The notes under the pieces are model-generated. The model saw nothing but the letters and a program-made list of their open reading frames with translations. It made no database searches and was not told the DNA's origin. Source: Herpetosiphon aurantiacus DSM 785 (GTDB lineage Bacteria; Chloroflexota; Chloroflexia; Chloroflexales; Herpetosiphonaceae). From it: a DNA stretch of 64,000 nt. Below are positions 1 through 64,000 of this stretch, piece by piece. Made by a program: the position numbers and the translations under genes. The stretch lies in contig CP000875.1 in NCBI GenBank assembly GCA_000018565.1, positions 5,471,199 to 5,535,198 on the forward strand, written 5' to 3'. Position 1 is the first letter of the stretch, and every line of letters starts with the position of its first letter.

Positions 1-870
1 CAAGTGCCTTGGTCGCATGGCGCGGGCTTTGCGATGGTGGCCTTGTTTATCACGATCTGGCTTGGGCCTACCGATCAACCGCTGTTAGCCCAAGGTTCGC
101 AGCGTTCATGGGTGCGTTGGCTGGCCTTGGCCATCGTCGGCGGCTTGATGACACTGACGAGGGAACAGCTTGGCCTATTTTTGCTCTTGCCAGCAGTTGA
201 AGGTTTAGTCGCCTATGCTAGCTTAATTCGCCAAGGTCAATGGCTGCAAGTGCGCCAACTTTTGGCTAAGCATGTATTTTTTGTGTTGATATTTGCCCTG
301 AGCCTTGCTCCACAGTTGATCAGCTACAACATTTTGTATGGCCAGCCCAAGCCGTCAGGCACGGTTTCGGGCAAATTGAATCTGATCAGCTATAAATTTT
401 TGCATACCTTGTTCGACCCACGGCGGGGAGCGTTTATGTGGCATCCGCTGTTGCTGGTCGGCTTAGCTGGCTTGATTTGGCTCTGGCGCAAGGATCGGCT
501 GCTGACTGGATTGCTCAGTTTAGGCCTATTTGCCCAAATTTATCTGAATGGGGCGTTTGGCTCGACATGGCATTTGCAAGGCTCGTTCGGCTTTCGGCGC
601 TTGATCGAATGCACGCCAATTTTTATTATTGGTTTGGCATTATTGATCGAGCGAATTCGCTGGCCCAAAGCGGCGATTGCCAGCCTAGCACTCGTATTCA
701 TTGTTTGGAATGGCGGCTTAATTTTTCAAGCGGCGACTGACCGCGAGATTCGTGGGCCAGGCTTGCGCTGGAATACCATGCTCGCTGATCAGCTTAAAGT
801 GCCGCAATTGGTTTGGCAAAAAGCCGATCAACTGCTGTTTAATCGCTGCGAAGTCGTTAAAAATTGCTAA
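1..870 (+). CDS. Multi-pass membrane protein, C-terminal part (possible GT-C-type glycosyltransferase), cut by window edge
   Basis: The frame is open at base 1 and stops with TAA at 868, so only the C-terminal 289 codons are seen; the GTG at base 4 is unlikely to be the real start. About eight hydrophobic segments are visible (for example FAMVALFITIWL, LGLFLLLPAVEGLVAY, VFFVLIFALSLAPQL), separated by short basic loops. This matches the membrane half of dolichyl-phosphate-mannose-type or other polyprenyl-sugar-dependent GT-C glycosyltransferases common in Chloroflexota. No catalytic residues are visible because the N-terminal DD/DE loop would lie upstream. It is followed by ctaA on the same strand after 91 bp. 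The membrane nature is clear; the transferase role is inference. Confidence 0.6.
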   Translation, partial: QVPWSHGAGFAMVALFITIWLGPTDQPLLAQGSQRSWVRWLALAIVGGLMTLTREQLGLFLLLPAVEGLVAYASLIRQGQWLQVRQLLAKHVFFVLIFALSLAPQLISYNILYGQPKPSGTVSGKLNLISYKFLHTLFDPRRGAFMWHPLLLVGLAGLIWLWRKDRLLTGLLSLGLFAQIYLNGAFGSTWHLQGSFGFRRLIECTPIFIIGLALLIERIRWPKAAIASLALVFIVWNGGLIFQAATDREIRGPGLRWNTMLADQLKVPQLVWQKADQLLFNRCEVVKNC

Positions 871-961
871 CATCAGGTCGCGATGCGATGCAATCCGACG
901 AGACTTGGCCTATGATACTATCCCAATACTAGATATTTATTCTCAAGTGGGAGCCATACCA

Positions 962-1987
962 ATGGAACAAATGCGTGTTCCGACCGACCAAGTGCGTTTT
1001 TCTTGGCGGCGTTTAGATCGCTTTCAAAAATGGGCGATGATTACCACGATTGCTACTTATTTCTTGATTTTTGTAGGCGGGATTGTTCGCGCTTCGGGGG
1101 CTGGTTTGGGTTGCCCAGACTGGCCAAAATGCTTTGGCTATTGGATTCCACCTGCCAGCGCCGACATGATTGCCCAGCATGGCTTCGATGCTAGCCAATT
1201 CAACCCAACCTTGATGTGGATCGAATATATTAACCGTTTGATCGGCATGTTGATTGGCTTTTTCTTGTTGATCACAACATATCTGATGTTGCGTCACTAT
1301 CGCAAATCGAAGCGGGTGTTTTGGTCGGTACTCGGTGCACTAGCCCTGACCTTATTCCAAGGCTGGCTCGGTGGCAAGGTCGTACACCTCGAACTCGAAG
1401 GCTGGATCGTGACCTTGCATATGATTTTGGCCTTGGTGATTGTCGGTTTGTTGTTGTATGCAACCGTTTGCGCCTTCTTCCCCAATGGCCGACCAATCGC
1501 TAATGTTCCAGCCGAACGGCGCACGGTAGCCCGCTGGGGTCAGGCGTTGGTTGGCTTTGGCTTGGTTCAATTGACCTTGGGCGCGTTAGTCCGTGGCCAT
1601 ATCGATGATGTTAGCTCGAAAATGAACATTCCGCGCAGCGATTGGGTATCGCAAGTTGGCATCACCGACCCATTGCATCGCACCGGAGCACTCATTTTCA
1701 CCATTTCGATTTTGGCAGCAACCTATGCAATTGTGCATAATCGCAGTTTGCACCCGTGGATTCATCGCACCGCTTGGATTGCCAGCGGCTTGGTATTGAC
1801 CCAAGTTGCCGCCGGAATTGGTCTAGCCTATGGGGCATTACCACCGCCGTTGCAAGCGATTCACCTAATCGTTGGCTCGTTGCTAATTGGCTGTTTGATG
1901 ACGTTGGTATTGCTGGCATATCGCTTGCCTGTTAGCCCAAGCACAAGCAAAGAAGCGTTCAAACAAGTTGCCGAAGCCAGCCACTAA
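962..1987 (+). CDS. ctaA: Heme A synthase (CtaA/COX15 family)
   Basis: CtaA oxidises the C8 methyl of heme O to a formyl group, giving heme A for aa3-type cytochrome oxidases in the membrane. The 341-residue product has the family hallmark GGIVRASGAGLGCPDWPKC near residue 38, with the conserved Cys pair in the first external loop. It also has heme-ligand histidines in the segments VVHLELEGW, DPLHRTGA and AIHLIVGS, and eight predicted helices. Start: ATG at 962 with GGGAG at 949-953. The frame extends upstream to 752, but that part overlaps the preceding gene and has no ribosome site. No cox genes or ctaB are beside it here. The product call is firm; separate regulation is not visible. Confidence 0.93.
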   Translation: MEQMRVPTDQVRFSWRRLDRFQKWAMITTIATYFLIFVGGIVRASGAGLGCPDWPKCFGYWIPPASADMIAQHGFDASQFNPTLMWIEYINRLIGMLIGFFLLITTYLMLRHYRKSKRVFWSVLGALALTLFQGWLGGKVVHLELEGWIVTLHMILALVIVGLLLYATVCAFFPNGRPIANVPAERRTVARWGQALVGFGLVQLTLGALVRGHIDDVSSKMNIPRSDWVSQVGITDPLHRTGALIFTISILAATYAIVHNRSLHPWIHRTAWIASGLVLTQVAAGIGLAYGALPPPLQAIHLIVGSLLIGCLMTLVLLAYRLPVSPSTSKEAFKQVAEASH

Positions 1988-1991
1988 ATTT

Positions 1992-2100
1992 ATGTCCCTC
2001 ACCCCCTAGCCCCCTCTCCCGCCCAGCAGGCGAGGGGGAAGCACCAAACCAAACGCCCCTCGCTCGCCGCAGTAGGCGAGGGGTTGGGGGTGAGGGACAT
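1992..2100. repeat. C-rich palindromic intergenic repeat (family A, copy 1)
   Basis: A 109-bp element with perfect terminal inverted repeats (ATGTCCCTCACCCC / GGGGTGAGGGACAT) around inner GCGAGGGG-type arms. Related copies lie at 4081-4180, 17185-17301 and 47015-47112. It begins 5 nt after the ctaA stop and ends 17 nt before the nth start, so its outer stem could act as a ctaA transcription end or an mRNA-stabilising stem. A REP/MITE-like nature is inferred from recurrence and shape. Confidence 0.8.
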
Positions 2101-2116
2101 TGTTTGGAGCAGATGT

Positions 2117-2791
2117 ATGCAAGATCTCCAAGCTAAAGCCGATCTGGTTTATCGCGAGTTAGTCGCCTTGCATGGATTTAACCAACTTGTGCCACGCCGC
2201 GAACCAATGCACGAGCTAATTTCGACCATGCTTTCGCATCAAACCACTGAGGCCAACGAAGAGCGTGGCTACCAAAATCTCCGCGCAACCTTTCCAACCT
2301 GGGAAGCCATCTTGGCAGCACCAGTCGAGGCCGTCGCCGAAGCGATCAAGCCAGCCAATTACGCTCCCGCCAAAGCCAACAATATTCAAGCTGCCTTGGC
2401 CAAAATTCTGGCTGAGCGCGGCGAAATTTCGATTGATTTTCTGGCTGAGCTATCGACCGAAGCAGCAATGGCCTGGCTGACTGGGTTGCGTGGCGTTGGC
2501 CCGAAAACCGCCTCTTTAGTGCTGTTGTTTTGTTTTAGCAAGCCGATTTTGCCTGTTGATACCCATGTGCATCGAGTCAGCCAACGCTTAGGCTTGGTCA
2601 AGGCCAAAACACCCACCGAAGCCCACGAAATTCTGTGGCAATTGCTGCCGCATGACGCTGAATGGCTGTTTAACTATCACGTTGCACTATTACGCCACGG
2701 CCAACGCATCTGCTTAGCCAAACGACCACGTTGCAACCAATGCCCACTGACCGCGCAATGTTTGTGGTATCAAGCTAATCAGGCTGAGTAA
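2117..2791 (+). CDS. nth: Endonuclease III family DNA glycosylase/AP lyase
   Basis: Base-excision repair enzyme that removes oxidised pyrimidines and cuts the abasic strand. The 224-residue product has the helix-hairpin-helix GLRGVGPKTASLVL with the catalytic Lys, the catalytic Asp in LPVDTHVHRVSQRLGL, and a C-terminal [4Fe-4S] ligand set C-x6-C-x2-C-x5-C (ICLAKRPRCNQCPLTAQC). Start: ATG 2117 preceded by TTTGGAG; an upstream in-frame codon at 2084 lies inside the palindromic repeat and is rejected. The N-terminal helix is somewhat divergent from E. coli Nth, so it could be an Nth-like paralogue (COG0177/COG2231 type) with a different lesion range. It stands alone, followed by a 360-bp gap and a convergent gene. 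Confidence 0.88.
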   Translation: MQDLQAKADLVYRELVALHGFNQLVPRREPMHELISTMLSHQTTEANEERGYQNLRATFPTWEAILAAPVEAVAEAIKPANYAPAKANNIQAALAKILAERGEISIDFLAELSTEAAMAWLTGLRGVGPKTASLVLLFCFSKPILPVDTHVHRVSQRLGLVKAKTPTEAHEILWQLLPHDAEWLFNYHVALLRHGQRICLAKRPRCNQCPLTAQCLWYQANQAE

Positions 2792-2877
2792 CTTTGCGCC
2801 AACGGGCACTTGGCCCACGCCCAAGTGGTCTTTCGATCATTAAAAATCAATGATAAGAGGTAATAAAATCGCAAATT

Positions 2878-3026
2878 ATATATGTAAAAGTATCAATCTA
2901 TTACCTATATAAGGCTACTTTTACCTATATAATTCTCATATTTTTGAATGATTTGAGGATACTACTTGAATTTATATAGGTAAAAGCATCAATCTATTAC
3001 CTATATAAGGCTACTTTTACCTATAT
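2878..3026. repeat. Pair of 53-bp direct repeats, each an inverted repeat, in the 2792-3152 gap
   Basis: Units 2878-2930 and 2974-3026 are 96 bp apart and differ at two positions. Each carries terminal arms ATATAGGTAAAAG / CTTTTACCTATAT (perfect in the second unit) and a further TTACCTATAT in the middle, so the motif TTACCTATA occurs three times per unit. The surrounding DNA is AT-rich, unlike the flanking genes. The rest of the 2792-3152 gap shows no ORF; it lies between convergent genes (nth and the hydrolase), which argues against a promoter and suits a transcription end, a protein-binding array or a small mobile-element relic. Confidence 0.85.
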
Positions 3027-3152
3027 GCTGCTTGCTTGCTGGCGTGGTTTGGGATGCGGGGATGTAGGGAATTAGCGTCGTATCAGCCATGGGTAGCTCG
3101 ACAAATCGCTATTTATGGCTGATACACAACAATTAATTAGGGATGCTTTGGA

Positions 3153-3962
3153 TTAGGTAGTAGCAATACTGGCTGATTCCAGCTTACTGAAATACTGCTT
3201 GAAGAACGGTAATAAATCCGCTCCATCAATCATATGGCCTTTTCCGGCTAACTGATCAAAGGTCGCATTAGGGATTGCTTCGGCTAATGCTTGGCCGACC
3301 TTGCGAATACCAGCTGGGCTTTTTGCTCCAACCAGCACATGGATTGGCACGCTGCACTGCGTTGCCCGCTCAAGCGAGGGCAAATCGGCAGTTAATTCAA
3401 GATCATAGGCCAGTGTCGGGGCAAGTTTAACCATGGTTTTCCAGCCAGGCATAAGCCGCATCAGCCATGCAAATATTTTAGGCATGCCAATACCACTTAA
3501 AAAGCTGGTGATTGCTTGGGCATGCTGGCCGTTGGCTAGCAACGACTCAATCTGTTTTTGCAATAGCCCATACTCAGCCTGTTCAGTTGAATCGTGAACA
3601 TAGGCCGGATCATACAACATCACATGATCAACACACTGGGGAAACTGCAATGCCGCTTCAAGTGCCAAGACAGCCCCCGACGAATGACCGTAGATATGCG
3701 CTTTTCCACCAGCCCGCTCGATCAGTGCCAACAAATCCTCAAGTTCGCGGAGCGGCGTATACGGCTGGATATCGCTGCTATCACCACGGCCTCGGCGATC
3801 GTAATTATAAACAGTAAATGCTTGGGCTAGGGCTTTGGCATCTTTGACAATTGGAAAAAACTTGCGAAAACAGATTGCCCCGGTGATATAGATCAACGGC
3901 GGGCCACTGCCATAAACATCATAGGCCAAGGTTGTGCCATCTTGCGAGCGCAATGTCTGCAT
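3153..3962 (-). CDS. Alpha/beta-fold hydrolase
   Basis: A 269-residue cytoplasmic serine hydrolase. Visible features are the oxyanion/HG-like region GSGPPLIYITGA, the nucleophile elbow GHSSG (about residue 94), the strand YDRRGRGDS typical of epoxide-hydrolase/prolyl-aminopeptidase relatives, an acid in LVGAKSP-type context and the catalytic His in AGKGHMIDG near the C-terminus. There is no signal peptide. Start: ATG at 3962 with GGAGG 5-6 nt upstream; an in-frame GTG at 3974 overlaps this ribosome site and is less likely. The substrate cannot be told from sequence; many actinobacterial and Chloroflexota relatives are annotated only as alpha/beta hydrolase. It is monocistronic, with two family-A repeat copies nearby. 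Confidence 0.85.
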   Translation of the reverse strand: MQTLRSQDGTTLAYDVYGSGPPLIYITGAICFRKFFPIVKDAKALAQAFTVYNYDRRGRGDSSDIQPYTPLRELEDLLALIERAGGKAHIYGHSSGAVLALEAALQFPQCVDHVMLYDPAYVHDSTEQAEYGLLQKQIESLLANGQHAQAITSFLSGIGMPKIFAWLMRLMPGWKTMVKLAPTLAYDLELTADLPSLERATQCSVPIHVLVGAKSPAGIRKVGQALAEAIPNATFDQLAGKGHMIDGADLLPFFKQYFSKLESASIATT

Positions 3963-4017
3963 CCATTCCTCCACGGCTAGTTATGCACATCACTCACGAG
4001 TATAGCATTAATAGAAC

Positions 4018-4053
4018 ATATGATCTATCTACAAAATATGATCTATCTACAAA
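4018..4053. repeat. Perfect 18-bp tandem duplication upstream of the hydrolase
   Basis: ATATGATCTATCTACAAA occurs twice head to tail, 56 bp upstream of the hydrolase ATG on its promoter side. This could be a duplicated operator (GATCTATC core) for that gene or chance slippage. No other copy was noticed in the window. Confidence 0.75.
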
Positions 4054-4080
4054 AGCGGTATAATTCGCCGTCGATTGGTA

Positions 4081-4180
4081 TGCCCTCACCCCCTAGACCC
4101 GCTCCCGCACACGAGGCGAGGGGAACCACAAAACGAAAAGCCCCTCGCCCACTACGTCGGGCGAGGGGTTGGGGTGAGCG
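4081..4180. repeat. C-rich palindromic repeat (family A, copy 2)
   Basis: About 100 bp with outer arms CCCTCACCCC / GGGGTGAG and inner CGAGGCGAGGGG / CCCCTCGCC-type arms. It matches the copy at 1992-2100 in layout but has diverged in the centre. It sits just past the pncA stop (4192, minus strand), so its stem may serve as the 3' end of the NAD operon transcript. Confidence 0.75.
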
Positions 4181-4191
4181 AACTTAAAATC

Positions 4192-4893
4192 CTATTTCAG
4201 TGCTTTGACCACTTCCACGCCGTTGGCGGCCATGTGGTGCAATGAAAAAACATGGTGGAAATCGCCAGGATGGGCATATAGGCCAAGTTCGCGGGCCACT
4301 TCTAGCGGCGTATCGTAGGTATCGACGCATTGCGCGGGCAACACGACGCGGCGTTGCACATTCCGAGCATTGGCATCAAGCCGCAAGAACATGGCCAATT
4401 GATACACACAGAGATCCGAGCAATCGCCAGTGATGATGTAGGTATCAACTTCGGGATGCTCAGCCACCCACGCCGGAAAACCCGTGCTCAAAGCAGCGCT
4501 CAACGAGTTCTTTTCAAAAATCGTGAAGCTATCGGCAAAGGGCAAAGCACGTAATTCTGGCGCAGTATCAGCCTCGGACGTGCCACGGACACAGTGGACT
4601 GGAAACGCACCAAACTCAACAGCATCAACAGGATGCGAATCTTGGGGCAGGATGAAATGGCGCACACCACCAGCATGAGCAGTTTTGAACAATTCGGCAA
4701 TCGGCGCGACGATGCTTTGCACCCGTGGGCTAGCCAAAGCCCCATCGGTACAAAACCCGACAATAATATCAACACAGGTCACCGCCACCCGCTCAGCCCC
4801 ATCGATCAATAAATCGTCGAGTGGCAATTCGGGCAAGTTGGCATACCAATCATCCAAATATTCCAAAAATGCTTGGCTATTGTTCGCGAGCAT
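4192..4893 (-). CDS. pncA: Nicotinamidase (isochorismatase-like hydrolase)
   Basis: Hydrolyses nicotinamide to nicotinate for NAD salvage. The 233-residue product keeps the family triad: Asp in VDIIVGFCTDG, Lys in FEKNSL and the nucleophile Cys in GDCSDLCV. It also keeps the metal-site region DSHPVDAVEFGAFPVHCVRGT in two overlapping pieces (DSHPVDAVEF and AFPVHCVRGT), the latter typical of nicotinamidases rather than other isochorismatase-like enzymes. Start: ATG 4893 with AAAGGAG 5 nt upstream; the longer frame would translate the repeat tract upstream. It is the last gene of the nrtR-nadE-pncA operon, 126 bp after nadE, which supports the role. The length is usual for the family. Confidence 0.88.
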   Translation of the reverse strand: MLANNSQAFLEYLDDWYANLPELPLDDLLIDGAERVAVTCVDIIVGFCTDGALASPRVQSIVAPIAELFKTAHAGGVRHFILPQDSHPVDAVEFGAFPVHCVRGTSEADTAPELRALPFADSFTIFEKNSLSAALSTGFPAWVAEHPEVDTYIITGDCSDLCVYQLAMFLRLDANARNVQRRVVLPAQCVDTYDTPLEVARELGLYAHPGDFHHVFSLHHMAANGVEVVKALK

Positions 4894-4948
4894 AAAAACT
4901 CCTTTGAAAGTCAAAAGGCAGAAATCAAAAGGCAAAAAACACCACCGA

Positions 4949-5020
4949 TTCTGACTTCTGACTTCTGACTTCTGACTTCTGACTTCTGACTTCTGACTTC
5001 TGACTTCTGACTTCTGACTT
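4949..5020. repeat. Heptamer tandem repeat, ten TTCTGAC units (STRR-like), nadE-pncA gap
   Basis: Ten perfect TTCTGAC units plus TT run up to the first base of the nadE stop codon (5020-5022). Between the tract and the pncA ribosome site (4899-4905) lies the pyrimidine/purine mirror AAAGTCAAAAGGCAGAAATC, so the operon mRNA can pair GTCAGAA units with TTCTGCCTTTTGACTT. The layout resembles the short tandemly repeated repetitive heptamers known from filamentous cyanobacteria. Confidence 0.9.
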
Positions 5021-6888
5021 TAATAATCGACTGGCCGCAAGTAGTATTTGCCGATGGCGGTGCTTGAGAGCATGGCAGTGCTGGGCAAATGGCGTTTCCA
5101 GTGAGTCGAATTGACCCGCCGCTGAACAATCGCTACTTCATCGGGATTGAAGCCACGCGCAACCAATTGCTCAGGTCGATAACCGCTCAACAAATAGGCC
5201 AGCACTCGATCAGCCTTGCGATACGAGATGCCAAAATCATCTTCATCGGTTTGACCAACCACCAAATCAGCCGAAGCTGGCTTATGCACAATCACATCAG
5301 GTACGCCAATCGCCGAAGCCAATTCCCAAACTTGGGTCTTGAACAAGTCGCCCAAAGGATTGACTGGCGGAGCATCATCGGCATGCCACGTGTAATAGCC
5401 AAATAAACGCTCGGTTTTGTTGCCAGTGCCAATCGGAATACACCCGAGCTTTTGCGATTGATCAAACAACACAATCATCCGGGTGCGAGCCATCACATTG
5501 CCCCGCCGTCGGCCATCAGCATCTGGCTCAAAGCTCAAATAGCCTTCAACCGCATTAGTAATTTCGATCGTGCGATGCTGAATGCCTAGATCGTCGATCA
5601 CCAACTGGGCGTGGTCTAAACTATCCGACGATGAAGTGCGATAGGGCATGCGCACGGCGAGCACATTTTCAGCGCCAAAAGCCTTAGCACACAAATAGGT
5701 GGTTAAGGCCGAATCAACCCCGCCCGAAAGCCCAATCACAACTTGTTTAAAGCCACGCCGAAAGCCAACTTCATCGCGCAAAAACTCGACCAACCAATTA
5801 ATCGTCAATTCAGGATTGATCCGCAGTGGCTCGTCGCTCTCGGGATCAAAACGTGGTGCAGCAATAATTGGAAAGCTTTGATTGCCAACTGTGGCTTTGG
5901 CGCGTTTTTCGCCTTCGCTATCGACGGTACGTTGATACGAACTGGCATCGTTGAGGCCTTGCGAATCGCTGGAAAGCGCCGTATCCCACGTGCTTGGGCG
6001 ATGTTGGCCCTCGCTGGCAGCATGCACATCGCGCAACATAAAGGGCAAGCGTTCTTCCAAATCAGCCAATAATGGCAAATCAGCACGGGCCAAAGTCAAA
6101 TCGCTGAGATCAATATCGACCAAGATTACTGCTTCCGACCACAACGGAGCGCGAGCGCGTTCATCGGAGCGGGGACCAACCACGACTGAACCACCAGCAA
6201 AACCCTTGCCACCTTCAAAGCCGACAATTTGGCAAACCGCCAGATAGACCCCATGTTCGCCAGCAATTTCACGAATCCGGTCATCCCAACGGGCGAGATT
6301 GCTCGGACGATCTTCGTTGGCTCCACGGGCAGGCGAAGCACTGACGACGTAGAGCATCTGCGCCCCATCAAGCGCCGCGACCGTACCGCTCAGCGAGTGC
6401 CATGCATCCTCGCAAATCAAGATTGCCACCCGCCCAAAACGGGTATCGAAGGCCGCAATTTGGCGGCCAGCCTCAACAAAACGCGCTTCATCAAACACGC
6501 CGTAGGTTGGCAAAAACATCTTACGATGCACATGGCGAATGCCGGCCAAGCTCTGATCGCTGCCAATCGTGGCATACAGAGCGCTATTGTAAAAACGTTC
6601 GCGCCAACGTTCGTAAAAGCCAATCACAATATCGAGGGCTGGTGCATCAGCGCCGCGTGCCGCCACATAGGTTTGTTGCAAATCGTGAAACAATTGACCT
6701 GCGGTAACTGCCTGCTCACGCACGCCGCCCTCAAGGAAATAGCCAGTTAAGGCGGTTTCAGGCAACATCAGCACATCGGGCTGACGTTCGGTTGTGCCAA
6801 GTTGGGCGAAAATTTCGCCAAGCCGCGCCAAATTGGCGGCATAATGCCCTTTGCGCGGGCGAAATTGGGCTAAAGCTAAAGTGTACAT
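5020..6888 (-). CDS. nadE: Glutamine-dependent NAD+ synthetase
   Basis: Last step of NAD synthesis: ATP-dependent amidation of nicotinate adenine dinucleotide using glutamine. The 622-residue protein has an N-terminal carbon-nitrogen hydrolase (glutaminase) domain, residues about 1-280, with its Glu (LPETALTGYF), Lys (VHRKMFLPTYGVF) and nucleophile Cys (ILICEDAWHS). The C-terminal synthetase domain, about 320-600, has the PP-loop VIGLSGGVDSALT and GTGNKTERLFGYYT. Start: ATG 6888 with a GGGGG-rich ribosome site; the longer frame from 6930 uses a TTG inside repeat DNA. It sits between nrtR and pncA in one operon. The middle part (about 290-320) is a loosely conserved linker. Confidence 0.95.
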   Translation of the reverse strand: MYTLALAQFRPRKGHYAANLARLGEIFAQLGTTERQPDVLMLPETALTGYFLEGGVREQAVTAGQLFHDLQQTYVAARGADAPALDIVIGFYERWRERFYNSALYATIGSDQSLAGIRHVHRKMFLPTYGVFDEARFVEAGRQIAAFDTRFGRVAILICEDAWHSLSGTVAALDGAQMLYVVSASPARGANEDRPSNLARWDDRIREIAGEHGVYLAVCQIVGFEGGKGFAGGSVVVGPRSDERARAPLWSEAVILVDIDLSDLTLARADLPLLADLEERLPFMLRDVHAASEGQHRPSTWDTALSSDSQGLNDASSYQRTVDSEGEKRAKATVGNQSFPIIAAPRFDPESDEPLRINPELTINWLVEFLRDEVGFRRGFKQVVIGLSGGVDSALTTYLCAKAFGAENVLAVRMPYRTSSSDSLDHAQLVIDDLGIQHRTIEITNAVEGYLSFEPDADGRRRGNVMARTRMIVLFDQSQKLGCIPIGTGNKTERLFGYYTWHADDAPPVNPLGDLFKTQVWELASAIGVPDVIVHKPASADLVVGQTDEDDFGISYRKADRVLAYLLSGYRPEQLVARGFNPDEVAIVQRRVNSTHWKRHLPSTAMLSSTAIGKYYLRPVDY

Positions 6889-6976
6889 AAACACCCCCAG
6901 TAAAGTTAGAAGGCAAAGGGCAAAAGGCAAAATAGCTTATTCCGAGTATTTTGACTTTTGATTTCTGACGTTTGCC
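6889..6976. repeat. STRR-like tract filling the nrtR-nadE gap
   Basis: Degenerate heptamers (GGCAAAG / GGCAAAA on one side, TTTTGAC / TTTCTGAC on the other) run from the nrtR stop codon to the nadE ribosome site. Read on the operon strand the two halves are inverted, with CAAAATA and TATTTTG forming a perfect inner stem at the centre, so an intercistronic hairpin is likely. Confidence 0.75.
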
Positions 6977-7699
6977 TTATTGTTCGTCCTTCTTTTTGGC
7001 TTCGCGGTAGCGAAACACAAAATCGCCCTCGATGCGTGAATCGCGGAAGCGATAGAGGCGAGCTGGTCGGCCTCGGCTATTCAGCAATTTGCCAGTATCT
7101 TCGAGCAAATCGGAATCACGCAGTTTGCGATAGAAATTGGCTTTATCGAGCTGCTCGCCCAATATCTCTTCGTAAATCCGCTTGAGTTTGGGCAAGCTAA
7201 ATTCCTTGGGGAGCAATTGAAAGGCCAAAGTGGTGTATTCCAGCTTTGAGCGCAAGCGATCGATTGCAAAGCGCAGAATCTTTTCATGATCGAAGGCCAA
7301 GTCCTTGGGCAGTTCATCGACCGGAAACCAACAAACATCATTCGATTCGTCGGAAACTTGCAAGGCTTGCTCTTCGGTACGAATTAAGGCAAAATAGGCC
7401 ACACTAATCACGCGGGTTCGTGGGTCGCGCCCAGGATCACCAAAAGTATACAGCTGCTCCATATACACATCGTGAACGCCTGTTTCTTCCTCCAACTCGC
7501 GCCGAGCAGCCATTTCCAACGATTCATCCATGTTGACGAAGCCACCTGGAATCGCCCAATGTTCAGCGTAGGGCCAATGTTTCCGCTGCACCATCAGCAC
7601 ATGCAAACGGCCACTGCGCAAGCCAAATATCACCACATCGACCGTTACAGAAGGCCGCTCATATTTTGTCGCATCGTAATTTTCAGCAGTTTCTGTCAT
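6977..7699 (-). CDS. nrtR: NrtR-type Nudix transcriptional regulator of NAD metabolism
   Basis: NrtR proteins join an ADP-ribose-binding Nudix domain to a winged helix and repress NAD genes until ADP-ribose signals. The 240-residue product has a Nudix domain at about 15-155 with a complete Nudix box (GGFVNMDESLEM then RRELEEETGV). A C-terminal winged-helix part follows at about 165-230, including TTLAFQLLPKEFSLPKL, FYRKLRDSDLLEDTG and SRGRPARLYRF, as in NrtR/COG4111-type regulators. Because the Nudix box is intact, hydrolase activity may remain. Start: ATG 7699 with AGGAG 6 nt upstream; the track frame to 7759 runs through the promoter. It leads the nadE-pncA operon, which matches the family's known targets. 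Confidence 0.92.
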   Translation of the reverse strand: MTETAENYDATKYERPSVTVDVVIFGLRSGRLHVLMVQRKHWPYAEHWAIPGGFVNMDESLEMAARRELEEETGVHDVYMEQLYTFGDPGRDPRTRVISVAYFALIRTEEQALQVSDESNDVCWFPVDELPKDLAFDHEKILRFAIDRLRSKLEYTTLAFQLLPKEFSLPKLKRIYEEILGEQLDKANFYRKLRDSDLLEDTGKLLNSRGRPARLYRFRDSRIEGDFVFRYREAKKKDEQ

Positions 7700-7713
7700 A
7701 GCTGCTCCTAATA

Positions 7714-7759
7714 GTGTTATTATGACACAAAGTATAAACATGAATTGGGCAGTTGTCAA
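7714..7759 (-). promoter_or_regulatory. nrtR operon promoter with candidate NrtR operator
   Basis: On the minus strand, TTGACA (7754-7759) and TATACT (7731-7736) are separated by exactly 17 nt, an excellent housekeeping promoter. Two bases after the -10 lies GTGTCATAATAACAC (7714-7728), a 15-bp near-perfect palindrome (one mismatched pair) covering the expected transcription start. Its position would block initiation, as expected for NrtR autorepression. The binding itself is inferred. Confidence 0.8.
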
Positions 7760-7945
7760 TAGGGAGTATTGGGGGCAAGAGGTCAGGGAATCAGAATCTC
7801 AGCTTTTTAGCCGCAATTTGTGCCTCGGCGTTAACGTTTGATCCACGAAGGACACGAAGAGCACGAAGAACAAGGGGCTAGATAATTACTTTGTCCAATA
7901 ATGAAGCCTGATCCCTAACCTCTGATCCCTGATCCCTCGCTTTTA
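7760..7945. repeat. Dispersed CTTCGTG-type (family C) and TGATCCC-type (STRR) repeats
   Basis: 7839-7875 holds GATCCACGAAGGACACGAAG-like sequence, the same family as at 19583-19806, 24171-24262 and 26648-26712. 7912-7938 holds TGATCCC heptamers. No ORF or other signal is seen in this stretch between nrtR and the hpf leader. Confidence 0.6.
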
Positions 7946-7964
7946 CAATCGGATGTTGGTTCTA

Positions 7965-8302
7965 TTGCGTTCGCTTCATGGGCATAGTACAATACTGGCA
8001 ACTGCTCCAAGTGAGCTACATGGCCAAATGATCAATTGCAAAAAGGGCGATCATTCAACTTGTAGCTGGCGAATCGATTGGGAACTGCGTTTCAGCACCT
8101 CAGCTTGGCAACACTTGGATCGTGAACGTTTGACGGTAAAATCTCCTCGCCCTTTGGTTTGCAATGGGGCTTTGATGCGGGTTGAGGATTTATGCAAGAT
8201 CGCAGCATCCAATTGAATAACGTTCCACTAGGAGCAGCCTATTGCCAGCTTCTTACCTTGCTTGGGTAGGAAGCTGGCGTGTTTTAGGTTTTTGTAAGGA
8301 GG
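7965..8302 (+). promoter_or_regulatory. Long hpf leader with candidate promoter
   Basis: TTGCGT (7965-7970) and TACAAT (7988-7993), spaced by 17 nt, form a plausible promoter about 310 nt before the hpf start. The leader then runs to a terminator-like hairpin at 8244-8278 and the ribosome site AAGGAGG at 8296-8302. A frame from ATG 8028 to 8216 (62 residues) lies inside but has no ribosome site and no recognisable motif, so it is not called as a gene. A leader RNA or attenuator is possible. Confidence 0.4.
8244..8278 (+). terminator. Terminator-like hairpin in front of hpf
   Basis: GCCAGCTTCTTACC and GGTAGGAAGCTGGC form a 14-bp stem with one mismatch and a 7-nt loop, followed by GTTTTAGGTTTTTG. 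It lies only 30 nt before the hpf GTG and 18 nt before its ribosome site, so it either ends an upstream transcript or attenuates hpf. Confidence 0.65.
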
Positions 8303-8308
8303 CGTACC

Positions 8309-8869
8309 GTGGAATGGAACATCAAGAGCCGTAATATTAAGCTACACGATGCGCAAAAAGCATTTATTCAAGAAAAATTAGGCAAATTAGAACGCTACCT
8401 CGACGGAATTAACGATTGGAAAGTGGAATGCCGTTTTGAAACACTCCGTGGTAGCGGCGAAACATATACTGTTCAAGCAACGCTGTTGGCCGATCATGGG
8501 ATCATTCTACGGGCAGAAGAACGCGATCGTGAATTGTATGCTGCGGTTGAGGCAGTTCACGATAATTTGCAACGCCAAATTCGCCGCTTCAAGGAAAAAC
8601 ATTATCGCCGTGGCAAATTGCGCCGCACTGCTGGCGAAATTATTGCCGCTCCGCTGCCAGCCTTGCCCGAAGATGCCGAACAAGCCGAAGAACGCCAAAT
8701 TATTCGCGCCAAGGAGGTAACTCTGCGGCCTATGTTTAGCGATGAAGCGATCGAACAAATGGAGTTGCTCGGCCACTCGTTCTTTGTGTTCCGCGATGCT
8801 GAAACCGAAAAAATTCAAGTCGTCTATCGCCGTAACGATGGCAATTATGGCTTGATTATGCCCCGCTAA
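8309..8869 (+). CDS. hpf: Ribosome hibernation promoting factor, long form
   Basis: Long HPF dimerises 70S ribosomes into inactive 100S particles in stationary phase or stress. The 186-residue protein has the S30AE N-terminal domain (about 1-100; MEWNIKSRNIKLHDAQKAFI, RAEERDRELYAAVEAV, then basic RQIRRFKEKHYRRGK). After a variable linker comes the C-terminal dimerisation domain (about 130-186; TLRPMFSDEAIEQMELLGH then FFVFRDAETEKIQVVYRR and GNYGLIMPR). Start: GTG 8309 with a strong AAGGAGG 6 nt upstream. The long leader with a terminator-like hairpin suggests regulated expression. It is followed by its own terminator. The length is usual for the long form. Confidence 0.95.
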   Translation: MEWNIKSRNIKLHDAQKAFIQEKLGKLERYLDGINDWKVECRFETLRGSGETYTVQATLLADHGIILRAEERDRELYAAVEAVHDNLQRQIRRFKEKHYRRGKLRRTAGEIIAAPLPALPEDAEQAEERQIIRAKEVTLRPMFSDEAIEQMELLGHSFFVFRDAETEKIQVVYRRNDGNYGLIMPR

Positions 8870-8882
8870 GCCTCCTTCTTTT

Positions 8883-8916
8883 CAACAGGGATCACATGGA
8901 TGTGTGATCCCTGTTG
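8883..8916 (+). terminator. Intrinsic terminator after hpf
   Basis: CAACAGGGATCACA and TGTGATCCCTGTTG form a perfect 14-bp stem with a 6-nt loop, starting 13 nt after the hpf stop and followed by TGCTTTAAT. Confidence 0.85.
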
Positions 8917-8972
8917 TGCTTTAATCGGGCATAATAACCTTATTCTTAATTGGTTGTTTGCGGGAGTGTGCC

Positions 8973-9482
8973 ATGATTCTCTATTTTGTGCGCCATGGAA
9001 TTGCTGAAGATTGGGCCGAAAGTGGCCTTGATCAGGATCGGCGCTTGACTGAGCGTGGGCGTAAGCGGATTCGCCAATGTGCTCAGGCGCTGCGCTTGTT
9101 GGAAATTAAGCCCCAGATTATTTTGAGCAGCCCTTACCCACGCGCTGCCGAAACCGCCTTGATTATTGCCGAAGCGCTTGGCACTGACCCACCAGTGCTT
9201 AAAGAGCAATTACAACCTGACGGAGCCAATAGCCATTTGCTCACCGAATGCCTCAACCCCGATTGGAATGAAGTGATGATCGTCGGCCACCAGCCAAATC
9301 TCAGTGAGTATGTGGCGCATCTAGCGGGCTATGGCACCAATCTGATTTTCAAAAAAGGCACAGTTTGTCGGGTTGAATTACAAGGCGAACATGGTCAAGT
9401 CAGCTGGCTGTTGCCGCCAAAAGTGCTGATTGCGCTCGCCGAGGCGCGGCAAGCCAAACCCGCCAAACCTGCGAAGCATTAA
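8973..9482 (+). CDS. sixA: SixA-type phosphohistidine phosphatase (histidine phosphatase superfamily)
   Basis: A 169-residue protein with the superfamily catalytic RHG motif at the N-terminus (MILYFVRHGIAEDW), the second Arg in LSSPYPRAAETALI, and the later His in MIVGHQPNLSEYVAHL. This compact layout without an inserted cap domain is typical of SixA, which removes phosphate from HPt-domain histidines. Start: ATG 8973 with GGGAG 6 nt upstream; a GTG-like start at 8958 would lack a ribosome site. The C-terminal tail is Lys/Ala/Pro-rich (KPAKPAKH) and probably disordered. It is monocistronic between hpf and the propeller genes. The target in this organism is unknown. Confidence 0.88.
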   Translation: MILYFVRHGIAEDWAESGLDQDRRLTERGRKRIRQCAQALRLLEIKPQIILSSPYPRAAETALIIAEALGTDPPVLKEQLQPDGANSHLLTECLNPDWNEVMIVGHQPNLSEYVAHLAGYGTNLIFKKGTVCRVELQGEHGQVSWLLPPKVLIALAEARQAKPAKPAKH

Positions 9483-9541
9483 CAGCCGATTTTCAGCTTG
9501 ATTGCAGTTTTTAAGCAATTTACAAGATTTATGCTAGTGGC

Positions 9542-9576
9542 GTTTCATCGTGCTTCCTCAGAGCGATCGCTATACT
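9542..9576 (+). promoter_or_regulatory. Promoter of propeller paralogue 1
   Basis: GTTTCATCGTG (9542-9552) lies at a fixed 22-nt distance from a TATACT -10 (9571-9576) when counted from TTTCAT. The same pair occurs with identical spacing before paralogues 2 and 3, so it is conserved beyond the coding parts. Confidence 0.65.
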
Positions 9577-9612
9577 CTTGCCTGTAGTCGAATCTATCTA
9601 TGAGGTCTGGCA

Positions 9613-11574
9613 ATGAAACGTTGGATGTTATTATTTCTCGTGGTCGTAAGTTTGGCGCTCCCGCAGGCAAGCAGCGCCGCCGAACAGCAATGCTTCGAGC
9701 AAACAGGCTTTTGTATCGAAGGCCGCTTTTTGCAATATTGGCAAAAAAATGGTGGTTTGCAGGTGTTTGGCTATCCACTAGGCATCGCCCAAGATGTCTA
9801 TAATCAGGATAGCCAACAAAGCTTTTTGACTCAGCAATTTGAGCGTGCTCGTTTTGAATTGCACCCTGAGTTTGCCGCGCCCTACGATGTGCTGATTGGG
9901 CGGCTTGGCGATGATTTGTTGCGCTATCGCAATATCGATAGTTCAATGTTGCCGCTTGAGACCGGTTCCAAGGCAGGTTGTTTGTGGTTTGAAACAACTG
10001 GACACAACGTCTGTAACCAAGCCAACGGCATCGGGTTCATGAGCTATTGGCAAAACCATGGCTTGAACGACCCCAAACTTGATAATTTTGGCCGTTCGTT
10101 GCAATTATTTGGCTACCCGCTGACTGAGCCAGCCATGGAAACCAATGCCAATGGCGATCGTGTACTCACCCAACATTTCGAACGTGCTCGTTTCGAGTGG
10201 CATCCCAACCAACCTGATCAATTCAAAGTGCTGCTTGGCTTAGTCGGCAAAGAATCGCAAAAATTAGTCTATGGAGAAGGCTCAAATCCCAGTCACTTAA
10301 CCCAACTTGATTCACGGGTATTTTTCACGGCAAATGACGGCGTGCATGGCCAAGAGCTGTGGGTCAGCGATGGCAGCAATCAAGGTACACGCTTGGTCAA
10401 AGATATTAGCCCAACTGGTTCGGCCAACCCCTACAAACTAACCGCTGCGGCTGGTCAACTCTTTTTCGTGGTCAGCGCTGGTAATAGCGAGCAATTATGG
10501 GTAACCAACGGCACAGAAGCAGGCACAACCATGGTGTATAGCCTCAGCCGCCCAGCCGCCGACGAACCAGCAATCGTTGATCTTGCGCCAGTCGCAAGTG
10601 GGGTGATTGTGATGGGCTACACTACTGAATTTGGCATCGAGCCATGGTTTAGTAATGGCAGCAATGCAGGTACGGCTTTGATTCGCGATATTAATCCTGG
10701 CGCAGCTGGCTCGGAAATCAAAGTCAGCACCTGTTGCAGCTATTATTTTGCGACTGAATTTACCCCCATGGGCAGTAGCCTTGCCTTTATGGCCAAAACA
10801 GGCAACGCAGGCAACCAAATTTGGCTGAGCGATGGTACAACTCAAAATACTCGCCAAATCAGTACATTCGAGCAAAATAATGAGTTGGTTACCGAACTTG
10901 AACGCTTGAATAACGATCAGATCATCGCTGCGGTGCAACAACCTGATATGGTACAAATCGTCAAGATCGAGCTAGCAACAGGCAAGCATAGCCAACTGAC
11001 CAGCCATGGTCGTTTTCATGTAGGCACACGCCTGATCGTCTCAGCCTACGATTTGACCAATGTGGCAGGCAAGGTCTATTACAGCGTTAGCAACAGCGAC
11101 CAACGCACCAACCTTTGGCAAATTGAAGCAAAAACGGGTACGAGCGCCAACCAAGTTGATTTAGCTGGCTATCAGATCAAACGCCTGATCACCAACCCAA
11201 TTTATAGTCAAATGTATCAGCAATTGCGCAACAGCGATGGTAGTGAAGCCGGAGTTTGGGCTTGGGATGGCACAAATCTACAACAGCGTAGCTCACTTGA
11301 TTTTCAACAACTGGCCTACAATGGCCAACACCTCTTTGGCCTGATTGGTACAAATTCGCCGTATCGATTGTATGCCAACGCTGCGACTAACCAGAATTTG
11401 GGCTATATTGGTTCAGGTATGCATCATCTCGGCAACAGCCCAAGCTTCGCCCAAGTCAACCGTTTCAGCAGCAATCAAGGCATCTTTTTGGCCTTGCCCG
11501 ACCTAGCCCATGGCTTAGAACTGTGGTATAGCGATGGCAACACCCTCCGCATGGTCAAAGATATTCGGCCATAA
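9613..11574 (+). CDS. Secreted ELWxSDGT-repeat beta-propeller protein, paralogue 1
   Basis: A 653-residue exported protein. A signal peptide (MKRWMLLFLVVVSLALPQ, cleaved near SSA-A) is followed by two modules of the pattern FxxYWxxNGGLxxFGYP ... QQFERARFExHPE (about 25-110 and 115-215). Then come six or seven blades with the signature ELWVSDGSxxGTxLVKDI, the last one at the C-terminus. Such blades are often annotated hyalin-like or ELWxxDGT repeats and probably close a beta-propeller. Cys pairs (CFEQTGFC, CLWFETTGHNVC) suggest disulfides outside the cell. Start: ATG 9613 after GAGG. First of three tandem paralogues, each with its own promoter and terminator. Ligand and function are unknown; surface binding is inferred. 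Confidence 0.85.
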   Translation: MKRWMLLFLVVVSLALPQASSAAEQQCFEQTGFCIEGRFLQYWQKNGGLQVFGYPLGIAQDVYNQDSQQSFLTQQFERARFELHPEFAAPYDVLIGRLGDDLLRYRNIDSSMLPLETGSKAGCLWFETTGHNVCNQANGIGFMSYWQNHGLNDPKLDNFGRSLQLFGYPLTEPAMETNANGDRVLTQHFERARFEWHPNQPDQFKVLLGLVGKESQKLVYGEGSNPSHLTQLDSRVFFTANDGVHGQELWVSDGSNQGTRLVKDISPTGSANPYKLTAAAGQLFFVVSAGNSEQLWVTNGTEAGTTMVYSLSRPAADEPAIVDLAPVASGVIVMGYTTEFGIEPWFSNGSNAGTALIRDINPGAAGSEIKVSTCCSYYFATEFTPMGSSLAFMAKTGNAGNQIWLSDGTTQNTRQISTFEQNNELVTELERLNNDQIIAAVQQPDMVQIVKIELATGKHSQLTSHGRFHVGTRLIVSAYDLTNVAGKVYYSVSNSDQRTNLWQIEAKTGTSANQVDLAGYQIKRLITNPIYSQMYQQLRNSDGSEAGVWAWDGTNLQQRSSLDFQQLAYNGQHLFGLIGTNSPYRLYANAATNQNLGYIGSGMHHLGNSPSFAQVNRFSSNQGIFLALPDLAHGLELWYSDGNTLRMVKDIRP

Positions 11575-11595
11575 ACGCCCAGGATTCAATCCCAA

Positions 11596-11622
11596 AACTC
11601 CACCTAACGTATTGGTGGAGTT
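11596..11622 (+). terminator. Terminator after paralogue 1
   Basis: AACTCCACC / GGTGGAGTT, a perfect 9-bp stem with a 9-nt loop, followed by TCGGTTTA. It starts 22 nt after the stop codon. Confidence 0.75.
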
Positions 11623-11680
11623 TCGGTTTATCAGGTTAATTCTAGCTTATAAGCAGATTCGCAGTCGTTTGCCAGCCAAG

Positions 11681-11714
11681 TTTCATCGTGTTCAGCTAGC
11701 TATGTTTCTATACT
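11681..11714 (+). promoter_or_regulatory. Promoter of propeller paralogue 2
   Basis: TTTCATCGTG (11681-11690) and TATACT (11709-11714) with the same 22-nt gap as in paralogues 1 and 3. Upstream DNA (about 11646-11680) also matches paralogue 3 closely. Confidence 0.65.
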
Positions 11715-11743
11715 CAACGCATCGTTGTAGTGGAGGAATGACC

Positions 11744-13651
11744 ATGAAACGTTGGATTGTGTTGGCAATTTTCGTCGTCGGTTTAGGGCTTCCCCAAGCC
11801 ACACAAGCTACCGAATTGCAATGTTTTGAGCAAACAGGCTTTTGTACCGATGGTCGTTTTTTAGAGTATTGGCGGCAAAATGGTGGCTTAGAAGTCTTCG
11901 GTTATCCGTTGAGCACAATTGACATCGTTTACAATCAGGATAGCCAGATGCATTTCCTGACTCAGCAATTTGAGCGTGCTCGCTTTGAGTTTCACCCTGA
12001 ATTTGCCGCGCCCTACGATATGTTGCTTGGGCGGTTGGGCGATGATCTGTTGCGCTATCGTAATATCGATAGTGCCATGTTGCCACGTGAGGCTGGCGCA
12101 ACATCAGGCTGTTTGTGGTTTGAAACAACTGGACACAACGTCTGTAACCAAGCCAATGGCCTCGGTTTTATGAGCTATTGGCAAAACCATGGCCTCAACG
12201 ATCCCAAACTTGATGCCTTTGGCCGTTCATTGCAATTATTTGGCTACCCGCTGACTGAGCCAGCCATAGAAACCAATGCGAATGGCGATAGTGTACTCAC
12301 CCAACATTTCGAACGCGCCCGTTTCGAGTGGCATCCCAACCAACCTGATCAATTCAAAGTGCTGCTTGGCTTAGTCGGCAAAGAATCGCAAAAATTAGTC
12401 TATGGCGCAAGTGCCGATCCATCAAAATTGACCTTGGTTGGCGATACGCTCTTTTTCACCGCCGACGATGGCGTGCATGGCCGTGAATTATGGACAAGCG
12501 ACGGCACCGAGGTTGGCACACGCTTGGTCAAAGATCTGAGCGTTGGCACTGAGTGGGGTGGAATTTATGAATTAGCCGCTGTCAATCAGGGCGTTATTTT
12601 TGCCGTCAACAAGCAGGATAAGGACTATCAATTATGGTATAGCGATGGCATTGAAGCTGGCACACGCTTAATCAAAAGCTTTGTTCCAAACGCTAAGATC
12701 AACAATCTCAAATCATTAGGCAACGGGATCATCTTTTGGGCAAATGATGCAGTTCATGGGATTGAACCATGGTATAGCAACGGCACTGAAGCTGGTACAT
12801 ATTTGCTGAGTGATATCAACCCAGGCCTTGCAGATTCAGCAGTTTCCAACAATTATGGATCTTATTGGGTTGACTATGCCCCCATCGCGGGAGGTATGGC
12901 CTTTTTTGCCCAAAATAACCAAATTGGCAATCAAATCTGGTGGACAGATGGCAGCATTGCCAACACTCGCCAAATCAGCAATTTAGCAATCTCATTTGGT
13001 ATGCTTGAGCTAGAAGTGTTAGATCAGCAACATTTGATCGCAACAGCCTATCAAAATACAACGATGGGGGTTTGGAATATAACGCTTGCTACTGGCGAAC
13101 AGCAACTATTAGCCAGCTATCCTGCAATTGCCACAACCCGTAATCCAGCATCAGCTATACAACTAACCCAAGCTGGTGGAAAGGTCTATTACCTTAGCAA
13201 AACCCAAGCAGGCGAGCTTAGCCTATGGCAAACTAATGGCCAAGCCGATCAAACCATCCAACCCAATCTGCAAGGCTACAACGCCGAACATATCGTAGCT
13301 GCAAACGATCAATTGTATATGCGACTGACTAATCCTCAAGGCATTCAGGCTGGCTGGTGGTATTTCGATTCAAGCCAAGGGTTGACTCAACTAACGCCAT
13401 TACCACTGCATATCCATGCCGCGAACAATCGCCTATTGGGATGGGAATCGATCGCTGGAGGATTACGGTTCTATAGCACTAATGGGCCAAATCAAGCCCT
13501 ACGCTATCGTAGCTCAGTTATGGGCAAGCAGACATACTTCCCTGATACGACCAATGATCGATTTTTCGCCATCCCTAGTTTTCAGTATGGCACGGAGCTA
13601 TGGTCTAACGATGGCAGCACCCTGCGGATGGTCAAAGATATTCAGCCATAA
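11744..13651 (+). CDS. Secreted ELWxSDGT-repeat beta-propeller protein, paralogue 2
   Basis: A 635-residue relative of paralogue 1 with the same order: signal peptide (MKRWIVLAIFVVGLGLPQA), two YW..FGYP / FERARFE modules, and ELWTSDGTEVGTRLVKDL-type blades ending in LWSNDGSTLRMVKDI. The start is ATG 11744, with GGAGG about 8 nt upstream. An in-frame ATG at 11738 overlaps the ribosome site, and the longer frame from 11534 overlaps the previous gene and its terminator. DNA 12089-12276 is identical to 14180-14367 in paralogue 3, and 12320-12405 is identical to 10189-10274 in paralogue 1, while blade regions have diverged. Function unknown. Confidence 0.85.
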   Translation: MKRWIVLAIFVVGLGLPQATQATELQCFEQTGFCTDGRFLEYWRQNGGLEVFGYPLSTIDIVYNQDSQMHFLTQQFERARFEFHPEFAAPYDMLLGRLGDDLLRYRNIDSAMLPREAGATSGCLWFETTGHNVCNQANGLGFMSYWQNHGLNDPKLDAFGRSLQLFGYPLTEPAIETNANGDSVLTQHFERARFEWHPNQPDQFKVLLGLVGKESQKLVYGASADPSKLTLVGDTLFFTADDGVHGRELWTSDGTEVGTRLVKDLSVGTEWGGIYELAAVNQGVIFAVNKQDKDYQLWYSDGIEAGTRLIKSFVPNAKINNLKSLGNGIIFWANDAVHGIEPWYSNGTEAGTYLLSDINPGLADSAVSNNYGSYWVDYAPIAGGMAFFAQNNQIGNQIWWTDGSIANTRQISNLAISFGMLELEVLDQQHLIATAYQNTTMGVWNITLATGEQQLLASYPAIATTRNPASAIQLTQAGGKVYYLSKTQAGELSLWQTNGQADQTIQPNLQGYNAEHIVAANDQLYMRLTNPQGIQAGWWYFDSSQGLTQLTPLPLHIHAANNRLLGWESIAGGLRFYSTNGPNQALRYRSSVMGKQTYFPDTTNDRFFAIPSFQYGTELWSNDGSTLRMVKDIQP

Positions 13652-13675
13652 ATGCTTCGCCCAATAAACTTCAAC

Positions 13676-13701
13676 ACTCCACTTGTAGCTACAGGTGGAG
13701 T
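13676..13701 (+). terminator. Terminator after paralogue 2
   Basis: ACTCCAC / GTGGAGT outer arms enclose the palindrome TGTAGCTACA, giving a long hairpin followed by TGTTTTATA, 25 nt after the stop. Confidence 0.75.
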
Positions 13702-13772
13702 TGTTTTATACTCAGCAGCTTTTCAGTTTGAGTTCAGCTTATAAGTAGATTCAAAGTCGTTTACCAGCCAAG

Positions 13773-13806
13773 TTTCATCGTGATTCGTCAGCCAGTTCTC
13801 TATACT
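13773..13806 (+). promoter_or_regulatory. Promoter of propeller paralogue 3
   Basis: TTTCATCGTG (13773-13782) and TATACT (13801-13806) with the conserved 22-nt gap. Together with the two other copies this defines a shared promoter architecture lacking a TTGACA-like -35. Confidence 0.65.
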
Positions 13807-13834
13807 CAATCCATATTGATATGGAGGAATAATG

Positions 13835-15760
13835 ATGAAACGTTGGATGTTATTCGTGCTGATGGTTGCAAGTTTGGGCTTGCCGCAAGCCAGCAGGGCC
13901 GCCGAACAACAATGTTTCGAGCAAACGGGCTTTTGTATCGAAGGCCGCTTCGCCGAATATTGGCAGCAAAATGGCGGCTTGCAGGTCTTTGGCTATCCAC
14001 TGAGCAGCGCCCAAGATGGCTATAATCACGATAGTCAAAAAGCCTTTTTAACTCAGCAATTTGAGCGTGCTCGCTTTGAATTGCACCCTGAGTTTGCTGC
14101 ACCCTACGATGTGCTACTTGGTCGTTTGGGCGATGATCTGCTGCGCTATCGCAATATTGATAGTCCAATGTTGCCACGCGAGGCTGGCGCAACATCAGGC
14201 TGTTTGTGGTTTGAAACAACTGGACACAACGTCTGTAACCAAGCCAATGGCCTCGGTTTTATGAGCTATTGGCAAAACCATGGCCTCAACGATCCCAAAC
14301 TTGATGCCTTTGGCCGTTCATTGCAATTATTTGGCTACCCGCTGACTGAGCCAGCCATAGAAACCAACGCCAATGGTGATCGCGTGCTCACCCAATATTT
14401 CGAACGTGCCCGTTTCGAGTGGCATCCAACCCAGCCCGATCAATTTAAAGTGCTGCTAGGTTTAGTCGGCAAAGAATCGCTACAATTGCCCTATGGCGCA
14501 AGTGCTGAACCATTAGAATTGACCTTGGTTGGCGATACGCTCTTTTTCACCGCCGACGATGGCGTGCATGGCCGCGAATTATGGACAAGCGACGGCACCG
14601 AAGCTGGCACACGCTTAGTCAAGGATCTGAAAGTTGGCGCTGAATCAAATTGGCCATATCAACTAGCAGCAGCCAAGTACGGTGTCTTTTTCTTGCAATT
14701 GAACGAGACGGCCTATGAATTGTGGTTTAGCGATGGTAGCGCAGCGAATACCCGAATGGTTAAGTCAATTCAAGCTAATTCCAACCCATATATAACCAAC
14801 TTGATCGCTTTAGGTGATGGCGTGCTCTTTTTCGCCAACGATGGGCTGAGTGGCCTTGAGCCATGGTATAGCGATGGCACCGCGGCTGGCACTCGTTTGC
14901 TCCGCGACATTAATCCAGGTGCAGGCCACTCAAATGTTGAAACTGGCTATAGCTATTTTTGGACAGAATATACGCCCATGGCGGGCGGAATGGCCTTCTT
15001 GGCGAGAAACGCTCAGGCGGGTGCACAAGTTTGGTGGACTGATGGAACTGAGGCAGGCACACGCCAAATCAGCAATTTTGCTGGTGAAATCCATAGTGTG
15101 TTTGAGTTAGAGCCTTTGGATGCCCAGCATTTGATCGTGGCAGCCAGCAATGAAGGCACATTCGGCATCTGGAAACTGAACATGAGCACTGGCGAGCAAC
15201 AAAACTTGGCTACTTACCCGTGGATTACCGGCAGTATTCGTAATCCAATTCCGGCTTCGCAACTCACTCAGGTTAACGGCGAGGTATTTTATACGGTGAT
15301 AAGCCAAGGCGTTGGCACAAGCCTCTGGCGCACCAATGGTCAAAAAGCCCAAGTAGTTGATTTAGCTGGCAAGAGTCCTTATCGCCTGCTAAGCGCCAAT
15401 AATACATTCTATCTCCAGCTTTACCAAGGCACTGAACAGGCTGGCTGGTGGATACTGAATGCAGATGCCAGTTTGCGCCAATTCAGCTCACTCGACCTCA
15501 TGCTTGCGGATACTGGCCAAGGCTTGATTGGCTGGGAATTGCTCAGCAATCGGGTGCGGGTTTACCGCAGCACCGCCGATTATCAAGCGATGCACTATCA
15601 AGGCTCAGTCTTGAGTCAATCCAGCTTTACCTTCTATCCATCAGATACGGCCAGTAATTCCCAACGCAGCTTTTTTAGCTTACCTGATCAGCAGCATGGC
15701 ACTGAGCTTTGGGTCAGCGATGCTCAAGGCCTGCGCTTAGTCAAGGATATTCGGCCATAA
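13835..15760 (+). CDS. Secreted ELWxSDGT-repeat beta-propeller protein, paralogue 3
   Basis: A 641-residue third copy: signal peptide (MKRWMLFVLMVASLGLPQA, then SRA-A), two YW..FGYP / FERARFE modules (about 25-215), then blades such as ELWTSDGTEAGTRLVKDL, EPWYSDGTAAGTRLLRDI and VWWTDGTEAGTRQI, closing with ELWVSDAQGLRLVKDI. Start: ATG 13835 is chosen to match the MKRW starts of the other two copies, with GGAGG 7 nt upstream; ATG 13832 is possible. Its first blade DNA is nearly identical to paralogue 2 and differs from paralogue 1. A strong terminator follows. Function unknown; an exported carbohydrate or protein binder is possible. Confidence 0.85.
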   Translation: MKRWMLFVLMVASLGLPQASRAAEQQCFEQTGFCIEGRFAEYWQQNGGLQVFGYPLSSAQDGYNHDSQKAFLTQQFERARFELHPEFAAPYDVLLGRLGDDLLRYRNIDSPMLPREAGATSGCLWFETTGHNVCNQANGLGFMSYWQNHGLNDPKLDAFGRSLQLFGYPLTEPAIETNANGDRVLTQYFERARFEWHPTQPDQFKVLLGLVGKESLQLPYGASAEPLELTLVGDTLFFTADDGVHGRELWTSDGTEAGTRLVKDLKVGAESNWPYQLAAAKYGVFFLQLNETAYELWFSDGSAANTRMVKSIQANSNPYITNLIALGDGVLFFANDGLSGLEPWYSDGTAAGTRLLRDINPGAGHSNVETGYSYFWTEYTPMAGGMAFLARNAQAGAQVWWTDGTEAGTRQISNFAGEIHSVFELEPLDAQHLIVAASNEGTFGIWKLNMSTGEQQNLATYPWITGSIRNPIPASQLTQVNGEVFYTVISQGVGTSLWRTNGQKAQVVDLAGKSPYRLLSANNTFYLQLYQGTEQAGWWILNADASLRQFSSLDLMLADTGQGLIGWELLSNRVRVYRSTADYQAMHYQGSVLSQSSFTFYPSDTASNSQRSFFSLPDQQHGTELWVSDAQGLRLVKDIRP

Positions 15761-15763
15761 CTC

Positions 15764-15802
15764 AAAGCTGTGGCGCAGTATTCCCGATTGCGCCACAGCT
15801 TT
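15764..15802 (+). terminator. Terminator after paralogue 3
   Basis: AAAGCTGTGGCGCA / TGCGCCACAGCTTT, a perfect 14-bp stem with an 11-nt loop, 3 nt after the stop. It also lies just past the end of the minus-strand gene at 15813 and may serve both. Confidence 0.85.
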
Positions 15803-15812
15803 ATGCTTCAGC

Positions 15813-16703
15813 TCAAATCGCCAATTGAGCTTTGAGTTGACTCCATAACTCAAATACCGACACTTGACTCAACCCTGAAAACTGACCATCACCAACCTCA
15901 ATCACGATCCAATCACCGTTGTGCAACTGCCCAATATAGACTGCAACAAATGGGGTTGCGACGCGACGGGCCGCCTCTAAGGCTAGCGTTTTGATCGAAT
16001 AAACCTCGGCTGGATTAAGTGTCTGAGCAGCCGAGGTTTCATCCCAATAAAACCCATAGGCCAAAACCTGTTGACGATAGATAAACACTCGATACTCACG
16101 GCCTAGCGGAAATGCCTGATAGGCACTATCAATGGTTCGCAACTGAACCAAACGTCGTAAAATAACCCGCCCTCGCGATTGGGCTGGTTGGCTCAGCAGC
16201 TGTTGGCTAAGCCTATATAGTTCGACCATTGTCGTCGCAACGCAGGCTTGCCAACCCTGCTCTTTATTGGATTTAATTGCCCCTTTGACAAAGACTGGCA
16301 ATCCTAGGCTAGCCACCGCTGTAGGTAATTGATCAAGCTCAGTAATGATGCAACTCTCAGGAGTAAGTTGCTCAAGCAGCGGGTAGAAACGATCAAATTC
16401 CATCGCTGTTTGGTATTGTTCAGGAGTGTTAATTAGCCAAATATTATGGGCTGATGCCGCCTGATACAGCGCCGTATACTGTGCTGGAGTAGGAATATAA
16501 CCGACCCAAATCCCTATTTGAGGCTGGTCAAATGATGGAACATAGGCTAAAACATCGTCGATCACTTGCCATTGCGTAGGCTCCGATGGCAATGAATAAA
16601 CCCGCAATCCAAGCATGCGGGCAGTTTCAGTAATTCGGTTCAATTCACGAGCATTCGTTGTGTGTTGATGCTGGACGGTTGCTTCACTCAGGACAACCAC
16701 CAT
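15813..16703 (-). CDS. ATP-grasp domain protein (R2K-clade-like)
   Basis: A 296-residue protein whose C-terminal half (about 125-290) looks like an ATP-grasp fold: a Lys strand in LPVFVKGAIKSNKEQGW, an Arg pair in REYRVFIYRQQVLAYGFYW, and a metal-binding end VIEVGDGQFSGL. Members of the R2K clade (DUF4343-type) have this pattern and are thought to ligate amino acids or modify peptides. The N-terminal half gives no clear fold. Start: ATG 16703 with AAAGGAGC. It lies 13 nt after the GNAT gene, forming a two-gene operon. The fold call is moderate; substrate and partner are unknown, and the acetyltransferase neighbour hints at a shared peptide or small-molecule modification. Confidence 0.65.
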   Translation of the reverse strand: MVVVLSEATVQHQHTTNARELNRITETARMLGLRVYSLPSEPTQWQVIDDVLAYVPSFDQPQIGIWVGYIPTPAQYTALYQAASAHNIWLINTPEQYQTAMEFDRFYPLLEQLTPESCIITELDQLPTAVASLGLPVFVKGAIKSNKEQGWQACVATTMVELYRLSQQLLSQPAQSRGRVILRRLVQLRTIDSAYQAFPLGREYRVFIYRQQVLAYGFYWDETSAAQTLNPAEVYSIKTLALEAARRVATPFVAVYIGQLHNGDWIVIEVGDGQFSGLSQVSVFELWSQLKAQLAI

Positions 16704-16716
16704 ACCTGCTCCTTTG

Positions 16717-17121
16717 TTATTTATGTAGCCATTGGCCGATCACTTGCGACATGCCGGTAGTTTCTTCGGCAAAGCCAAGTTGCAGATAGAAGGTTTGCAT
16801 ATCGTCGGTAAATAAGCAAACGTGTTGGCCTTGCAAATCAGCTAGAATTTGCTTAACTAAATGGCTTGCAATGCCTTGGCGACGATAATCGCTGTGCGTC
16901 CAAACATCGACGATATAGCCGTTGCACACGCCATCGGATAAGGCGCGGGCTTTGCCGATAATCCGCTGGCCATCGAGTGCAAAGCAAACGCTATAGCTTG
17001 CAGCAAACGAACGTTGATATTGCTCAGGCGTGCGGCCATTGTCAAAATCATCGCCAGCAAGCTCAGCTTTTAATTGTACCCAGTCGATACCATCTAAATC
17101 ACGTTTATATTCAATTGGCAT
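16717..17121 (-). CDS. GNAT family N-acetyltransferase
   Basis: A compact 134-residue GNAT fold. The acetyl-CoA-binding motif A is VDVWTHSDYRRQGIASHLV (about residues 71-89; Q-x-x-G-x-A form), with strand 4 GYIVDVWT and the C-terminal FYLQLGFAEETTGM typical of small N-acetyltransferases. There is no signal or membrane segment. Start: ATG 17121 with GGAG just upstream. It is the first gene of a two-gene unit with the ATP-grasp gene 13 nt downstream. The substrate cannot be told from sequence. No ribbon-helix-helix partner is present, so a GNAT toxin-antitoxin role is not supported. Confidence 0.85.
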   Translation of the reverse strand: MPIEYKRDLDGIDWVQLKAELAGDDFDNGRTPEQYQRSFAASYSVCFALDGQRIIGKARALSDGVCNGYIVDVWTHSDYRRQGIASHLVKQILADLQGQHVCLFTDDMQTFYLQLGFAEETTGMSQVIGQWLHK

Positions 17122-17161
17122 AACAACTCCGTAATTGAGAGCATAGCAACGAGGGATAAGC

Positions 17162-17342
17162 GGCTACTTACAAGGGTAGGTTTTAGCCCCCTCACCCCCA
17201 ACCCCTCTCCCACTGCGGCGGGCGAGGGGAGTTCCAATATTCAAATACGATAGTTCCCCCTCGCTCGCGTGCGGGAGAGGGGGCTAGGGGGTGAGGGTAT
17301 GCGAATCGATTGTTAAAACCTACCCTTGTAAGATAAGTAGCT
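17162..17342. mobile_element. MITE-like nested palindrome containing family-A repeat (copy 3)
   Basis: A 19-bp perfect inverted repeat (CTTACAAGGGTAGGTTTTA at 17067+100, i.e. 17167-17185, and its complement at 17314-17332) extends outward with GGCTA / TAGC-type pairing. It encloses a full C-rich family-A element (17187-17301). The whole 181-bp unit is non-coding. Length, terminal repeats and recurrence of the core suggest a non-autonomous mobile element. The STRR-type sequence GGGATCAGGGGGCAGG follows at 17346-17361. Confidence 0.65.
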
Positions 17343-17421
17343 AGGGATCAGGGGGCAGGAATAACCATATCGTTGTGAATGCTTATCTCTGAACCCTGAT
17401 TCCTGAACCCTGACCTCTGCT
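17343..17421. repeat. STRR-like tract abutting the stop of the glycoside hydrolase gene
   Basis: GGGATCAGGGGGCAGG on one side and degenerate TGAACCC / TGACCTC / TGATTCC heptamers on the other, running directly into the TGA stop codon at 17422-17424. Same arrangement as the tracts after nadE, nrtR and rlmN. Confidence 0.65.
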
Positions 17422-19410
17422 TCAGGGATACTGCGCCCAGCTTTGGTACAGTTGGCGGCCAAGCAAGCCCAACTGAATTTCGTAGGAAGTTCCGGCTAGC
17501 TCAGGATGGTGCTCAAAGCGATTGCGCTCGAAATATTGCACCAAAAAGCCCTTATTCTGCACTGGGTCGTATTCCCAAAAGGCCTCGCTCAACGGAAAGC
17601 CATAGATCGCAATCCCGCCGTTTTGCTCCCAATATTCTTTGAAGGGATAGCATAAACTATGGCCGGTTTCGACGAAATAACTACATTCGGCAGGCGGATT
17701 TTGGGCTGGCGGCAGGCCACGCCAATCAACGCCATTGCGTTCGAGTGAACGTACACCGAGTAGGCTAAGTTGGACGCGAAATTCAGGTCGATTATTGGGA
17801 AACAACTCGAAGCGGTTGCGCTCAAAATATTGCACAATCGTGGGAATTCGCCCAGCACCAGGCTCGGTTAATTCATCGGTCAAGGGCAGGCCAAAGCGAG
17901 CCAAGCCACCATTTTGCTCCCAATAGGTGCGGAAACCGCCGATAATTGAGTGTGGAGTTTCATCGAAGGTACGGCCAGTCCGGCTATAACCGCCATATTC
18001 AACCCAAATTGGCATACCCCGTTGATCAGGCTGGATTTTGACATTGCCAGTTTCGGTATTGATCACGCGCAGCAAGGTTCCATCGTAGGCTCGCACTTGC
18101 ACATGGCTACAATCGCAGTGAATTTCAAGGTAGGGCGGTGATTGAGCTTCGTGCAGCCACCACAAAATATCCACCGAGCGATCGCCGTTGGTCCAGTGTT
18201 GCCAACCAAGCCCGCCATCGTAGGGCATCGCATAATTGGCTTGCCAACTCAGCCCGCCCAAGTTGTGGGTCAGGTGGTAGTAGGCGCTATAACTCGGCTT
18301 ACGAATACGCTGATCATCAAAATTTAAGGGGTAGGTACGTCGCAACAAACCAAAATGAAATTGATTTTCAGTTGGATCATTGATCGGGCGGGTGTAATTG
18401 CTGTTATCGCCAGTATCGTTGCGAAAATCATACCAGAAGATTTTTTCAACCCCAGGATGGGTCATGGCCAGCAGATAGAAGCGTTGGAGCCAAGCTGCCT
18501 GCTCATCTTCGCTGACAATCCCATCGCTTTCGGTAGACCAACCAACCTCGGTATACCAAATCGGCTTATTGCCAAATTGCGCTAGCAGGGCATCGATTTC
18601 GGCAGCCTGTTCGCGGTAGGTTTGAGTACGATCGCGGCGTAGCACCGGCACTTCGGGTGCATCAGGACGATAAGGATGCAAGCCCAAAATATCAAACATT
18701 GGCCAAGCATCAAGCGCATACAAACGCTGGAGATAATCGGGAGTATCATAGGCAAATTCGGGAATTTCGCTCCAAATATCGGCCACCCCACCTAGCACAA
18801 TTTTGGCCTCAGGATCAGCCGCCCGAATTGCAGCGCTGGCAGTTTGCAGCACCCGCACAAAATCCTCAACGTTGTAGAGGCCACTCTCATAGCCCGATGG
18901 CACCAGATTCGGCTCGTTCCAAACTTCCCAATATTTGATCTGCCCGCGATCACGGCCATAACGAGCGACGGTGGCATATACATAATCGCCCCAATCGCTG
19001 AGCCATTCTTCGGGGTGAGGGTTACGGCCCTTGAACCACGCAGGATTATAATCGAGCAAACCCAAAATACTGATGCCAGCCTCAGCTTGCAACTGAATCG
19101 CCCGATCATAATTATAAAAGCGCGAACTATCACCATCCCAACGAAAGGGACCATCAGGCTCAAACTGAACCTGATCCCACCAAATTTCTTCGCGGTTCCA
19201 CTGAACACCAGCTTCACGCATCAAGCGAATCATCGTCGGCATTTCATCGGAGCGCACGCGATTGCCCAGCGACACGACCATGCCAAATGGCGTTGATTTA
19301 TCACCCCATGGAATCTCGGCAGCAGCGGCGGGAGTAGCGGGGTTGGCTAGCAAAAACGGTGTGACGACGAGCACCAGCGCCAGCACCAGAGGGAGCAAGC
19401 GTTTGTGCAT
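17422..19410 (-). CDS. Secreted clan GH-A glycoside hydrolase with two C-terminal YFERxRFE modules
   Basis: A 662-residue exported enzyme. After a signal peptide (about 1-31, ending PAAAA) comes a TIM-barrel domain (about 35-400). It has the acid/base Glu in YWEVWNEPNLV (E166) and the nucleophile Glu in IWYTEVGWST (E288), the two-Glu arrangement of clan GH-A (GH5, GH39, GH30 relatives). A beta-rich linker follows (about 400-475), then two modules FRTYWEQNGGLARFGLPLTD ... VQYFERNRFELFP and FKEYWEQNGGIAIYGFPLSE ... VQYFERNRFEHHPE. The same module opens the three propeller paralogues nearby. Start: ATG 19410 with AAGGG about 10 nt upstream (weak). Substrate unknown; a cell-wall or polysaccharide glycosidase is likely. 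Confidence 0.83.
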   Translation of the reverse strand: MHKRLLPLVLALVLVVTPFLLANPATPAAAAEIPWGDKSTPFGMVVSLGNRVRSDEMPTMIRLMREAGVQWNREEIWWDQVQFEPDGPFRWDGDSSRFYNYDRAIQLQAEAGISILGLLDYNPAWFKGRNPHPEEWLSDWGDYVYATVARYGRDRGQIKYWEVWNEPNLVPSGYESGLYNVEDFVRVLQTASAAIRAADPEAKIVLGGVADIWSEIPEFAYDTPDYLQRLYALDAWPMFDILGLHPYRPDAPEVPVLRRDRTQTYREQAAEIDALLAQFGNKPIWYTEVGWSTESDGIVSEDEQAAWLQRFYLLAMTHPGVEKIFWYDFRNDTGDNSNYTRPINDPTENQFHFGLLRRTYPLNFDDQRIRKPSYSAYYHLTHNLGGLSWQANYAMPYDGGLGWQHWTNGDRSVDILWWLHEAQSPPYLEIHCDCSHVQVRAYDGTLLRVINTETGNVKIQPDQRGMPIWVEYGGYSRTGRTFDETPHSIIGGFRTYWEQNGGLARFGLPLTDELTEPGAGRIPTIVQYFERNRFELFPNNRPEFRVQLSLLGVRSLERNGVDWRGLPPAQNPPAECSYFVETGHSLCYPFKEYWEQNGGIAIYGFPLSEAFWEYDPVQNKGFLVQYFERNRFEHHPELAGTSYEIQLGLLGRQLYQSWAQYP

Positions 19411-19834
19411 TGCAGTTTATCCCTTGTACAATCCATTGTTCATCTCAACGTTGCGTAGTGTACCATGGTTGCTTCGCTTTGCTGCTGATAAAAAGCTGAA
19501 AGATTGACAACCAAAGAACATAGAACATAGAGCATCGAACATAGTAGGGATTGGGGATCGGGGTGCAGGCTATGGGCTATTAGAGCAATAATCAAAATAA
19601 TCTGTGCAATCTGTGGCTAAAAAATTAACCTTCGTGGATCAATCGCTTAACGCAGAGGCGCAGAGAATCAAGGGATGAGGGATGAAATTCCAACAGGATG
19701 AGCATCTGAGGTGTGTGGCATAGAGCAATAATCAAGATAATCTGGGCAATCTGTGGCTAAAAACTTAACCTTCGTGTCCTTTGTGCTCTTCGTGGATCAA
19801 AATAAGGTTCTTTGCGATCTTCGCGGTTTCTAGG
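19411..19834. repeat. Intergenic stretch with two family-C repeat copies
   Basis: No gene is seen. 19583-19634 and 19723-19776 are near-identical (AATCAAxATAATCTGxGCAA then TCTGTGGCTAAAAA and TTAACCTTCGTG), followed in the second copy by TCCTTTGTGCTCTTCGTGG. Between them lies ACGCAGAGGCGCAGAG, which recurs at 49475-49491. STRR-type GGGATTGGGGATCGGGG is at 19547-19563. A minus-strand promoter for the hydrolase gene is not obvious. Confidence 0.65.
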
Positions 19835-20197
19835 TTACGGCTCGCTATAGCCCACAACGGCAATTTTCGCCGACTGAGGATCGCTGTTGAAAATCAAGGT
19901 AACGGTTTGCTCAGCGTGACCAGGTAGCAAATCCAGGGTGACATTGCTTTGCAGATCATCTAAACTGCCAACTATTTCAACCGCTGCTGCCGCCCGATCA
20001 CCATCATTGTGCACGGTTAGATCGAGGTAAAATTGTTGCTCAACCTGACGCACTTGGCCCAGTTCAAGTCTGAATTGGGCAGGCTGATCACCCTCGGTCA
20101 CCCAAAGCCAGCCAATCAAGCCAACTAAACAACTCAATAGCCCAATCGAGATAACCAGTGAAATCCATTCGGCAGTGCTGCGAGTTTCACGGCTCAT
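19835..20197 (-). CDS. TIGR02588-like single-pass membrane protein
   Basis: A 120-residue protein with one N-terminal membrane helix (WISLVISIGLLSCLVGLIGWLW in two pieces, about residues 11-32) and an extracellular beta-rich part (QFYLDLTVHNDGDRAAAAVEI; NVTLDLLPGHAEQTVTLIF) that looks like a small Ig-like domain. Its GTG/ATG region overlaps the end of the preceding gene by 4 nt (ATGA), showing translational coupling. Paired genes of this kind are known as the TIGR02587 / TIGR02588 families of unknown function. The assignment rests on size, order and topology. Function unknown. Confidence 0.68.
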   Translation of the reverse strand: MSRETRSTAEWISLVISIGLLSCLVGLIGWLWVTEGDQPAQFRLELGQVRQVEQQFYLDLTVHNDGDRAAAAVEIVGSLDDLQSNVTLDLLPGHAEQTVTLIFNSDPQSAKIAVVGYSEP

Positions 20198-21021
20198 ACG
20201 GCTAATCTCCCTGCGGCCCCGCCAACCGTAGCAGGCAAGCCTAAAACAATTGTGTAATCGATCACTTGATGTAGCGATGTGCCAGCCCCAAGCTGGTTAA
20301 ACACCCGCAGCGTTACTAAGGCAAACACCAGCGAGATAATGTATGAGGCAATTGTTTCGCTGAGCGGCGATTGAAATAAGCCGCGTTCACGTCTGCGCTG
20401 CTGATGATCACCAAACTCAGCTTGAAACACAATCACATATGAGATCAGCAACGAAGCCGCCATAATCAGCCATAACCACCATGGCGGCAATGATGCAGCA
20501 ATCACGCCAACCTCATCGGTTGGGGCAATCGAAAGTCCAACCACCGTTGCCCCAAGCATCGTGCCGCCTGCATCAACCAAGGTTGCATGCCAAAATCTGC
20601 GTTGCTCAGCTTCCTGCTCATCATTAGCTTCACGCCGCAACAAACCATTGGCCATACCAACGCCAATCGCACAGGGCATAGTTTCCAAAACAATTTTGCC
20701 CAAAATCACATCGTAGGCCAGATCAAATGTAATTCGCTGCAAAATAATTAAGCTGAAACCAGCAACCAACGCGCCCAGTGCCAAGGCTTCGATACTATCA
20801 GTCAACGAACGACTCCACGTTTCGTCGCTATTTCGCCGAAAACCGGTAGCACGATTGAGCGCCACCAAGGCAACATAGGTTAAGCCAAGGTACAACAACA
20901 TATGCAGCGGCGTGAGATCGCTGCCAATATCCCAAACTTCCATGGTATAGAGCAATGGAATGCCAAACAAAAACGCGCCAGCAATTCCATTCAGCAAATC
21001 ATCGAATTCACGCCGCCACAT
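20194..21021 (-). CDS. TIGR02587-like integral membrane protein
   Basis: A 275-residue multi-pass protein with about seven hydrophobic segments (for example AGAFLFGIPLLYTMEVW, LHMLLYLGLTYVALVAL, TMLGATVVGLSIAPTDEV). Families with this N-terminus and a short TIGR02588-type partner downstream are conserved pairs of unknown function. Start: ATG 21021, 9 nt after the thymidylate-synthase-like gene's stop, so the three genes form one unit. The 3' end overlaps the start of the partner by 4 nt. Why a ThyX-like gene should be co-transcribed with this pair is not known. Confidence 0.7.
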   Translation of the reverse strand: MWRREFDDLLNGIAGAFLFGIPLLYTMEVWDIGSDLTPLHMLLYLGLTYVALVALNRATGFRRNSDETWSRSLTDSIEALALGALVAGFSLIILQRITFDLAYDVILGKIVLETMPCAIGVGMANGLLRREANDEQEAEQRRFWHATLVDAGGTMLGATVVGLSIAPTDEVGVIAASLPPWWLWLIMAASLLISYVIVFQAEFGDHQQRRRERGLFQSPLSETIASYIISLVFALVTLRVFNQLGAGTSLHQVIDYTIVLGLPATVGGAAGRLAV

Positions 21022-21030
21022 AGTTCGTTC

Positions 21031-22647
21031 CTATTGTTGACGCTCGGCCAATTTTTGGTCGAAGCGTTGTTCAGCCGCCAAACGTTCTAAAGCATGCTCA
21101 CCCAAATCGACAAATTGCATGCCTTCGATCAAACTTGGGTGGATTTTTTGTAGGGCCAAATACATTTGTTGAGCGATCGCCCGATAGCTGGGATGGCCCT
21201 GTGGCGCAGCTCGTAGCTCAATCAAATGGTAGGCTTCGCGTAAATTCAAACGAAAACGCCAACGAATGCGGTAGGCAAACGGCACCAAATATTGAGCGGC
21301 TGCCGGAAAATCGGCCTCGATCGCTTGAACTGCTGCTGCCGTTTGATCAAGTGCCGTGCAATAAGCAGCGGCAACCCCAGCGGCCTCAAGTTCAGGCGCA
21401 ACCGCGTAGCCATGCACCACGCTATAACGCTGGCGTTCTTGGGTCAAAATCCGATGGCGTTGCAAATCGCGATATGCCCCAATATCGGCCAAGAAATCAA
21501 AGGTATAGTAGGTTTCCTCAAAGGCGCGGCCTGGGCGATGGAAGCGCGATCCACGTTCGCCAACATAGGCGCGAATAATTGCGCTGCGCTCTTCAGTTGG
21601 CAAATTTCGTGCCCAGCATTGTAAGGTTTCCAACGGTTGGTCGCTATGCGGATAAAGAATCGCCGCCACCACCTTGGCCTCAGCATCAGGATCAAATTCT
21701 ACCAAGGTTACCGCTTGTAGATCGTTGCTTGTAGGAATTTCGGGCTGGAAGGCGGCTCCTGCTTGGCGCATGGTCGCGAGATATTGGCTATAGGCTGCGC
21801 CACGCTCAGTTTTGGCACGTTTCACAAACGAAGGAATTAATTGATCAAGCTCATGTTGCAAATTAACGCCAACGTTGCATACCTCACTATGCTCAGAGCT
21901 CGCCAATTTGGTCAACAAATATTCAAAAGCCCGCCCATTGCCAAACAAACCAACGTTGGTCAACGTCGCCATTGGCAACAAACCACGCAGCAAATCGAGA
22001 GCTTTGGCGCGAGTGGCACTAACATAGGCCCGTTCGCTGGTTTTGGCATCGCGTGGTGTGGCGCTTTGCACCCAGCGTTGCACAGGCTCAATTAATACTC
22101 GATAGGTATCAAACAACTGATCAAGCGTTTGTTCATAGAGCGTGGCATGGGGCGATTGCATAAGCTCAGCCACCCGATGGTAGCGATATTTGCCCGCCAC
22201 TTGGCGATCGAAGGGAACATAACGGGTCGATTTTTCAAGCGGATCGAGGCCCAAGCGACTATCTTCGAGTGCTTTGGCGACGATGTTGCTCACGCCTTCG
22301 CAGGCAACGTGCGCCCCGCCCAACTCGGCCACCGAATCATCGCCATATCCCAGCAACACCCGTTCGTAAAAAGCCTCGGCCTGTTTGGTTGCTACCAGTT
22401 GATCGTTGCCGTTAGCCGCAGCATGGCCAACAATCGCCTGAAAACCAGCCTCTGGCGCTTGAATAAACTCATCGAGCAGCATCCGCCGCAAGCTTTTGTC
22501 GCTACGGCTATAGCGCGAGAACAGCGCCCCTTTGACAACTTCAGGTAAGTTGCGCAAGCCAAAAATTGGCTGATCGAGATTAGTGACAAATGGCGCAAGA
22601 ATCGCCTGCTCGTCAGCGGTAAATGTATCGCCCCAAGGGTCGTGCAT
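21031..22647 (-). CDS. Double-domain ThyX-like FAD-dependent thymidylate synthase family protein
   Basis: A 538-residue protein, about twice normal ThyX length, with two ThyX-like halves. The N-terminal half has GYGDDSVAELGGAHVACEGV and EKSTRYVPFD (about 95-155). The C-terminal half has YTFDFLADIGAYRDLQRHR followed by ILTQERQRYS (about 390-425), close to the ThyX motif RHRxxSxxExSxRY but with Thr/Gln changes. ThyX makes dTMP with FAD and methylene-tetrahydrofolate. Whether this long form is active is uncertain because the signature is altered in both halves. Start: ATG 22647 with TTGGAG 7-8 nt upstream; a TTG at 22680 lacks support. First gene of an operon with the TIGR02587/8-like pair. Confidence 0.8.
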   Translation of the reverse strand: MHDPWGDTFTADEQAILAPFVTNLDQPIFGLRNLPEVVKGALFSRYSRSDKSLRRMLLDEFIQAPEAGFQAIVGHAAANGNDQLVATKQAEAFYERVLLGYGDDSVAELGGAHVACEGVSNIVAKALEDSRLGLDPLEKSTRYVPFDRQVAGKYRYHRVAELMQSPHATLYEQTLDQLFDTYRVLIEPVQRWVQSATPRDAKTSERAYVSATRAKALDLLRGLLPMATLTNVGLFGNGRAFEYLLTKLASSEHSEVCNVGVNLQHELDQLIPSFVKRAKTERGAAYSQYLATMRQAGAAFQPEIPTSNDLQAVTLVEFDPDAEAKVVAAILYPHSDQPLETLQCWARNLPTEERSAIIRAYVGERGSRFHRPGRAFEETYYTFDFLADIGAYRDLQRHRILTQERQRYSVVHGYAVAPELEAAGVAAAYCTALDQTAAAVQAIEADFPAAAQYLVPFAYRIRWRFRLNLREAYHLIELRAAPQGHPSYRAIAQQMYLALQKIHPSLIEGMQFVDLGEHALERLAAEQRFDQKLAERQQ

Positions 22648-22808
22648 TGAAGTTCTCCAATAATAGATTTTTTGTTTCAAACTTGGGTATTTTATCCTGA
22701 GATAGAAGAGTTAATTTTGGGGAATGGCTACTAGGGTGCATAGATCAAACTAGTTTTTATGTGGTTTAAGTGGCTATTATAGGATTTCAAGTGTTTCAAG
22801 CATTGATT
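22648..22808. other. Upstream region of the ThyX-like operon
   Basis: This part of the 22648-22973 gap holds a possible minus-strand -10 (TATAAT, complement of ATTATA at 22776-22781). No clear -35 and no ORF are seen. The remainder of the gap is the family-B repeat and a family-C remnant described separately. Confidence 0.4.
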
Positions 22809-22960
22809 CACCACCCTTCCGTCCCGCCTCAAGGCGGGAGACGCAGGGGTTTTCATCCCCTGCACCCCTAATAATTGGTTGGTGGACTATTATGGTGAAG
22901 TATCCATCCTATTGTGCTAATGAAAGCAAGCATTCGTGCAATTCGTGGCTAAAAATCTTC
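22809..22960. repeat. About 150-bp direct repeat, left copy (family B plus C)
   Basis: Begins CACCACCCTTCCGTCCCGCC, contains the hairpin GCAGGGG-TTTTCAT-CCCCTGC and continues through TATTATGGTGAAGTATCC and CTAATGAAAGCAAG to a GTGCAATTCGTGGC tail. The right copy at 24048-24195 has the same order and orientation with few changes in its central 90 bp. The two bracket the GyrB-like gene. Confidence 0.85.
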
Positions 22961-22973
22961 ATGGATCAGAAAC

Positions 22974-24002
22974 CTACCACATAACCAATGTATAAATTTC
23001 AGCATCGGATAATGTTGCAAGTTTCTCAGGGAGTTGCTGCTGGATTATTTGTTGAATTGTCGTTTCAATTAATAGCTGATCGCTGGGCCGCCCGCCTGCA
23101 TCTTGGAGCGTTTTAGGTACATGATCTAAAACGAGTAAACAACCAAAATCGCGAATTTGGGCTGGCTCGATTATTTGGCTGGCAGTAATTTGGCCATGAG
23201 CTTGAGCATAAGTTGTTAATCCTGAGGCCAAACCCTTGAGTATCCCACGTCGATAACTTGGCTCAAACGGCACATGCTTATAACGCAGTAAACATTGCTC
23301 GATCCGACTGAAATAGCCAAATCGCAGGCCAAGCTTGATTTGAACATGCTCATTAGCGCCTTCAAACTCTAAATATCGCTGTGGATTCAGATCATGATAG
23401 ATTAACCCATCAAGATAATCACGCAAGCCATTGGGGTAAAAAAGCTGGTTGGTCGTCGCTTGCATAACGTCAACCACCTCAATTCGACAACCTCGAAATA
23501 GCGTTGCCAAGCCGCGCAACGAACCTAAGAATTGATGGATTGAGCTAGTTCGATTTATAAAAATAGCGTGGTTAGGCACAAAATGGATTCTTCGGCAGCT
23601 GGCTTGGCTGGAACCAACTAGCTGTAATGCTGGAACAGTTGGCTCGCCGCTGTAGCTTAATTGATAATGTTGCCCAGCTTTATGGAGATCAATCGTGCAA
23701 TATTGAGCAGCACCAAGCAAGTGAAATAGTTGATCTTCTGGCAACCCACAAAAATTATTGGATTCAATTGTCGCCTCAAAATCTTGCACAACAAAGCCTG
23801 CCTCTGGCAAGATAGTTATCTGAATCCGCTGAGCATGTTGGCTTTTTAGGAGAAAATCGACATATTCAACTAACAGCCGTTGAATTGCTATTCCATCATT
23901 GCCACCATAGTACATTCCTAGGTTTTCGCGGCGAAGCTGAATTGGGCTACGATTCGCTGGCATTTGAATCCTGCTAGCAGCATAAAGAGAATTATCGGCC
24001 AT
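22974..24002 (-). CDS. Degenerate GyrB-like protein (ATPase plus transducer remnant, no TOPRIM)
   Basis: A 342-residue protein that follows the N-terminal half of GyrB/ParE. LYAASRIQ...RRENLGMYYGG matches the YDAS-IQ...RKRPGMYIG start, VEYVDFLLKSQ matches EVVDNAIDEA, and GFVVQD matches the Bergerat D-motif. FYPNGLRDYLDGL matches the transducer motif HYEGGIKAFVEYLN. The Asn of VVDN is replaced by Phe, DGRGIP is lost, and the glycine-rich ATP lid (GGLHGVGVSVVN-like) is missing, so ATP binding is unlikely. It ends where the TOPRIM part would begin. Start: ATG 24002 with AAAAGG 7 nt upstream; ATG 24023 is possible. Flanked by 150-bp direct repeats. A relic or a repurposed gyrase-fold protein; role unknown. 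Confidence 0.68.
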   Translation of the reverse strand: MADNSLYAASRIQMPANRSPIQLRRENLGMYYGGNDGIAIQRLLVEYVDFLLKSQHAQRIQITILPEAGFVVQDFEATIESNNFCGLPEDQLFHLLGAAQYCTIDLHKAGQHYQLSYSGEPTVPALQLVGSSQASCRRIHFVPNHAIFINRTSSIHQFLGSLRGLATLFRGCRIEVVDVMQATTNQLFYPNGLRDYLDGLIYHDLNPQRYLEFEGANEHVQIKLGLRFGYFSRIEQCLLRYKHVPFEPSYRRGILKGLASGLTTYAQAHGQITASQIIEPAQIRDFGCLLVLDHVPKTLQDAGGRPSDQLLIETTIQQIIQQQLPEKLATLSDAEIYTLVMW

Positions 24003-24047
24003 TCGTAAACCTTTTCTCAGCATTTATGGGTTTGAATCAGGAGTCTC

Positions 24048-24195
24048 GCCACCCTTCCGTCCCTCCGCTGGAGGGAGACGCAGGGGTTTTCATCCCCTGC
24101 ACCCCTAATAATTGTTTGGTGGATTATTATGGTGAAGTATCCATCCTATTGTGCTAATGAAAGCAAGGATTTGTGCAATTCGTGGCGAAAAGAAT
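24048..24195. repeat. About 150-bp direct repeat, right copy (family B plus C)
   Basis: GCCACCCTTCCGTCCCTCCG, the GCAGGGG/CCCCTGC hairpin, TATTATGGTGAAGTATCC and CTAATGAAAGCAAG as in the copy at 22809-22960. Family-C sequence (TTCGTGCCCTTCGTGGATCG) continues to 24258, directly before the stop of the next gene. Confidence 0.85.
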
Positions 24196-24258
24196 TCAGC
24201 CTTCATGTGCTTCACGGTTTCATTCTTCGTGCAACTTCGTGCCCTTCGTGGATCGCAA

Positions 24259-25323
24259 TTAATCTTTTGGCAATTGCTCAGGTTTGGGGCGTTTTTCATG
24301 TTTTTTACGCAGCACAGCAGTCACTTCCGAGCGATTATGGAACAGTTGACGTGCCCCAATCACCCAATAGGCCGTGCGCAAAATACTCAGCGAGTGATAG
24401 GCGATTTGGGCACTATGTTCATGCGGCAATTTGAGTGTCACCACCGCTAAACCATCGTTGGTCAAGGCATTGGCTGAATCAACCATCAGCCACGCCGAAT
24501 CACGCGCATCGATCCGCATATCATTAACGATCACGGTAAAACGCTCTTGGGTAGGCAAAAAGCGCTGAGCCAAGATTTGCAAATGGCGCACGCCTTGATC
24601 GTAGCGCAAGCTGGGGTGCAAATCGGCTGGGTCGATCGCGACTACTGGCAGGCCTGCTCGCCGCAAAATGCGCGTCCAACCACCAGGCGCAGCCCCTAAA
24701 TCCAAGGCTTGGCCATGGTCGGGCCATTCGATGTTGAATAAGGCTTGGGCTTCGAGCAATTTAAATTCAGCGCGGCTTAATTGGCCTTGTTCGCGGGCAA
24801 AGCGGTGTGCGCCACCCGCCCAAGCCGAGCGATTAAATTCCACGGTCGAAACACCCAAATAAGCCCGATCCATGCTCAGAGCAACCGAAAGCACGCCCTG
24901 CGGATTGCGTACATCCAAGGGTAGCCCGCTGACTTGCGAAACTGCTTCGGCCAAGGCTTGGTTAATTTCAAAGCGGGTTAATTTGACATGTTCATCAAGC
25001 AAGCGAGTTTGCACCGCAAATGGTTTACGGGCTGGCAAATGTGGCGCAAGATTCAAGGCCACTTGGGTTAGGCGTTCTAAATCATCAGGCGTACCTTCGA
25101 GCACGACTTCACGATGAACTGGCGCGATATGGCGCACAAAAATGGCTGGCCGTTTGAGCAAGAAGGCGTGCCATTCAGCGAGTGGTTGCTCTAACTCAAC
25201 CAAGGCCACTTCTGGCGCGAGCCGTTGAACGGCAACCCCATATTTGCCATAACGAATTTCATCTATCGCTGCCTCAAGCATCTCGGGCGCAGCACTAATT
25301 AAAACACGATAGGTATCAAGCAC
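24259..25323 (-). CDS. RlmM/FtsJ-like rRNA 2'-O-methyltransferase with THUMP-type N-terminus
   Basis: A 354-residue S-adenosylmethionine-dependent RNA methyltransferase. The N-terminal half (about 1-170) resembles a THUMP-type RNA-binding region (LLKRPAIFVRHIAPV, PFAVQTRLLDEH). The C-terminal half has the FtsJ SAM motif ALDLGAAPGGWTRILRRAG (about residue 205), the acidic motif DMRID and the catalytic Lys in VVTLKLPHE. This order is that of RlmM (C2498 of 23S rRNA) and its relatives. Start: GTG 25323 with AAAGGAC 8 nt upstream; the longer frame reads repeat DNA. It follows rlmN across a 173-bp repeat-filled gap, so both may be one unit for rRNA modification. Confidence 0.82.
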   Translation of the reverse strand: MLDTYRVLISAAPEMLEAAIDEIRYGKYGVAVQRLAPEVALVELEQPLAEWHAFLLKRPAIFVRHIAPVHREVVLEGTPDDLERLTQVALNLAPHLPARKPFAVQTRLLDEHVKLTRFEINQALAEAVSQVSGLPLDVRNPQGVLSVALSMDRAYLGVSTVEFNRSAWAGGAHRFAREQGQLSRAEFKLLEAQALFNIEWPDHGQALDLGAAPGGWTRILRRAGLPVVAIDPADLHPSLRYDQGVRHLQILAQRFLPTQERFTVIVNDMRIDARDSAWLMVDSANALTNDGLAVVTLKLPHEHSAQIAYHSLSILRTAYWVIGARQLFHNRSEVTAVLRKKHEKRPKPEQLPKD

Positions 25324-25496
25324 AAAAAAGTCCTTTAGAAAGGCAAAAGGCAAAGGGCAAAGGGCAAAAGTTCCTTGATCCAGCCCATTCCATTTAACCT
25401 ACATGCCTTGATACAGTTAATTCCAATCGTTCTGAATCCAGCAATACAGCGGCTTATCAATTAACTATTTTGATTTTTGCCTTCTGAATTCTGACT
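25324..25496. repeat. STRR-like tract filling the rlmN to FtsJ-like gene gap
   Basis: AAAGGCAAAAGGCAAAGGG-type heptamers stand beside the ribosome site of the downstream gene, and TTTTTGCCTTCTGAATTCTG with GACTT runs into the rlmN stop (25497-25499). On the operon strand AGAAGGCAAAA and TTTTGCCTTTCT can pair. The 90 bp between shows no signal. Confidence 0.7.
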
Positions 25497-26588
25497 TTAA
25501 TACAGGTTTATCGGGCTGGTTGGCGATGGAATCGCGGCAAGTTGGCCACAGGCGGCGGCGATTTCAACCCCGCGCTCCACTCGCACGGTGCACGAAATGC
25601 CTGCTGCTTGCACGACTCGTTGAAAAGCCGTAACCCGCTCACGATGCGAACGCGTCAAGGGCGTTCCAGGGATAGGATTCCACGGAATTAAATTGACATG
25701 GCAGAGCATGCCCTTTACCAAACTGGCAAGTTGGGCGGCAAGCTCAGGCGTGTCGTTTTTATCATCGAGCAGCACATATTCAAATGAAACCCGCCGATGG
25801 GTTTTATCGGTGTAATAACGAATCGCATCCATCAAATCGCTGATATCAAAGCGATCGTTGACGGGCATGAGTTCGCTGCGCAATTGATCGTTGGGAGCAT
25901 GCAACGAAACCGCCAAATTGACCTGTAAGGCTTCATCGGCCAATTGGCGAATACCTTTGACCAAGCCCACGGTTGAAACGGTCATGTTGCGAGCGCCAAG
26001 ATTAAAGCCCTGTTTATCATTGAGCCGTTCGACCGCCGCCCACCAACGCTCGTAGTTGGCAAATGGTTCGCCCATGCCCATAAACACCAAGTTGGTGATA
26101 TGGTCGGGCACTGGCCCGCCGTGGCGTTTGGCAATCGCAGCACCTTCATTGCGCAGATAGCGCTCGAAATACAACACCTGCTCCATAATCTCGCCGCTGG
26201 AGATATTGCGCAACAAGCCTAATTTGCCAGTTGCACAAAAGACGCAACCCATGGCACAACCCGCTTGGGTCGAAACGCAAATCGTCGCCCGATCTGGCGG
26301 GTAGATCATCAGCACAGTTTCAATCACCGCATCGCCTGGGCAGCGCCACAGCACTTTGCGGGTTAAGCCATCGTCGGTGGTTTGTTCGCGCACCAATTCA
26401 AGGCTGCCAATCTGCAAATTCGCTGTCAATTGCTCACGCAGTGCGGCGGGCAAATCGGTCATGGCGGCAAAATCGTTAGCTAATTTTTTATATAAATGGG
26501 CATAAATTTGCCGCGCCCGAAAGGCTGGTTGGCCTAATTCGGTCAATTGCGCGGTCAAGCCCTTCAAATCAAGATCGTAAATATTCAT
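25497..26588 (-). CDS. rlmN: Dual-specificity 23S rRNA/tRNA C2-methyladenosine methyltransferase
   Basis: Radical-SAM enzyme that methylates C2 of A2503 in 23S rRNA and A37 in some tRNAs. The 363-residue product has the cluster motif C-x3-C-x2-C ([12 protein letters not shown]), the GEI segment [34 protein letters not shown] and [12 protein letters not shown]. It ends with the second catalytic Cys in AACGQL. Start: ATG 26588 with GAGGAAC; the frame to 26621 adds 11 residues without a ribosome site. The length is normal. It appears to lead a unit with the FtsJ-like methyltransferase. Identification is secure; Cfr is less likely because of the housekeeping context. Confidence 0.94.
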
Positions 26589-27007
26589 GGGTTCCTCGTT
26601 TGTTACGCCCCATGATACCATCTTTCTTTATCGTGGGGATCGGTCGTTGATCCACGAAGGACGCGAAGGGCACGAAGGTTAAGTTTTTAGCCACAGATTA
26701 CACAGATTGTTTTAATTATGCTGCTCGACCCAGCTCATTTCTGTTTCGTTATTGCGTTTCCTGGTGTCTGATACCAGATCCCTTGCCTATGTTATTTACT
26801 CTAATCCCCATTTTGATTTTTGCCTTTTGACTTCTGATTTTATTACCGATCCCCGATTCCCACTGCATATCGTATAATAGCGCCACGCCTCATTTAACAA
26901 TATTTCCCCATCTTGAAGCCTACGGCAGCCTGCTGGATGGAGCTTTCTTGGGCATGGCCAGCATTTGCCGGGCGTGCATTGTTGGCTTGATTCAAAGGAG
27001 TTGACCT
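26589..27007. other. Intergenic region upstream of the purine permease
   Basis: No gene. 26648-26712 is a family-C repeat in inverted orientation to the copy at 19723-19806 (GATCCACGAAGGACGCGAAG then GTTAAGTTTTTAGCCACAGA). 26811-26842 is an STRR-type tract (TTTTGATTTTTGCCTTTTGA). A TATAAT -10 at 26873-26878 would start the permease transcript about 130 nt before its GTG. No purine-riboswitch core was recognised in that leader. Confidence 0.5.
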
Positions 27008-28405
27008 GTGGCACGCAGCAATTCGTGGCTTGACGCTGGCTTGGCAGGCTATTTTCGCTTTGCCGAACGTGGAACCAACCTTCGGACTGAAATTCTGGCG
27101 GGCGTAACTACTTTTTTCGTGATGGCCTACATCATTTTTGTAAATCCCTCGATTTTATCGAGCGGGCCGTTGGCTGAGGCTGGGCCGCCGTTCAATGCAA
27201 CGCTCACCGCTACCTGTTTAGTTTCGGCCTTAATGTGTATCGCGATGGGCTTATTTACCAATTATCCTTTTGCCTTAGCTCCAGGCTTGGGCTTGAATGC
27301 GGTCGTAGCCTTTCAATTAATTCTGACCATGGGTTTGCCATGGCAGGCAGCAATGGGCGTGATCGTACTCGAAGGCGTTTTGATCACAGCATTGGTACTC
27401 ACTGGCTTTCGCCAAGCGGTGATGCACGCGATTCCACTTTCGCAAAAACGCGCGATTAGCGTGGGCATTGGCTTATTTATCCTATTCATTGGGTTGAATA
27501 ACGCTGGGATTGTGCAACGCGGTGCGGGCACGCCCATGGCCTTGGGCAATTTCACCACCTTTTCAATCTTGCTAACGGTGGTTGGCTTATTTTTGACCCT
27601 GATTTTGATGGCGCGAAAAGTCAAAGCCGCCTTGTTGATTGGCATTCTGGCCACAACTGTGATTGGGGTGGTAAGTCATTATGCCTTTGGCGCAGATGCG
27701 AGTGCTCAGGCGGGCGTGCAAGGCGCATTCCCCACCGAACTAGCCAGCCCAAGCTTCGAAACCATCGGCCAAGGCCTTAATTTCGATGTGTTTAAATTAG
27801 CTGGAGTGCTTTCAGCAGTCTTGGTGATTTTCTCGCTGATGCTCTCGGATTTCTTCGACACGATGGGCACGATTATCGGTGTGGGCGAACAGGCAGGTTT
27901 TGTCAAAGCCGATGGCGATTTGCCCAACTCCAATCGGGTGTTGATGGTCGATTCAGTTGCAGCGGTTGCTGGTGGCGTGTTCGGCACATCATCGGTCACC
28001 ACCTACATCGAAAGTGCGGCGGGCGTTGGCGAGGGCGGGCGCACAGGCCTAACCGCCGTGGTTACCGGGATTTTGTTCCTGCTAAGCATTCTGATCGCGC
28101 CATTTGCCGGAGTTGTGCCAAGCGAAGCGACCGCGCCAGCCTTGATTATCGTGGGCTTTTTGATGTGCGGCGGCATTCGCGAAATCGATTTTGGCGAGCT
28201 TGAAGAGGGCTTTCCCGCCTTGCTGACCATGACGATTATGCCATTCAGTTATAGCATCACCAACGGCATTGGCGCTGGCTTTATCAGCTATGTGGTGCTG
28301 AAATTGGCCTTGGGCAAGGCCAAGCAAGTGCATCCATTGTTGTGGTTCGTCGCCGTAGCCTTCTTGGTTTACTTTCTATTGCCATTGATCGAGGCGAAGA
28401 TTTAG
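27008..28405 (+). CDS. NCS2 family purine permease (AzgA/PbuG-like)
   Basis: Proton-coupled uptake of hypoxanthine, guanine or adenine. The 465-residue inner-membrane protein has the AzgA-subfamily start (YFRFAERGTNLRTEILAG then TTFFVMAYIIFVNP), FALAPGLGLNAVVAF in TM3, LSDFFDTMGTIIGVGEQAGF in the substrate region, FGTSSVTTYIESAAGVGEGG and about 13 helices. These motifs separate the AzgA branch from uracil (UraA) carriers. Start: GTG 27008 with AAAGGAG 6 nt upstream. Monocistronic, with a terminator downstream. The exact purine preference cannot be read from sequence. The length is typical. Confidence 0.9.
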   Translation: MARSNSWLDAGLAGYFRFAERGTNLRTEILAGVTTFFVMAYIIFVNPSILSSGPLAEAGPPFNATLTATCLVSALMCIAMGLFTNYPFALAPGLGLNAVVAFQLILTMGLPWQAAMGVIVLEGVLITALVLTGFRQAVMHAIPLSQKRAISVGIGLFILFIGLNNAGIVQRGAGTPMALGNFTTFSILLTVVGLFLTLILMARKVKAALLIGILATTVIGVVSHYAFGADASAQAGVQGAFPTELASPSFETIGQGLNFDVFKLAGVLSAVLVIFSLMLSDFFDTMGTIIGVGEQAGFVKADGDLPNSNRVLMVDSVAAVAGGVFGTSSVTTYIESAAGVGEGGRTGLTAVVTGILFLLSILIAPFAGVVPSEATAPALIIVGFLMCGGIREIDFGELEEGFPALLTMTIMPFSYSITNGIGAGFISYVVLKLALGKAKQVHPLLWFVAVAFLVYFLLPLIEAKI

Positions 28406-28444
28406 CCTTACCTCACCCCTAAATTTCGCTAAGACAGATAAGTT

Positions 28445-28481
28445 GAAAGCCTCGGCTTTATATTTCAAAATCGAGGCTTTC
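28445..28481 (+). terminator. Terminator between the permease and the AT-rich gene
   Basis: GAAAGCCTCG / CGAGGCTTTC, a perfect 10-bp stem with a 17-nt loop, 39 nt after the permease stop and 6 nt past the end of the convergent gene, so it may end both transcripts. Confidence 0.75.
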
Positions 28482-28487
28482 GGTAAA

Positions 28488-29174
28488 TTATTTAGTTAAT
28501 ATATATGTTTTCACTCTTCTAATTTCACACATCAATATATTTACATTTTCTGTAAAAATAATAAAATCATTTTTATCATAAATAAATTCTTCTACATTAA
28601 CCCCTTTATTTCTAATTGTTGTATGAAAATGCATTATACTATTCCTGAAAATCCTCAATATATCTTTATTATTAATTTTAATTTTTATATTATCATTTTT
28701 TGAAATTTCATCAATTAATTCTCCTATATAATGTTTCTCAAAATCCATATTTCTTAAGTCTTTGACATTATTTATTCTAAGTATTTTCCTCAGAGATGTC
28801 TCATATAAAAGAATTATCGAATAAATATAAACCTTAATTTTATCATTATTGTAATCAGAGAAATGAATAATACCGCAAAATTCACCATAGTTATAAACAA
28901 ATAGAACTTTATTCTGTTTGAACTTACTAAGAGCTTGCTCACTAAACGCATCTAAATTTACATCGATTTTTAAGGAATCATCAAGGGTTATTTCTTCAAA
29001 GAAGCCTTTTTCACTCCTACAATACGCCTTATTATTAGGATCTTCAAGAGAAGGTAAATATTCAATATTTCGGTTTTTACAAAATTTTACACATTCATCT
29101 TCCATCGCTGGATCATAGAAAATTACTTCGTCGGCGGGAGTCATAATGTCGGCGATACGAACGCGCTCAATCAT
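28488..29174 (-). CDS. AT-rich gene for a CBS-pair plus HEPN-like protein, probably acquired
   Basis: A 228-residue protein unlike its neighbours in composition: codons are dominated by AAA, AAT, ATT and TTT. Residues 5-45 (VRIADIMTPADEVIFYDPAM) and 65-110 (LFVYNYGEFCGIIHFSDYN) look like a CBS pair. The C-terminal half is helical and carries IFRNSIMHFH at 176-184, an R-x4-H motif as in HEPN ribonuclease and toxin domains. Start: ATG 29174 with GGAGG 5 nt upstream. The first 24 codons have ordinary base composition, the rest is AT-rich. No partner gene is adjacent. HEPN-type defence or abortive-infection function is a reasonable inference but not shown; it could also be a signalling protein. 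Confidence 0.65.
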   Translation of the reverse strand: MIERVRIADIMTPADEVIFYDPAMEDECVKFCKNRNIEYLPSLEDPNNKAYCRSEKGFFEEITLDDSLKIDVNLDAFSEQALSKFKQNKVLFVYNYGEFCGIIHFSDYNNDKIKVYIYSIILLYETSLRKILRINNVKDLRNMDFEKHYIGELIDEISKNDNIKIKINNKDILRIFRNSIMHFHTTIRNKGVNVEEFIYDKNDFIIFTENVNILMCEIRRVKTYILTK

Positions 29175-29272
29175 AGAACCTCCACATTGTTAATCATCAC
29201 AACTAGTATAAGCTTTAGCTTAATTATTAATATCAGTCGCTAGCCCTATTAATCTCAAATAATACAAAAAAG

Positions 29273-29299
29273 CCCCTCTCCCAACAATTGGGAGAGGGG
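29273..29299 (-). terminator. Terminator of the GGDEF gene, derived from a C-rich palindrome
   Basis: On the minus strand CCCCTCTCCCAA / TTGGGAGAGGGG forms a perfect 12-bp stem with a 3-nt loop, followed by CTTTTTTG. The sequence is a shortened relative of the family-A repeats, suggesting such repeats supply terminators. Confidence 0.8.
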
Positions 29300-29314
29300 T
29301 TGCGGTGGGCGAAT

Positions 29315-30973
29315 CTAGCCTGCGGCGTTGACAGTGGCCTTGTCGCCAGTTTCAATCAGATAAACGCTGCCTTTATGGGCTTTGGCCCGCTTTTTCACAT
29401 CGGCGGCCAAATCGCCAAACTCGGCAAAGTGGGTAATTTGGTGGTTGAGACTCGAAACTACGCCAATCGAGATGCTGACAAACGGAAATTGCTTGGGATT
29501 ACCCTCGCGGTCGTTTTGGCGAATAAAACCGCGTTGGCGCGATTCGATGTCGTAATACAAGGGCGCAAGCTGATCAAACTCGCGAATGATTGATTCGCAG
29601 ATCGCTACAACGTTGTCGGGATGGGCTAGAAACACAAAATCGTCGCCACCAATGTGGCCGACAAAATCGCCAGCCGCTCCCGAACGTTCCACCGCGCCAG
29701 TGATAATTCGCGCGGTTTGGTGGATAATCGCATCGCCTTTGAGAAAGCCATATTGATCGTTGTAGGCTTTGAAGTGATCAAGGTCGCAGTAGCCAACCAC
29801 AAATGGCTGTTTGCGATCTAAACGAGCAGCAATCGCCCGTTCAATCGCCCGATTGCCAGGCAACATCGTCGATGGGTTGGCGTTGCCTTCGACTTCGCGG
29901 CGGCGCAGCGAGGCACTGATTCGTGCTAGCAATTCGTTCCAATCAAAGGGCTTGGTAATATAATCGTCTGCACCAAGCTGAAAGCCGCGTACTTTTTCTT
30001 CGGGCTTGCCCAGCGCCGAAACCAGCATCAGCGGCGTGGTCGCAGTTTGCGTGCGTTCGCGCAACTGGCGCAACACCGTCCAGCCATCAATATCGGGCAA
30101 CATCAAATCGAGCATAATCAAATCGAAAGGCTGGCGCATGGCTAAACGCAAGCCTTCCTCGCCGCTGGTCGTGACCGTAATCGAATAACCAGCGTTGGAT
30201 AAGCCTTGGCTGACCACTTGCTGAATCTCTTGATCATCTTCGATTACCAAAAGCTCGGCGATGGTTTTTTTGCGGCTTTTGATCACCAACTCGCTGACCA
30301 TGATTGGCAAACGATCCAAGGCTTCGTCTTTGCGGATGATTTGCAGGCGTGGGTCAAGCTCAAGTTTTTCGGTTTGCTTGGCCTCTAAGCCAGTGTAAAT
30401 AATAATTGGAATATGCTTGGTTTCAGGGTCTTCACCCAGCACAAAGGCCACTTGTTCGCCATTGAGGTGGGGCAACATCAGGTCGAGAATAATCGCCACT
30501 GGTTGATAAGCCCGCGCCAAATCTAAGCCAGCCATGCCATCGGGAGCGGTTACCACGTTATAGCCCGATTGGGTCAAACGTGCGGAAACCACTGCGCGAT
30601 AGGTTTGCGAATCTTCGATCAGCAAGACACACGGTTTGCTGGTGTCGATATCGGGCGGATATTTGGGTAAGGCCAAATTGGGCTGTTCGGTAGGCGTTTG
30701 AACTGGATGCTGTGGGCGCTGCGCCAGCACCTCATCGGGAATAATCACCTGAATGCCAGTTGGGTGATCAAACATATATTCTTGCAGCACATCAATCGCA
30801 CTGCCCAAACGGGTTGCCGAGCGATTGAGCAAGCCCATCACCTCAGCAATTTGGGCCGAGTTGGCATTACTTTCAGCTAAATAACGCTCAAGCAACGCCA
30901 ACCCCGCATTCAGCGTGGTCAGGGGTGTTGCAAAGCGGTGAACAAAACGAGAACGGCGTTCGTAGCTATCCAT
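29315..30973 (-). CDS. Two-receiver GGDEF response regulator with HisKA-like N-terminus
   Basis: A 552-residue cytoplasmic signalling protein. The N-terminus (about 5-75) has FVHRFATPLTTLNAGLALLE, resembling a HisKA dimerisation helix but without a kinase domain. Two receiver domains follow (about 110-235 and 240-360) with phospho-acceptor Asp in IILDLMLPHLNG and IMLDLMLPDIDG. A GGDEF domain (about 385-540) has the active loop GHIGGDDFVFLA; GGDDF departs from the usual GG[D/E]EF in the fourth position, so cyclase activity is uncertain. Start: ATG 30973 with GGAG about 8 nt upstream; the frame to 31018 overlaps the upstream gene. It lies 25 nt after the 7TM sensor gene, probably its partner. 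Confidence 0.87.
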   Translation of the reverse strand: MDSYERRSRFVHRFATPLTTLNAGLALLERYLAESNANSAQIAEVMGLLNRSATRLGSAIDVLQEYMFDHPTGIQVIIPDEVLAQRPQHPVQTPTEQPNLALPKYPPDIDTSKPCVLLIEDSQTYRAVVSARLTQSGYNVVTAPDGMAGLDLARAYQPVAIILDLMLPHLNGEQVAFVLGEDPETKHIPIIIYTGLEAKQTEKLELDPRLQIIRKDEALDRLPIMVSELVIKSRKKTIAELLVIEDDQEIQQVVSQGLSNAGYSITVTTSGEEGLRLAMRQPFDLIMLDLMLPDIDGWTVLRQLRERTQTATTPLMLVSALGKPEEKVRGFQLGADDYITKPFDWNELLARISASLRRREVEGNANPSTMLPGNRAIERAIAARLDRKQPFVVGYCDLDHFKAYNDQYGFLKGDAIIHQTARIITGAVERSGAAGDFVGHIGGDDFVFLAHPDNVVAICESIIREFDQLAPLYYDIESRQRGFIRQNDREGNPKQFPFVSISIGVVSSLNHQITHFAEFGDLAADVKKRAKAHKGSVYLIETGDKATVNAAG

Positions 30974-30998
30974 ACAGGTATCTCCAGATGCCTCGCGC

Positions 30999-32936
30999 TT
31001 AGGGACGTTGTCGCTCAACCGAGCCGGAAGGGCGATCGCCTTGGTCTTCCATCAGCGCCAACTGACGGGCCACTTCTTCCACCGCCACCCGTTGTTTTCG
31101 ATAAAAATCCGATTCGCTCATTGCGAGCTTATCTATAATCTCGCGTATCCGTAAGCCTTTGAGAAAGCGTAATTCTAAAATATTGTAAATCATCCATTCG
31201 GGAGCCGTTGGATCAAGTTGATCTTCAGGCCGAATGTTTTCGATCGCTTGGCGTAACACGCCTTGCAAAGCCCGCGTTGGGCTGCCACCTTGGGTATCGA
31301 GCAATTGGCGCACTGTGCGCAAATCGAGCAATGGGCTATCGCTCAGTTTTGGGCCACCCCAATAATGTGAAAGTGCATCCTTGACCAACTGTGGAAACTC
31401 AGGGTGCAAGGCCACATCAGCCAGCGCATCGTTTTTTTCGGTGACTGGCGTTTCAATTTCACTGGTTAATTGTAACAGCGAAGCGCTTTGGGGGGCTAGC
31501 CCACGCAACGAGCTAAATAGGTTTTGCTGCAATTGCATATGGGTTAGCGCCAATTCCATCTGATGCGCCAAGGTTGCAATTAACTGGCGAGTGGGAATGG
31601 TCAGTTGTTCTGGCCGACAACCAATCCCAATTGCGCCCAATAATTCCTGCTGGCTATTGTACAATGGCAACAAACAAAAGCCATCGCGAATGCTAAAATC
31701 CTCAACTTCGGGAATGCGATCGTTGCTGAAGGCCAAGTGGGGCAGATTTTGCAATAGCTCGTTGATATCATGAACATTCAAAAATTGCTTGATGGTGCGG
31801 CGCGGGCCACACGATGCTTGAACGGTAAAATGCTCGTCATTGGGAGCCAGCACAAAGCCTGATTCAACCCGCAACGAGCCACAAACCGCCACCAAGGTAT
31901 TTTCGAGCAATTGGCGTAAATCTTGGCGGGTGAAAGCTCGCTCCTCGAAGCGGCGCATCCAACGCACTTCATCACTATCTTGGCGATAAATCAAGGTATC
32001 GACGGTTGGCCGAATTCGCCCAATAAAAATTGGCATCATCACCGTCATCAACATTACCCCAAAAATCGTGATCGTTGCACGCGGCAAGCCGGTGGCGGCA
32101 CTGATCGGCTCAACCAATTGCAAACAAATAATCAAGGCTACGCCAACGAATGGCCCATATAATACATAACGTAAGAAATTATACTTAACCAAACGATCTG
32201 GCACAATCACCCCATGGAAAGCCACACTATAGGTCATGAGGGTCATCATCACTCCCACGCCGGTGGTGCTTGCGCCTAGTAGCATCAACGAAAGCCAGGA
32301 TGGCACGCCCTTAGTATTGGCGGCGATAATCAAATAGGGAAATACACCCAGAAATGGGGCTAAAAAAGAAGTACTTAAATACCATAAGCGCCGCCGATTG
32401 GCCGGAGTAATCGAGCGCCGATGGGCTTGGCGAATACACCAAACCCCGAGCAAACACACGGTGACGAAATAGCTAATGAAGAACCAAAACAATGGCCCTT
32501 TGCCAAAGCCAACATACGGCTGACTTGGCACATCAATCACCAAAATGTTACTCGTCAGCGCGACCAGCCAAAAGCCAACACTAAATGTATAGAATAAAGG
32601 CAAGAGCACTCGCGTCCACATACGTGGATCACCCGTGCTACGAAGCAGAGATTCGGCAAAATGGTAGTAGGCCGCAGGCACAAGGCTAATACCTGCCCAT
32701 TGAATGCGCCAAAGCACATGACGAGTAGCTTCGGTTTGCGCTTGACGTTGGAGAATTGCGCCCCCCAGCACAATCATCAACCCCACAATCAACAAACAAA
32801 ACGAACGAGCTACCCCATTGCGCCAATTGTGCAGCGCAATATAGGCAAATAACGAAAACCCCACGACCACAATTGCTGCCAGCGTTAGGTCATTGGCTGC
32901 AAGCAAAAAATTAGTCCACGAAAACGCCGCCACCAT
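30999..32936 (-). CDS. Seven-helix membrane sensor with GAF and C-terminal HTH, no kinase
   Basis: A 645-residue protein. Residues about 1-270 hold eight or so membrane helices like the N-terminal 7TM part of histidine-kinase sensors (SLFAYIALHNWRNGVARSF, IQWAGISLVPAAYYHFAESL). Residues about 320-470 form a GAF-like domain (GFVLAPNDEHFTV, GFCLLPLYNSQQELLGAIGI). The C-terminal end (about 585-635) has an HTH-like segment EWMIYNILELRFLKGLRIRE then ALAMSESDFYRKQR-type helices, not a kinase. Start: ATG 32936 with AGGAAC about 8 nt upstream. The order suggests a membrane-bound one-component regulator or a scaffold acting with the REC-REC-GGDEF protein encoded 25 nt downstream. Confidence 0.75.
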   Translation of the reverse strand: MVAAFSWTNFLLAANDLTLAAIVVVGFSLFAYIALHNWRNGVARSFCLLIVGLMIVLGGAILQRQAQTEATRHVLWRIQWAGISLVPAAYYHFAESLLRSTGDPRMWTRVLLPLFYTFSVGFWLVALTSNILVIDVPSQPYVGFGKGPLFWFFISYFVTVCLLGVWCIRQAHRRSITPANRRRLWYLSTSFLAPFLGVFPYLIIAANTKGVPSWLSLMLLGASTTGVGVMMTLMTYSVAFHGVIVPDRLVKYNFLRYVLYGPFVGVALIICLQLVEPISAATGLPRATITIFGVMLMTVMMPIFIGRIRPTVDTLIYRQDSDEVRWMRRFEERAFTRQDLRQLLENTLVAVCGSLRVESGFVLAPNDEHFTVQASCGPRRTIKQFLNVHDINELLQNLPHLAFSNDRIPEVEDFSIRDGFCLLPLYNSQQELLGAIGIGCRPEQLTIPTRQLIATLAHQMELALTHMQLQQNLFSSLRGLAPQSASLLQLTSEIETPVTEKNDALADVALHPEFPQLVKDALSHYWGGPKLSDSPLLDLRTVRQLLDTQGGSPTRALQGVLRQAIENIRPEDQLDPTAPEWMIYNILELRFLKGLRIREIIDKLAMSESDFYRKQRVAVEEVARQLALMEDQGDRPSGSVERQRP

Positions 32937-33028
32937 ACCTAAAGTTCCTAGCGATTGAGAATGTAGTCTGCGAATGTGGCCGCAGCAGTGCCGCCACCTG
33001 AATTATAGCATGGCGCGTCTAGGCGATT

Positions 33029-33316
33029 CTAAAGGGCTAATTTGAGCGCCGCCAACCATGCTACAATCCCCGCCACCAAACCTACGCCTAAAAGGATGTT
33101 TCGGTTGCGGGTCGAGGTGGGCGTATTTGATTGCATGACGCTAAAACAACCAAAGCTCATGCCTCCGCCCAGCAGCATTAAACCTGTCCATAGATCGCCA
33201 AAAATCGTTAATAGCAGCCCAGCCAAACCCAAAATTGCCGCAAAAATCAACAATAATTTCGAGCCAACCAATTGGCCTGGTACGCCGTTGGGATTATCAT
33301 AGGGTGTGAGTGGCAT
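33029..33316 (-). CDS. Small three-helix membrane protein
   Basis: A 95-residue protein with three hydrophobic segments (KLLLIFAAILGLAGLLLTIF, TGLMLLGGGMSFGCFSVM, ILLGVGLVAGIVAWLAAL) and a short polar start MPLTPYDNPNGVPG. Start: ATG 33316 with AGGAG about 9 nt upstream; the longer frame to 33340 is less well supported. No family is recognised. It lies between the 7TM sensor and the Nudix-kinase cluster on the same strand, but the gaps of 73 and 92 bp do not show co-transcription. Function unknown. Confidence 0.7.
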   Translation of the reverse strand: MPLTPYDNPNGVPGQLVGSKLLLIFAAILGLAGLLLTIFGDLWTGLMLLGGGMSFGCFSVMQSNTPTSTRNRNILLGVGLVAGIVAWLAALKLAL

Positions 33317-33389
33317 AATCTTGCTCCTACCATGCAACAAGCACGGGGTAAGCCGTGCCTGCTGCGCGATTAATTAAGTTGGTTCTGCA

Positions 33390-33911
33390 TTAAGCTTGCC
33401 AAGCAATCCGCAGTCGATTGTGTTCGTCGTAAGAATAATGAGCGAAAAATGGCGGATCATGTGGTTGCATGCTCAGCACTTTGGGCAACAGAATCGCTAA
33501 ATCATCAACGAGATCGCTGGTTGGTAATTGCGCAGCTGAGTGCCATTCTAATGCTCCTTCGACGCTTGACACAATGTTTTGGTTCCTGGCCTCGGCAGTC
33601 CACACCGCCATCACAATCCCAACCTCAGCGCCGCTATCAATATGCACAATGCCAGCCAAACGCGGTTGCGCCACCGTCAAGCCAGTTTCTTCGTGAACTT
33701 CACGCAGGGTTGCACTGAGAAAATCTTCGTTACGCTCGATATGGCCGCCCACGCCATTTAAGCGATTGGGCCAAACTCGTTTGGTTGGCGCACCACGCAA
33801 TAGCAACACTTGGCGTTCGGCTCCACTGCCAAAGGTCACAAAACAGAGCGTGCGTGGAATCGTCTGCCAACGATGCAAATTGTTATTGATGCCTTGATCT
33901 TCGCGACCCAT
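33390..33911 (-). CDS. Nudix hydrolase (MutT-like)
   Basis: A 173-residue Nudix protein with a complete box: GGHIERNEDFLSATL then REVHEETGL (about 55-77), preceded by RVWPNRLNGV, which recalls 8-oxo-dGTP or dinucleotide-cleaving Nudix enzymes. The substrate is not readable. Start: position 33911, 9 nt after the stop of the Ser/Thr kinase-TPR gene, so it belongs to the Nudix-kinase-Nudix unit. No extra domains. The tight linkage of two Nudix genes around a kinase suggests a common signalling or housekeeping nucleotide theme, which is inference. Confidence 0.85.
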   Translation of the reverse strand: MGREDQGINNNLHRWQTIPRTLCFVTFGSGAERQVLLLRGAPTKRVWPNRLNGVGGHIERNEDFLSATLREVHEETGLTVAQPRLAGIVHIDSGAEVGIVMAVWTAEARNQNIVSSVEGALEWHSAAQLPTSDLVDDLAILLPKVLSMQPHDPPFFAHYSYDEHNRLRIAWQA

Positions 33912-33920
33912 ACTGTTTGC

Positions 33921-35585
33921 CTACCTCGGTAATGCCCCAGTGCCACGCACTTTGGCCAAGCCCATCACGGCTTCTGCTAAATTCGCGTCGAGTTTATAGG
34001 CTTTTTCGTAGGCTTGCAAGGCATCGTTGTTTTTCTTGAGATCAAGGAAGGCTTGGCCTTTGCCGCACCACGATTGTGCATCGCGTGGGTTGACCTTCAA
34101 CGCTTGATCGAAATAGTATAAGGCCTGCTTGGCTTGGTTTAATTCGAGCGAGGCATAGCCCATGCTGCGCCAGGTAACCGGATCGTTCGGGTCGAGCTTG
34201 GAAGCGTATTCGTAGGCTTGAAAGGCCTCTTTGGGCAAGGCCAAAGCGCTATAGACCCGACCACGGCCCAGCCAAGCCCGCCGCTCTTTTTTGTCCAAGT
34301 TTAAGGCTGCATCATAATCTTCCAAGGCTTCGCGCAATTGATACAGATATTCGTGCGATTCACCAGCAAGCCAGTGCAAACGAACTTCTTCATCGCGGCT
34401 TGGATTTAAAGTCAAGGCATGTTCATAGCTTTTGAGCGCATCGTTGTAGGCCAACAAGGCCACTTGGCTCATACCCAAATTGAGCCAATAGGTTGCGCGG
34501 CTGCTTTCAAGCTCGGTGGCTTGGCGAAAACATTTAACCGCCGCACTGTATTCGTGCAGCGACATATGCACAATCCCCTTGGCATTCAAATCGGCGGCTT
34601 GGGTTTCAAGGCTAATCGTCACGGTTGGCCGCGCCAATTCTTCGCCAAGGTGATATTTGCGCAGCCATTGCAAATCGTGTTCTAGCTCATCGAACGATTG
34701 ATAGCGATCATTGGCTTTTTTGGCCAAACAGCGCAAAATCACATGATCACAGCCGCGCCGCAAATCAGGCCGTACTTCTGAGGGCGTTGGCGGCGGTACG
34801 TTACAATGCAGATGCGTTAATTCAGCAACGGTTGGGGCTTTGAACGGCAAATCGCCGATCATCATCTCATACAGCATCACGCCCATGGCATAAATATCGC
34901 TAGTTGTGCCCAACGGCGTGCCTGGTGCCCGTTGTTCTGGCGACATGTAGGGCTGCGAACCGCCAAACAAATCGCTGGCGTGGGTCACAATTTTCGATTC
35001 GTTGTGCTGCGAATCGTGGCCCCAACGAACTTTGGTTGAAACACTTGCACCTTGCGCCAAGCCAAAATCGGTGACTTTGGCGATGCCTTCGGGTGTAACC
35101 ATCACATTATCGGGCTTGAGATCGCGGTGAATCAAATTACAGCGATCGTAGGCATATTGCATGCCCCAACAAATTTGGATGGCAAAATCGACAATGTGCT
35201 TGAAACGCAAGCGACCACGGCGCATCATCTCGCGCAGCGAAACCCCTGGCACAAACTCCATGACGATATGCGGACGGCCAGCGATGGTCACAATTCTGGT
35301 TGCTTCGACAATATTTGGGTGCGAACCAAGCCGCATCCAAACTTCGGCCTCACGGGTAAAATTAGCAATTGCGCTATCGACCCATGTAAATTTGGCTTGA
35401 AACGTTTTCATCGCCACGGTTTGCTCCGAGCGCAAATCGCGGGCGATGTAGACTAAGCCCATAAATCCTTTGCGCACATTGCGCACCAAATAGCGTTGGT
35501 CGATAATATCGCCAACTTTAAACTCAACGCCCTTTAAATTATCGGCATCATCAGAGCGCGAGAGGAGCTTATCGAGAATGGCCAC
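33921..35585 (-). CDS. Ser/Thr protein kinase with C-terminal TPR repeats
   Basis: A 554-residue cytoplasmic Hanks-type kinase. The kinase domain spans about 28-310: degenerate Gly loop VRKGFMGLVYIA, Lys in VAMKTF, catalytic loop HRDLKPDNVMV, DFGLAQG and MSPEQ in the activation segment. Residues about 335-545 form five or six TPRs (for example YWLNLGMSQVALLAYNDALK, AWLGRGRVYSALALPKEAFQ). No membrane segment, so it is a soluble scaffold-kinase. Start: GTG 35585 with GAGGTGA upstream; no ATG fits. It lies 8 nt after one Nudix gene and 9 nt before another. The first glycine of GxGxxG is replaced by Lys; activity is still plausible because the catalytic residues are present. Confidence 0.9.
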   Translation of the reverse strand: MAILDKLLSRSDDADNLKGVEFKVGDIIDQRYLVRNVRKGFMGLVYIARDLRSEQTVAMKTFQAKFTWVDSAIANFTREAEVWMRLGSHPNIVEATRIVTIAGRPHIVMEFVPGVSLREMMRRGRLRFKHIVDFAIQICWGMQYAYDRCNLIHRDLKPDNVMVTPEGIAKVTDFGLAQGASVSTKVRWGHDSQHNESKIVTHASDLFGGSQPYMSPEQRAPGTPLGTTSDIYAMGVMLYEMMIGDLPFKAPTVAELTHLHCNVPPPTPSEVRPDLRRGCDHVILRCLAKKANDRYQSFDELEHDLQWLRKYHLGEELARPTVTISLETQAADLNAKGIVHMSLHEYSAAVKCFRQATELESSRATYWLNLGMSQVALLAYNDALKSYEHALTLNPSRDEEVRLHWLAGESHEYLYQLREALEDYDAALNLDKKERRAWLGRGRVYSALALPKEAFQAYEYASKLDPNDPVTWRSMGYASLELNQAKQALYYFDQALKVNPRDAQSWCGKGQAFLDLKKNNDALQAYEKAYKLDANLAEAVMGLAKVRGTGALPR

Positions 35586-35593
35586 TGCTCACC

Positions 35594-36055
35594 TCATTGA
35601 TTGTGATTGGATTGATGGTCGCCGACTGAGGGTGAACGTTGATCACGGAGAATCGCTGCTGGCTGATTGCTCAAAGCATCAAGCACGCGCTCGCGATGTT
35701 TTGGCAGAAAATGCTCGGTTGGTAGCTGTTCGGGCGCAAACCACTGATGTTCCGATGATTCCTCAGTTATTTGCAACTCGCCGCCAAGCACATGACATTC
35801 GAAGGTTAACACCACCTCATGCTTTTGGGGCTTGGAATAGACCCCAACCAGCCGAGTTACCGCAACTTCTAGGCCTGTTTCTTCGCGCACCTCACGAATA
35901 ATGCCTTCGCTGACACTTTCGTGGGCTTCAACACCACCACCTGGCAAATTCCACCAGCCGCTCTCAGCCCGTCGTGAAAGCAACACTGCGCCATTGGAAC
36001 TAAAAATAATGGCAAATGCCGCAACCCGATGGCTCGGTGGATGGATCTTGGTCAT
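35594..36055 (-). CDS. Nudix hydrolase
   Basis: A 153-residue Nudix protein with the box GGGVEAHESVSEGII then REVREETGL (about 39-61) and WWNLPGG just before it, typical of ADP-ribose or nucleoside-diphosphate-linked substrates. Start: ATG 36055 with AGGAGC 7 nt upstream; the frame extends to 36133 without support. It begins the unit Nudix - kinase-TPR - Nudix (gaps of 8 and 9 nt). The C-terminal tail (RSPSVGDHQSNHNQ) is polar and probably flexible. The substrate is unknown. Confidence 0.87.
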   Translation of the reverse strand: MTKIHPPSHRVAAFAIIFSSNGAVLLSRRAESGWWNLPGGGVEAHESVSEGIIREVREETGLEVAVTRLVGVYSKPQKHEVVLTFECHVLGGELQITEESSEHQWFAPEQLPTEHFLPKHRERVLDALSNQPAAILRDQRSPSVGDHQSNHNQ

Positions 36056-36174
36056 CGTTGACGCTCCTAAAAACGAATAATGAATAATAGTCGTCGCAGA
36101 CCAAAGCAATATAAAACCCAATGTCATAAACATTGGCTTAACACTATCATAACGTGGTGATCAAGAGGGGCAAT

Positions 36175-37380
36175 TTAGGCCTTTGGTTGTTGATCCAAAC
36201 TTTTGGCCAATAACATGCCTTGTAGTAGGATGGTTGCATCGGCTGCACGGCGTTGGCGGCTCAATGCTTGAATCGATTCTAACAAGGCGGCGTTAGTATC
36301 ATTTTGTGCTTGTACTATCGGCACAATAAAATCACGGGTGGCCAAGCGTAGCAGGCCATTGCGAATCGCCCCTAACCAACGTTGCCGTGCTGGAATCGGC
36401 GCTGGTTCGACCTTCACTTTAGCACGAAGTTGGCGTTCAATCCATTGTAATTCGGTCTCGCCACCATCAGCGGTCTCATCGGGAAAAATATCCAGTTCGC
36501 TGATGACGGGCTGGGATTCATGGTTTAAAAAGGCCGATTGATAGGCCAAGTAGGCGATTTTCAGCGCTTGAATCTCGTCATCGCTGGCACAAGCCCGAAT
36601 ATGGCCCATCTCGGCAGGCAGCCATGTACGCATCAGCCAGGTATTGTTGAAGTATTTAAAAAGGTAGCGTAGCCGATTAAAATGGTACAGTTGCAAATAA
36701 ACGGCGCTGCGATGGCCCACACTGGAGCCTTCGATATGGGTTGCGACTGCGCGGGGCGTGTATAGCACATCAAGGCTAGCACGCCGTAGGCGAGTACAAA
36801 AATCAACTTCTTCGTAATAGGCCGGGTAAAATTGCTCATCAAGGCCATCGAGCACATCCCAAGTGCTCCGCCGACAAGCAAAGGCCGCCCCAGTTACATA
36901 ATCGACAGTTTCAAGTGCGTTGTATTGGCCATGATCATGCTCGCCAACCCCACGATGATGGCCTAAACCCCATGGCAAGCGCAAAACTCCGCCTGCATGT
37001 TGAATGGTCGTGCCATCGCGATATAACAATTTGCCGCCAACCGCACCAACGCTCGGCCAACGCTCCAACGGCGCAATAAGCTGCTCAAGCCAATCGGGCT
37101 GTACAATCAAATCGGGGTTAGCCAGCACAATATATTCAGCCGAGGTTAATCGAGCGCCTTGATTGCAACCACCTGCAAAGCCCAAATTGGCTCCGGTTTG
37201 CACAAAGCGCACTTGAGGAAATTGATTTTTGACGATCTTGGCCGTTGCATCACGCGAGGCATTGTCAACTACCACCAATTCGCTGGGCGCAGGATCAAGC
37301 GCCAGCAACGAGCTGAGGCAATCGCCAATATAGCGGGCGTGGTTGTAGGTTACAACAATAATTGCAGCATCAATCGTCAC
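36175..37380 (-). CDS. Glycosyltransferase family 2 (rhamnosyltransferase-like)
   Basis: A 401-residue GT-A enzyme for surface or capsular sugars. The N-terminal domain (about 1-240) shows IIVVTYNHARYIGDCLSSLL, VVVDNASRDAT, GANLGFAGGCNQGA, the metal-binding region LANPDLIVQPDWLEQL and FYPAYYEEVDFCTRL, close to dTDP-rhamnosyltransferases. The C-terminal part (about 250-401) is helical with several basic stretches. Start: GTG 37380 with GAGG 7 nt upstream, 10 nt after the mevalonate kinase stop, so the two are probably co-transcribed; both contribute to isoprenoid and envelope chemistry. The acceptor is unknown. No membrane helix is evident. Confidence 0.86.
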   Translation of the reverse strand: MTIDAAIIVVTYNHARYIGDCLSSLLALDPAPSELVVVDNASRDATAKIVKNQFPQVRFVQTGANLGFAGGCNQGARLTSAEYIVLANPDLIVQPDWLEQLIAPLERWPSVGAVGGKLLYRDGTTIQHAGGVLRLPWGLGHHRGVGEHDHGQYNALETVDYVTGAAFACRRSTWDVLDGLDEQFYPAYYEEVDFCTRLRRASLDVLYTPRAVATHIEGSSVGHRSAVYLQLYHFNRLRYLFKYFNNTWLMRTWLPAEMGHIRACASDDEIQALKIAYLAYQSAFLNHESQPVISELDIFPDETADGGETELQWIERQLRAKVKVEPAPIPARQRWLGAIRNGLLRLATRDFIVPIVQAQNDTNAALLESIQALSRQRRAADATILLQGMLLAKSLDQQPKA

Positions 37381-37390
37381 AGAAGCAACC

Positions 37391-38332
37391 TCATCGCTTT
37401 GAATCCGTTGGTAGCAAGCTGGTTTGCCAGGTTTGCACAGCGCCAGCCGCTCGCAGTTGTTGTTGAATATAACTGGCGCGTTCAGCCGGAACGAGTGCTA
37501 GCATAATTCCCCCCCAGCCAGCCCCCGACATTTTGGCTCCCCACGCCCCAGCCGCTAAAGCTGTTTGCACCAAATAATCAAGTTTTTCGGCTGAAACGCC
37601 CAGGGTTTGCAATAATTGATGATTTTGGCTCAGCAATTGGCCAAATAGTTCGGCATCATTGCCAGCCAATGCCGTTTGAATCTGGCGTACTAAATTGCCA
37701 ACCGCCACAAATTGGCGATTATAAAGCTCCGGATCGGCCAACCAGCGCTGGCGTAAATCGCCGACGACGGCTTTGGTTTCGCTGGCGATGCCGCTATCAG
37801 CCACCACAAAATGCCATTGATTACCAACTGCTAACGGCGCAATCAGTGGTTCACCTTGGGTTTGGCGTTGAAACAAAATTGGTTGTTCGTAGGCTACAAC
37901 GGTGTTATCAATGCCTGAGGGAGTGCCATGAAAAGCTTTTTCGCTCTGATAAACCAGATCGGAAATAACTTGGGCCGAAAGTTGTTGGCCTGCCTGTTCA
38001 GCTAAGGCACGGACTAAAGCTGCGCCAACCGCTGCCCCGCTGCCCATCCCGCTAGCAATTGGAATACTAGAACTAATGGTCAAGCGCAAATCTGGTTCTG
38101 GCAATTGTAAATAATCTAAGGTGCGCTGGGCCAAATCGCTCAACGGTGCAGTGGCCCGCAAACGCCAAACCAAGCCTAAATCTGGCGCATGCACGGTCAT
38201 GCCCGCGCCGCGTGGGGCTGGTTCGACGGCGACGCTTGCACGTAAGGCGGCAATCGGCATCGCCAAGGCTGGTTGGCCGTAGACCACGGCATGTTCGCCA
38301 GCTAAAATAAGTTTTCCAGGCGCACTATTCAT
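37391..38332 (-). CDS. mvk: Mevalonate kinase
   Basis: Phosphorylates mevalonate in the mevalonate route to isopentenyl diphosphate, which some Chloroflexota use. The 313-residue GHMP kinase has SAPGKLILAGEHAVVYGQPA at the N-terminus, the ATP loop PIASGMGSGAAVGAALVRAL (about 95), HGTPSGIDNTVVAY and the C-terminal AGAWGAKMSGAGWGGIM. These four blocks together define mevalonate kinase rather than phosphomevalonate kinase. The start is ATG 38332; no clear ribosome site, so a leaderless or weak start is possible. The glycosyltransferase follows 10 nt downstream. Other mevalonate genes are not in the window. Confidence 0.93.
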   Translation of the reverse strand: MNSAPGKLILAGEHAVVYGQPALAMPIAALRASVAVEPAPRGAGMTVHAPDLGLVWRLRATAPLSDLAQRTLDYLQLPEPDLRLTISSSIPIASGMGSGAAVGAALVRALAEQAGQQLSAQVISDLVYQSEKAFHGTPSGIDNTVVAYEQPILFQRQTQGEPLIAPLAVGNQWHFVVADSGIASETKAVVGDLRQRWLADPELYNRQFVAVGNLVRQIQTALAGNDAELFGQLLSQNHQLLQTLGVSAEKLDYLVQTALAAGAWGAKMSGAGWGGIMLALVPAERASYIQQQLRAAGAVQTWQTSLLPTDSKR

Positions 38333-38428
38333 TGCACGTATTATAGATCGAATATCTTAATATGCTGTGTGACTTATGGTTTGCAAACGAATGATACAAT
38401 TTGCGCTATTCGATTGATTGCCAGCAAT

Positions 38429-38488
38429 CACCACCCTTCCGTCCCGCCTCAAGGCAGGGGTTGCAGGGGGTTTTCATCCCCCTGCAAC
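38429..38488. repeat. Family-B repeat, short copy
   Basis: ATCACCACCCTTCCGTCCCG followed by GTTGCAGGGGG-TTTTCAT-CCCCCTGCAAC, a perfect 11-bp stem (38460-38488). It shares its first 25 bp and hairpin loop with the copies at 22809 and 24048 but lacks the tail. The remaining gap 38333-38596 shows no gene. Confidence 0.8.
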
Positions 38489-38596
38489 CCCCTAAAGTAC
38501 AATTTGAGAAGGGCACAAACCTAACGATGAAACTAGCATCACTTGATTTGCAGTGAAGCGTCTTTATAAATGAATGGTTGAGGTGAGGGCAGTCAT

Positions 38597-38755
38597 TTAA
38601 TCCCAGAGCAAATAACGCCCAGTTTGATAGATCATGCCCACTGCGGTCAACACGACTGCTGCATACCACGGAATATCGAGCAACATCATACCAACCACCA
38701 ACACCACGAACAAAATCGAATAGCCAATAATCCAATTCCGCATCCGCTTGGACAT
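38597..38755 (-). CDS. Small two-helix membrane protein
   Basis: A 52-residue protein (MSKRMRNWIIGYSILFVVLV, then LDIPWYAAVVLTAVGMIY, ending RYLLWD) with a basic start and two hydrophobic segments. Start: ATG 38755 with AGGAG 8 nt upstream; ATG 38761 would be only 2 nt from it. No family recognised. The size and clean ribosome site support a real gene; a competing frame on the same strand (38406-38774) is less likely. Function unknown. Confidence 0.6.
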   Translation of the reverse strand: MSKRMRNWIIGYSILFVVLVVGMMLLDIPWYAAVVLTAVGMIYQTGRYLLWD

Positions 38756-38849
38756 AACCATAACTCCTACACACACCAATGCTTGCTTTAACTCAATGCT
38801 GTGCAATCAACAGATCCCCGTTTGTGGGCACGAATGTGGCGCATAGTAC

Positions 38850-39308
38850 TCACAACTGGCGCAGAAAGCAAACGCGGGCTTGCTCAGGCCCAGCATGATT
38901 AAGCACAACTGGCACACCCTCGGCCTCGCCATCGCCCAACTCTAGCGCAAAACCCATCCGTCGATGAAACGCGATTGAGCGTTGATTGACAGGTGCAGTG
39001 ATTGCGCGAACTGTACGACATTGTTGGCTAATGGCCAGTGTAAAGAATTTTTCATACAGTTGTTGGGCTAAACCTGTGCGGCGTAGTTCGGGCGCAACCC
39101 CAACCATATGGATATAAGCCTCAGCCTTGGTTTGATCGATGAGGCCAATCAAAAATCCAACGAGTTTGCCATCCTGCTCAATCACAAAACTGCTAGCACT
39201 AAAATAATGGCACATCCAACGCTGTAACAGGCTGCTCAGCGGGCGCTCCCACCAGTCGTCAATCACCGCTTGAATTGACAAGAAGTCGGCTTCGCTCATA
39301 GCACGCAT
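38850..39308 (-). CDS. GNAT family N-acetyltransferase
   Basis: A 152-residue GNAT protein. Motif A is IHMVGVAPELRRTGLAQQLY (about residues 66-85; R-x-x-G-x-A form), followed by the beta5-alpha4 stretch VRAITAPVNQRSIAFHRRMG and a C-terminal FALELGDGE as in small-molecule or peptide acetyltransferases. Start: ATG 39308 with AAAGGAAT 6 nt upstream. It lies downstream of the RND exporter gene, but a strong terminator between them (39332-39362) separates the transcripts. The substrate is unknown. Confidence 0.84.
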   Translation of the reverse strand: MRAMSEADFLSIQAVIDDWWERPLSSLLQRWMCHYFSASSFVIEQDGKLVGFLIGLIDQTKAEAYIHMVGVAPELRRTGLAQQLYEKFFTLAISQQCRTVRAITAPVNQRSIAFHRRMGFALELGDGEAEGVPVVLNHAGPEQARVCFLRQL

Positions 39309-39331
39309 GCTTATTCCTTTCGCTACAAAAA

Positions 39332-39362
39332 AACGCAGGCTACCGTGATGGTAACCTGCGTT
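39332..39362 (-). terminator. Terminator of the RND exporter gene
   Basis: On the minus strand AACGCAGGTTACC / GGTAGCCTGCGTT pairs over 13 bp (one G-U wobble) with a 5-nt loop, then seven T residues (complement of A at 39325-39331). It begins 23 nt after the stop codon. Confidence 0.9.
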
Positions 39363-39384
39363 GCAACCTGAAACAAGCTAGCGA

Positions 39385-42300
39385 TTAAGCTACGTCCGCT
39401 TCGGGCTTGCCATGCTTATCGGCGAAGCCAAAACGAGTTTTGACGCTTTCGATCAAACTATAGACGACTGGCACGACCAACAAGGTCAAGAAGGTTGAGG
39501 TAAACAAGCCCCCAATCACTGCAATCCCAAGGTCTGCGCCAATGAAGCCGCCTTCTTTGAGACCCAAGGCCAATGGTAACAAGGCAACCATCGTGGCGAT
39601 GGCGGTCATCAAAATTGGCCGGAGCCGCACGCGAGCCGCTTGGACCAATGATTCGTAGACCGGCTTGCCGTCTTCACGATATTGTTCAACCAACTCGATC
39701 AACACGATTGCATTGGTCACCACAATCCCGATCAAGAGCAAGACCCCGATCATCGTGGTGATACCAAGTGGCTTGCCAGTGATGAACAACGAAGTCAAGA
39801 CCCCGATAATTGCCAATGGCAACGAGAAGAGGATGATCAACGGATTCATCAACGAGCCAAACGAGAGCACCATCACCAAATACACCAAGATAACTGCCAC
39901 GCCCAAGGCGAGGAACATATCATTAAAGGTGTCGGTTTGTGATTGAGCTTGTGCCCCAGCTTGGATGATCACGCCTTCGGGCAAGCCAATGTTATCGCGA
40001 ATTTCGGCCTCAACTGCAGCTTGGGTCGAGAAGGTATCATCGCTGGTAAATTGGCCAGAGATTGAAGTGGCGCGGTCGCCGTTAATCCGCACGATGCTGC
40101 TAGCGCCTGGTACTTCGCTAATCGTCGCAACCTCGGAAAGTGGCACAGGATTGATCGTACCAACTTCTAAGGCTTTGAGCTTTTCAGCATCCAATGCCGC
40201 AGGATCAACCTGAACATAAATATCCAAAGGCTTGTCAGTGCCATCCAATTGGACAGTACCAGCATTTTCGCCAGTTAACAACGCGCGAATTTGTAAAGCA
40301 ATTTGAGCTGTGCTCGTACCGCTACCGATCGCTTTCTTAGGATCAACTGCAACTTCAAGTTCAGGCTTAACTTCGGCCAAACCACTCTTGACATTGGCAA
40401 TATCGAAGCGATCGCTGGCATTATTGCCGCCAATGGCTGCCATAATTTTGTCGTTGGCTTCGCGGAGTTTATTGATATCCGAGCTAACCAAGGTGATGTC
40501 AAGCCCTGCATTGCCTGGACCGCCACCTTGCGAAATAACCTCGGCAGCCACTGAATCTAAGCCTGCAACGCCTTTGATTTGGGCCTCAAGCTCTTTGGCA
40601 AAGGCAGTTGGGTCGGTCACATTGTCGTTGTTGATCGTCAAACTAAAGCGAGCACTGTTTGGTGCACTGGCTCCGCCCGATTGATCCCGGTTGCGGTTAG
40701 CACCACCAGCACTACCAATCACCGTTTGAATATCACGAACCTTGCCTGCATCGCGTTGCGGCAACAACAATTTTTCAATTTCGTCGGCTTTGGCAACTGT
40801 GCTATCAAGGTCGGTTCCGGCTGGCGTAAAGACCTGAATTGAAATCAACTTTTCGCTGCTATCGGGCAAGAAGGTAAATTTCAAGAAGTTGACGAAACCA
40901 AAGCTACCCAGCAAGAGTGCAAACGCAATCACCAAAGTCCAAGCGCGGTTGCGCAAAGCCCACAACAAGGCTGGGGTGTAGGCGCGTTGCATCCAAGTGT
41001 TTTCTGGCTCTTCTTTGGTTTGGCGAATAAACAGGAACGCCAAGAGCGGTACAATCGTAATTGCCACAATCAACGAAGCCAACAACGCATAAGTTACGGT
41101 CAAGGCGAAGGGCAAGAAGAACTTCGAGACGATCCCGCCGACCAAGCCCAAAGGCAAGAACACACACACGGTGGTCAAGGTCGATGAGGTAATTGCGCCA
41201 GCAACTTCTTTAGTACCTTCGATCACGGCTTCGCGGCGATTTGCACCTTTATTCAGGTAGCGATAGATGTTTTCCAACACCACAATCGAGTCATCGACCA
41301 CCCGCCCGACCGCCACGGTCAGACCGCCCAAGGTCATTACGTTGAGCGAGAAACCTTGCAAACGCATTAGAATCAAGGCCACCATAATTGAAAGTGGAAT
41401 TGAAACGGCGGTTACCAAGGTGGTGCGCAACGAACGCAAGAACAAGAAGATCACGACGATGGCTACGACTGCGCCGATTGCGCCTTCGGTCAACACGGCA
41501 CTTACCGCTTGGTTGATAGGCGTGGCTTGTTCGCTCACGATCTGAATCTTCAAATCGCCATTGTTGAATTTGGCAAATTCGGCTTCGACGGCTTCAACGA
41601 TTTCGACCGTGTTACCAGTCGTATCTTTGGAAATTTCCAAGCCTAAGCTGGCTTGACCGTTGGTACGAGTAACCGTGCTACCGCCAACTGCGCCAACTTC
41701 AACCGTTCCAACATCCTTCAAACGAATCAACAAGGCTTCAGGAACACCAGTGCTGCCAGCAGCATCGGGGTTATTAAGCTTTTGAGCGATGGCTGCTTGA
41801 CTTTCATCTGAAAGTAAGGCAATCAATTCAGGGGTAAAGGCACTTAAGAATTGAGCTGGAATTTGATCGATCAATTCAGGCGTAATTTGCTCAGGCGAGG
41901 TAATGCCAAAATTGGCAAACTCTGGTGGCAAAGCACTTGCCCCATTGCTTGGGGTTGGTGGAGCGGCAGGAGCCGCTGCCAAAGCTTCGGATAAGGCGGT
42001 TTGGCTAGCTTCAGGTAAGGCCAAAGCCAAGTTTATTGGAAACTGTGCCAAGCCTGCTGCTGGAAATTGGCTAATCACCGCTGGCGTAATTTGGTCTGGG
42101 GCACTAATACCAAAGGCCACTAATTCGGCTGGAACTTCAGCTTCGGGATAGCGTTGAGCCAAAGCGGCTTGGCTTTCATCGCTCAAGGCCAAGGCTAACG
42201 GTAGCGTAATTTGGCTCAGACCAGCGTCAGGAAATTGAGCAATCACCGCAGGTGTGATTTGATCAGGCGACGTAATGCCAAAGCCTTGCAATGCTGCTGG

Positions 42301-43176
42301 AATCAAACTAGTTGTGACTGGTTGGGTTGGGGCTTGGGTTGGGCTAGGAGTAGCCGCCGCAGTTGGTTGAGCCGCAGCGCCACCAAAGCCACCAGTTGCG
42401 CCACCAAGGCCACCGCCGGCTCCACCAGTCAGATCAACGCCCTTGATCCCAACCACGACATTTTCAATTTCGTTGGTTGAGCTATATTTGTGGGTAATGC
42501 GCAAAGGCAATGAACGGCCTTCATCGGTAATTGTGCCTACCGGAAACACCAAGTTATTGGCTTGTAAAAATTGCACAACTTGAGCTTGGGTTAAGTTATT
42601 TGCGGCCATTTTTTCAGGGTCTAGCGTAATCAAGACTTTTTCTTGCTGGCCGCCAGTAACCGCCACATTGTTCACGCCAGGAATTGCCGACAGCGCTGGA
42701 ATCAATTCGCCATCGACTCGGGCCTGAACATTGCTCAGGTTCTCGCCGCTAACACTCGCAACCACAATTGGCAACGAATTGAAATCAAAGGTACCAATTG
42801 TAGGTTTTTGAGCATTCTCAGGTAAGGCCAGCGAGCTAATTTTCTCTTGAACCTCAACTTTGGCATCTTTGGGGTCAACATCAACATCAAAGGTCAAAAT
42901 TGTAAATGCAAAGCTTTCCGATGAAGTTGATTGAACTGCTTGAACGCCCGACAAGCCATTAACGGCCTTTTCGATCACCGATGTCACTTCGCTATCCATG
43001 GTTTCAGAAGAAGCCCCCGGATAGATCGTGGTAATGCTGACGATAGGGAATGAAATATCCGGGAAGAGTTCCCGTTTCAGCCCTGCTGAAGCAACCAGCC
43101 CCGCAATGATCAAGACCACTGAGATCATGATCGTAATTGGCGAGCGCTTAAGCGATTGACGTGTAAACCACAACAC
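39385..43176 (-). CDS. RND family efflux transporter with repeat-bearing insert in the porter domain
   Basis: A 1263-residue proton-driven exporter (AcrB/HAE1 superfamily). TM1 and the porter start FPDISFPIVSITTIYPGASS, and the TM4 proton relay is GRVVDDSIVVLENIYRYL. A second half follows with SLPLAIIGVLTSLFITGKPL and LVLIELVEQYREDG-type ends. Usual length is near 1030-1050; the excess is an insert at about 250-478. It begins with a Gly/Ala/Pro/Thr-rich linker and holds three copies of FGITSPDQITPAVI...LSDESQAALA (starts near 299, 355, 423). Start: GTG 43176 with AAAGGAG. Divergent from a marR gene, which probably controls it. Substrate unknown; no adaptor or outer-membrane partner is adjacent. 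Confidence 0.9.
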   Translation of the reverse strand: MLWFTRQSLKRSPITIMISVVLIIAGLVASAGLKRELFPDISFPIVSITTIYPGASSETMDSEVTSVIEKAVNGLSGVQAVQSTSSESFAFTILTFDVDVDPKDAKVEVQEKISSLALPENAQKPTIGTFDFNSLPIVVASVSGENLSNVQARVDGELIPALSAIPGVNNVAVTGGQQEKVLITLDPEKMAANNLTQAQVVQFLQANNLVFPVGTITDEGRSLPLRITHKYSSTNEIENVVVGIKGVDLTGGAGGGLGGATGGFGGAAAQPTAAATPSPTQAPTQPVTTSLIPAALQGFGITSPDQITPAVIAQFPDAGLSQITLPLALALSDESQAALAQRYPEAEVPAELVAFGISAPDQITPAVISQFPAAGLAQFPINLALALPEASQTALSEALAAAPAAPPTPSNGASALPPEFANFGITSPEQITPELIDQIPAQFLSAFTPELIALLSDESQAAIAQKLNNPDAAGSTGVPEALLIRLKDVGTVEVGAVGGSTVTRTNGQASLGLEISKDTTGNTVEIVEAVEAEFAKFNNGDLKIQIVSEQATPINQAVSAVLTEGAIGAVVAIVVIFLFLRSLRTTLVTAVSIPLSIMVALILMRLQGFSLNVMTLGGLTVAVGRVVDDSIVVLENIYRYLNKGANRREAVIEGTKEVAGAITSSTLTTVCVFLPLGLVGGIVSKFFLPFALTVTYALLASLIVAITIVPLLAFLFIRQTKEEPENTWMQRAYTPALLWALRNRAWTLVIAFALLLGSFGFVNFLKFTFLPDSSEKLISIQVFTPAGTDLDSTVAKADEIEKLLLPQRDAGKVRDIQTVIGSAGGANRNRDQSGGASAPNSARFSLTINNDNVTDPTAFAKELEAQIKGVAGLDSVAAEVISQGGGPGNAGLDITLVSSDINKLREANDKIMAAIGGNNASDRFDIANVKSGLAEVKPELEVAVDPKKAIGSGTSTAQIALQIRALLTGENAGTVQLDGTDKPLDIYVQVDPAALDAEKLKALEVGTINPVPLSEVATISEVPGASSIVRINGDRATSISGQFTSDDTFSTQAAVEAEIRDNIGLPEGVIIQAGAQAQSQTDTFNDMFLALGVAVILVYLVMVLSFGSLMNPLIILFSLPLAIIGVLTSLFITGKPLGITTMIGVLLLIGIVVTNAIVLIELVEQYREDGKPVYESLVQAARVRLRPILMTAIATMVALLPLALGLKEGGFIGADLGIAVIGGLFTSTFLTLLVVPVVYSLIESVKTRFGFADKHGKPEADVA

Positions 43177-43361
43177 TAGGTGGCTCCTTTCGGCACGAAA
43201 ATGTTTGACGGCAAGATTATTTGTCGCTACGATTATATATGTCGAGAATATTTCGGCACGCGAACTATTATAGGATTTGTGAATTTCGTGTCAAGAGACC
43301 AAACGCCCCAAAACGACTTGGTACTTCTGTTTTTCACAATTGTTCACAACGAGGAAACTTT
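43177..43361. promoter_or_regulatory. Divergent promoter region between the RND exporter and marR
   Basis: Minus-strand TATAAT (complement of 43232-43237) could serve the exporter. TTCACAATTGTTCACAA (43333-43349), with the palindromic core ACAATTGT, lies just before the marR ribosome site and is a plausible MarR operator. No other gene is seen here. Regulation by the divergent MarR is inferred from layout. Confidence 0.45.
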
Positions 43362-43835
43362 ATGGAAGATGAACATCGTAGTTCACTACTTAGCTCAATC
43401 TCCGATATGATTCGTCAATTAACCTGGCTTTCGCATCGCCAAAGCAGCCAAACCATGGAACGCTTGGGCTTAACCCTTTCGCAAGCAATTTTGCTGATTG
43501 CGCTCGATGCCCACCAAGGCCGCGCCACGATGAGCGATCTTGGCCGCATTACCCAGCATGCTCCCGCCACCCTGACTGGAATTGTCGATCGTTTGATCGC
43601 CAACGATTTAGTGGATCGTGAGCGTGACGAGCAAGATCGGCGGGTGGTGTTCGTAGAGCTTACGGATGCTGGGCGCAAAAAGATTGAAGCAATTAATGCT
43701 GAACGTTATCGCGATATGTCGCAGTTGATGGAGCAATTCAATAATCAAGAATTGGAATTACTCTCCAGCATTGTTGAGCGTTTTGTGCACGAACTTGCTC
43801 GTTTGGATGCTGCCAACTACCATGGCCCACGCTAA
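43362..43835 (+). CDS. MarR family transcriptional regulator
   Basis: A 157-residue winged-helix repressor. The DNA-binding core is MSDLGRITQHAPATLTGIVD (helix 3-recognition helix) followed by the wing RDEQDRRVVFVELTDAGRKK, which is typical of MarR/SlyA. The N- and C-terminal helices form the dimer interface. Start: ATG 43362 with GAGGAAA 5 nt upstream; the frame to 43221 lacks support. It is transcribed away from the RND exporter, the common arrangement for MarR-controlled efflux. The ligand is unknown. A gene for an inositol-phosphatase-family protein follows 27 nt downstream and may be co-transcribed. Confidence 0.92.
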   Translation: MEDEHRSSLLSSISDMIRQLTWLSHRQSSQTMERLGLTLSQAILLIALDAHQGRATMSDLGRITQHAPATLTGIVDRLIANDLVDRERDEQDRRVVFVELTDAGRKKIEAINAERYRDMSQLMEQFNNQELELLSSIVERFVHELARLDAANYHGPR

Positions 43836-43862
43836 TTGTGTTGCCATGGAAGGATTCAAGCC

Positions 43863-44639
43863 ATGCCAAGTTTGCGTGAACTGTTGGATGTTGCGACCGA
43901 AGCGGCCTATTTAGGTGGTCGCCGAACCCTGGCTTATTTTGGAGCCGATGTTCAAGTTGAAACCAAAGGCGATGCCACTCCCGTCACCCGTGCCGATCGC
44001 GAGGCCGAAACGATTATTCGCGACTATATTGGGCGCTATTTTCCAAGCCATACGATTATTGGCGAGGAGCACGGCGAGCAAAAGGGCGATGCCGATTATC
44101 GCTGGATTATCGACCCAATTGATGGCACCAAAACCTTTATTCATGGTGTGCCGTTTTATGGCGTGCTGATTGGGCTAGAAATTAAGGGCGAGGCCAGTGT
44201 TGGCGCGGTCTATTTGCCTGCTTTCGATGAAATGTTGGCGGCTGCCAATGGCTTAGGATGTAGCTGGAATGGCCGCCCGGCTCAGGTTAGCAAGGTTGAT
44301 AATCTGGCTGATGCCACCTTGCTGACCACCTCAGTCACTTCGGCCATGAAGCGCTCTAATGCCTATGAAACGCTTGTCAGCAAAACCAAACTTCAACGAA
44401 CATGGGGAGATTGCTACGGCTATGTGTTGGTGGCGACTGGTCGGGCCGAAATTATGCTTGATCCAGCTATGAATCCATGGGATTGTGCGCCAATGCTGCC
44501 AATTTTGCGCGAGGCTGGCGGCCATTTCACCACATGGGCAGGCGAGGCGACAATTTGGGGTGCTGATGGAATGGCGACCAACGCGGCATTGCATCAAGAA
44601 GTGCTAGCAATTTTAGCCACCGAGCAACGCCATATCTAG
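43863..44639 (+). CDS. Inositol monophosphatase family protein (HisN-like)
   Basis: A 258-residue Mg-dependent phosphatase. It keeps the family motifs GEEHGEQKG, WIIDPIDGTKTFIHGVP (metal-binding DPIDGT) and the late WDCAPMLPILREAGG. The branch with KTFIHGVPFYG and a short N-terminal region resembles histidinol-phosphatase HisN as well as inositol-1-monophosphatase; sequence alone does not decide. Start: ATG 43863 with GGAAGGA about 8 nt upstream; the frame starts at 43836 just after the marR stop. No other his genes are nearby, so the specific substrate remains open. The length is usual. Confidence 0.85.
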   Translation: MPSLRELLDVATEAAYLGGRRTLAYFGADVQVETKGDATPVTRADREAETIIRDYIGRYFPSHTIIGEEHGEQKGDADYRWIIDPIDGTKTFIHGVPFYGVLIGLEIKGEASVGAVYLPAFDEMLAAANGLGCSWNGRPAQVSKVDNLADATLLTTSVTSAMKRSNAYETLVSKTKLQRTWGDCYGYVLVATGRAEIMLDPAMNPWDCAPMLPILREAGGHFTTWAGEATIWGADGMATNAALHQEVLAILATEQRHI

Positions 44640-44707
44640 CCACCTTTTAGGCTGACTTACGTAGACGTTTATTATAAATTAAAAGCCTTTGATTTTGAGA
44701 TCATTCT

Positions 44708-46480
44708 ATGCAATGTGCTGCTTGTGGCGCGACCACCACCAATGCCCATCAACGAATCTGTGCTCAATGCAACGCACCACTACCTCAACTGTTGGTAGCT
44801 GGTGCGTTGGTGATGAACCAATATCGGGTAGTTCAGCCCTTACGTGAGGGCGGCACAGGCCAAATCTACCTCGCTGAAGATACCCGCACCTTTGATCGTA
44901 AGTGTATTTTGAAACGCACGATTCTGAAGGGTGGTAATGAGTCACGGCGGCTGTTCGCCACTGAGGCTGAATTACTGACGCGTCTGCGGCATCCTCAAAT
45001 TCCCCAAGTCTTTGCTTATTTTGAGGATGCCGGGGTTGCCACAATTGTGATGGAATATGTGGCTGGGCGTGATTTGGAGCATGGGCTAAGCCAAACCTTA
45101 GTCGATGGCACATTTATGGCAGGCAAGCCGCGTCCATTCGAGCAAGTGCTACGTGATGCAATTGTCGTCTGTAAAATTTTAGAATACCTGCATGCCCTCA
45201 AACCAGCACTGGTTCACGGCGATATCAAGCCCGCCAATTTGATTCGCGATCGTGATAGCAACGAGCTTTTTTTGGTCGATTTTGGCGCGGCAGCGACCAG
45301 CGGCGTAGGCCAAACCTATGGCACGCCTGGCTATGCAGCCCCTGAGCAATATCGCAATCAGCGCTATCCAGCCAGTGATATTTATAGTTTAGCAGCCACA
45401 ATTTATCATTTACTAACTGATGATGATCCATGTGAACACCCGCTGCGATTCCCCAAACTGACCAGCCTTTCGCCCCGCATGCAGCAAGTGCTTGGGCGGG
45501 CACTCCACGATGATTTAAGTCAACGGCCAAATGCCACAGTTTTCCGCGATTTGCTTGAAGAAACCCTTGAGCCAACCCTTGTCCAGCCATTTAAATTCCC
45601 GAGCGGCGTAACCCCACATACTGGTTACGACCTTGCACAGGCAATTCAAGCCGATTGGGGTTATGGCTTGCATGCCTTGGTCAATGGCGATCTCAACACG
45701 TGGTTGCGCCAACATCAACAAACCGAGTTGGCGATTAAAGTCCATCGGATGCTGGTGCAAAATGAACGCCCCGAGCGCGTGCTCGATTTTCTGGTTGGCA
45801 GTTTAGCACCCAACTTGTTGGCGGCAGAAGTCAAATTTGAATACAATACCCTGCTGTTGCCACTCGATGGAATGAGCGCCACCCCATTAACTGTGACCGC
45901 CCGCAATCGTGCTGCCCACATCAAAGCCGTTGATGCCCCAGGTTGGTTGCAAATAGGGCCAAAAGAACTCTATGTCGTGCCCGAACAACCCCAACAATTT
46001 CAATTTGGCCTCGATCTTGCCCGCAACCCCAAGCCTGGGCAAACCGCCAGCGTAAGCTTTGAGATTCGCACCAGTGAGGAAAAACCACAACGGCGCAAAT
46101 TAAAAATCCAATTAGCCCAAGGTTACTTGCCCAAACCCGACACTGGTGAGTTATGGCCGTTGATTGCTGGCCTTGGCGGTGGCGCGGTTTTGCTCAGCAT
46201 TGTGCTGGCAGTAATCTATCATCCCAACAATACCTTGTTGATTGAAGCGGCGATTGGCTCGTTGATTGGCATCATTTGGACGATTATATTGAGCGAACGC
46301 TCAACCGAAGTGGTGCTTCATATCTTATTAAGTATTGGCGGGGCCATATTAGCTGGCATTATTTATGCAATTTATATTCTCGGTGCGTTTAATCCTTTTT
46401 CCTTAGGAGCATTTTTCTATGCTTTGGGTGGTAGCTTAGCCTGTAACACTATCTATCACTACTTTTTCAAACACTTCTAA
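44708..46480 (+). CDS. Zinc-ribbon Ser/Thr protein kinase with C-terminal membrane helices
   Basis: A 590-residue kinase. The N-terminus is a zinc ribbon (CAACGATTTNAHQRICAQC, four Cys in two C-x2-C pairs, residues 3-21). The kinase domain (about 38-300) has the glycine loop LREGGTGQIYLAED, Lys in KCILKRT, the catalytic loop HGDIKPANLI (His-Gly-Asp instead of His-Arg-Asp) and DFGAAATSG. A beta-rich region (about 380-480; AEVKFEYNTLLLPLDG) and about five membrane helices follow. The HGD form removes the RD arginine, so activation-loop phosphorylation is probably not needed. Start: ATG 44708, weak ribosome site. Stands alone; role unknown. Confidence 0.85.
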   Translation: MQCAACGATTTNAHQRICAQCNAPLPQLLVAGALVMNQYRVVQPLREGGTGQIYLAEDTRTFDRKCILKRTILKGGNESRRLFATEAELLTRLRHPQIPQVFAYFEDAGVATIVMEYVAGRDLEHGLSQTLVDGTFMAGKPRPFEQVLRDAIVVCKILEYLHALKPALVHGDIKPANLIRDRDSNELFLVDFGAAATSGVGQTYGTPGYAAPEQYRNQRYPASDIYSLAATIYHLLTDDDPCEHPLRFPKLTSLSPRMQQVLGRALHDDLSQRPNATVFRDLLEETLEPTLVQPFKFPSGVTPHTGYDLAQAIQADWGYGLHALVNGDLNTWLRQHQQTELAIKVHRMLVQNERPERVLDFLVGSLAPNLLAAEVKFEYNTLLLPLDGMSATPLTVTARNRAAHIKAVDAPGWLQIGPKELYVVPEQPQQFQFGLDLARNPKPGQTASVSFEIRTSEEKPQRRKLKIQLAQGYLPKPDTGELWPLIAGLGGGAVLLSIVLAVIYHPNNTLLIEAAIGSLIGIIWTIILSERSTEVVLHILLSIGGAILAGIIYAIYILGAFNPFSLGAFFYALGGSLACNTIYHYFFKHF

Positions 46481-46484
46481 AACA

Positions 46485-46516
46485 CCAAATCCAGCCAACG
46501 AATTGGCTGGATTTGG
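46485..46516 (-). terminator. Terminator of ssrA (also ends the kinase gene)
   Basis: CCAAATCCAGCCAA / TTGGCTGGATTTGG, a perfect 14-bp stem with a CGAA/TTCG loop, 7 nt beyond the tmRNA 3' end and followed on the minus strand by TGTTTTAG. It also lies 4 nt after the kinase stop on the plus strand. Confidence 0.9.
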
Positions 46517-46523
46517 GTCGATT

Positions 46524-46882
46524 TGGTGGAGATGGCGGGAATCGAACCCGCGTCCAAAAAGTTAAACCGCAAGCATCTACAAGCGTAGTCTATTGATTAA
46601 ATCTTATCGGTGCACCACCCGATAGACAAAGCGGGCCACGACCAGCCTGTTAATCTTAGCCCCTAGCCCACAGACATAACTAGGGGAGCGACCCGACTAA
46701 GTGTCGCCGCTACAAGCCCATCGGGCTGAGGCTAGTAGAGACGTGTTGCCTTAATTAGGCAGCAAGCGCTACAGGAGCGCGGAAAGTGTTTTTGCCAGTT
46801 AATGGCGTTGCCGATTTAACGAGGCTCAGCGTCTCGGCTTGCCACTTACGATTGGCCCTCCCTGTCGAAACCAAGCATCCCC
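46524..46882 (-). ncRNA. ssrA: Transfer-messenger RNA (tmRNA)
   Basis: Rescues stalled ribosomes and tags their products for proteolysis together with SmpB. The 359-nt gene begins GGGGATGCTTGGTTTCGACA and ends with a T-arm (GGTTCGATTCCCGCC) and CATCTCC plus an encoded ACCA; the first seven bases pair with CATCTCC. The reading frame resumes at GCA (46811-46809) and gives ATPLTGKNTFRAPVALAA then TAA (46757-46755). The ALAA end matches known tags. Pseudoknot regions are seen as GC-rich stems in 46600-46750. A TATAAT -10 lies at 46915-46920, and a hairpin terminator follows. One-piece form, not permuted. Confidence 0.96.
46755..46811 (-). other. tmRNA tag reading frame
   Basis: Eighteen codons from resume codon GCA to TAA encode ATPLTGKNTFRAPVALAA. 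The sequence before it (GUUAAAUCG) has the A/U-rich pattern expected upstream of the resume codon. The C-terminal ALAA is the part recognised by ClpXP-type proteases in other bacteria. Confidence 0.85.
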
Positions 46883-47014
46883 AGGTGGTAGGCCTCTGCG
46901 TTCGAGGTCTTGGCATTATAGCATACTCACCCCAAATATTCATAAGACTTTTGTTGGAATTGCGATGGATAGGGGGCCAGATGTAATAGTTCATTCAGTT
47001 GACAATGCATTGCG
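46883..47014 (-). promoter_or_regulatory. ssrA promoter region
   Basis: Minus-strand TATAAT (complement of 46915-46920) lies 32 nt before the mature 5' end, leaving a short leader for RNase P cleavage. No TTGACA-like -35 was seen at the usual distance. No ORF in this part. Confidence 0.5.
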
Positions 47015-47112
47015 TTCCCTCGACCCCTCTCCCGCACGCGAGGCGAGGGGGAACCGCTCCAAGCGTGCTCCCCTCGCCCGCCGCAGTGGGCGAGGGGTCA
47101 GGGGTGAGGGAA
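47015..47112. repeat. C-rich palindromic repeat (family A, copy 4)
   Basis: TTCCCTCGACCCCTCTCCCG with outer partner GGGGTGAGGGAA and inner CGAGGCGAGGGG / CCCCTCGCCCGC arms, in the layout of the copies at 1992, 4081 and 17187. The rest of the gap to 47382 contains an STRR-like GGGCTAGGAGTCAGCAG (47159-47175) and a weak frame at 47223-47411 that is not called. Confidence 0.8.
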
Positions 47113-47382
47113 TGGAAAAATGGGGAACTGGTTTTAATCTAAAATCTATCACAATTAAGGGCTAGGAGTCAGCAGTGAGGGATAAATCCAAGCCCTGCTA
47201 AGACTTTTGATGGAATCTTTAAATGCCCTTGCTGGCCTTGATTAGAGCAAACTCGAAGCTTTTAGGGCTTTGGGAAGAAACAAAGCTATTGATCCGTCTG
47301 ATGGATACTTGGATACAAGCCTGCGAGGACCAAAAAGCTTTATGGTATGATGCGTCTCAATTACTCAATGAGGATTCCGGTT

Positions 47383-47682
47383 ATGACAATAGTAGATGCT
47401 CCTCCTCCTAATACGGCGCGGGTTTTGCTTGATGGCGATTTGTTGGTCAACAAAACTAAAGTTCCAGTGCTAATCTCCGCAGGTAATCATCGGTTGGTGG
47501 TTTTACAATCGCAAGCGCTCTACGATATCAAGGTTGGCGATAGTGGCTTATTGGTCAGCGAAGCTCGCGGCCAGCAAGAAGTGCTGATTAGTGATATCGA
47601 TCGTTTGGCCATGGTTGTGCGCTATGAGTTATCGTCGCCACCAGCCAACGACGATGATTTTGAATTACCATCGCCTGAATAA
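47383..47682 (+). CDS. Small hypothetical protein
   Basis: A 99-residue protein (MTIVDAPPPNTARVLLDGDL ... ELPSPE) with alternating hydrophobic strands (HRLVVLQSQALYDIKVGD, LLVSEARGQQEVLISDIDRL), suggesting a small beta-sheet domain, and an acidic Pro-rich tail. Start: ATG 47383 with GAGGA about 9 nt upstream; the frame extends to 47347 without a better site. Its 3' end overlaps the convergent Nudix gene by 61 bp. No family recognised. The reading frame and ribosome site make it a probable gene. Function unknown. Confidence 0.6.
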   Translation: MTIVDAPPPNTARVLLDGDLLVNKTKVPVLISAGNHRLVVLQSQALYDIKVGDSGLLVSEARGQQEVLISDIDRLAMVVRYELSSPPANDDDFELPSPE

Positions 47683-48167
47683 AGTTGGCGCACGCTGGTA
47701 TAGGGCGGCTCAATCAATTCATCGGCAATAATTTGGCGTGGGCATGCCCGCCAATTGTGCCGATAATCGCTGGGCAACAGTGGCCGCAGCCATTGCGGAT
47801 ACAACTCGGCCAAATCGCTATCCAAGGCTAGCCAATCGGCATAGATCGTTGGTTCCTCGCGAGAGCGCACCACAACCATGGGATCTTGCAAGTGCGCTCG
47901 GTAGTAAAATACGATTTCGTGTTTGGGCTTGGGCTTTTTACGCCCCGCCATAAACATGCCTTCAGCAACATAGACCAGTCGTTCGACTTGAACGGCTACC
48001 CCGAACTCCTCGCCAAACTCACGTACCAAACATTGTTCGGTCGTCTCACCTACTTCGAGATGACCACCAGGTAGGGCACAGTAGCTGATGCCTTGCTGCT
48101 CAGAGCGATGCACCAACACCTGTTGATCGCGCACAATAATCGCTGCCACCCGCACAAAAAACTTCAT
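47622..48167 (-). CDS. Nudix hydrolase
   Basis: A 181-residue Nudix protein with the box GGHLEVGETTEQCLV then REFGEEFGV (about 35-57; Gly in the Nudix helix position normally occupied by a hydrophobic or Leu residue). Start: ATG 48167 with GGGAGGG 7 nt upstream; the frame to 48227 adds a segment without support. The C-terminal tail (SGDGNSKSSSLAGGDDNS) is polar and is encoded opposite the end of the small convergent gene. The substrate is unknown. The arrangement is divergent from the aminotransferase gene starting at 48284. Confidence 0.83.
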   Translation of the reverse strand: MKFFVRVAAIIVRDQQVLVHRSEQQGISYCALPGGHLEVGETTEQCLVREFGEEFGVAVQVERLVYVAEGMFMAGRKKPKPKHEIVFYYRAHLQDPMVVVRSREEPTIYADWLALDSDLAELYPQWLRPLLPSDYRHNWRACPRQIIADELIEPPYTSVRQLYSGDGNSKSSSLAGGDDNS

Positions 48168-48283
48168 CGAATACCCTCCCATTGCGAAAGAACTAATCGT
48201 TGCCCAACACACAAAGGGGATAGCCACTATTTGCCAGCCTATGCTATCCTGAGGTTAATCATACCTATTAATGAGTGTAGTTT

Positions 48284-49462
48284 ATGGCTGATTTACGTCC
48301 TGCAATCCTCGGCGGCACGCCTTTGGCAACGTCGCCAATTCGCTTAGTTCGTCCGGTTTTACCAGAGTTTGCCACCTTAGCCGCCGATGTTGAGCAAACT
48401 TTAATCAGCGGCATGGTCACTAAGGGCCAGCATTTAGTGGCGTTTGAACAAGCAGTCGCCGCCCATCTAGGCGTGGCGCATGCGATTGCGGTTTCAAGCT
48501 GCACCACCGGCTTGGCCTTAGTCTATCGCGCTTTAGGCTTAAACGGGCCAGTAATTGTGCCCAGTTTTACCTTTATGGCTACCGTCAGCGCCTTGATTTG
48601 GGCTGGCGCAACCCCGCGCTTTGTGGAAATTGACCCCACGACCACCAATATCGATTTGGATGCAGTGCGCGCAGCACTCACTCCTGACGTGCAGGCGATT
48701 GTGGCCGTGCACAATTTTGGCAATCCAGCAGCAATCGCTGAACTCGAAGCAATCGCCGCCGATGCTGGAATTCCCTTAATTTTTGATGCGGCCCATGGCT
48801 TTGGGGCGCAATACGATGGGCGGCCCGTCGGCGGATTTGGCACTGCCGAATGTTTCAGTCTTAGCCCAACCAAGCTCTTGATCGCTGGCGAAGGCGGAAT
48901 CGTCGCCACCAACAATGATGAGTTAGCCCACAAAATTCGTACAGGCCGCGAATATGGCAACGATGGCAAGTATGGCAGCGATTGGGCTGGCTTGAATGCT
49001 CGTATGGCCGAATATAACGCGATTATGGGGCGCTACAGCCTTGAGCAATTGGAGCAAGCCGCCCGCCAACGCAACCAATACGCTGCGCTCTATTGGGCGG
49101 CCTTGTTTGCCACGCCTGGCATTGATTTTCAAAAAGTGCGCCCAAACGATCGTTGCTCTTACAAAGATTATTCAATCACGATCGAAGCCAGCGAATTTGG
49201 CATCAGTCGCGATTTGCTGAGCAAAGCTTTGGCCGCTGAGGGCATTGATAGTCGTGCCTATTACGATCCGCCAGTTCATCGCCATGCTGCCTACGCTCAA
49301 TTTGCGCCCACCGAGGGCAGTTTGCCCAAAACCGACTGGCTGGCACAATCGAGCTTGAGCTTGCCGATTCACTCGGAAATGGAGTTCAGTACAATCGAAA
49401 CCGTTTGCGCAGCGATCAAACGGATTCAGCTGTTTGGCGAGGAAATCATAGCAAAACAATAA
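48284..49462 (+). CDS. DegT/DnrJ/EryC1/StrS family aminotransferase
   Basis: PLP-dependent enzyme that transaminates keto-sugars during surface sugar or antibiotic sugar synthesis. The 392-residue product shows AVSSCTTGLALVYRALG, VPSFTFMATVSALIWAGA, PLIFDAAHGFGAQYDG and the PLP-Lys region SLSPTKLLIAGEGGIVAT. Start: ATG 48284 with a weak upstream site (GTAGTTT). The next genes encode a membrane-linked epimerase and a nucleotidyltransferase, so this block probably makes an activated amino sugar. A 96-bp gap holding an inverted repeat (49475-49531) separates it from the epimerase. The exact sugar cannot be named. Confidence 0.9.
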   Translation: MADLRPAILGGTPLATSPIRLVRPVLPEFATLAADVEQTLISGMVTKGQHLVAFEQAVAAHLGVAHAIAVSSCTTGLALVYRALGLNGPVIVPSFTFMATVSALIWAGATPRFVEIDPTTTNIDLDAVRAALTPDVQAIVAVHNFGNPAAIAELEAIAADAGIPLIFDAAHGFGAQYDGRPVGGFGTAECFSLSPTKLLIAGEGGIVATNNDELAHKIRTGREYGNDGKYGSDWAGLNARMAEYNAIMGRYSLEQLEQAARQRNQYAALYWAALFATPGIDFQKVRPNDRCSYKDYSITIEASEFGISRDLLSKALAAEGIDSRAYYDPPVHRHAAYAQFAPTEGSLPKTDWLAQSSLSLPIHSEMEFSTIETVCAAIKRIQLFGEEIIAKQ

Positions 49463-49474
49463 CCTGCTTCGTTT

Positions 49475-49531
49475 AACGCAGAGGCGCAGAGGTTATTGTA
49501 GTTCCAATTGAAAACTCTGCGTCTCTGCGTT
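49475..49531. repeat. Inverted repeat of the ACGCAGAGGCGCAGAG type
   Basis: AACGCAGAGGCGCAGAG and CTCTGCGTCTCTGCGTT pair over 17 bp with one mismatch and a 23-nt loop. The same unit occurs at 19648-19664. It may act as a terminator-like stem after the aminotransferase gene, though no T-run follows. Confidence 0.7.
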
Positions 49532-49585
49532 ATGAATGACTGATTCAAGGTCACCGTTGTGGCAGCTAGCGAAAGGAGCACTGCC

Positions 49586-51091
49586 TTGAAATTCTCACGC
49601 GCAATTGCTACGCGCCTTTTGGTCGATGCAATTCTCATCAATGTGGGCTTGTTATTGGCCTTTGTAGTGCGCTATATTACGATTGTAATCCATGAGCCAA
49701 ATTTGGCTGAACGCTTGATTTTGGATTATCGCGACCAATTTTTGAGCACCAGTTGGCTACTGACCAGCCTCGCGTTGGCTTTGCTGTGGATGTTTGGGGT
49801 CTATCACCATGTGCGCAGCTATGCCCGTCGCTTCAAAGTAATGACCTTATTACAAGCCACCACGCTCGCCCATCTCGCTTATGGATTTAGCTTTTTCTTT
49901 CTGCGCTTCTTGCCGTTTGTTCCGCGTGGGGTGGTGGTGCTGAGCTGGGTATTTACTTCGGCGTTGGTCATTGGCATTCGCATCGCCCGCAATGTGGTGT
50001 TGGCAGTCGATGCCTTAGAACGCCAAACTCCCAAGGCCGATCAGCCGATTAAACATGTATTGGTCATTGGCGGGGCGGGCTATATTGGCTCGTTGGTGCT
50101 ACGTCGCCTGCTCAATCAAGGCTATCATGTGCGGTTGGTCGATTCGCTGATGTATGGCGATGGGGCCATCCGCGAGCTTTACAATCATCCGCAATTTGAA
50201 TTTGTCCATGGCGATATGCGCCACATCGAAACCGTGGTGCGCTCGTTGGTTGGAATGGATGCGGTGATTCACCTTGGGGCGATTGTTGGCGACCCTGCCT
50301 GTGCGATCGATGCCGATTTCAGCACTGAAATTAATTTGATTGCCACGCGAATGTTGGCTGAAGCGTGCAAAGGCTATGGAATTCGGCGCTTTATTTTTGC
50401 CTCAACCTGTAGCGTGTATGGCGCATCGGATGAATTGCTCGATGAGCGTTCGGCGCTTAATCCAGTTTCGCTCTATGCCCAAACCAAAATCGACTCAGAA
50501 AATATTTTGTTGGGCTTAGCAGATCAACAATTTGCTCCAACGATTCTGCGTTTTTCGACAATTTATGGCCTATCGCCGCGCCCGCGCTTTGATTTGGTGG
50601 TCAATTTACTAACCGCCAAAGCTGTACGTGAGGGCAAAATCACGGTGTTTGGTGGTGATCAATGGCGGCCATTTGTGCATGCCGATGATGCCGCCCGCGC
50701 GGTAGTGATGAGCTTGAATGCGCCTTTAGCAGCCGTGCGCGGCGAGATTTTCAATGTTGGCTCGGATAGTCAAAACTACACCATCAGCGCGATTGGCGAA
50801 TTGATTGGGCGTTTAATTCCTGAGGCCGAGTTGGTATTGCAAGGCAACGATGTTGATAAACGTAACTATCGCGTTTCGTTCGCCAAAATTGCCAAAGTAC
50901 TCAATTTCAGCCCTGAACACACGGTTGAGGATGGGGTACGCGAAATCGAAGCGGCTTTGCGTGATGGATCAATTGGCGATTATTACGACCCAGCCTATAA
51001 CAACCACAAATTCCTGACGAATGTTGATAATGCGCCGTTGATTCGGCTAGAAACGCCATGGGCCAACAAACGTGAGTCGATCAAGCAATGA
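49586..51091 (+). CDS. Membrane-anchored NAD-dependent epimerase/dehydratase
   Basis: A 501-residue protein with four N-terminal membrane helices (about 10-150; LLVDAILINVGLLLAFVVRY, WLLTSLALALLWMFGVYHHV) like the start of CapD/WbpM-type polysaccharide enzymes. An extended SDR domain follows: NAD loop VIGGAGYIGS, YAQTK (Y-x3-K), and FASTCSVYG. Start: TTG 49586, chosen because AAAGGAG lies 8 nt upstream; the frame from GTG 49559 runs through that site. The stop overlaps the next gene by 4 nt. The helices suggest it works at the membrane on lipid-linked or activated sugars. The exact reaction (epimerase, dehydratase or reductase) is not clear. Confidence 0.83.
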   Translation: MKFSRAIATRLLVDAILINVGLLLAFVVRYITIVIHEPNLAERLILDYRDQFLSTSWLLTSLALALLWMFGVYHHVRSYARRFKVMTLLQATTLAHLAYGFSFFFLRFLPFVPRGVVVLSWVFTSALVIGIRIARNVVLAVDALERQTPKADQPIKHVLVIGGAGYIGSLVLRRLLNQGYHVRLVDSLMYGDGAIRELYNHPQFEFVHGDMRHIETVVRSLVGMDAVIHLGAIVGDPACAIDADFSTEINLIATRMLAEACKGYGIRRFIFASTCSVYGASDELLDERSALNPVSLYAQTKIDSENILLGLADQQFAPTILRFSTIYGLSPRPRFDLVVNLLTAKAVREGKITVFGGDQWRPFVHADDAARAVVMSLNAPLAAVRGEIFNVGSDSQNYTISAIGELIGRLIPEAELVLQGNDVDKRNYRVSFAKIAKVLNFSPEHTVEDGVREIEAALRDGSIGDYYDPAYNNHKFLTNVDNAPLIRLETPWANKRESIKQ

Positions 51092-52074
51092 GCGAGCCTG
51101 CCGTGGAATTGTTGTTGGCGGCATGGTCAAGCCAACCAGCCGCCAACTTAACGCAATTATGTGCTGCATGTAGTCCAAACGACTGGAAAGTGCTGGCTCA
51201 TCTAGCCGATTATCATGAAGTTGAGGGCTTGCTCTGGTCAGTTTTGCGCCACCAAGCCCTGCCTGCAACCCTCGCCGAACATTGGCGCGAACGCTATTAC
51301 CTCGCGGCGCTACGCAACGATCTGCGGCTTGAAGAATTTCAGCGAATTCAGCAATTGCTCAACGCCGAATCAATCGAAGTCGCCTTGCTCAAAGGCATGG
51401 CCTTTGCTCCAACAATCTATCGCTCACTTGGCCAACGCCAAATGGGCGATATTGATTTGTTGGTTCAGCGGGCTGATTTGCAACGAGCCTGTGCGGTGTT
51501 ATTTGCGGCGGGCTATGGCCTGAGCCAATACACGGTGCAAACATGGCCACAACAGCGTCGTAGCGGTGGCGAAGTTCGCTTGCAAACGCCTAGCGGCGCA
51601 ACGTTAGAATTGCATTGGTGGCTGTTTGCGGGGCTGTGGTCGCGTTGGGCTGGCTTGCATACCTATCCAGCTTGGCAACTTCGGCAAGCGCACTATCAAA
51701 CATTCACCTTGCCAGTGTTGGAGCCAATCAGTCAGCTGTTGCATACTGCTCATCATCTGGCGATTGGCAATCAATATGGGGCTGGAATTGGCCGTATGCT
51801 AGCAGATATTGATCGTTTGATTACAGCCTATGCCTTTGATTGGCAACAAGTTTGGCACGAAGCGCAACGTTGGGGTTTGGCGCATATGCTTTGGGGCGGG
51901 TTGCGTTTGGCTGAGCAATGGTTTAATTCAGCCATTGAATGGCATTGGCAGCCACGTACTTGGCGCAGAGCCTTGCTCGAACGCTGCTTGCCAAGCCAAA
52001 AACTCTTGCTTGGGGCCGATCCACGGTTGCGGCGTAGGTGGCGTTATGCAATTTTAGCCAGCGCTTTGGATTGA
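51088..52074 (+). CDS. Nucleotidyltransferase family protein (NTP_transf_5-like)
   Basis: A 328-residue protein with the pattern of the NTP_transf_5 family: VALLKGMAFAPTIYRSLGQR followed by QMGDIDLLVQRADL, where G-D-I-D gives the metal-binding Asp pair. It belongs to a large group found in polysaccharide and natural-product clusters whose reactions are mostly unknown. The C-terminal part is helical (WQQVWHEAQRWGLAHMLWGG). Start: ATG 51088 overlaps the epimerase stop by 4 nt (ATGA), so the two are coupled. The 3' end overlaps the convergent STAS gene by 31 bp. The role in sugar activation is inferred from neighbours. Confidence 0.78.
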   Translation: MSEPAVELLLAAWSSQPAANLTQLCAACSPNDWKVLAHLADYHEVEGLLWSVLRHQALPATLAEHWRERYYLAALRNDLRLEEFQRIQQLLNAESIEVALLKGMAFAPTIYRSLGQRQMGDIDLLVQRADLQRACAVLFAAGYGLSQYTVQTWPQQRRSGGEVRLQTPSGATLELHWWLFAGLWSRWAGLHTYPAWQLRQAHYQTFTLPVLEPISQLLHTAHHLAIGNQYGAGIGRMLADIDRLITAYAFDWQQVWHEAQRWGLAHMLWGGLRLAEQWFNSAIEWHWQPRTWRRALLERCLPSQKLLLGADPRLRRRWRYAILASALD

Positions 52075-53123
52075 GTTCGAGCATAATCTAAGCCTTCTTG
52101 CAGGGTCGCGGCACTTGTAACACTGCCTAATTGCAAGTTGCCGCTGGCTAAACTGGCAGCAACATCAGGCCGGACTCCCACTAAAATTGTTTTCGCCCCC
52201 AACAACTTCAAAGCCTCAATAATGCGAACCAAGCTCAGCGCAATCTGATCGTCGATCAGCGGCACGCCCGTAATATCAAGCACCAAATACCGCGCCTTGA
52301 ATTGACTAATTGTTTGGAGGGCTTGGTTGCGTACATCATCAAGCCGTTGCTGATCGAGCGAGCCGACCAAAGGCAGCACCAGTGTGCGTTGATCGATTGG
52401 CAAAATTGGCACCGATAAATTGCGAATAATCAGCCGTTGGTGTTCCACCTCAGCTAATAACCGAGTTTGTTCGGCGTTGGTTTGTTGCAATTGCGAGAGC
52501 GTTGACGTTCGTTCAATAATTTGTTGCTCCATCACCGATTGCGCTTGCAAAAGCTCTTTTTGGGCTTGGGTTGCCTTGAGAAAATTGTTGCGTAGGCGTG
52601 ATTGAAACAGATTTAATACCAAAAAGGCAATGCCTGCTAAAACTGCCAAGCCGACAAAATCGCTTATTTCCATGCTTGGCATGACTGCTTGATTAAACAG
52701 ATTAACGTTGTAGGCCAAGATTGTTGCAAGCAACATACACAGCCAAGCAACGACACTGAGCACTCGTGCCATTTTTTGCTCAAGATAGAGCATCGCCAAA
52801 ATCAAGGCTAAAATCGGCATCATCAAAATAACTGGCAAGGCAAATGGATTAGAAAGTGCCATCATAAGGCTTGAGCCGAGCATGGCTGTGGCAACCAACA
52901 GCATTGCTTGCGGGGTGCGACCACGTTGATTAACCAGATAGCTCGCGGTTAAAAATCCCAATAAGCCAATTAAATTGACCAAGTGTAAATAACGCGCAGG
53001 CTTTGGCGCAAGGATCTGTAACCCAATGTCATAGCAAATAAATGCCAACAGGAAAATCAATGAACCCCGAACAATGCGAGCGAAGCGTTGTTGTTGCAGA
53101 CGATCATTATCAAGCTCGGCCAT
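52044..53123 (-). CDS. Membrane STAS-domain protein (RsbR/stressosome-like)
   Basis: A 359-residue protein with about six N-terminal membrane helices (FLLAFICYDIGLQILAP, LLGSSLMMALSNPFALP-type segments, to about 180), a short coiled-coil (LLQAQSVMEQQIIERTSTL) and a C-terminal STAS domain (about 230-355). The STAS domain has PIDQRTLVLPLVGSLDQQR and LDITGVPLIDDQIALSLVR, the latter carrying the Thr that is phosphorylated in RsbR relatives. Such proteins sense membrane or stress signals. Start: ATG 53123 with AGGAA 8 nt upstream; ATG 53129 is too close to that site. It is convergent with the nucleotidyltransferase. No RsbT/RsbU partner is nearby. Role inferred. Confidence 0.8.
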   Translation of the reverse strand: MAELDNDRLQQQRFARIVRGSLIFLLAFICYDIGLQILAPKPARYLHLVNLIGLLGFLTASYLVNQRGRTPQAMLLVATAMLGSSLMMALSNPFALPVILMMPILALILAMLYLEQKMARVLSVVAWLCMLLATILAYNVNLFNQAVMPSMEISDFVGLAVLAGIAFLVLNLFQSRLRNNFLKATQAQKELLQAQSVMEQQIIERTSTLSQLQQTNAEQTRLLAEVEHQRLIIRNLSVPILPIDQRTLVLPLVGSLDQQRLDDVRNQALQTISQFKARYLVLDITGVPLIDDQIALSLVRIIEALKLLGAKTILVGVRPDVAASLASGNLQLGSVTSAATLQEGLDYARTQSKALAKIA

Positions 53124-53285
53124 GAGCATATTCCTATAGCTAGCTAGCTGAATAGGCTCATTATAACGAGATCAACACAATTATTCTATCCATAAAGGGC
53201 TATTTTGAACTAGTACTGAGGCGTTTATAACCGAAGCATCAAGGATGCTCCCTAGTATGATATGAAAGAATCCTTGACTTGTTGA

Positions 53286-55799
53286 TTAAATGTGGGCTGG
53301 TTGTAGTTCGTTGGATTCAACGCCATGCCCATGCTGCAATTTGGCAGCACGCTTCAAGCGCAGCGAGTTGGTGACAACAAAGACCGATGAGAAGGCCATT
53401 GCACCAGCTGCCAAGAGCGGCGAAAGTTGCCAACCAGTTAGGTTGTAGAACAAACCCGCCGCAATTGGAATACCAATCACGTTGTAAATGAAGGCCCAGA
53501 ACAAGTTCCAACGAATGGTGGTCATGGTGCGGCGCGAAAGTTCAATCGCCTGCGCCACGCCCACCAAATCGCCGCGCAACAAGGTGATATCGCTGGCTTC
53601 AATCGCGACATCGGTGCCTGTGCCAATCGCCACGCCAACATCAGCTTGGGCCAAGGCCGGAGCATCGTTTACGCCATCGCCAACCATCGCCACCAACGTA
53701 CCATTGGCTTGCAATTGCTTGATCGTGGCGGCTTTGTCGGCTGGCAGCACATCGGCAATCACTTGCTCAACCCCAGCTTCGCGGCCAATCGCTTCGGCAG
53801 TGCGTTGATTGTCGCCAGTCAACATCACCACTTTCAGCCCCAATTTACGCAATTGCTGGATGGCGGCTGGCGAGCTAGCTTTGATCGTATCGGCAACCGC
53901 TAATACCCCAGCAAGTTGCTGCTCAACCACCACAACCATGGCAGTTTTGCCCTCCGATTGCCATTGATCAATCGTGGTTTGGATGTTGCTCAGATCGTAG
54001 CCTTGTTCGCGAATCAGGCGTGGGCTGCCAATCACCACCTTTTGTTGATTGACTTCCGCTTCGATCCCGCCGCCAACAATTGCTTTGAAGGTGGATGCTT
54101 GACCAAGCGTTGCACCACGGGCGGTTGCACCTTGGACAATCGCCTTGCCCAGTGGATGCTCCGAGCCACGTTCGGCAGTCGCAGCAAGCGCTAGCAGATT
54201 TGCTTCATCACCCAAGGCCAGTACATTGGTCAGGGTTGGCTTGCCTTCGGTAATTGTGCCAGTTTTATCGAGCACAATCGTTTGCAACCGCACAGCGCGT
54301 TCAAGGCTCTCAGCGTTTTTGATCAAGATGCCATGTTGTGCGCCAACCCCTGTGCCAACCATAATCGCGGTCGGCGTGGCTAATCCCAAAGCACACGGGC
54401 AGGCAATCACCAACACGGCCACCGCGAAAATCAGCGATTGAGTAAAGCCAACGCCGCCAACCCAATACCACAAGCCAAAGGTCAACAAGGCGATCACAAT
54501 CACAATCGGCACAAACACGCCCGAAATTTGGTCGGCTAAGCGCTGAATTGGCGCTTTGGAGCCTTGGGCAGCTTTAACCAAATTGACGATTTGAGCTAAA
54601 GCGCTAGCCTTGCCCACTGCCGTGGCGCGTAATTGAAAACTGCCAGCATTGTTGAGCGTCGCGCCAAACACGCTATCGCCAACTCGCTTTTCAACTGGCA
54701 ACGATTCGCCAGTAAGCATCGATTCATCAATCGCCGATTGACCCATCGTGACCACGCCATCAACCGGAATTTTCTCGCCAGGCCGCACGACCACAATCTC
54801 GCCAGCTCGCACTTCGGCCACAGGCATTTCGACTTCAACCCCACCACGCAGCACGCGGGCGGTTGGTGGTTGTAAATCGATCAAGGCGCGAATTGCTGAT
54901 GAAGTTGCGCTTTTGGCTTGGGCTTCGAGATATTTACCCACCAAAATCAAGGCTACAATCATTGCGGCAGTTTCAAAATAGACGTGGCCGCTCAACTTGA
55001 ACAGCAGCACCGCCAAGCTAAAACCATAGGCCGTCAGCGAACCGAGGGCAATCAGCGTATCCATATTGGCGCTGCCATGCTTGAGGTTAACCCAAGCACC
55101 ACGCAAGAAATCGCGCCCACTATAAAACACCACGGGCGTTGCCATCAAGCCAAACAGCCATGGCCAAAGATTGTAGAAGGCTGGCATATCATGGTTCATG
55201 CCAGTCATCTCGCGGGCGCTGCCCAGCCAAATTGGGCTAATTAAGCTAAAATCGTGCATCATCGAGACGATCATCAGCGGCACACCCAAGATCAACGCCA
55301 CAATCAGATTGCTGCGTTTGCGCTTGAGTTCGGCCTGACGCGCTTGGGTTTCGCTATCCTCAGCATCGTCATCCTCGCCAGTTTCGATCACCCCATAGCC
55401 CGCTTTGGTCACGGCAGCTTTGATCTGCTCAAGGCTTGCTTGATCGGGCAGGTAGCGGATACTTGCGGTTTCGGTTGCCAAGTTAACTGTTGCTTCTAAC
55501 ACGCCATCGACTTTACGCAAGGCTTTTTCAACCCGCGTGACACAGGCGGCGCAGGTCATGCCAGTGATTGGCAACGTGCGTTCGGCAGTAATCACGCCAT
55601 AGCCGCCTTTTTCGACCGCAGCAATTAAGTTAGTTGGGCTAACCGCTGCTGGATCGAATGCCACCGTCGCTGATTCGCTGGCTAAATTGACGCTGGCCTC
55701 AGCAACTCCGGCGACCTTCTTCAAATTGCGTTCGACGCGCGTCACACAAGCGGCGCAGGTCATTCCGGTCACTGGCAATGTAAGTGTCTTTGTATCCAT
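53286..55799 (-). CDS. copA: Copper-exporting P1B-type ATPase
   Basis: Pumps Cu(I) out of the cytoplasm. The 837-residue protein has two N-terminal metal-binding domains ([17 protein letters not shown], about 13, and [17 protein letters not shown], about 83), eight membrane helices, the transport motif CPC in [13 protein letters not shown], the phosphorylation site [15 protein letters not shown] in the actuator and [18 protein letters not shown]. Start: ATG 55799 with GAAGG upstream. The gene lies 71 bp after copZ and shares its copper-type promoter region. Identification is secure; the Cu(I) preference is inferred from CPC and the MTCAAC sites. Confidence 0.95.
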
Positions 55800-55870
55800 A
55801 CCATACCTTCAGATCTGGTGAGTTAAGCAGGATGGCGGGCTGACGGTGCAACCCGACCTAGCCTCGAAAC

Positions 55871-56101
55871 TTAATTTAAGGGAATTGTATTGGCAAATGG
55901 CGAAACATCGTAGCCTGCTTCGCTGATTGCCGTTAACAGTTGATCGCGGCTGACTTGCTCGTTGCTTTCGACTTTGACAATTTTGCTAGCCAAATCGACA
56001 ACGACATTTTGAACTCCAGCAACCGCACTAACTTCGTTGTTGATCGCATTAACACAGTGTTGGCATGAGATGCCTGGAACGTTGAAGCTTTCAGTTTTCA
56101 T
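55871..56101 (-). CDS. copZ: Copper chaperone (HMA domain)
   Basis: A 76-residue metallochaperone with the metal site GISCQHCVNAINNEV (C-x2-C at about residues 12-15) and the beta-alpha-beta-beta-alpha-beta fold VVVDLASKIVKVES. It delivers Cu(I) to CopA. Start: ATG 56101 with AAGGAG 8 nt upstream. First gene of the copZ-copA unit, transcribed from the copper-type promoter just upstream. The CxxC variant CQHC is common in such chaperones. Confidence 0.92.
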   Translation of the reverse strand: MKTESFNVPGISCQHCVNAINNEVSAVAGVQNVVVDLASKIVKVESNEQVSRDQLLTAISEAGYDVSPFANTIPLN

Positions 56102-56120
56102 TGTATTACTCCTTGTTTGA

Positions 56121-56177
56121 CACCCCCTACCCAGGGGGGTATGGATAAACCATAACACGCCATTTTGGGCTTGTCAA
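56121..56177 (-). promoter_or_regulatory. copZA promoter with CsoR-type operator
   Basis: On the minus strand TTGACA (56172-56177) and TATGGT (56148-56153) lie 18 nt apart. TACCCCCCTGGGTAGGGGGT (56121-56140) follows right after the -10, a GC-tract palindrome of the type bound by CsoR-family copper repressors. No csoR gene is in the window. Confidence 0.7.
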
Positions 56178-56430
56178 TCCAATTCACACCTGATCTTGCA
56201 AAATGTTAATTGGGCACGAGGGGCTAGAGGTTAGGGATCAGGGGCCAGTGTCAACATAGTGTGCACCTAAATCTAGTCAAAGGGAAACCATCCTGACCTT
56301 TAGCTTCTGAACCCTTTTGGGGCTTGCCTGATCTCTAACTCCTGATCCCTGACTCCTAGCCCTCTACTGCTTGACATTTTCGCCATGGTAGCGCAGATTG
56401 ATCCAGGATTATTTTGATTTAGGTTGATCT
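56178..56430. repeat. STRR-type palindromic tract upstream of the GT4 gene
   Basis: GGGCTAGAGGTTAGGGATCA (56220-56239) and CCTGATCCCTGACTCC plus TAGCCC (56341-56361) face each other as imperfect inverted repeats, with CTAACTCCTGATCCCTGA-type heptamers between. Same family as 17346 and 47159. No gene is seen; the GT4 promoter was not found. Confidence 0.6.
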
Positions 56431-57576
56431 ATGAAAATTGGCTTTTTGATTGATGATCATATGCACCGCGCTGGGGGCATTCAGGTATATGTTCGTGGTT
56501 TGTATCATTATTTTCAAAGCAAAGGTCATGAGGTGGTGATTTTTGCTGGTGGTAGTCAGTTTGATAATAGCAAATTGGCTGAGCGCGTTATCTCGTTGGG
56601 CGTTTCAATTCCGACGTATGGCAGCGGTTCGAGTACATCACTGCCAATCTGCATCGAATCGAATCGCCGCTTGCGCGAGATTTTAGCCGAAGAAGCTTGT
56701 GATGTTTTGCATGTTCAATCGTTGCACTCGCCTACCTTGAGCGGGCGACTTTTGGCGAATTCCAAGGCTTGCCATGTTTCAACCTTTCATATTCGGGTTG
56801 ATGAGGCGTGGAAATTGCAGGCCTTGCGTTTGGCAACCGCACTTGGCCCCGATTTATATCGCCATATCCATGGGCGAATTGCTGGATCACAGGCGGCACT
56901 CGAAACAGCGCAGGCAATTTTTGGCACCAAAGACGAGTATACAATTATTGCCAGTGGCATAACGATTGATCGCTTTGATGCAGCGGTGAATTTGCCACGC
57001 TTGCATCAATATAACGATGATAAAATTACGCTCTTTACGCTTGGGCGCTTGGAGCAACGCAAGGGCGTGGAGTATCTGCTGCGAGCTTATGCCTTGCTCC
57101 AAAAGGATTATCCCAACCAATTGCGCTTGGTGATTGCTGGCGATGGGCCATTACGCGAAGAATTACAAGCCTTGGCAGCCCAATTGCGCTTGACCGATGT
57201 CGAATGGCTGGGCTATGTGACCGATTTGGCCTTGCCGCATTTGATGGCGAGTGCTGATATTTTTTGTGCACCAGCGATTGGCCAAGAGAGCTTTGGTTAT
57301 GTATTGATTGAGGCCATGGCGGTTGGTTTGCCAGTTGTGGCGGCAGCTAATGCAGGCTATGCGGGAGTTTTGGCCAATCATCCAGGTAATTTAGCAGTGC
57401 CACCACGCGATCCACGGGCAATGGCTGGGGCGATTGCCAGTTTTGTTGCCAGCCCTGCCGCCCGCAAACGTCTGCGCCAACTAAATCTACAAGCGGCCAA
57501 AGGCTATAGTTGGCAGGTGATTGGCGACCAAATTATGGAATTCTACAAAAAAACAATGGCGCAAACTGTGCAATAG
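56431..57576 (+). CDS. Glycosyltransferase family 4 (PimA-like)
   Basis: A 381-residue GT-B enzyme that builds surface glycolipids or polysaccharides. The N-terminal half starts MKIGFLIDDHMHRAGGIQVY with the Gly loop of GT4 donors. The C-terminal half has TLGRLEQRKGVEYLLRAYAL and the donor-phosphate motif ESFGYVLIEAMAVGLPVVAA (E-x7-E). The order matches PimA/phosphatidylinositol mannosyltransferase relatives, but the acceptor is not known. Start: ATG 56431; a ribosome site is not clear (GGTTGATCT). No signal or membrane helix. The next gene (HTH) lies 140 bp away and is not obviously co-transcribed. Confidence 0.87.
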   Translation: MKIGFLIDDHMHRAGGIQVYVRGLYHYFQSKGHEVVIFAGGSQFDNSKLAERVISLGVSIPTYGSGSSTSLPICIESNRRLREILAEEACDVLHVQSLHSPTLSGRLLANSKACHVSTFHIRVDEAWKLQALRLATALGPDLYRHIHGRIAGSQAALETAQAIFGTKDEYTIIASGITIDRFDAAVNLPRLHQYNDDKITLFTLGRLEQRKGVEYLLRAYALLQKDYPNQLRLVIAGDGPLREELQALAAQLRLTDVEWLGYVTDLALPHLMASADIFCAPAIGQESFGYVLIEAMAVGLPVVAAANAGYAGVLANHPGNLAVPPRDPRAMAGAIASFVASPAARKRLRQLNLQAAKGYSWQVIGDQIMEFYKKTMAQTVQ

Positions 57577-57716
57577 TACCAAGTGCTTAGGCGGTTTTTT
57601 GTGTAGTTTGCATAACAGGTGCTTAATAATCTTGTGCTATAGTATGGCTATGCCAACGGTGGCAACGAACCCCAATGTGGTGGATTCTAACGATGAGCTA
57701 TCTAGAGGAGGCGCAT

Positions 57717-57923
57717 ATGCGTTCCCATGATTATTCAATCGAAGAAGCCGCCGGATTAATGCAGCTCTCCGAAGATACCGTGCGGCGTTGGGTTAGCAAA
57801 AAGTTGATTGGCTCGTATCAACTTGGGCGTGGCTGGCGAATTTCCGAAGACGAGATTCAGAATATTTTGACGGCACGACACGAAATGGAGCAAGAACGCC
57901 AATTTGCCCCAAGTGCAGCCTAA
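57717..57923 (+). CDS. Small HTH DNA-binding protein (BldC/excisionase-like)
   Basis: A 68-residue MerR-type HTH protein: YSIEEAAGLMQLSEDTVRRW then VSKKLIGSYQLGRGWRISED, the arrangement of HTH_17 excisionase-like and BldC proteins. It has no effector domain and ends with a short acidic tail (EMEQERQFAPSAA). Start: ATG 57717 with a strong GAGGAGG 5 nt upstream; the longer frame to 57675 is unsupported. In actinobacteria BldC controls development; here the target is unknown. No phage integrase is nearby, so an excisionase role is not favoured. A strong terminator follows. Confidence 0.8.
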   Translation: MRSHDYSIEEAAGLMQLSEDTVRRWVSKKLIGSYQLGRGWRISEDEIQNILTARHEMEQERQFAPSAA

Positions 57924-57954
57924 GTTCCAAAATATCCTTGCAGACAACACCAAG

Positions 57955-57986
57955 AACGCTGAATTCGCTAAGAATCCAGCGTTTTT
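57955..57986 (+). terminator. Terminator after the HTH gene
   Basis: AACGCTGAATTC / GAATCCAGCGTT pair with one internal mismatch and a short loop, then TTTTTG. It begins 32 nt after the HTH gene stop. Confidence 0.85.
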
Positions 57987-58031
57987 GTTTAATTCAAGCT
58001 GCTGAGAACTTAAACATCGCTGCCCACAACA

Positions 58032-58742
58032 TTATTTCGTAGCGATATGCACGGCAACTGCACCAAAGCCAAGTTGCTTCCAAGTCACATCGCGCCAGCC
58101 ACATTCGGCGATAATCTGGGCTAGCTCAGGTGGTTGCGGAAAGATCGAAGCTGATTGGGGCAAGTAGGTATAGGCGCGATTGTTGCCGCCAACAAGGCTG
58201 CCAATAATCGGCACAATATTGTTGAAATAGAACTGATGCCCCCAACGTACCAAGGGATTTTTAGGCCGCGCAACTTCTAAGCAGGCCAATTTGCCACCTG
58301 GCTTGGTTACCCGTGCCATCTCGCTAAATGCTTGGCGAATATCCACAATATTGCGCATGGCAAAGCCTGTCGTCACAATATCGAATGCTTCATCCTCGAA
58401 GGGCAAGTGCATACCATCGCCGTTGATAAAGCTATGGCCAAGCGTATCTTGCTCGCGTTTGGCTTGGCCAGCCTGCATCATCGCTAAGGTAAAATCCAGC
58501 CCAACGACGCTGAGCTGGGGCATGGCTTGTTGCAAAATCGGCAGAAAATCGCCAGTGCCCGAGCCAACATCCAAAGCCCACGCCGCTTGCGGCTGTTTGA
58601 TCCGCTTGGTTGCCCAACGCCGCCAGCCTTGATCAAGCCCAAACGTCATCAGCCGATTCATCAGATCATAGCGTTGGGCAATTGCTGTGAACATGGCATT
58701 GACATAGACCGCCTTCTGATCGGATTGTGGCAAAACTGACAT
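58032..58742 (-). CDS. ubiE: Demethylmenaquinone methyltransferase (UbiE/MenG)
   Basis: C-methylates demethylmenaquinone (or an ubiquinone precursor) using SAM. The 236-residue protein has the UbiE signature YDLMNRLMTFGLDQGWRRW, the SAM motif LDVGSGTGDFLPIL, and GFAMRNIVDIRQAFSEMARV then LKPGG-like TKPGGKLACLEVARP. Start: ATG 58742, overlapping the ubiX-like stop by one nucleotide, so it is coupled. Menaquinone is the usual quinone in this phylum, which favours MenG over ubiquinone. The product length is usual. No other men genes are in the window. Confidence 0.9.
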   Translation of the reverse strand: MSVLPQSDQKAVYVNAMFTAIAQRYDLMNRLMTFGLDQGWRRWATKRIKQPQAAWALDVGSGTGDFLPILQQAMPQLSVVGLDFTLAMMQAGQAKREQDTLGHSFINGDGMHLPFEDEAFDIVTTGFAMRNIVDIRQAFSEMARVTKPGGKLACLEVARPKNPLVRWGHQFYFNNIVPIIGSLVGGNNRAYTYLPQSASIFPQPPELAQIIAECGWRDVTWKQLGFGAVAVHIATK

Positions 58743-59341
58743 TATTCAAGCTCCAAGCCAGCCCATTGCTGGTTACTATCAAGCTCAGGGCTTAGCCCCA
58801 AGGCGACTAAGGCGCGAGCCGCCACAAAATCGACCACCTCGGCAACCGTGGTTGGGCGAGCGTAGAAATTGGGCATTGGCGGCACAAGTCGCACGCCGCG
58901 TTGCGATAAACGCAGCATATTTTCCAAATGCACGCTCGATAGCGGCGTTTCACGCGGGACGACGACCAAGCGCCGTCCCTCTTTTTGCGTTACATCGGCC
59001 ACCCGCAGCAGCAAATTGTTGGCAAAACCAGCCGCCAAGGCGGCAACTGTGCCCATCGAGCAGGGCACAATCAGCATGCCATAGACAGGATACGAGCCGC
59101 TAGCAATCGTCGCCGCTTGATTATTGGGATTATGTTCGGTAATCAGGCCTGAAGCCTGCCAACGCGCCACGGCCTCAGCCCAAGGATAGCCTTGTTCTTG
59201 TCGCCAAACGATCCGAGCTGATGAAGTAGCAATCAACTCAATCGGGTGTTCCAAAGCGATCAAGCGCTCGATCACCCGATCGGCAAGGGCCGCTCCACTC
59301 GCGCCGCTAACCCCAACTACCACTGGCAAACGCTTACTCAT
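58742..59341 (-). CDS. ubiX: UbiX-family flavin prenyltransferase
   Basis: Prenylates FMN to give the cofactor of UbiD-type decarboxylases. The 199-residue product has the Rossmann-like start VVVGVSGASGAALADRVIER, GSYPVYGMLIVPCSMGTVAA (cofactor region), RLVVVPRETPLSSVHLENML and RGVRLVPPMPNFYARP. Start: ATG 59341, within the last 8 nt of the upstream PHP gene; the long frame to 59542 overlaps that gene and is rejected. It is coupled to ubiE downstream. No ubiD gene is seen here; a menaquinone-linked decarboxylation is one possible use. Ring-substrate specificity is inferred. Confidence 0.9.
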   Translation of the reverse strand: MSKRLPVVVGVSGASGAALADRVIERLIALEHPIELIATSSARIVWRQEQGYPWAEAVARWQASGLITEHNPNNQAATIASGSYPVYGMLIVPCSMGTVAALAAGFANNLLLRVADVTQKEGRRLVVVPRETPLSSVHLENMLRLSQRGVRLVPPMPNFYARPTTVAEVVDFVAARALVALGLSPELDSNQQWAGLELE

Positions 59342-61667
59342 CGTCCCATAGCTCCAATAATTCGCGCCATTCGTTTTCAAGTTCCTCGCGGCGGGCAGCA
59401 TAGTAGATATGATCAACGCCATCTTCATCGCGATAGACCAGATCGACCTGTGAACGCATTGGCCGCATATAGCCGATGTTGCCCCACCAACGCACCGAGG
59501 CTTCGTCGATTGGCAAATCTTCGAGGAACATGCGTGCAGCATATTCGCGAACTGTGCCTTGTTCTAGATCTTGGTCGCGCCATGGGTCGCTGACCTCGCC
59601 GCTGCGCAAATTGCGGAAGCGGAACGAGCGGCCAAAATCGCTTTCTTCCATCGCCACAACTTCGATGCCAGTAGTTGGCGGCTTGACGCGAATCAAATTG
59701 AGCCATGCTTCGGTCAATTTGGCGCGAGTTACATCGTTGAAGGTTTGGAAATCTTCATCTTCTTTATTTTTCATGGCTAGATCAAAGCGAATTTTTTCAT
59801 CGTTGCCGTAAATGCGCCAAAGCCCGCCACGGCCTTTCCAACGATATTTGCGATCGCCCCAAGGCATCCAATCGTCTTCGCCATCGGTTTGCTCATCGTC
59901 GATCGGCGCAGTAAAGCCGCGTGGCGTACTAATCGGCGCATGATCATCGTTGACATTCAGATCAACGCCGAAATTATCGTTGATGCCAAGCAATGAACGC
60001 CAGCCTTCGCCAAGCCCCCATTCGGAAACACCATAGAAAATATGGTCGATCACGCCTGAGGCATCACGATGAATCAGATCGTATTTGGTGCGATTGCCTT
60101 GTTGGAAGGTACGCCACACGCCGAGCCGCCCGTACCAACGCACATCTTCGTTGAGGTCGATTTTGGCATCGCGCAATTCTTCGTGGCGAGCGATGGCATA
60201 CGCCCACAAGCCTTGGGCACGATCCCGCTCAACCCCAGTCGTGGTGCGCAAATCACGTACTTCATAGGTCCAAACTGCGTTGCGCTTTTGTTCGCTAACA
60301 ATCTCGACCCCAGAGCGTGGCAATTCCAAATCTTCGCCATTATCGAGTGGTGACATGGTGCTACGAACTAAGGCTCGTCGGGCGAGTTGCAATAATTCTT
60401 CGCGATTTGCAACATGGGTTTGATCATCGCGGCGCACATAGACCGTGCCATTGCTCGCGACGTAGGGCGGTAATTCATCAGTTTTAACTTCGACCCGCAC
60501 CACATCACGTTCTTGATATTGCATTAATTCTAGGCTGAGGCTGGGTTGAGGATCAAGATGTTGGGCTACGAGGTGCTTAATTTGCTCGCTAATCACGGTT
60601 GGCGAGACAGTTTGCTCACCATCAGTCCCGATTAACAAAACCCCACCATCGGCGTTAGCGAGGGCGGCAATATCGTGCCAAGCTTGCGCCAAATACTCCT
60701 CGGTTGCCGGACGGGCAATTAAGTGGCGCGAATCGCCATTCAGTCGCACGTTATCAATCTCCCATTGCTTTTGGTCGCGGCGTGGTACGCGAACCTTATC
60801 GATTTGCTTGCTATTGAACAAAGCTTTGAGCGCATCGAACGAGGCTTCGGGCAACAAGGCCTCGAAATAGCGATCGCCTACGCCATAGACTTTTTTGCTT
60901 TCTGGATCATCGGCATCAGCTCGACTAATACGATGGGCATCGGAGCCTTGGATGCAAAACATTGGCCGTTCGTAATAGGTATGTTGACCATTATAAAAAT
61001 TTGGGCTGAGGTAGCTCTCGTGCGAAGCGTAGAAATGTACAAATTCTAAGGCGTGCAAATAGGGGCTTTGAGTGGCGGCAACCCGTGATTGACCGCTATT
61101 GCCAAAGCGAATTGACTCGCTGACGACACCCGCATGGGCATTGACATGGGCGGCGATCACAATCCCGCCAGCGCGATGAATAATTTCGTAGGCTTCGGTC
61201 ACATGTTTGGTGTTGGAGATAGAGCACGAGCCAGCTTTTAATTCTTGGGCGGGAATCCCCAATTGCAACAAGACCGCTTCGAGCACACTTAATGGGGTAG
61301 TGGGGGCAAAAAGCGCCAAAATATGTGAGCCATAATGGCTCGTAAACTCAAAACCAGGCAGCACCGTCAATTGGGCTAGCAATTGTTGATATTCGCCGTA
61401 GCGTTCGCGCTCCTCGGGCGTACAGCGATCGGCTTGGACAAAACGTTCGAGTAAGGCCAGTTCATCGCGAAATTGTTCATAGCCGCGAATCGTATTGTGG
61501 TCGGTAAAGGCAATAATATCGAGTTGGTGGGCGGCAGCAGCCCGCAAAATATCGAGATAACTTACCTCTGGTTCAGCATAATCTTCAGATGCTGGTGTAT
61601 GGATATGTAAATCTAAACGCATCCATCGCTCGGAAACCGCAGATACCTGCTCATCGCTAAAGGTCAT
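59334..61667 (-). CDS. PHP-domain protein with AlbA_2-like domain and three repeats of an unknown module
   Basis: A 777-residue protein. Residues about 15-250 form a PHP phosphoesterase domain: DLHIHTPAS (first His pair), FTDHN, PGFEFTSHYG, IAAHVNAHAG and GSDAHRISRA keep metal-binding His and Asp residues. Residues about 320-430 match the Schlafen-type AlbA_2 domain (IAALANADGGVLLIGTDG; ASNGTVYVRRDDQTHVANRE). Then three copies (about 465-561, 608-660, 680-772) share RWYGxxGxxRxF...DLxxRDxxGVxDHIxY...WRxLL; the middle copy is shortest. Start: ATG 61667, weak ribosome site. It overlaps the ubiX-like gene by 8 nt. PHP plus AlbA_2 suggests nucleic-acid processing or defence, unproven. Repeat module unrecognised. 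Confidence 0.75.
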   Translation of the reverse strand: MTFSDEQVSAVSERWMRLDLHIHTPASEDYAEPEVSYLDILRAAAAHQLDIIAFTDHNTIRGYEQFRDELALLERFVQADRCTPEERERYGEYQQLLAQLTVLPGFEFTSHYGSHILALFAPTTPLSVLEAVLLQLGIPAQELKAGSCSISNTKHVTEAYEIIHRAGGIVIAAHVNAHAGVVSESIRFGNSGQSRVAATQSPYLHALEFVHFYASHESYLSPNFYNGQHTYYERPMFCIQGSDAHRISRADADDPESKKVYGVGDRYFEALLPEASFDALKALFNSKQIDKVRVPRRDQKQWEIDNVRLNGDSRHLIARPATEEYLAQAWHDIAALANADGGVLLIGTDGEQTVSPTVISEQIKHLVAQHLDPQPSLSLELMQYQERDVVRVEVKTDELPPYVASNGTVYVRRDDQTHVANREELLQLARRALVRSTMSPLDNGEDLELPRSGVEIVSEQKRNAVWTYEVRDLRTTTGVERDRAQGLWAYAIARHEELRDAKIDLNEDVRWYGRLGVWRTFQQGNRTKYDLIHRDASGVIDHIFYGVSEWGLGEGWRSLLGINDNFGVDLNVNDDHAPISTPRGFTAPIDDEQTDGEDDWMPWGDRKYRWKGRGGLWRIYGNDEKIRFDLAMKNKEDEDFQTFNDVTRAKLTEAWLNLIRVKPPTTGIEVVAMEESDFGRSFRFRNLRSGEVSDPWRDQDLEQGTVREYAARMFLEDLPIDEASVRWWGNIGYMRPMRSQVDLVYRDEDGVDHIYYAARREELENEWRELLELWDDE

Positions 61668-61813
61668 TTTCCGTTTTACTCCATCAAGATCAATGTTTTT
61701 ATTTCGCCAAAAACTCTCGACTTCTCAAGCCGATTTTGCCCGTCATGATACCTCAATCTGCTCAGAGCAGCAATTTACTTAAAATTGACCAATCGATCGC
61801 AAATATGTTCTAC

Positions 61814-61829
61814 TGTTTCCCGTGAAACC
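61814..61829. promoter_or_regulatory. parS-like palindrome 1
   Basis: TGTTTCCCGTGAAACC differs from the ParB-binding consensus TGTTTCACGTGAAACA at two positions and is a near-palindrome. It lies 38 bp to the left of the DnaA-box cluster in a non-coding gap. Confidence 0.6.
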
Positions 61830-61863
61830 ATTAATTTCTCGCTATTTTGGCTTAGTTATCAAG

Positions 61864-61933
61864 AAGTTATCCACAGCATGTGGATAACTTTAGTTAATTG
61901 CTAATGTGGAAAAGCTGTGGGAAATGTGCATAA
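61864..61933. promoter_or_regulatory. Cluster of DnaA boxes
   Basis: Two perfect 9-mers face each other: TTATCCACA (61867-61875) and TGTGGATAA (61879-61887), inside a longer perfect palindrome 61864-61890. Near matches follow on the same strand as the second box: TGTGGAAAA (61905-61913), TGTGGGAAA (61916-61924) and TGTGCATAA (61925-61933). AT-rich DNA follows to about 61975. Such density suggests an origin, a DnaA-titration site or a DnaA-controlled promoter. No dnaA gene is in the window, so the origin claim is open. Confidence 0.7.
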
Positions 61934-62030
61934 CATAGCCAAATTAGGCATTAACGTTAATTCAATGTTAAGCAACCGAGGACTATTGCGCATATGTTTC
62001 ACAAGTTAGGCCAAGCATTGCCCAAAAAGA

Positions 62031-62060
62031 ACAGCGTACCCTTGCATAAGAGTACGCTGT
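62031..62060 (-). terminator. Terminator of the UPF0173 hydrolase gene
   Basis: ACAGCGTAC / GTACGCTGT, a perfect 9-bp stem with a 12-nt loop, followed on the minus strand by TCTTTTTGGG. It starts 35 nt after the hydrolase stop. Confidence 0.8.
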
Positions 62061-62077
62061 CTAATCAAACTGCTAAA

Positions 62078-62093
62078 TGTTTCACGGGAAACA
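62078..62093. promoter_or_regulatory. parS-like palindrome 2
   Basis: TGTTTCACGGGAAACA matches the parS consensus with one change and sits inside a 22-bp palindrome (AAATGTTTC ... GAAACATTT, 62075-62096) at the stop codon of the hydrolase gene. With the copy at 61814 it brackets the DnaA boxes. Confidence 0.7.
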
Positions 62094-62094
62094 T

Positions 62095-62820
62095 TTAGGC
62101 TGGGTAAGTCCAAGCTTCGCCAGGTTGCAACGCAACGATTGCGGTGTTGAGCTGAAGTTTGTTTAATTCGCTCTGCAACGCCTCGGGGTTGCCATGCAAG
62201 GCTGGGAATGTGCCATAGTGTTCTGGGATAGCAAATTTGGAGCCAATTAATTTGAGTGCATGCGCGGCTTGGCGTGGCCCCATAGTATAAAAATCGCCAA
62301 TTGGCAAAATGGTCACATTCGGCTGATAAATCTCGCCCATCAGAGCCATATCGCCGTGAACACAGGTATCGCCAGTGTGATACACCACGCAGCCATCGGA
62401 AAATTCGAGGATAAAGCCACAAGGATCGCCCAAGTAGAGCGAAATACTGCCGCTGGAGATACTGCTGCTGTGGTGCGCTGTAGTTAAGGTTGCTTTGATG
62501 CCAGCAAGCTCGATACAACCACCTTTGTTGAAGCCAATACATTGTGTCGCATCGACACCTTGGCCTTGCACCCAGCCAATCAGTTCGACAATGCCAGCGA
62601 CCGGTGCTTTGGTTTGCTGCGCCAGCGTGATAGCGTTACCAGTATGATCCATATGGCCGTGAGTGAGCAAAATTGCATCGACATGTTCGAGTTCGGCTTT
62701 GGCAGACTCAGGAAAACTAGGATTGCCCTCGTACCAAGGGTCAAGCACAATCCGTTTGCCTTCGGGCGTGACAAATAAAAAGCTGGCGTGACCAAGCCAA
62801 GTGATGGTTGTGTTGGCCAT
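62095..62820 (-). CDS. UPF0173 metal-dependent hydrolase (metallo-beta-lactamase fold)
   Basis: A 241-residue protein with the metal motif ILLTHGHMDHTGNA (H-x-H-x-D-H), the start ITWLGHASFLFVTPEGKRIV typical of UPF0173/YtkL-like hydrolases, VVYHTGDTCVHGDMAL and IPEHYGTFPALHG near the end. Family members act on unknown small substrates; UlaG relatives are lactonases. Start: ATG 62820 with AAGGAGA about 8 nt upstream; the frame to 62850 lacks support. It is followed by a terminator; the stop codon abuts a parS-like palindrome. The downstream gap carries DnaA boxes, which need not relate to this gene. Confidence 0.88.
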   Translation of the reverse strand: MANTTITWLGHASFLFVTPEGKRIVLDPWYEGNPSFPESAKAELEHVDAILLTHGHMDHTGNAITLAQQTKAPVAGIVELIGWVQGQGVDATQCIGFNKGGCIELAGIKATLTTAHHSSSISSGSISLYLGDPCGFILEFSDGCVVYHTGDTCVHGDMALMGEIYQPNVTILPIGDFYTMGPRQAAHALKLIGSKFAIPEHYGTFPALHGNPEALQSELNKLQLNTAIVALQPGEAWTYPA

Positions 62821-62865
62821 GAAATAATCTCCTTGCACACCAAAATACAACTACTCGCTAAAATT

Positions 62866-64000
62866 CTACCACAGCCGCTCGAACAACGGCAGGGTTTCTA
62901 AGGGCGCAGGATAATTGTAGAGCCAGGTTTCACCCTCGAATTTCTCGCCAGTCCAATAATCGCGCCAGCCACCTTCAGGCAAATAAATGTCACGTTGGTA
63001 GTGGTTGGCTTGGAGCATTGGCGCAACCAAGTATTGCTCGCCAAACAACCATTGATCACCAATAAAGCGCGTGCTGGCATCGTCGGGATAGTGCCACCAC
63101 AAAGGCCGAACTAAAGGCGTACCATCGGTGATGGTCGCTTGCACCAATTCGGCAATGTATGGCTCTAGCTCAGCGTGCAATTGAGCATAGCGCTGGCAAA
63201 TCTGGCTGGTTTCTACATCGTACTGCCATGGCGCGATTGAAAATTGCATCGCTGGCAATAATGCCGTGACTTGCGTCCAACGAATCAGCAACTCGCGCTC
63301 GGGAAATTCACCGTTATAGGCGTTGCCGCCGATCATATCGGGCAGCACATAGGGATAACCGATCACGCTCATCGCAAGCGCTTGGGTAACGACCGCATGC
63401 AAGCCATTGTCCATGCCCCAACGACTCCATTTGTCCCATTCGCGGAAGAAGATTGGTTGCTGTTGCGAGCGCCAACCAGTTCGTACCTCTGTCCATTGCC
63501 ACGATTTGGCCACAAAAGCCACATAGCGATCACTATATTGGTTGGGAGTCATCGGCAGATGGGTTTTGGCTTCGGCGGGTAGAAAATTCCCTTCAGCGCC
63601 GTCAAATTTAAAACCATCGATGCCATACAAGGTTTGCAAGCGCTCCAAACCTGCTTGCCACCAAGCCAAGGCAGCAGGATTCGAGACATCCAACAAACCG
63701 CCCCAACCTTGCCACCAACGGGTCAAATACGGTTGATCGTTGGCGGGATGTTTGACCAAATAGCCATTAGCAGTAGCTTCAGCAAAAGCCGCGCTCTTTG
63801 GATCGAAAAATGGTGGAATCCACAAGGTTACTTTATAGCCAAGCTGATGCAATTGATCGACCATAGCCTTGGGATCGGGAAACTTGCGCCGATCGAATTC
63901 TAAATCGCCATAAGCAGTTTGCCAGCGATCGTCGATCTCTAGCACCGAATATGGATACTGTTGGTCGATAATTTCTTGGGCAAACGCCAGCGTTTGAGCT
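62866..64000 (-). CDS. GH31 family alpha-glycosidase, N-terminal part outside the window
   Basis: The frame is open to the right window edge, so the N-terminal part of a GH31 enzyme is missing; 378 codons are seen. They include VLEIDDRWQTAYGDLEFDRR, the barrel strand KVTLWIPPFFDP, the nucleophile region IDGFKFDGAEGNF (Asp after KF), PIFFREWDKWSRWGM and ALLPAMQFSIAPW, then a C-terminal beta domain (YLPEGGWRDYWTGEKFEGET). GH31 enzymes hydrolyse terminal alpha-glucosides or alpha-xylosides. The exact substrate is not known without the missing N-terminus. Ends 45 nt upstream of the hydrolase start, so co-transcription is possible. Confidence 0.88.
   Translation of the reverse strand, partial: AQTLAFAQEIIDQQYPYSVLEIDDRWQTAYGDLEFDRRKFPDPKAMVDQLHQLGYKVTLWIPPFFDPKSAAFAEATANGYLVKHPANDQPYLTRWWQGWGGLLDVSNPAALAWWQAGLERLQTLYGIDGFKFDGAEGNFLPAEAKTHLPMTPNQYSDRYVAFVAKSWQWTEVRTGWRSQQQPIFFREWDKWSRWGMDNGLHAVVTQALAMSVIGYPYVLPDMIGGNAYNGEFPERELLIRWTQVTALLPAMQFSIAPWQYDVETSQICQRYAQLHAELEPYIAELVQATITDGTPLVRPLWWHYPDDASTRFIGDQWLFGEQYLVAPMLQANHYQRDIYLPEGGWRDYWTGEKFEGETWLYNYPAPLETLPLFERLW

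Follow-up and report, generated by a model that had tools for sequence, protein, structure and literature searches.

In the 64,000-nucleotide stretch of Herpetosiphon aurantiacus DNA analysed here (the window), the gaps between nrtR and nadE, nadE and a pncA-like gene, and rlmN and an FtsJ-like gene contain tandem heptamers. The locus raises the question of whether these tracts act in RNA, as hairpins of an operon transcript, or arise at the level of DNA.

Heptamer tracts in three intercistronic gaps

Purine-type heptamers followed by pyrimidine-type heptamers were seen on the operon strand in all three gaps, as the sequence-only reading had described (Table 1). The nadE-pncA gap consists of TAA, one A, ten GTCAGAA units, an 11-nt spacer, the pyrimidine-type arm, TTTC and AAAGGAG. 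In nrtR-nadE, GGCAAAC GTCAGAA ATCAAAA GTCAAAA is located directly 3' of TAA and the second arm reads TTTTGCC TTTTGCC CTTTGCC, while the rlmN-FtsJ gap comprises TAA, one A, four units, a unique core and TTTTGCC-type units reaching CTAAAGGAC. The proposed extent of the tracts, from stop codon to Shine-Dalgarno sequence, holds at the stop codon of all three gaps; at the other end of nrtR-nadE no clear Shine-Dalgarno sequence was read after the second arm. Tandem Repeats Finder reported repeats at 4949-5020 (10.3 copies) and at 25339-25370 (4.6 copies). In the whole genome, the exact triplet TTCTGACTTCTGACTTCTGAC occurs only in the nadE-pncA tract (8 overlapping matches); degenerate family-1 triplets gave 178 + 165 matches, overlapping ones counted, and the same pattern read backwards gave none. 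The only Rfam match at gathering scores in the 64-kb window was tmRNA.

Table 1. Genes, gaps and heptamer tracts in the window.
Feature	Position	Strand	Basis
NrtR gene	6977-7699	minus	Pfam
NadE gene	5020-6888	minus	Pfam; start picked by hand (own ORF caller, 6894)
Isochorismatase-family (pncA-like) gene	4192-4893	minus	Pfam
RlmN gene	25497-26588	minus	Pfam
FtsJ/THUMP gene	24259-25323	minus	Pfam
nadE-pncA-like intercistronic gap, family-1 heptamers throughout	4894-5019	minus	sequence reading, tract map
nadE-pncA stop-proximal arm, (GTCAGAA)10 on operon strand	4949-5018	minus	tract map
nadE-pncA start-proximal arm, TTTTGCC TTTTGAT TTCTGCC TTTTGAC on operon strand	4910-4937	minus	tract map
nrtR-nadE gap, family 1	6889-6976	minus	sequence reading
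nrtR-nadE stop-proximal arm, 3 strict units	6949-6969	minus	tract map
nrtR-nadE start-proximal arm, 3 strict units	6912-6932	minus	tract map
rlmN-FtsJ-like gap, family-1 arms flanking 98-nt core	25324-25496	minus	sequence reading, tract map
rlmN-FtsJ start-proximal arm, 4 strict units	25342-25369	minus	tract map
rlmN-FtsJ stop-proximal arm, 4 units, 1 imperfect	25468-25495	minus	25468-25481 by script (2 strict), rest by eye
Divergent gap upstream of rlmN, same purine-then-pyrimidine layout	26589-27007		tract map
rlmN upstream gap, CACGAAGGN tract	26653-26679		tract map
rlmN upstream gap, CCACAGATT pair	26691-26708		tract map
rlmN upstream gap, pyrimidine-type family-1 tract	26811-26838		tract map
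rlmN upstream gap, pyrimidine-type family-4 tract	26847-26860		tract map
Layered gap	19411-19834		tract map
Layered gap, families 3, 4 and 5, purine orientation	19515-19581		tract map
Layered gap, pyrimidine-type CCACAGATT pair	19599-19616		tract map
Layered gap, purine-type family-2 tract, out of order	19673-19686		tract map
Divergent gap with CACGAAGGN tract (7844-7870), then pyrimidine-type family-4 tract (7923-7936)	7700-8308		tract map

Polarity, position and the hairpin question

Five heptamer families of period 7 are located in gaps and show inward polarity; their density in coding sequence is 0.012 tracts per kb. Tract densities were obtained from 1.2 Mb of H. aurantiacus 114-95T (G000) and gap statistics from a four-genome set of 2.4 Mb, with gaps of <20 nt or >2000 nt excluded, gene borders taken from our own ORF caller and the longest of overlapping tracts kept. 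Purine-then-pyrimidine order was found in 93 gaps of the four genomes, one being reversed and three mixed (pooled counts of partly orthologous gaps, which are not independent events). By gap type, the ratio was 63:1 in co-directional gaps, which also include the three mixed ones, 9:0 in convergent and 21:0 in divergent gaps; in G000 alone it was 41:1. With ten tract types used, 34 of 511 opposite-orientation pairs violate the polarity; the family patterns were derived from the same data, leaving a single free choice of orientation per family. Purine composition of the gaps was rejected as a cause, since tract-free gaps of at least 90 nt slope slightly the opposite way.

Tract density in G000 does not depend on gap type (1.46 per kb of gap in co-directional, 1.52 in convergent and 1.50 in divergent gaps), so a specificity for operons is not supported. 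In co-directional gaps the first tract begins no more than 15 nt from the stop codon in 63 of 139 cases, against 30.5 expected, and the arrangement is indeed far more orderly than random insertion. The supposed bias to the ribosome site did not appear: in 36/139 co-directional gaps no more than 30 nt separate the end of the last tract from the downstream start (48.9 expected), and divergent gaps have no excess at starts on either the left (1/57, 4.6 expected) or the right side (7/57, 8.6 expected). The operon reading was to fall if tracts were equally frequent in non-operonic gaps and unbiased towards gene borders; on 1.2 Mb the equal density was found, and the bias towards stop codons was nonetheless present. 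This bias is the only part of the operon and hairpin reading left standing.

RNA folding relative to shuffled sequences gave z-scores of -3.45 for nadE-pncA, +0.10 for nrtR-nadE and -0.22 for rlmN-FtsJ; the predicted intercistronic hairpin thus folds better than chance in the first gap, and the other two fold like shuffles. The arms are complementary in type, but a gap's own arms are no better partners than arms of other gaps, permutations with the latter being equal or better in 4895 of 5000 cases for family 1 (20 pairs) and 3153 of 5000 for family 2 (11 pairs), with no arm covariation that keeps pairing. Polarity is also kept in all 21 divergent gaps, where a sense transcript would not span both arms, which speaks against a selected hairpin.

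Arms, cores and exchange between congeners

The same outermost family is present in both arms of 22/26 gaps of up to 200 nt and of 20/67 longer gaps, the arms of the other 47 being mismatched; for all two-armed gaps the count is 42/93, compared with 27.2 upon within-genome shuffling. The stacking of families is mirror-like: a rule derived from left arms fits 157 of 194 right-arm block pairs (shuffle mean 97.1, maximum 124), with exceptions such as family 2 versus family 4 (6:10). The arms vary independently, unit by unit, and a fold-back origin, in which one arm is the template for its partner, was rejected as the main account because the two do not match at the level of units.

Among 32 simple elements, 28 contain a core of at least 12 nt. 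Searched in 2.4 Mb, 21 of these cores matched only themselves, four short ones gave no match and three had further matches (two hits for one, 47 and 163 for two long ones); matches of 13-16 nt link four core pairs, one of them orthologous. When six whole genomes were searched with three cores (E up to 0.001), each matched the orthologous gap and no other place, which argues against alternative versions of a gap being stored elsewhere. The rlmN-FtsJ core was found at this gap alone, in G000, G001 and G003.

Comparison with five congeners (G001-G005) revealed replacement of one family by another. The nadE-pncA gap carries family 1 in G000 and family 2 in all five congeners; nrtR-nadE carries family 1 in G000 and G001 and family 2 in G002, G003, G004 and G005; rlmN-FtsJ carries family 1 in G000, G001 and G003 and family 2 in G002, G004 and G005. 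Between G000 and G005 the identity of the rlmN-FtsJ gap is 0.619, while the adjoining 100 nt are identical at 0.98 and 1.00. Arms and core were exchanged as one piece, both arms switching family while the flanks stayed undisturbed. Import of long flanking DNA was rejected, the flanks of four exchanged gaps matching like those of 104 others. Of 150 G000-G005 ortholog gap pairs, 128 are tract-free in both genomes and 7 of the 22 tract-bearing pairs retain the same families, one of the 7 being family 1. In the gap upstream of rlmN, the right edge in G005 is formed by pyrimidine-type families 3 and 2 instead; outermost blocks can change while inner blocks persist, an outcome not expected from simple nested insertion at the centre.

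We tentatively favor the reading that the tracts are inward-facing end modules of gap-filling units made by a two-ended process at the DNA level. Such a unit would be laid out as purine-strand heptamers, core and pyrimidine-strand heptamers between two genes, probably deposited at each end of a break or insert, either by insertion or by break repair with end addition. Neither an enzyme nor a target-site duplication or clean empty site was found for such a process. Its location at stop codons could mainly reflect a lower tolerance of promoter and 5' regions.

A small mobile element, MITE-like, with heptamer arrays as terminal inverted repeats would likewise give fixed polarity, matched ends and exchange of whole units. 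It would also fit the patchy occurrence of family-1 triplets, found in 23/201 Chloroflexota genomes, with 33+33 in G170, one genome of another family, and none in G073, the sole representative of the nearest other genus in the sample. This origin is unlikely, however: most of the 28 cores are unrelated, the three tested are single-copy, and arms vary among copies. No target-site duplication was seen, and the candidate empty sites are not clean insertions. REP/BIME, REPIN, and MITE elements are small dispersed inverted-repeat units in gaps whose copies share sequence, whereas the Herpetosiphon cores mostly do not.

Module size, related repeats and origin

Four units form the peak in families 1 (44/115 tracts), 2 (64/118, with 5 longer) and 3 (44/108), and the preferred module is about 28 bp. 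Families 4 and 5 lack this peak, with two strict units in 75/87 and 67/87 tracts; the strict unit definition shortens imperfect tracts. Identical neighbouring units are fewer in family 2 than in within-tract shuffles (71/282 vs 88.6) and exceed across-tract shuffles in families 1 (63 vs 48.3) and 5 (34 vs 23.0). A single master copy was rejected, exact four-unit sequences being shared only slightly above expectation from unit frequencies, as was a three-frame stop, some families having no stop triplet.

The module size, the bounded unit variants, the stop-codon bias and the closer match of the inner than the outer family-2 unit to the consensus (73/85 vs 47/85) are consistent with a DNA motif array for a putative structural or regulatory protein, selected at gene borders. 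The swapping of families at one place between congeners and the large share of ortholog gaps free of tracts in both genomes speak against such an array, which we regard as doubtful. Selection for a putative binding protein could also keep order and polarity.

Ordinary slippage-born simple repeats drifting in non-coding DNA (STRR, a name also carried by the tandem heptanucleotides of Calothrix) would explain the period of 7, the rarity in coding sequence, the ten perfect GTCAGAA units, which resemble recent slippage, the excess of identical neighbours in families 1 and 5, and the perfect repeats common among modules of other bacteria (84/128 overlapping matches). As the sole cause, slippage was rejected because of the four-unit peak, in place of a falling length curve, and the deficit of identical neighbours in family 2; inward polarity, arm matching in short gaps and mirror order also make this origin improbable.

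It is still less probable that, where a gap is broken or opened, a shared, horizontally scattered bacterial machinery caps the two 3' ends with about 28 nt of heptamers drawn from a few families, with gaps repeatedly lost, refilled and re-capped; the purine strand would then grow inwards, as in a head-to-head fusion of two telomere ends, and the family used would shift with lineage and time. A selected intercistronic RNA hairpin tuning coupling or mRNA processing is very improbable, and such gaps should not be taken for operon regulators.

The module and its polarity recur beyond Herpetosiphon: among the matches listed, a downstream partner was present in 20 of 71 titled stretches and an upstream partner in none, and untitled loci gave 9 and 0, respectively (the count rests on 80 titled loci of at least 119). 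Heptamer repeats are over-represented in many bacteria, with their role left open in the accessible parts of the literature. In the available portions of PMC4692102, the G-rich heptamers GGGAATC (Xanthomonas) and GGGGA(C/T)T (Nostoc), one type per genome, are treated as quadruplex-forming. They are described there as intergenic, preferring four units, overlapping stop codons, closer to the 5'-flanking ORF, in whichever direction this runs, generally without association with mobile elements and tied to stable regions, under-represented between divergent ORFs, and arranged in convergent pairs in Xanthomonas (70 in one genome, 75 in another), with few inverted pairs in Nostoc. The Herpetosiphon heptamers are likewise intergenic, are often found at stop codons, prefer four units in families 1-3 but not in 4 and 5, and occur in convergent pairs with the purine strand directed away from the nearest ORF, the rule of an ORF on the 5' side being equivalent to inward polarity. 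Unlike those repeats, judged by sequence, they lack the G-tracts for quadruplexes: family 3 has no GG and family 1 forms GGG only after units ending in G (32/406 units), yet both peak at four; family 4 does contain G-runs. Further differences from that description are the coexistence of several families stacked in mirror-like order, the swapping of arms and core for another family, and the undiminished density in divergent gaps.

The part of PMC4679880 available describes TAACTGA direct repeats in Beggiatoaceae, Cyanobacteria and Bacteroidetes; in the genome studied there, most are just upstream of start codons, and one indirect repeat is reported. The two systems have in common a single heptamer repeated two to six times in short intergenic arrays and a scattering over distant phyla, whereas Herpetosiphon tracts favor stop codons, without a preference for starts, and often form inverted pairs. 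Tandem heptanucleotides are also reported for the cyanobacterial genome of Calothrix in the accessible text of PMC4692102; those of Herpetosiphon are likened to them by description rather than by sequence. A literature search, with subscription journals mostly outside its coverage, found no description of family exchange or mirror order, and searches with the exact repeat strings returned no papers.

The four-unit peak, polarity, mirror order, exchange and cross-phylum occurrence set the pattern apart from G-quadruplexes, hairpins and plain slippage, and the same rules point to a DNA-level process on two ends. The origin of heptamer repeats thereby becomes testable through close-strain comparison.

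Heptamer families and the gaps that hold them

The genome of Herpetosiphon aurantiacus 114-95T comprises 6,785,430 bases in three contigs, the largest of 6,346,587 bases, the same figures as in its published description (PMC3368417). The window covers positions 5471199-5535198 of contig C1. The genes nadE and rlmN split this genome (G000) and five congeners (G001–G005) into the groups {G000, G003, G005} and {G001, G002, G004}, with nucleotide identities of 86–91% between the groups and 92–97% inside each.

In the gaps nrtR-nadE, nadE-pncA and rlmN-FtsJ-like of the window, heptamer tracts begin directly at the stop codon or one base later and head to the next gene. The sequence-only reading, that such tracts fill these gaps from the stop codon on, is thus borne out, and the orderliness it noted is real. 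Its claim that the tracts end at the next Shine-Dalgarno sequence holds in part: a clear one follows in two of the three gaps, and the third lacks one.

Tracts were surveyed in 2.4 Mb (1.2 Mb of G000 and 0.4 Mb each of G005, G001, and G002), with genes predicted by our own ORF caller. In the first 0.8 Mb, strong tandem segments of period 7 occurred in 29 gaps and of period 14 in 15 gaps, while no other period between 3 and 13 exceeded five gaps. Period-9 tracts (CACGAAGGN and others) co-occur with the five heptamer families (see table). Overlapping degenerate triplets of family 1 (unit RKCARAR) gave 343 matches in G000 and 101 to 481 per congener; family 2 (DKRTGAR) gave 96 and 250 to 779, respectively. 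The patterns reversed gave no match (family 1) and zero or one match per genome (family 2) in the same six genomes.

The supposed preference of tracts for operons was not found: their density per kb of gap in G000 is 1.46 between co-directional (514 gaps), 1.52 between convergent (110), and 1.50 between divergent (131) genes. The four-genome values are 1.72, 1.98, and 1.86, and coding sequence holds 0.012 per kb.

Heptamer families, distribution of families 1 and 2 at three gaps of six Herpetosiphon genomes, and further features of the window
Feature	Position in window	Strand	Description
Family 1			GGCAAAA/GTCAGAA
Family 2			GGATGAA/TTATGAA
Family 3			AGAACAT/AGAGCAT
Family 4			GGGATCA/GGGGTCA
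Family 5			GGCTATN
nadE-pncA gap			family 1: G000 only; family 2: other five genomes
nrtR-nadE gap			family 1: G000, G001; family 2: other four genomes
rlmN-FtsJ gap			family 1: G000, G001, G003; family 2: G002, G004, G005
Tandem 18-bp repeat	4018-4054		ATATGATCTATCTACAAA, 2.1 copies, upstream of gene 3153-3962
GC-rich repeats	4080-4180		CCCTCACCCC...GAGGGG, hairpin-type
tmRNA gene	46524-46882	minus	Rfam RF00023

The G005 gap orthologous to that with the 18-bp repeat contains one diverged copy of it, and at several gaps orthologous between G000 and G005, GC-rich hairpin-type elements are present in one genome and absent in the other.

Polarity, modules and layers

Where gaps of the four genomes contain both orientations, the purine-type tract comes first in 93, the reverse order occurs in one, and three are mixed. 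The ratio of purine-first to reverse order is 63:1 in co-directional gaps, which include all the mixed ones, 9:0 in convergent and 21:0 in divergent gaps; G000 alone gives 41:1. Ten tract types in 1.6 Mb form 477 ordered pairs vs. 34 against polarity, the wider set being less strict, and both same-family reversals between neighbours belong to family 5. The inward polarity is mostly shared by the period-9 tracts (CACGAAGGN, CACGAATTN) and CCACAGATTNCACAGATT, which in gaps of G000, G001, G002, and G005 mostly lie near the centre of layered gaps. In tract-free gaps the purine content shows a weak gradient in the opposite direction (co-directional 0.487 left, 0.516 right). Since the polarity is symmetric about the gap and present between divergent genes, transcription or translation is unlikely to be its cause.

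The first tract of co-directional gaps lies within 15 nt of the stop codon in 63 of 139 cases (expected 30.5; 0 of 5000 simulations as high). In convergent gaps the count is 16 of 41 (expected 9.0; 9 of 5000 simulations), and 23 of 41 have a tract no more than 30 nt from the opposite stop (expected 13.2). Tracts within 30 nt of the start codon were found in 36 of 139 co-directional gaps (expected 48.9), and in divergent gaps in 1 of 57 within 15 nt on the left (expected 4.6) and 7 of 57 within 30 nt on the right (expected 8.6). Tracts therefore hug stop codons without an excess at start codons, so that the proposed bias toward stop and Shine-Dalgarno boundaries stands for the stop side only.

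Four units are the commonest tract size in families 1 (44/115), 2 (64/118), and 3 (44/108), with 17, 5, and 6 tracts, respectively, beyond four; most tracts of families 4 and 5 consist of two strict units. This peak is common to the G-rich heptamers of Xanthomonas and Nostoc, for which the available sections of PMC4692102 describe a four-unit preference, orientation set by the nearest ORF and convergent pairs, report no function found, and suggest a quadruplex as the reason for four units. Unlike those repeats, family 3 lacks a G-run and in family 1 GGG arises only behind units ending in G (32 of 406 units), and therefore the quadruplex explanation does not fit here. Identical adjacent units in family 2 are fewer (71/282) than in within-tract shuffles (88.6; 0 of 2000 as low); the deficit is not clear in family 1 (63 vs. 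64.2) or family 3 (74 vs. 80.5), and families 1 and 5 exceed across-tract unit shuffles. In family 2 the inner unit fits the consensus better (73/85) than the outer (47/85).

The outermost family is the same in both arms of 42 of 93 gaps (expected 27.2 by within-genome shuffling; 1 of 5000 as high), namely 22 of the 26 that measure 200 nt or less and 20 of the 67 longer ones. Unit by unit, the two arms of a gap vary independently: in mean energy per base, an arm forms no better duplex with its own partner than with arms taken from elsewhere (family 1, 20 pairs: -0.887 and -0.989; family 2, 11 pairs: -1.293 and -1.311). Upkeep of the arms thus does not appear to rest on selection for pairing or on fold-back copying. 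These energies do not support an intercistronic hairpin as the role of the tracts, nor does the symmetric arrangement, found also in divergent gaps.

Cores of 32 simple same-family elements measure 3–237 nt. When the 28 of at least 12 nt were compared with the 2.4 Mb, 21 matched only themselves, four had no hit and one had two; two long cores had 47 and 163 hits and, by eye, contain other dispersed repeats.

Longer gaps hold several stacked families. The precedence rule of the left arms explains 157 of 194 right-arm block pairs (shuffle mean 97.1, maximum 124), and that of G000 and G005 explains 208 of 277 pairs in G001 and G002 (mean 138.5, maximum 173), the counts being partly dependent as they include orthologous gaps. 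Mostly, families 1 and 3 lie outside family 4, these families outside the period-9 tract, and the latter outside family 5 and CCACAGATT; the order of family 2 is mixed (20:13 vs. family 1, 20:23 vs. family 3, 6:10 vs. family 4).

Exchange of families between congeners

In other congeners GGATGAA...TTCATCC replaces GTCAGAA/GGCAAAA...TTTTGCC at the three gaps, and the layout of purine arm, core and pyrimidine arm is kept. At nrtR-nadE and rlmN-FtsJ the family distribution crosses the species groups. The rlmN-FtsJ gap of G000 has an identity of 0.875 to that of G001, from the other group, and 0.619 to that of G005, from its own, while the adjoining 100 nt of G000 and G005 are 0.98 (rlmN) and 1.00 (FtsJ-like gene) identical. 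The family-2 gap of G005 has identities of 0.775 and 0.795 to those of G002 or G004.

Of 150 gap pairs orthologous between G000 and G005, 22 have tracts in one or both members, with families the same in seven, partly the same in five, disjoint in six and in one genome only in four. Four of the six disjoint pairs oppose family-1 to family-2 arms, one in a divergent gap; outer blocks differ likewise at three further gaps, and family 1 is kept in both genomes at one. The four exchanged gaps do not stand out by their flanks, whose similarity matches that of the flanks at 104 other gaps.

The 98-nt family-1 core of rlmN-FtsJ has a single match each in G000, G003, and G001, in the orthologous gap. 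Among the six genomes, the G005 family-2 core matches that gap in G005 alone, and the family-2 core of nrtR-nadE has matches in G005 and G003 only. Because these three cores, at E up to 0.001, match only the orthologous gap, none of the six genomes keeps these alternative versions at another site. In G004 (locus L013) the nadE-pncA gap appears to be duplicated in tandem, together with its family-2 arms and a few bases resembling the final nadE codons.

Related repeats and origin of the modules

A scan of genome contigs with a degenerate four-unit family-2 module gave at least 119 stretches, 80 of them titled. Among the titled matches listed, nine are from Herpetosiphon (llansteffanensis, giganteus); the others, mostly MAGs whose taxon labels can be wrong, are labelled Chloroflexota, Cyanobacteria, Acidobacteriota, Planctomycetota, Verrucomicrobiota, Hydrogenedentes, Pseudomonadota, Bacteroidota, and others. 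A pyrimidine-type family-2 partner lies within 300 nt downstream in 20 of the 71 titled non-Herpetosiphon matches listed, including Acidobacteriota, Planctomycetota, Hydrogenedentes, Chloroflexota, and a Betaproteobacterium, and upstream in none; when the distance is widened to 400 nt, one of the 20 (L152) has partners on both sides. For none of the 10 Herpetosiphon tracts among the matches listed does a partner of the same family lie within 300 nt in either direction. Many modules in other bacteria consist of perfect repeats (84 of 128 module matches, overlaps counted, in the 80 titled loci listed), and slippage thus plays a part in them. A naive ORF of at least 150 aa encloses 41 of 127 listed tracts outside titled Herpetosiphon loci.

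Of 201 Chloroflexota genomes, 23 contain family-1 triplets, which are abundant in Herpetosiphon and in G170 of another family (33+33) and absent from G073, sampled from the nearest other genus. Nine stretches of G179, from a further lineage, and three from other genomes carry strict tracts that are two to four units long, each of the 12 stretches in a single orientation. In G179, of a small-genome Chloroflexota lineage, family-1 tracts (L266–L274) stand beside A/T-rich short repeats of the AAAAGTGAAAAGTTAAAA and GATTTATGATTTAAG types, which suggests further families.

TAACTGA repeats 5' of start codons are described from scattered phyla, with translational control suggested, in the available part of PMC4679880, and the terms “intergenic” and “tandem” are absent from the available text on H. 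llansteffanense (PMC6210107). No description of family exchange or mirror order of heptamer families was found in the literature searched. The tracts of Herpetosiphon belong to a class of heptamer modules that come in pairs, face inward and enclose gaps of every type. They most likely arose through a DNA-level process acting on two ends.
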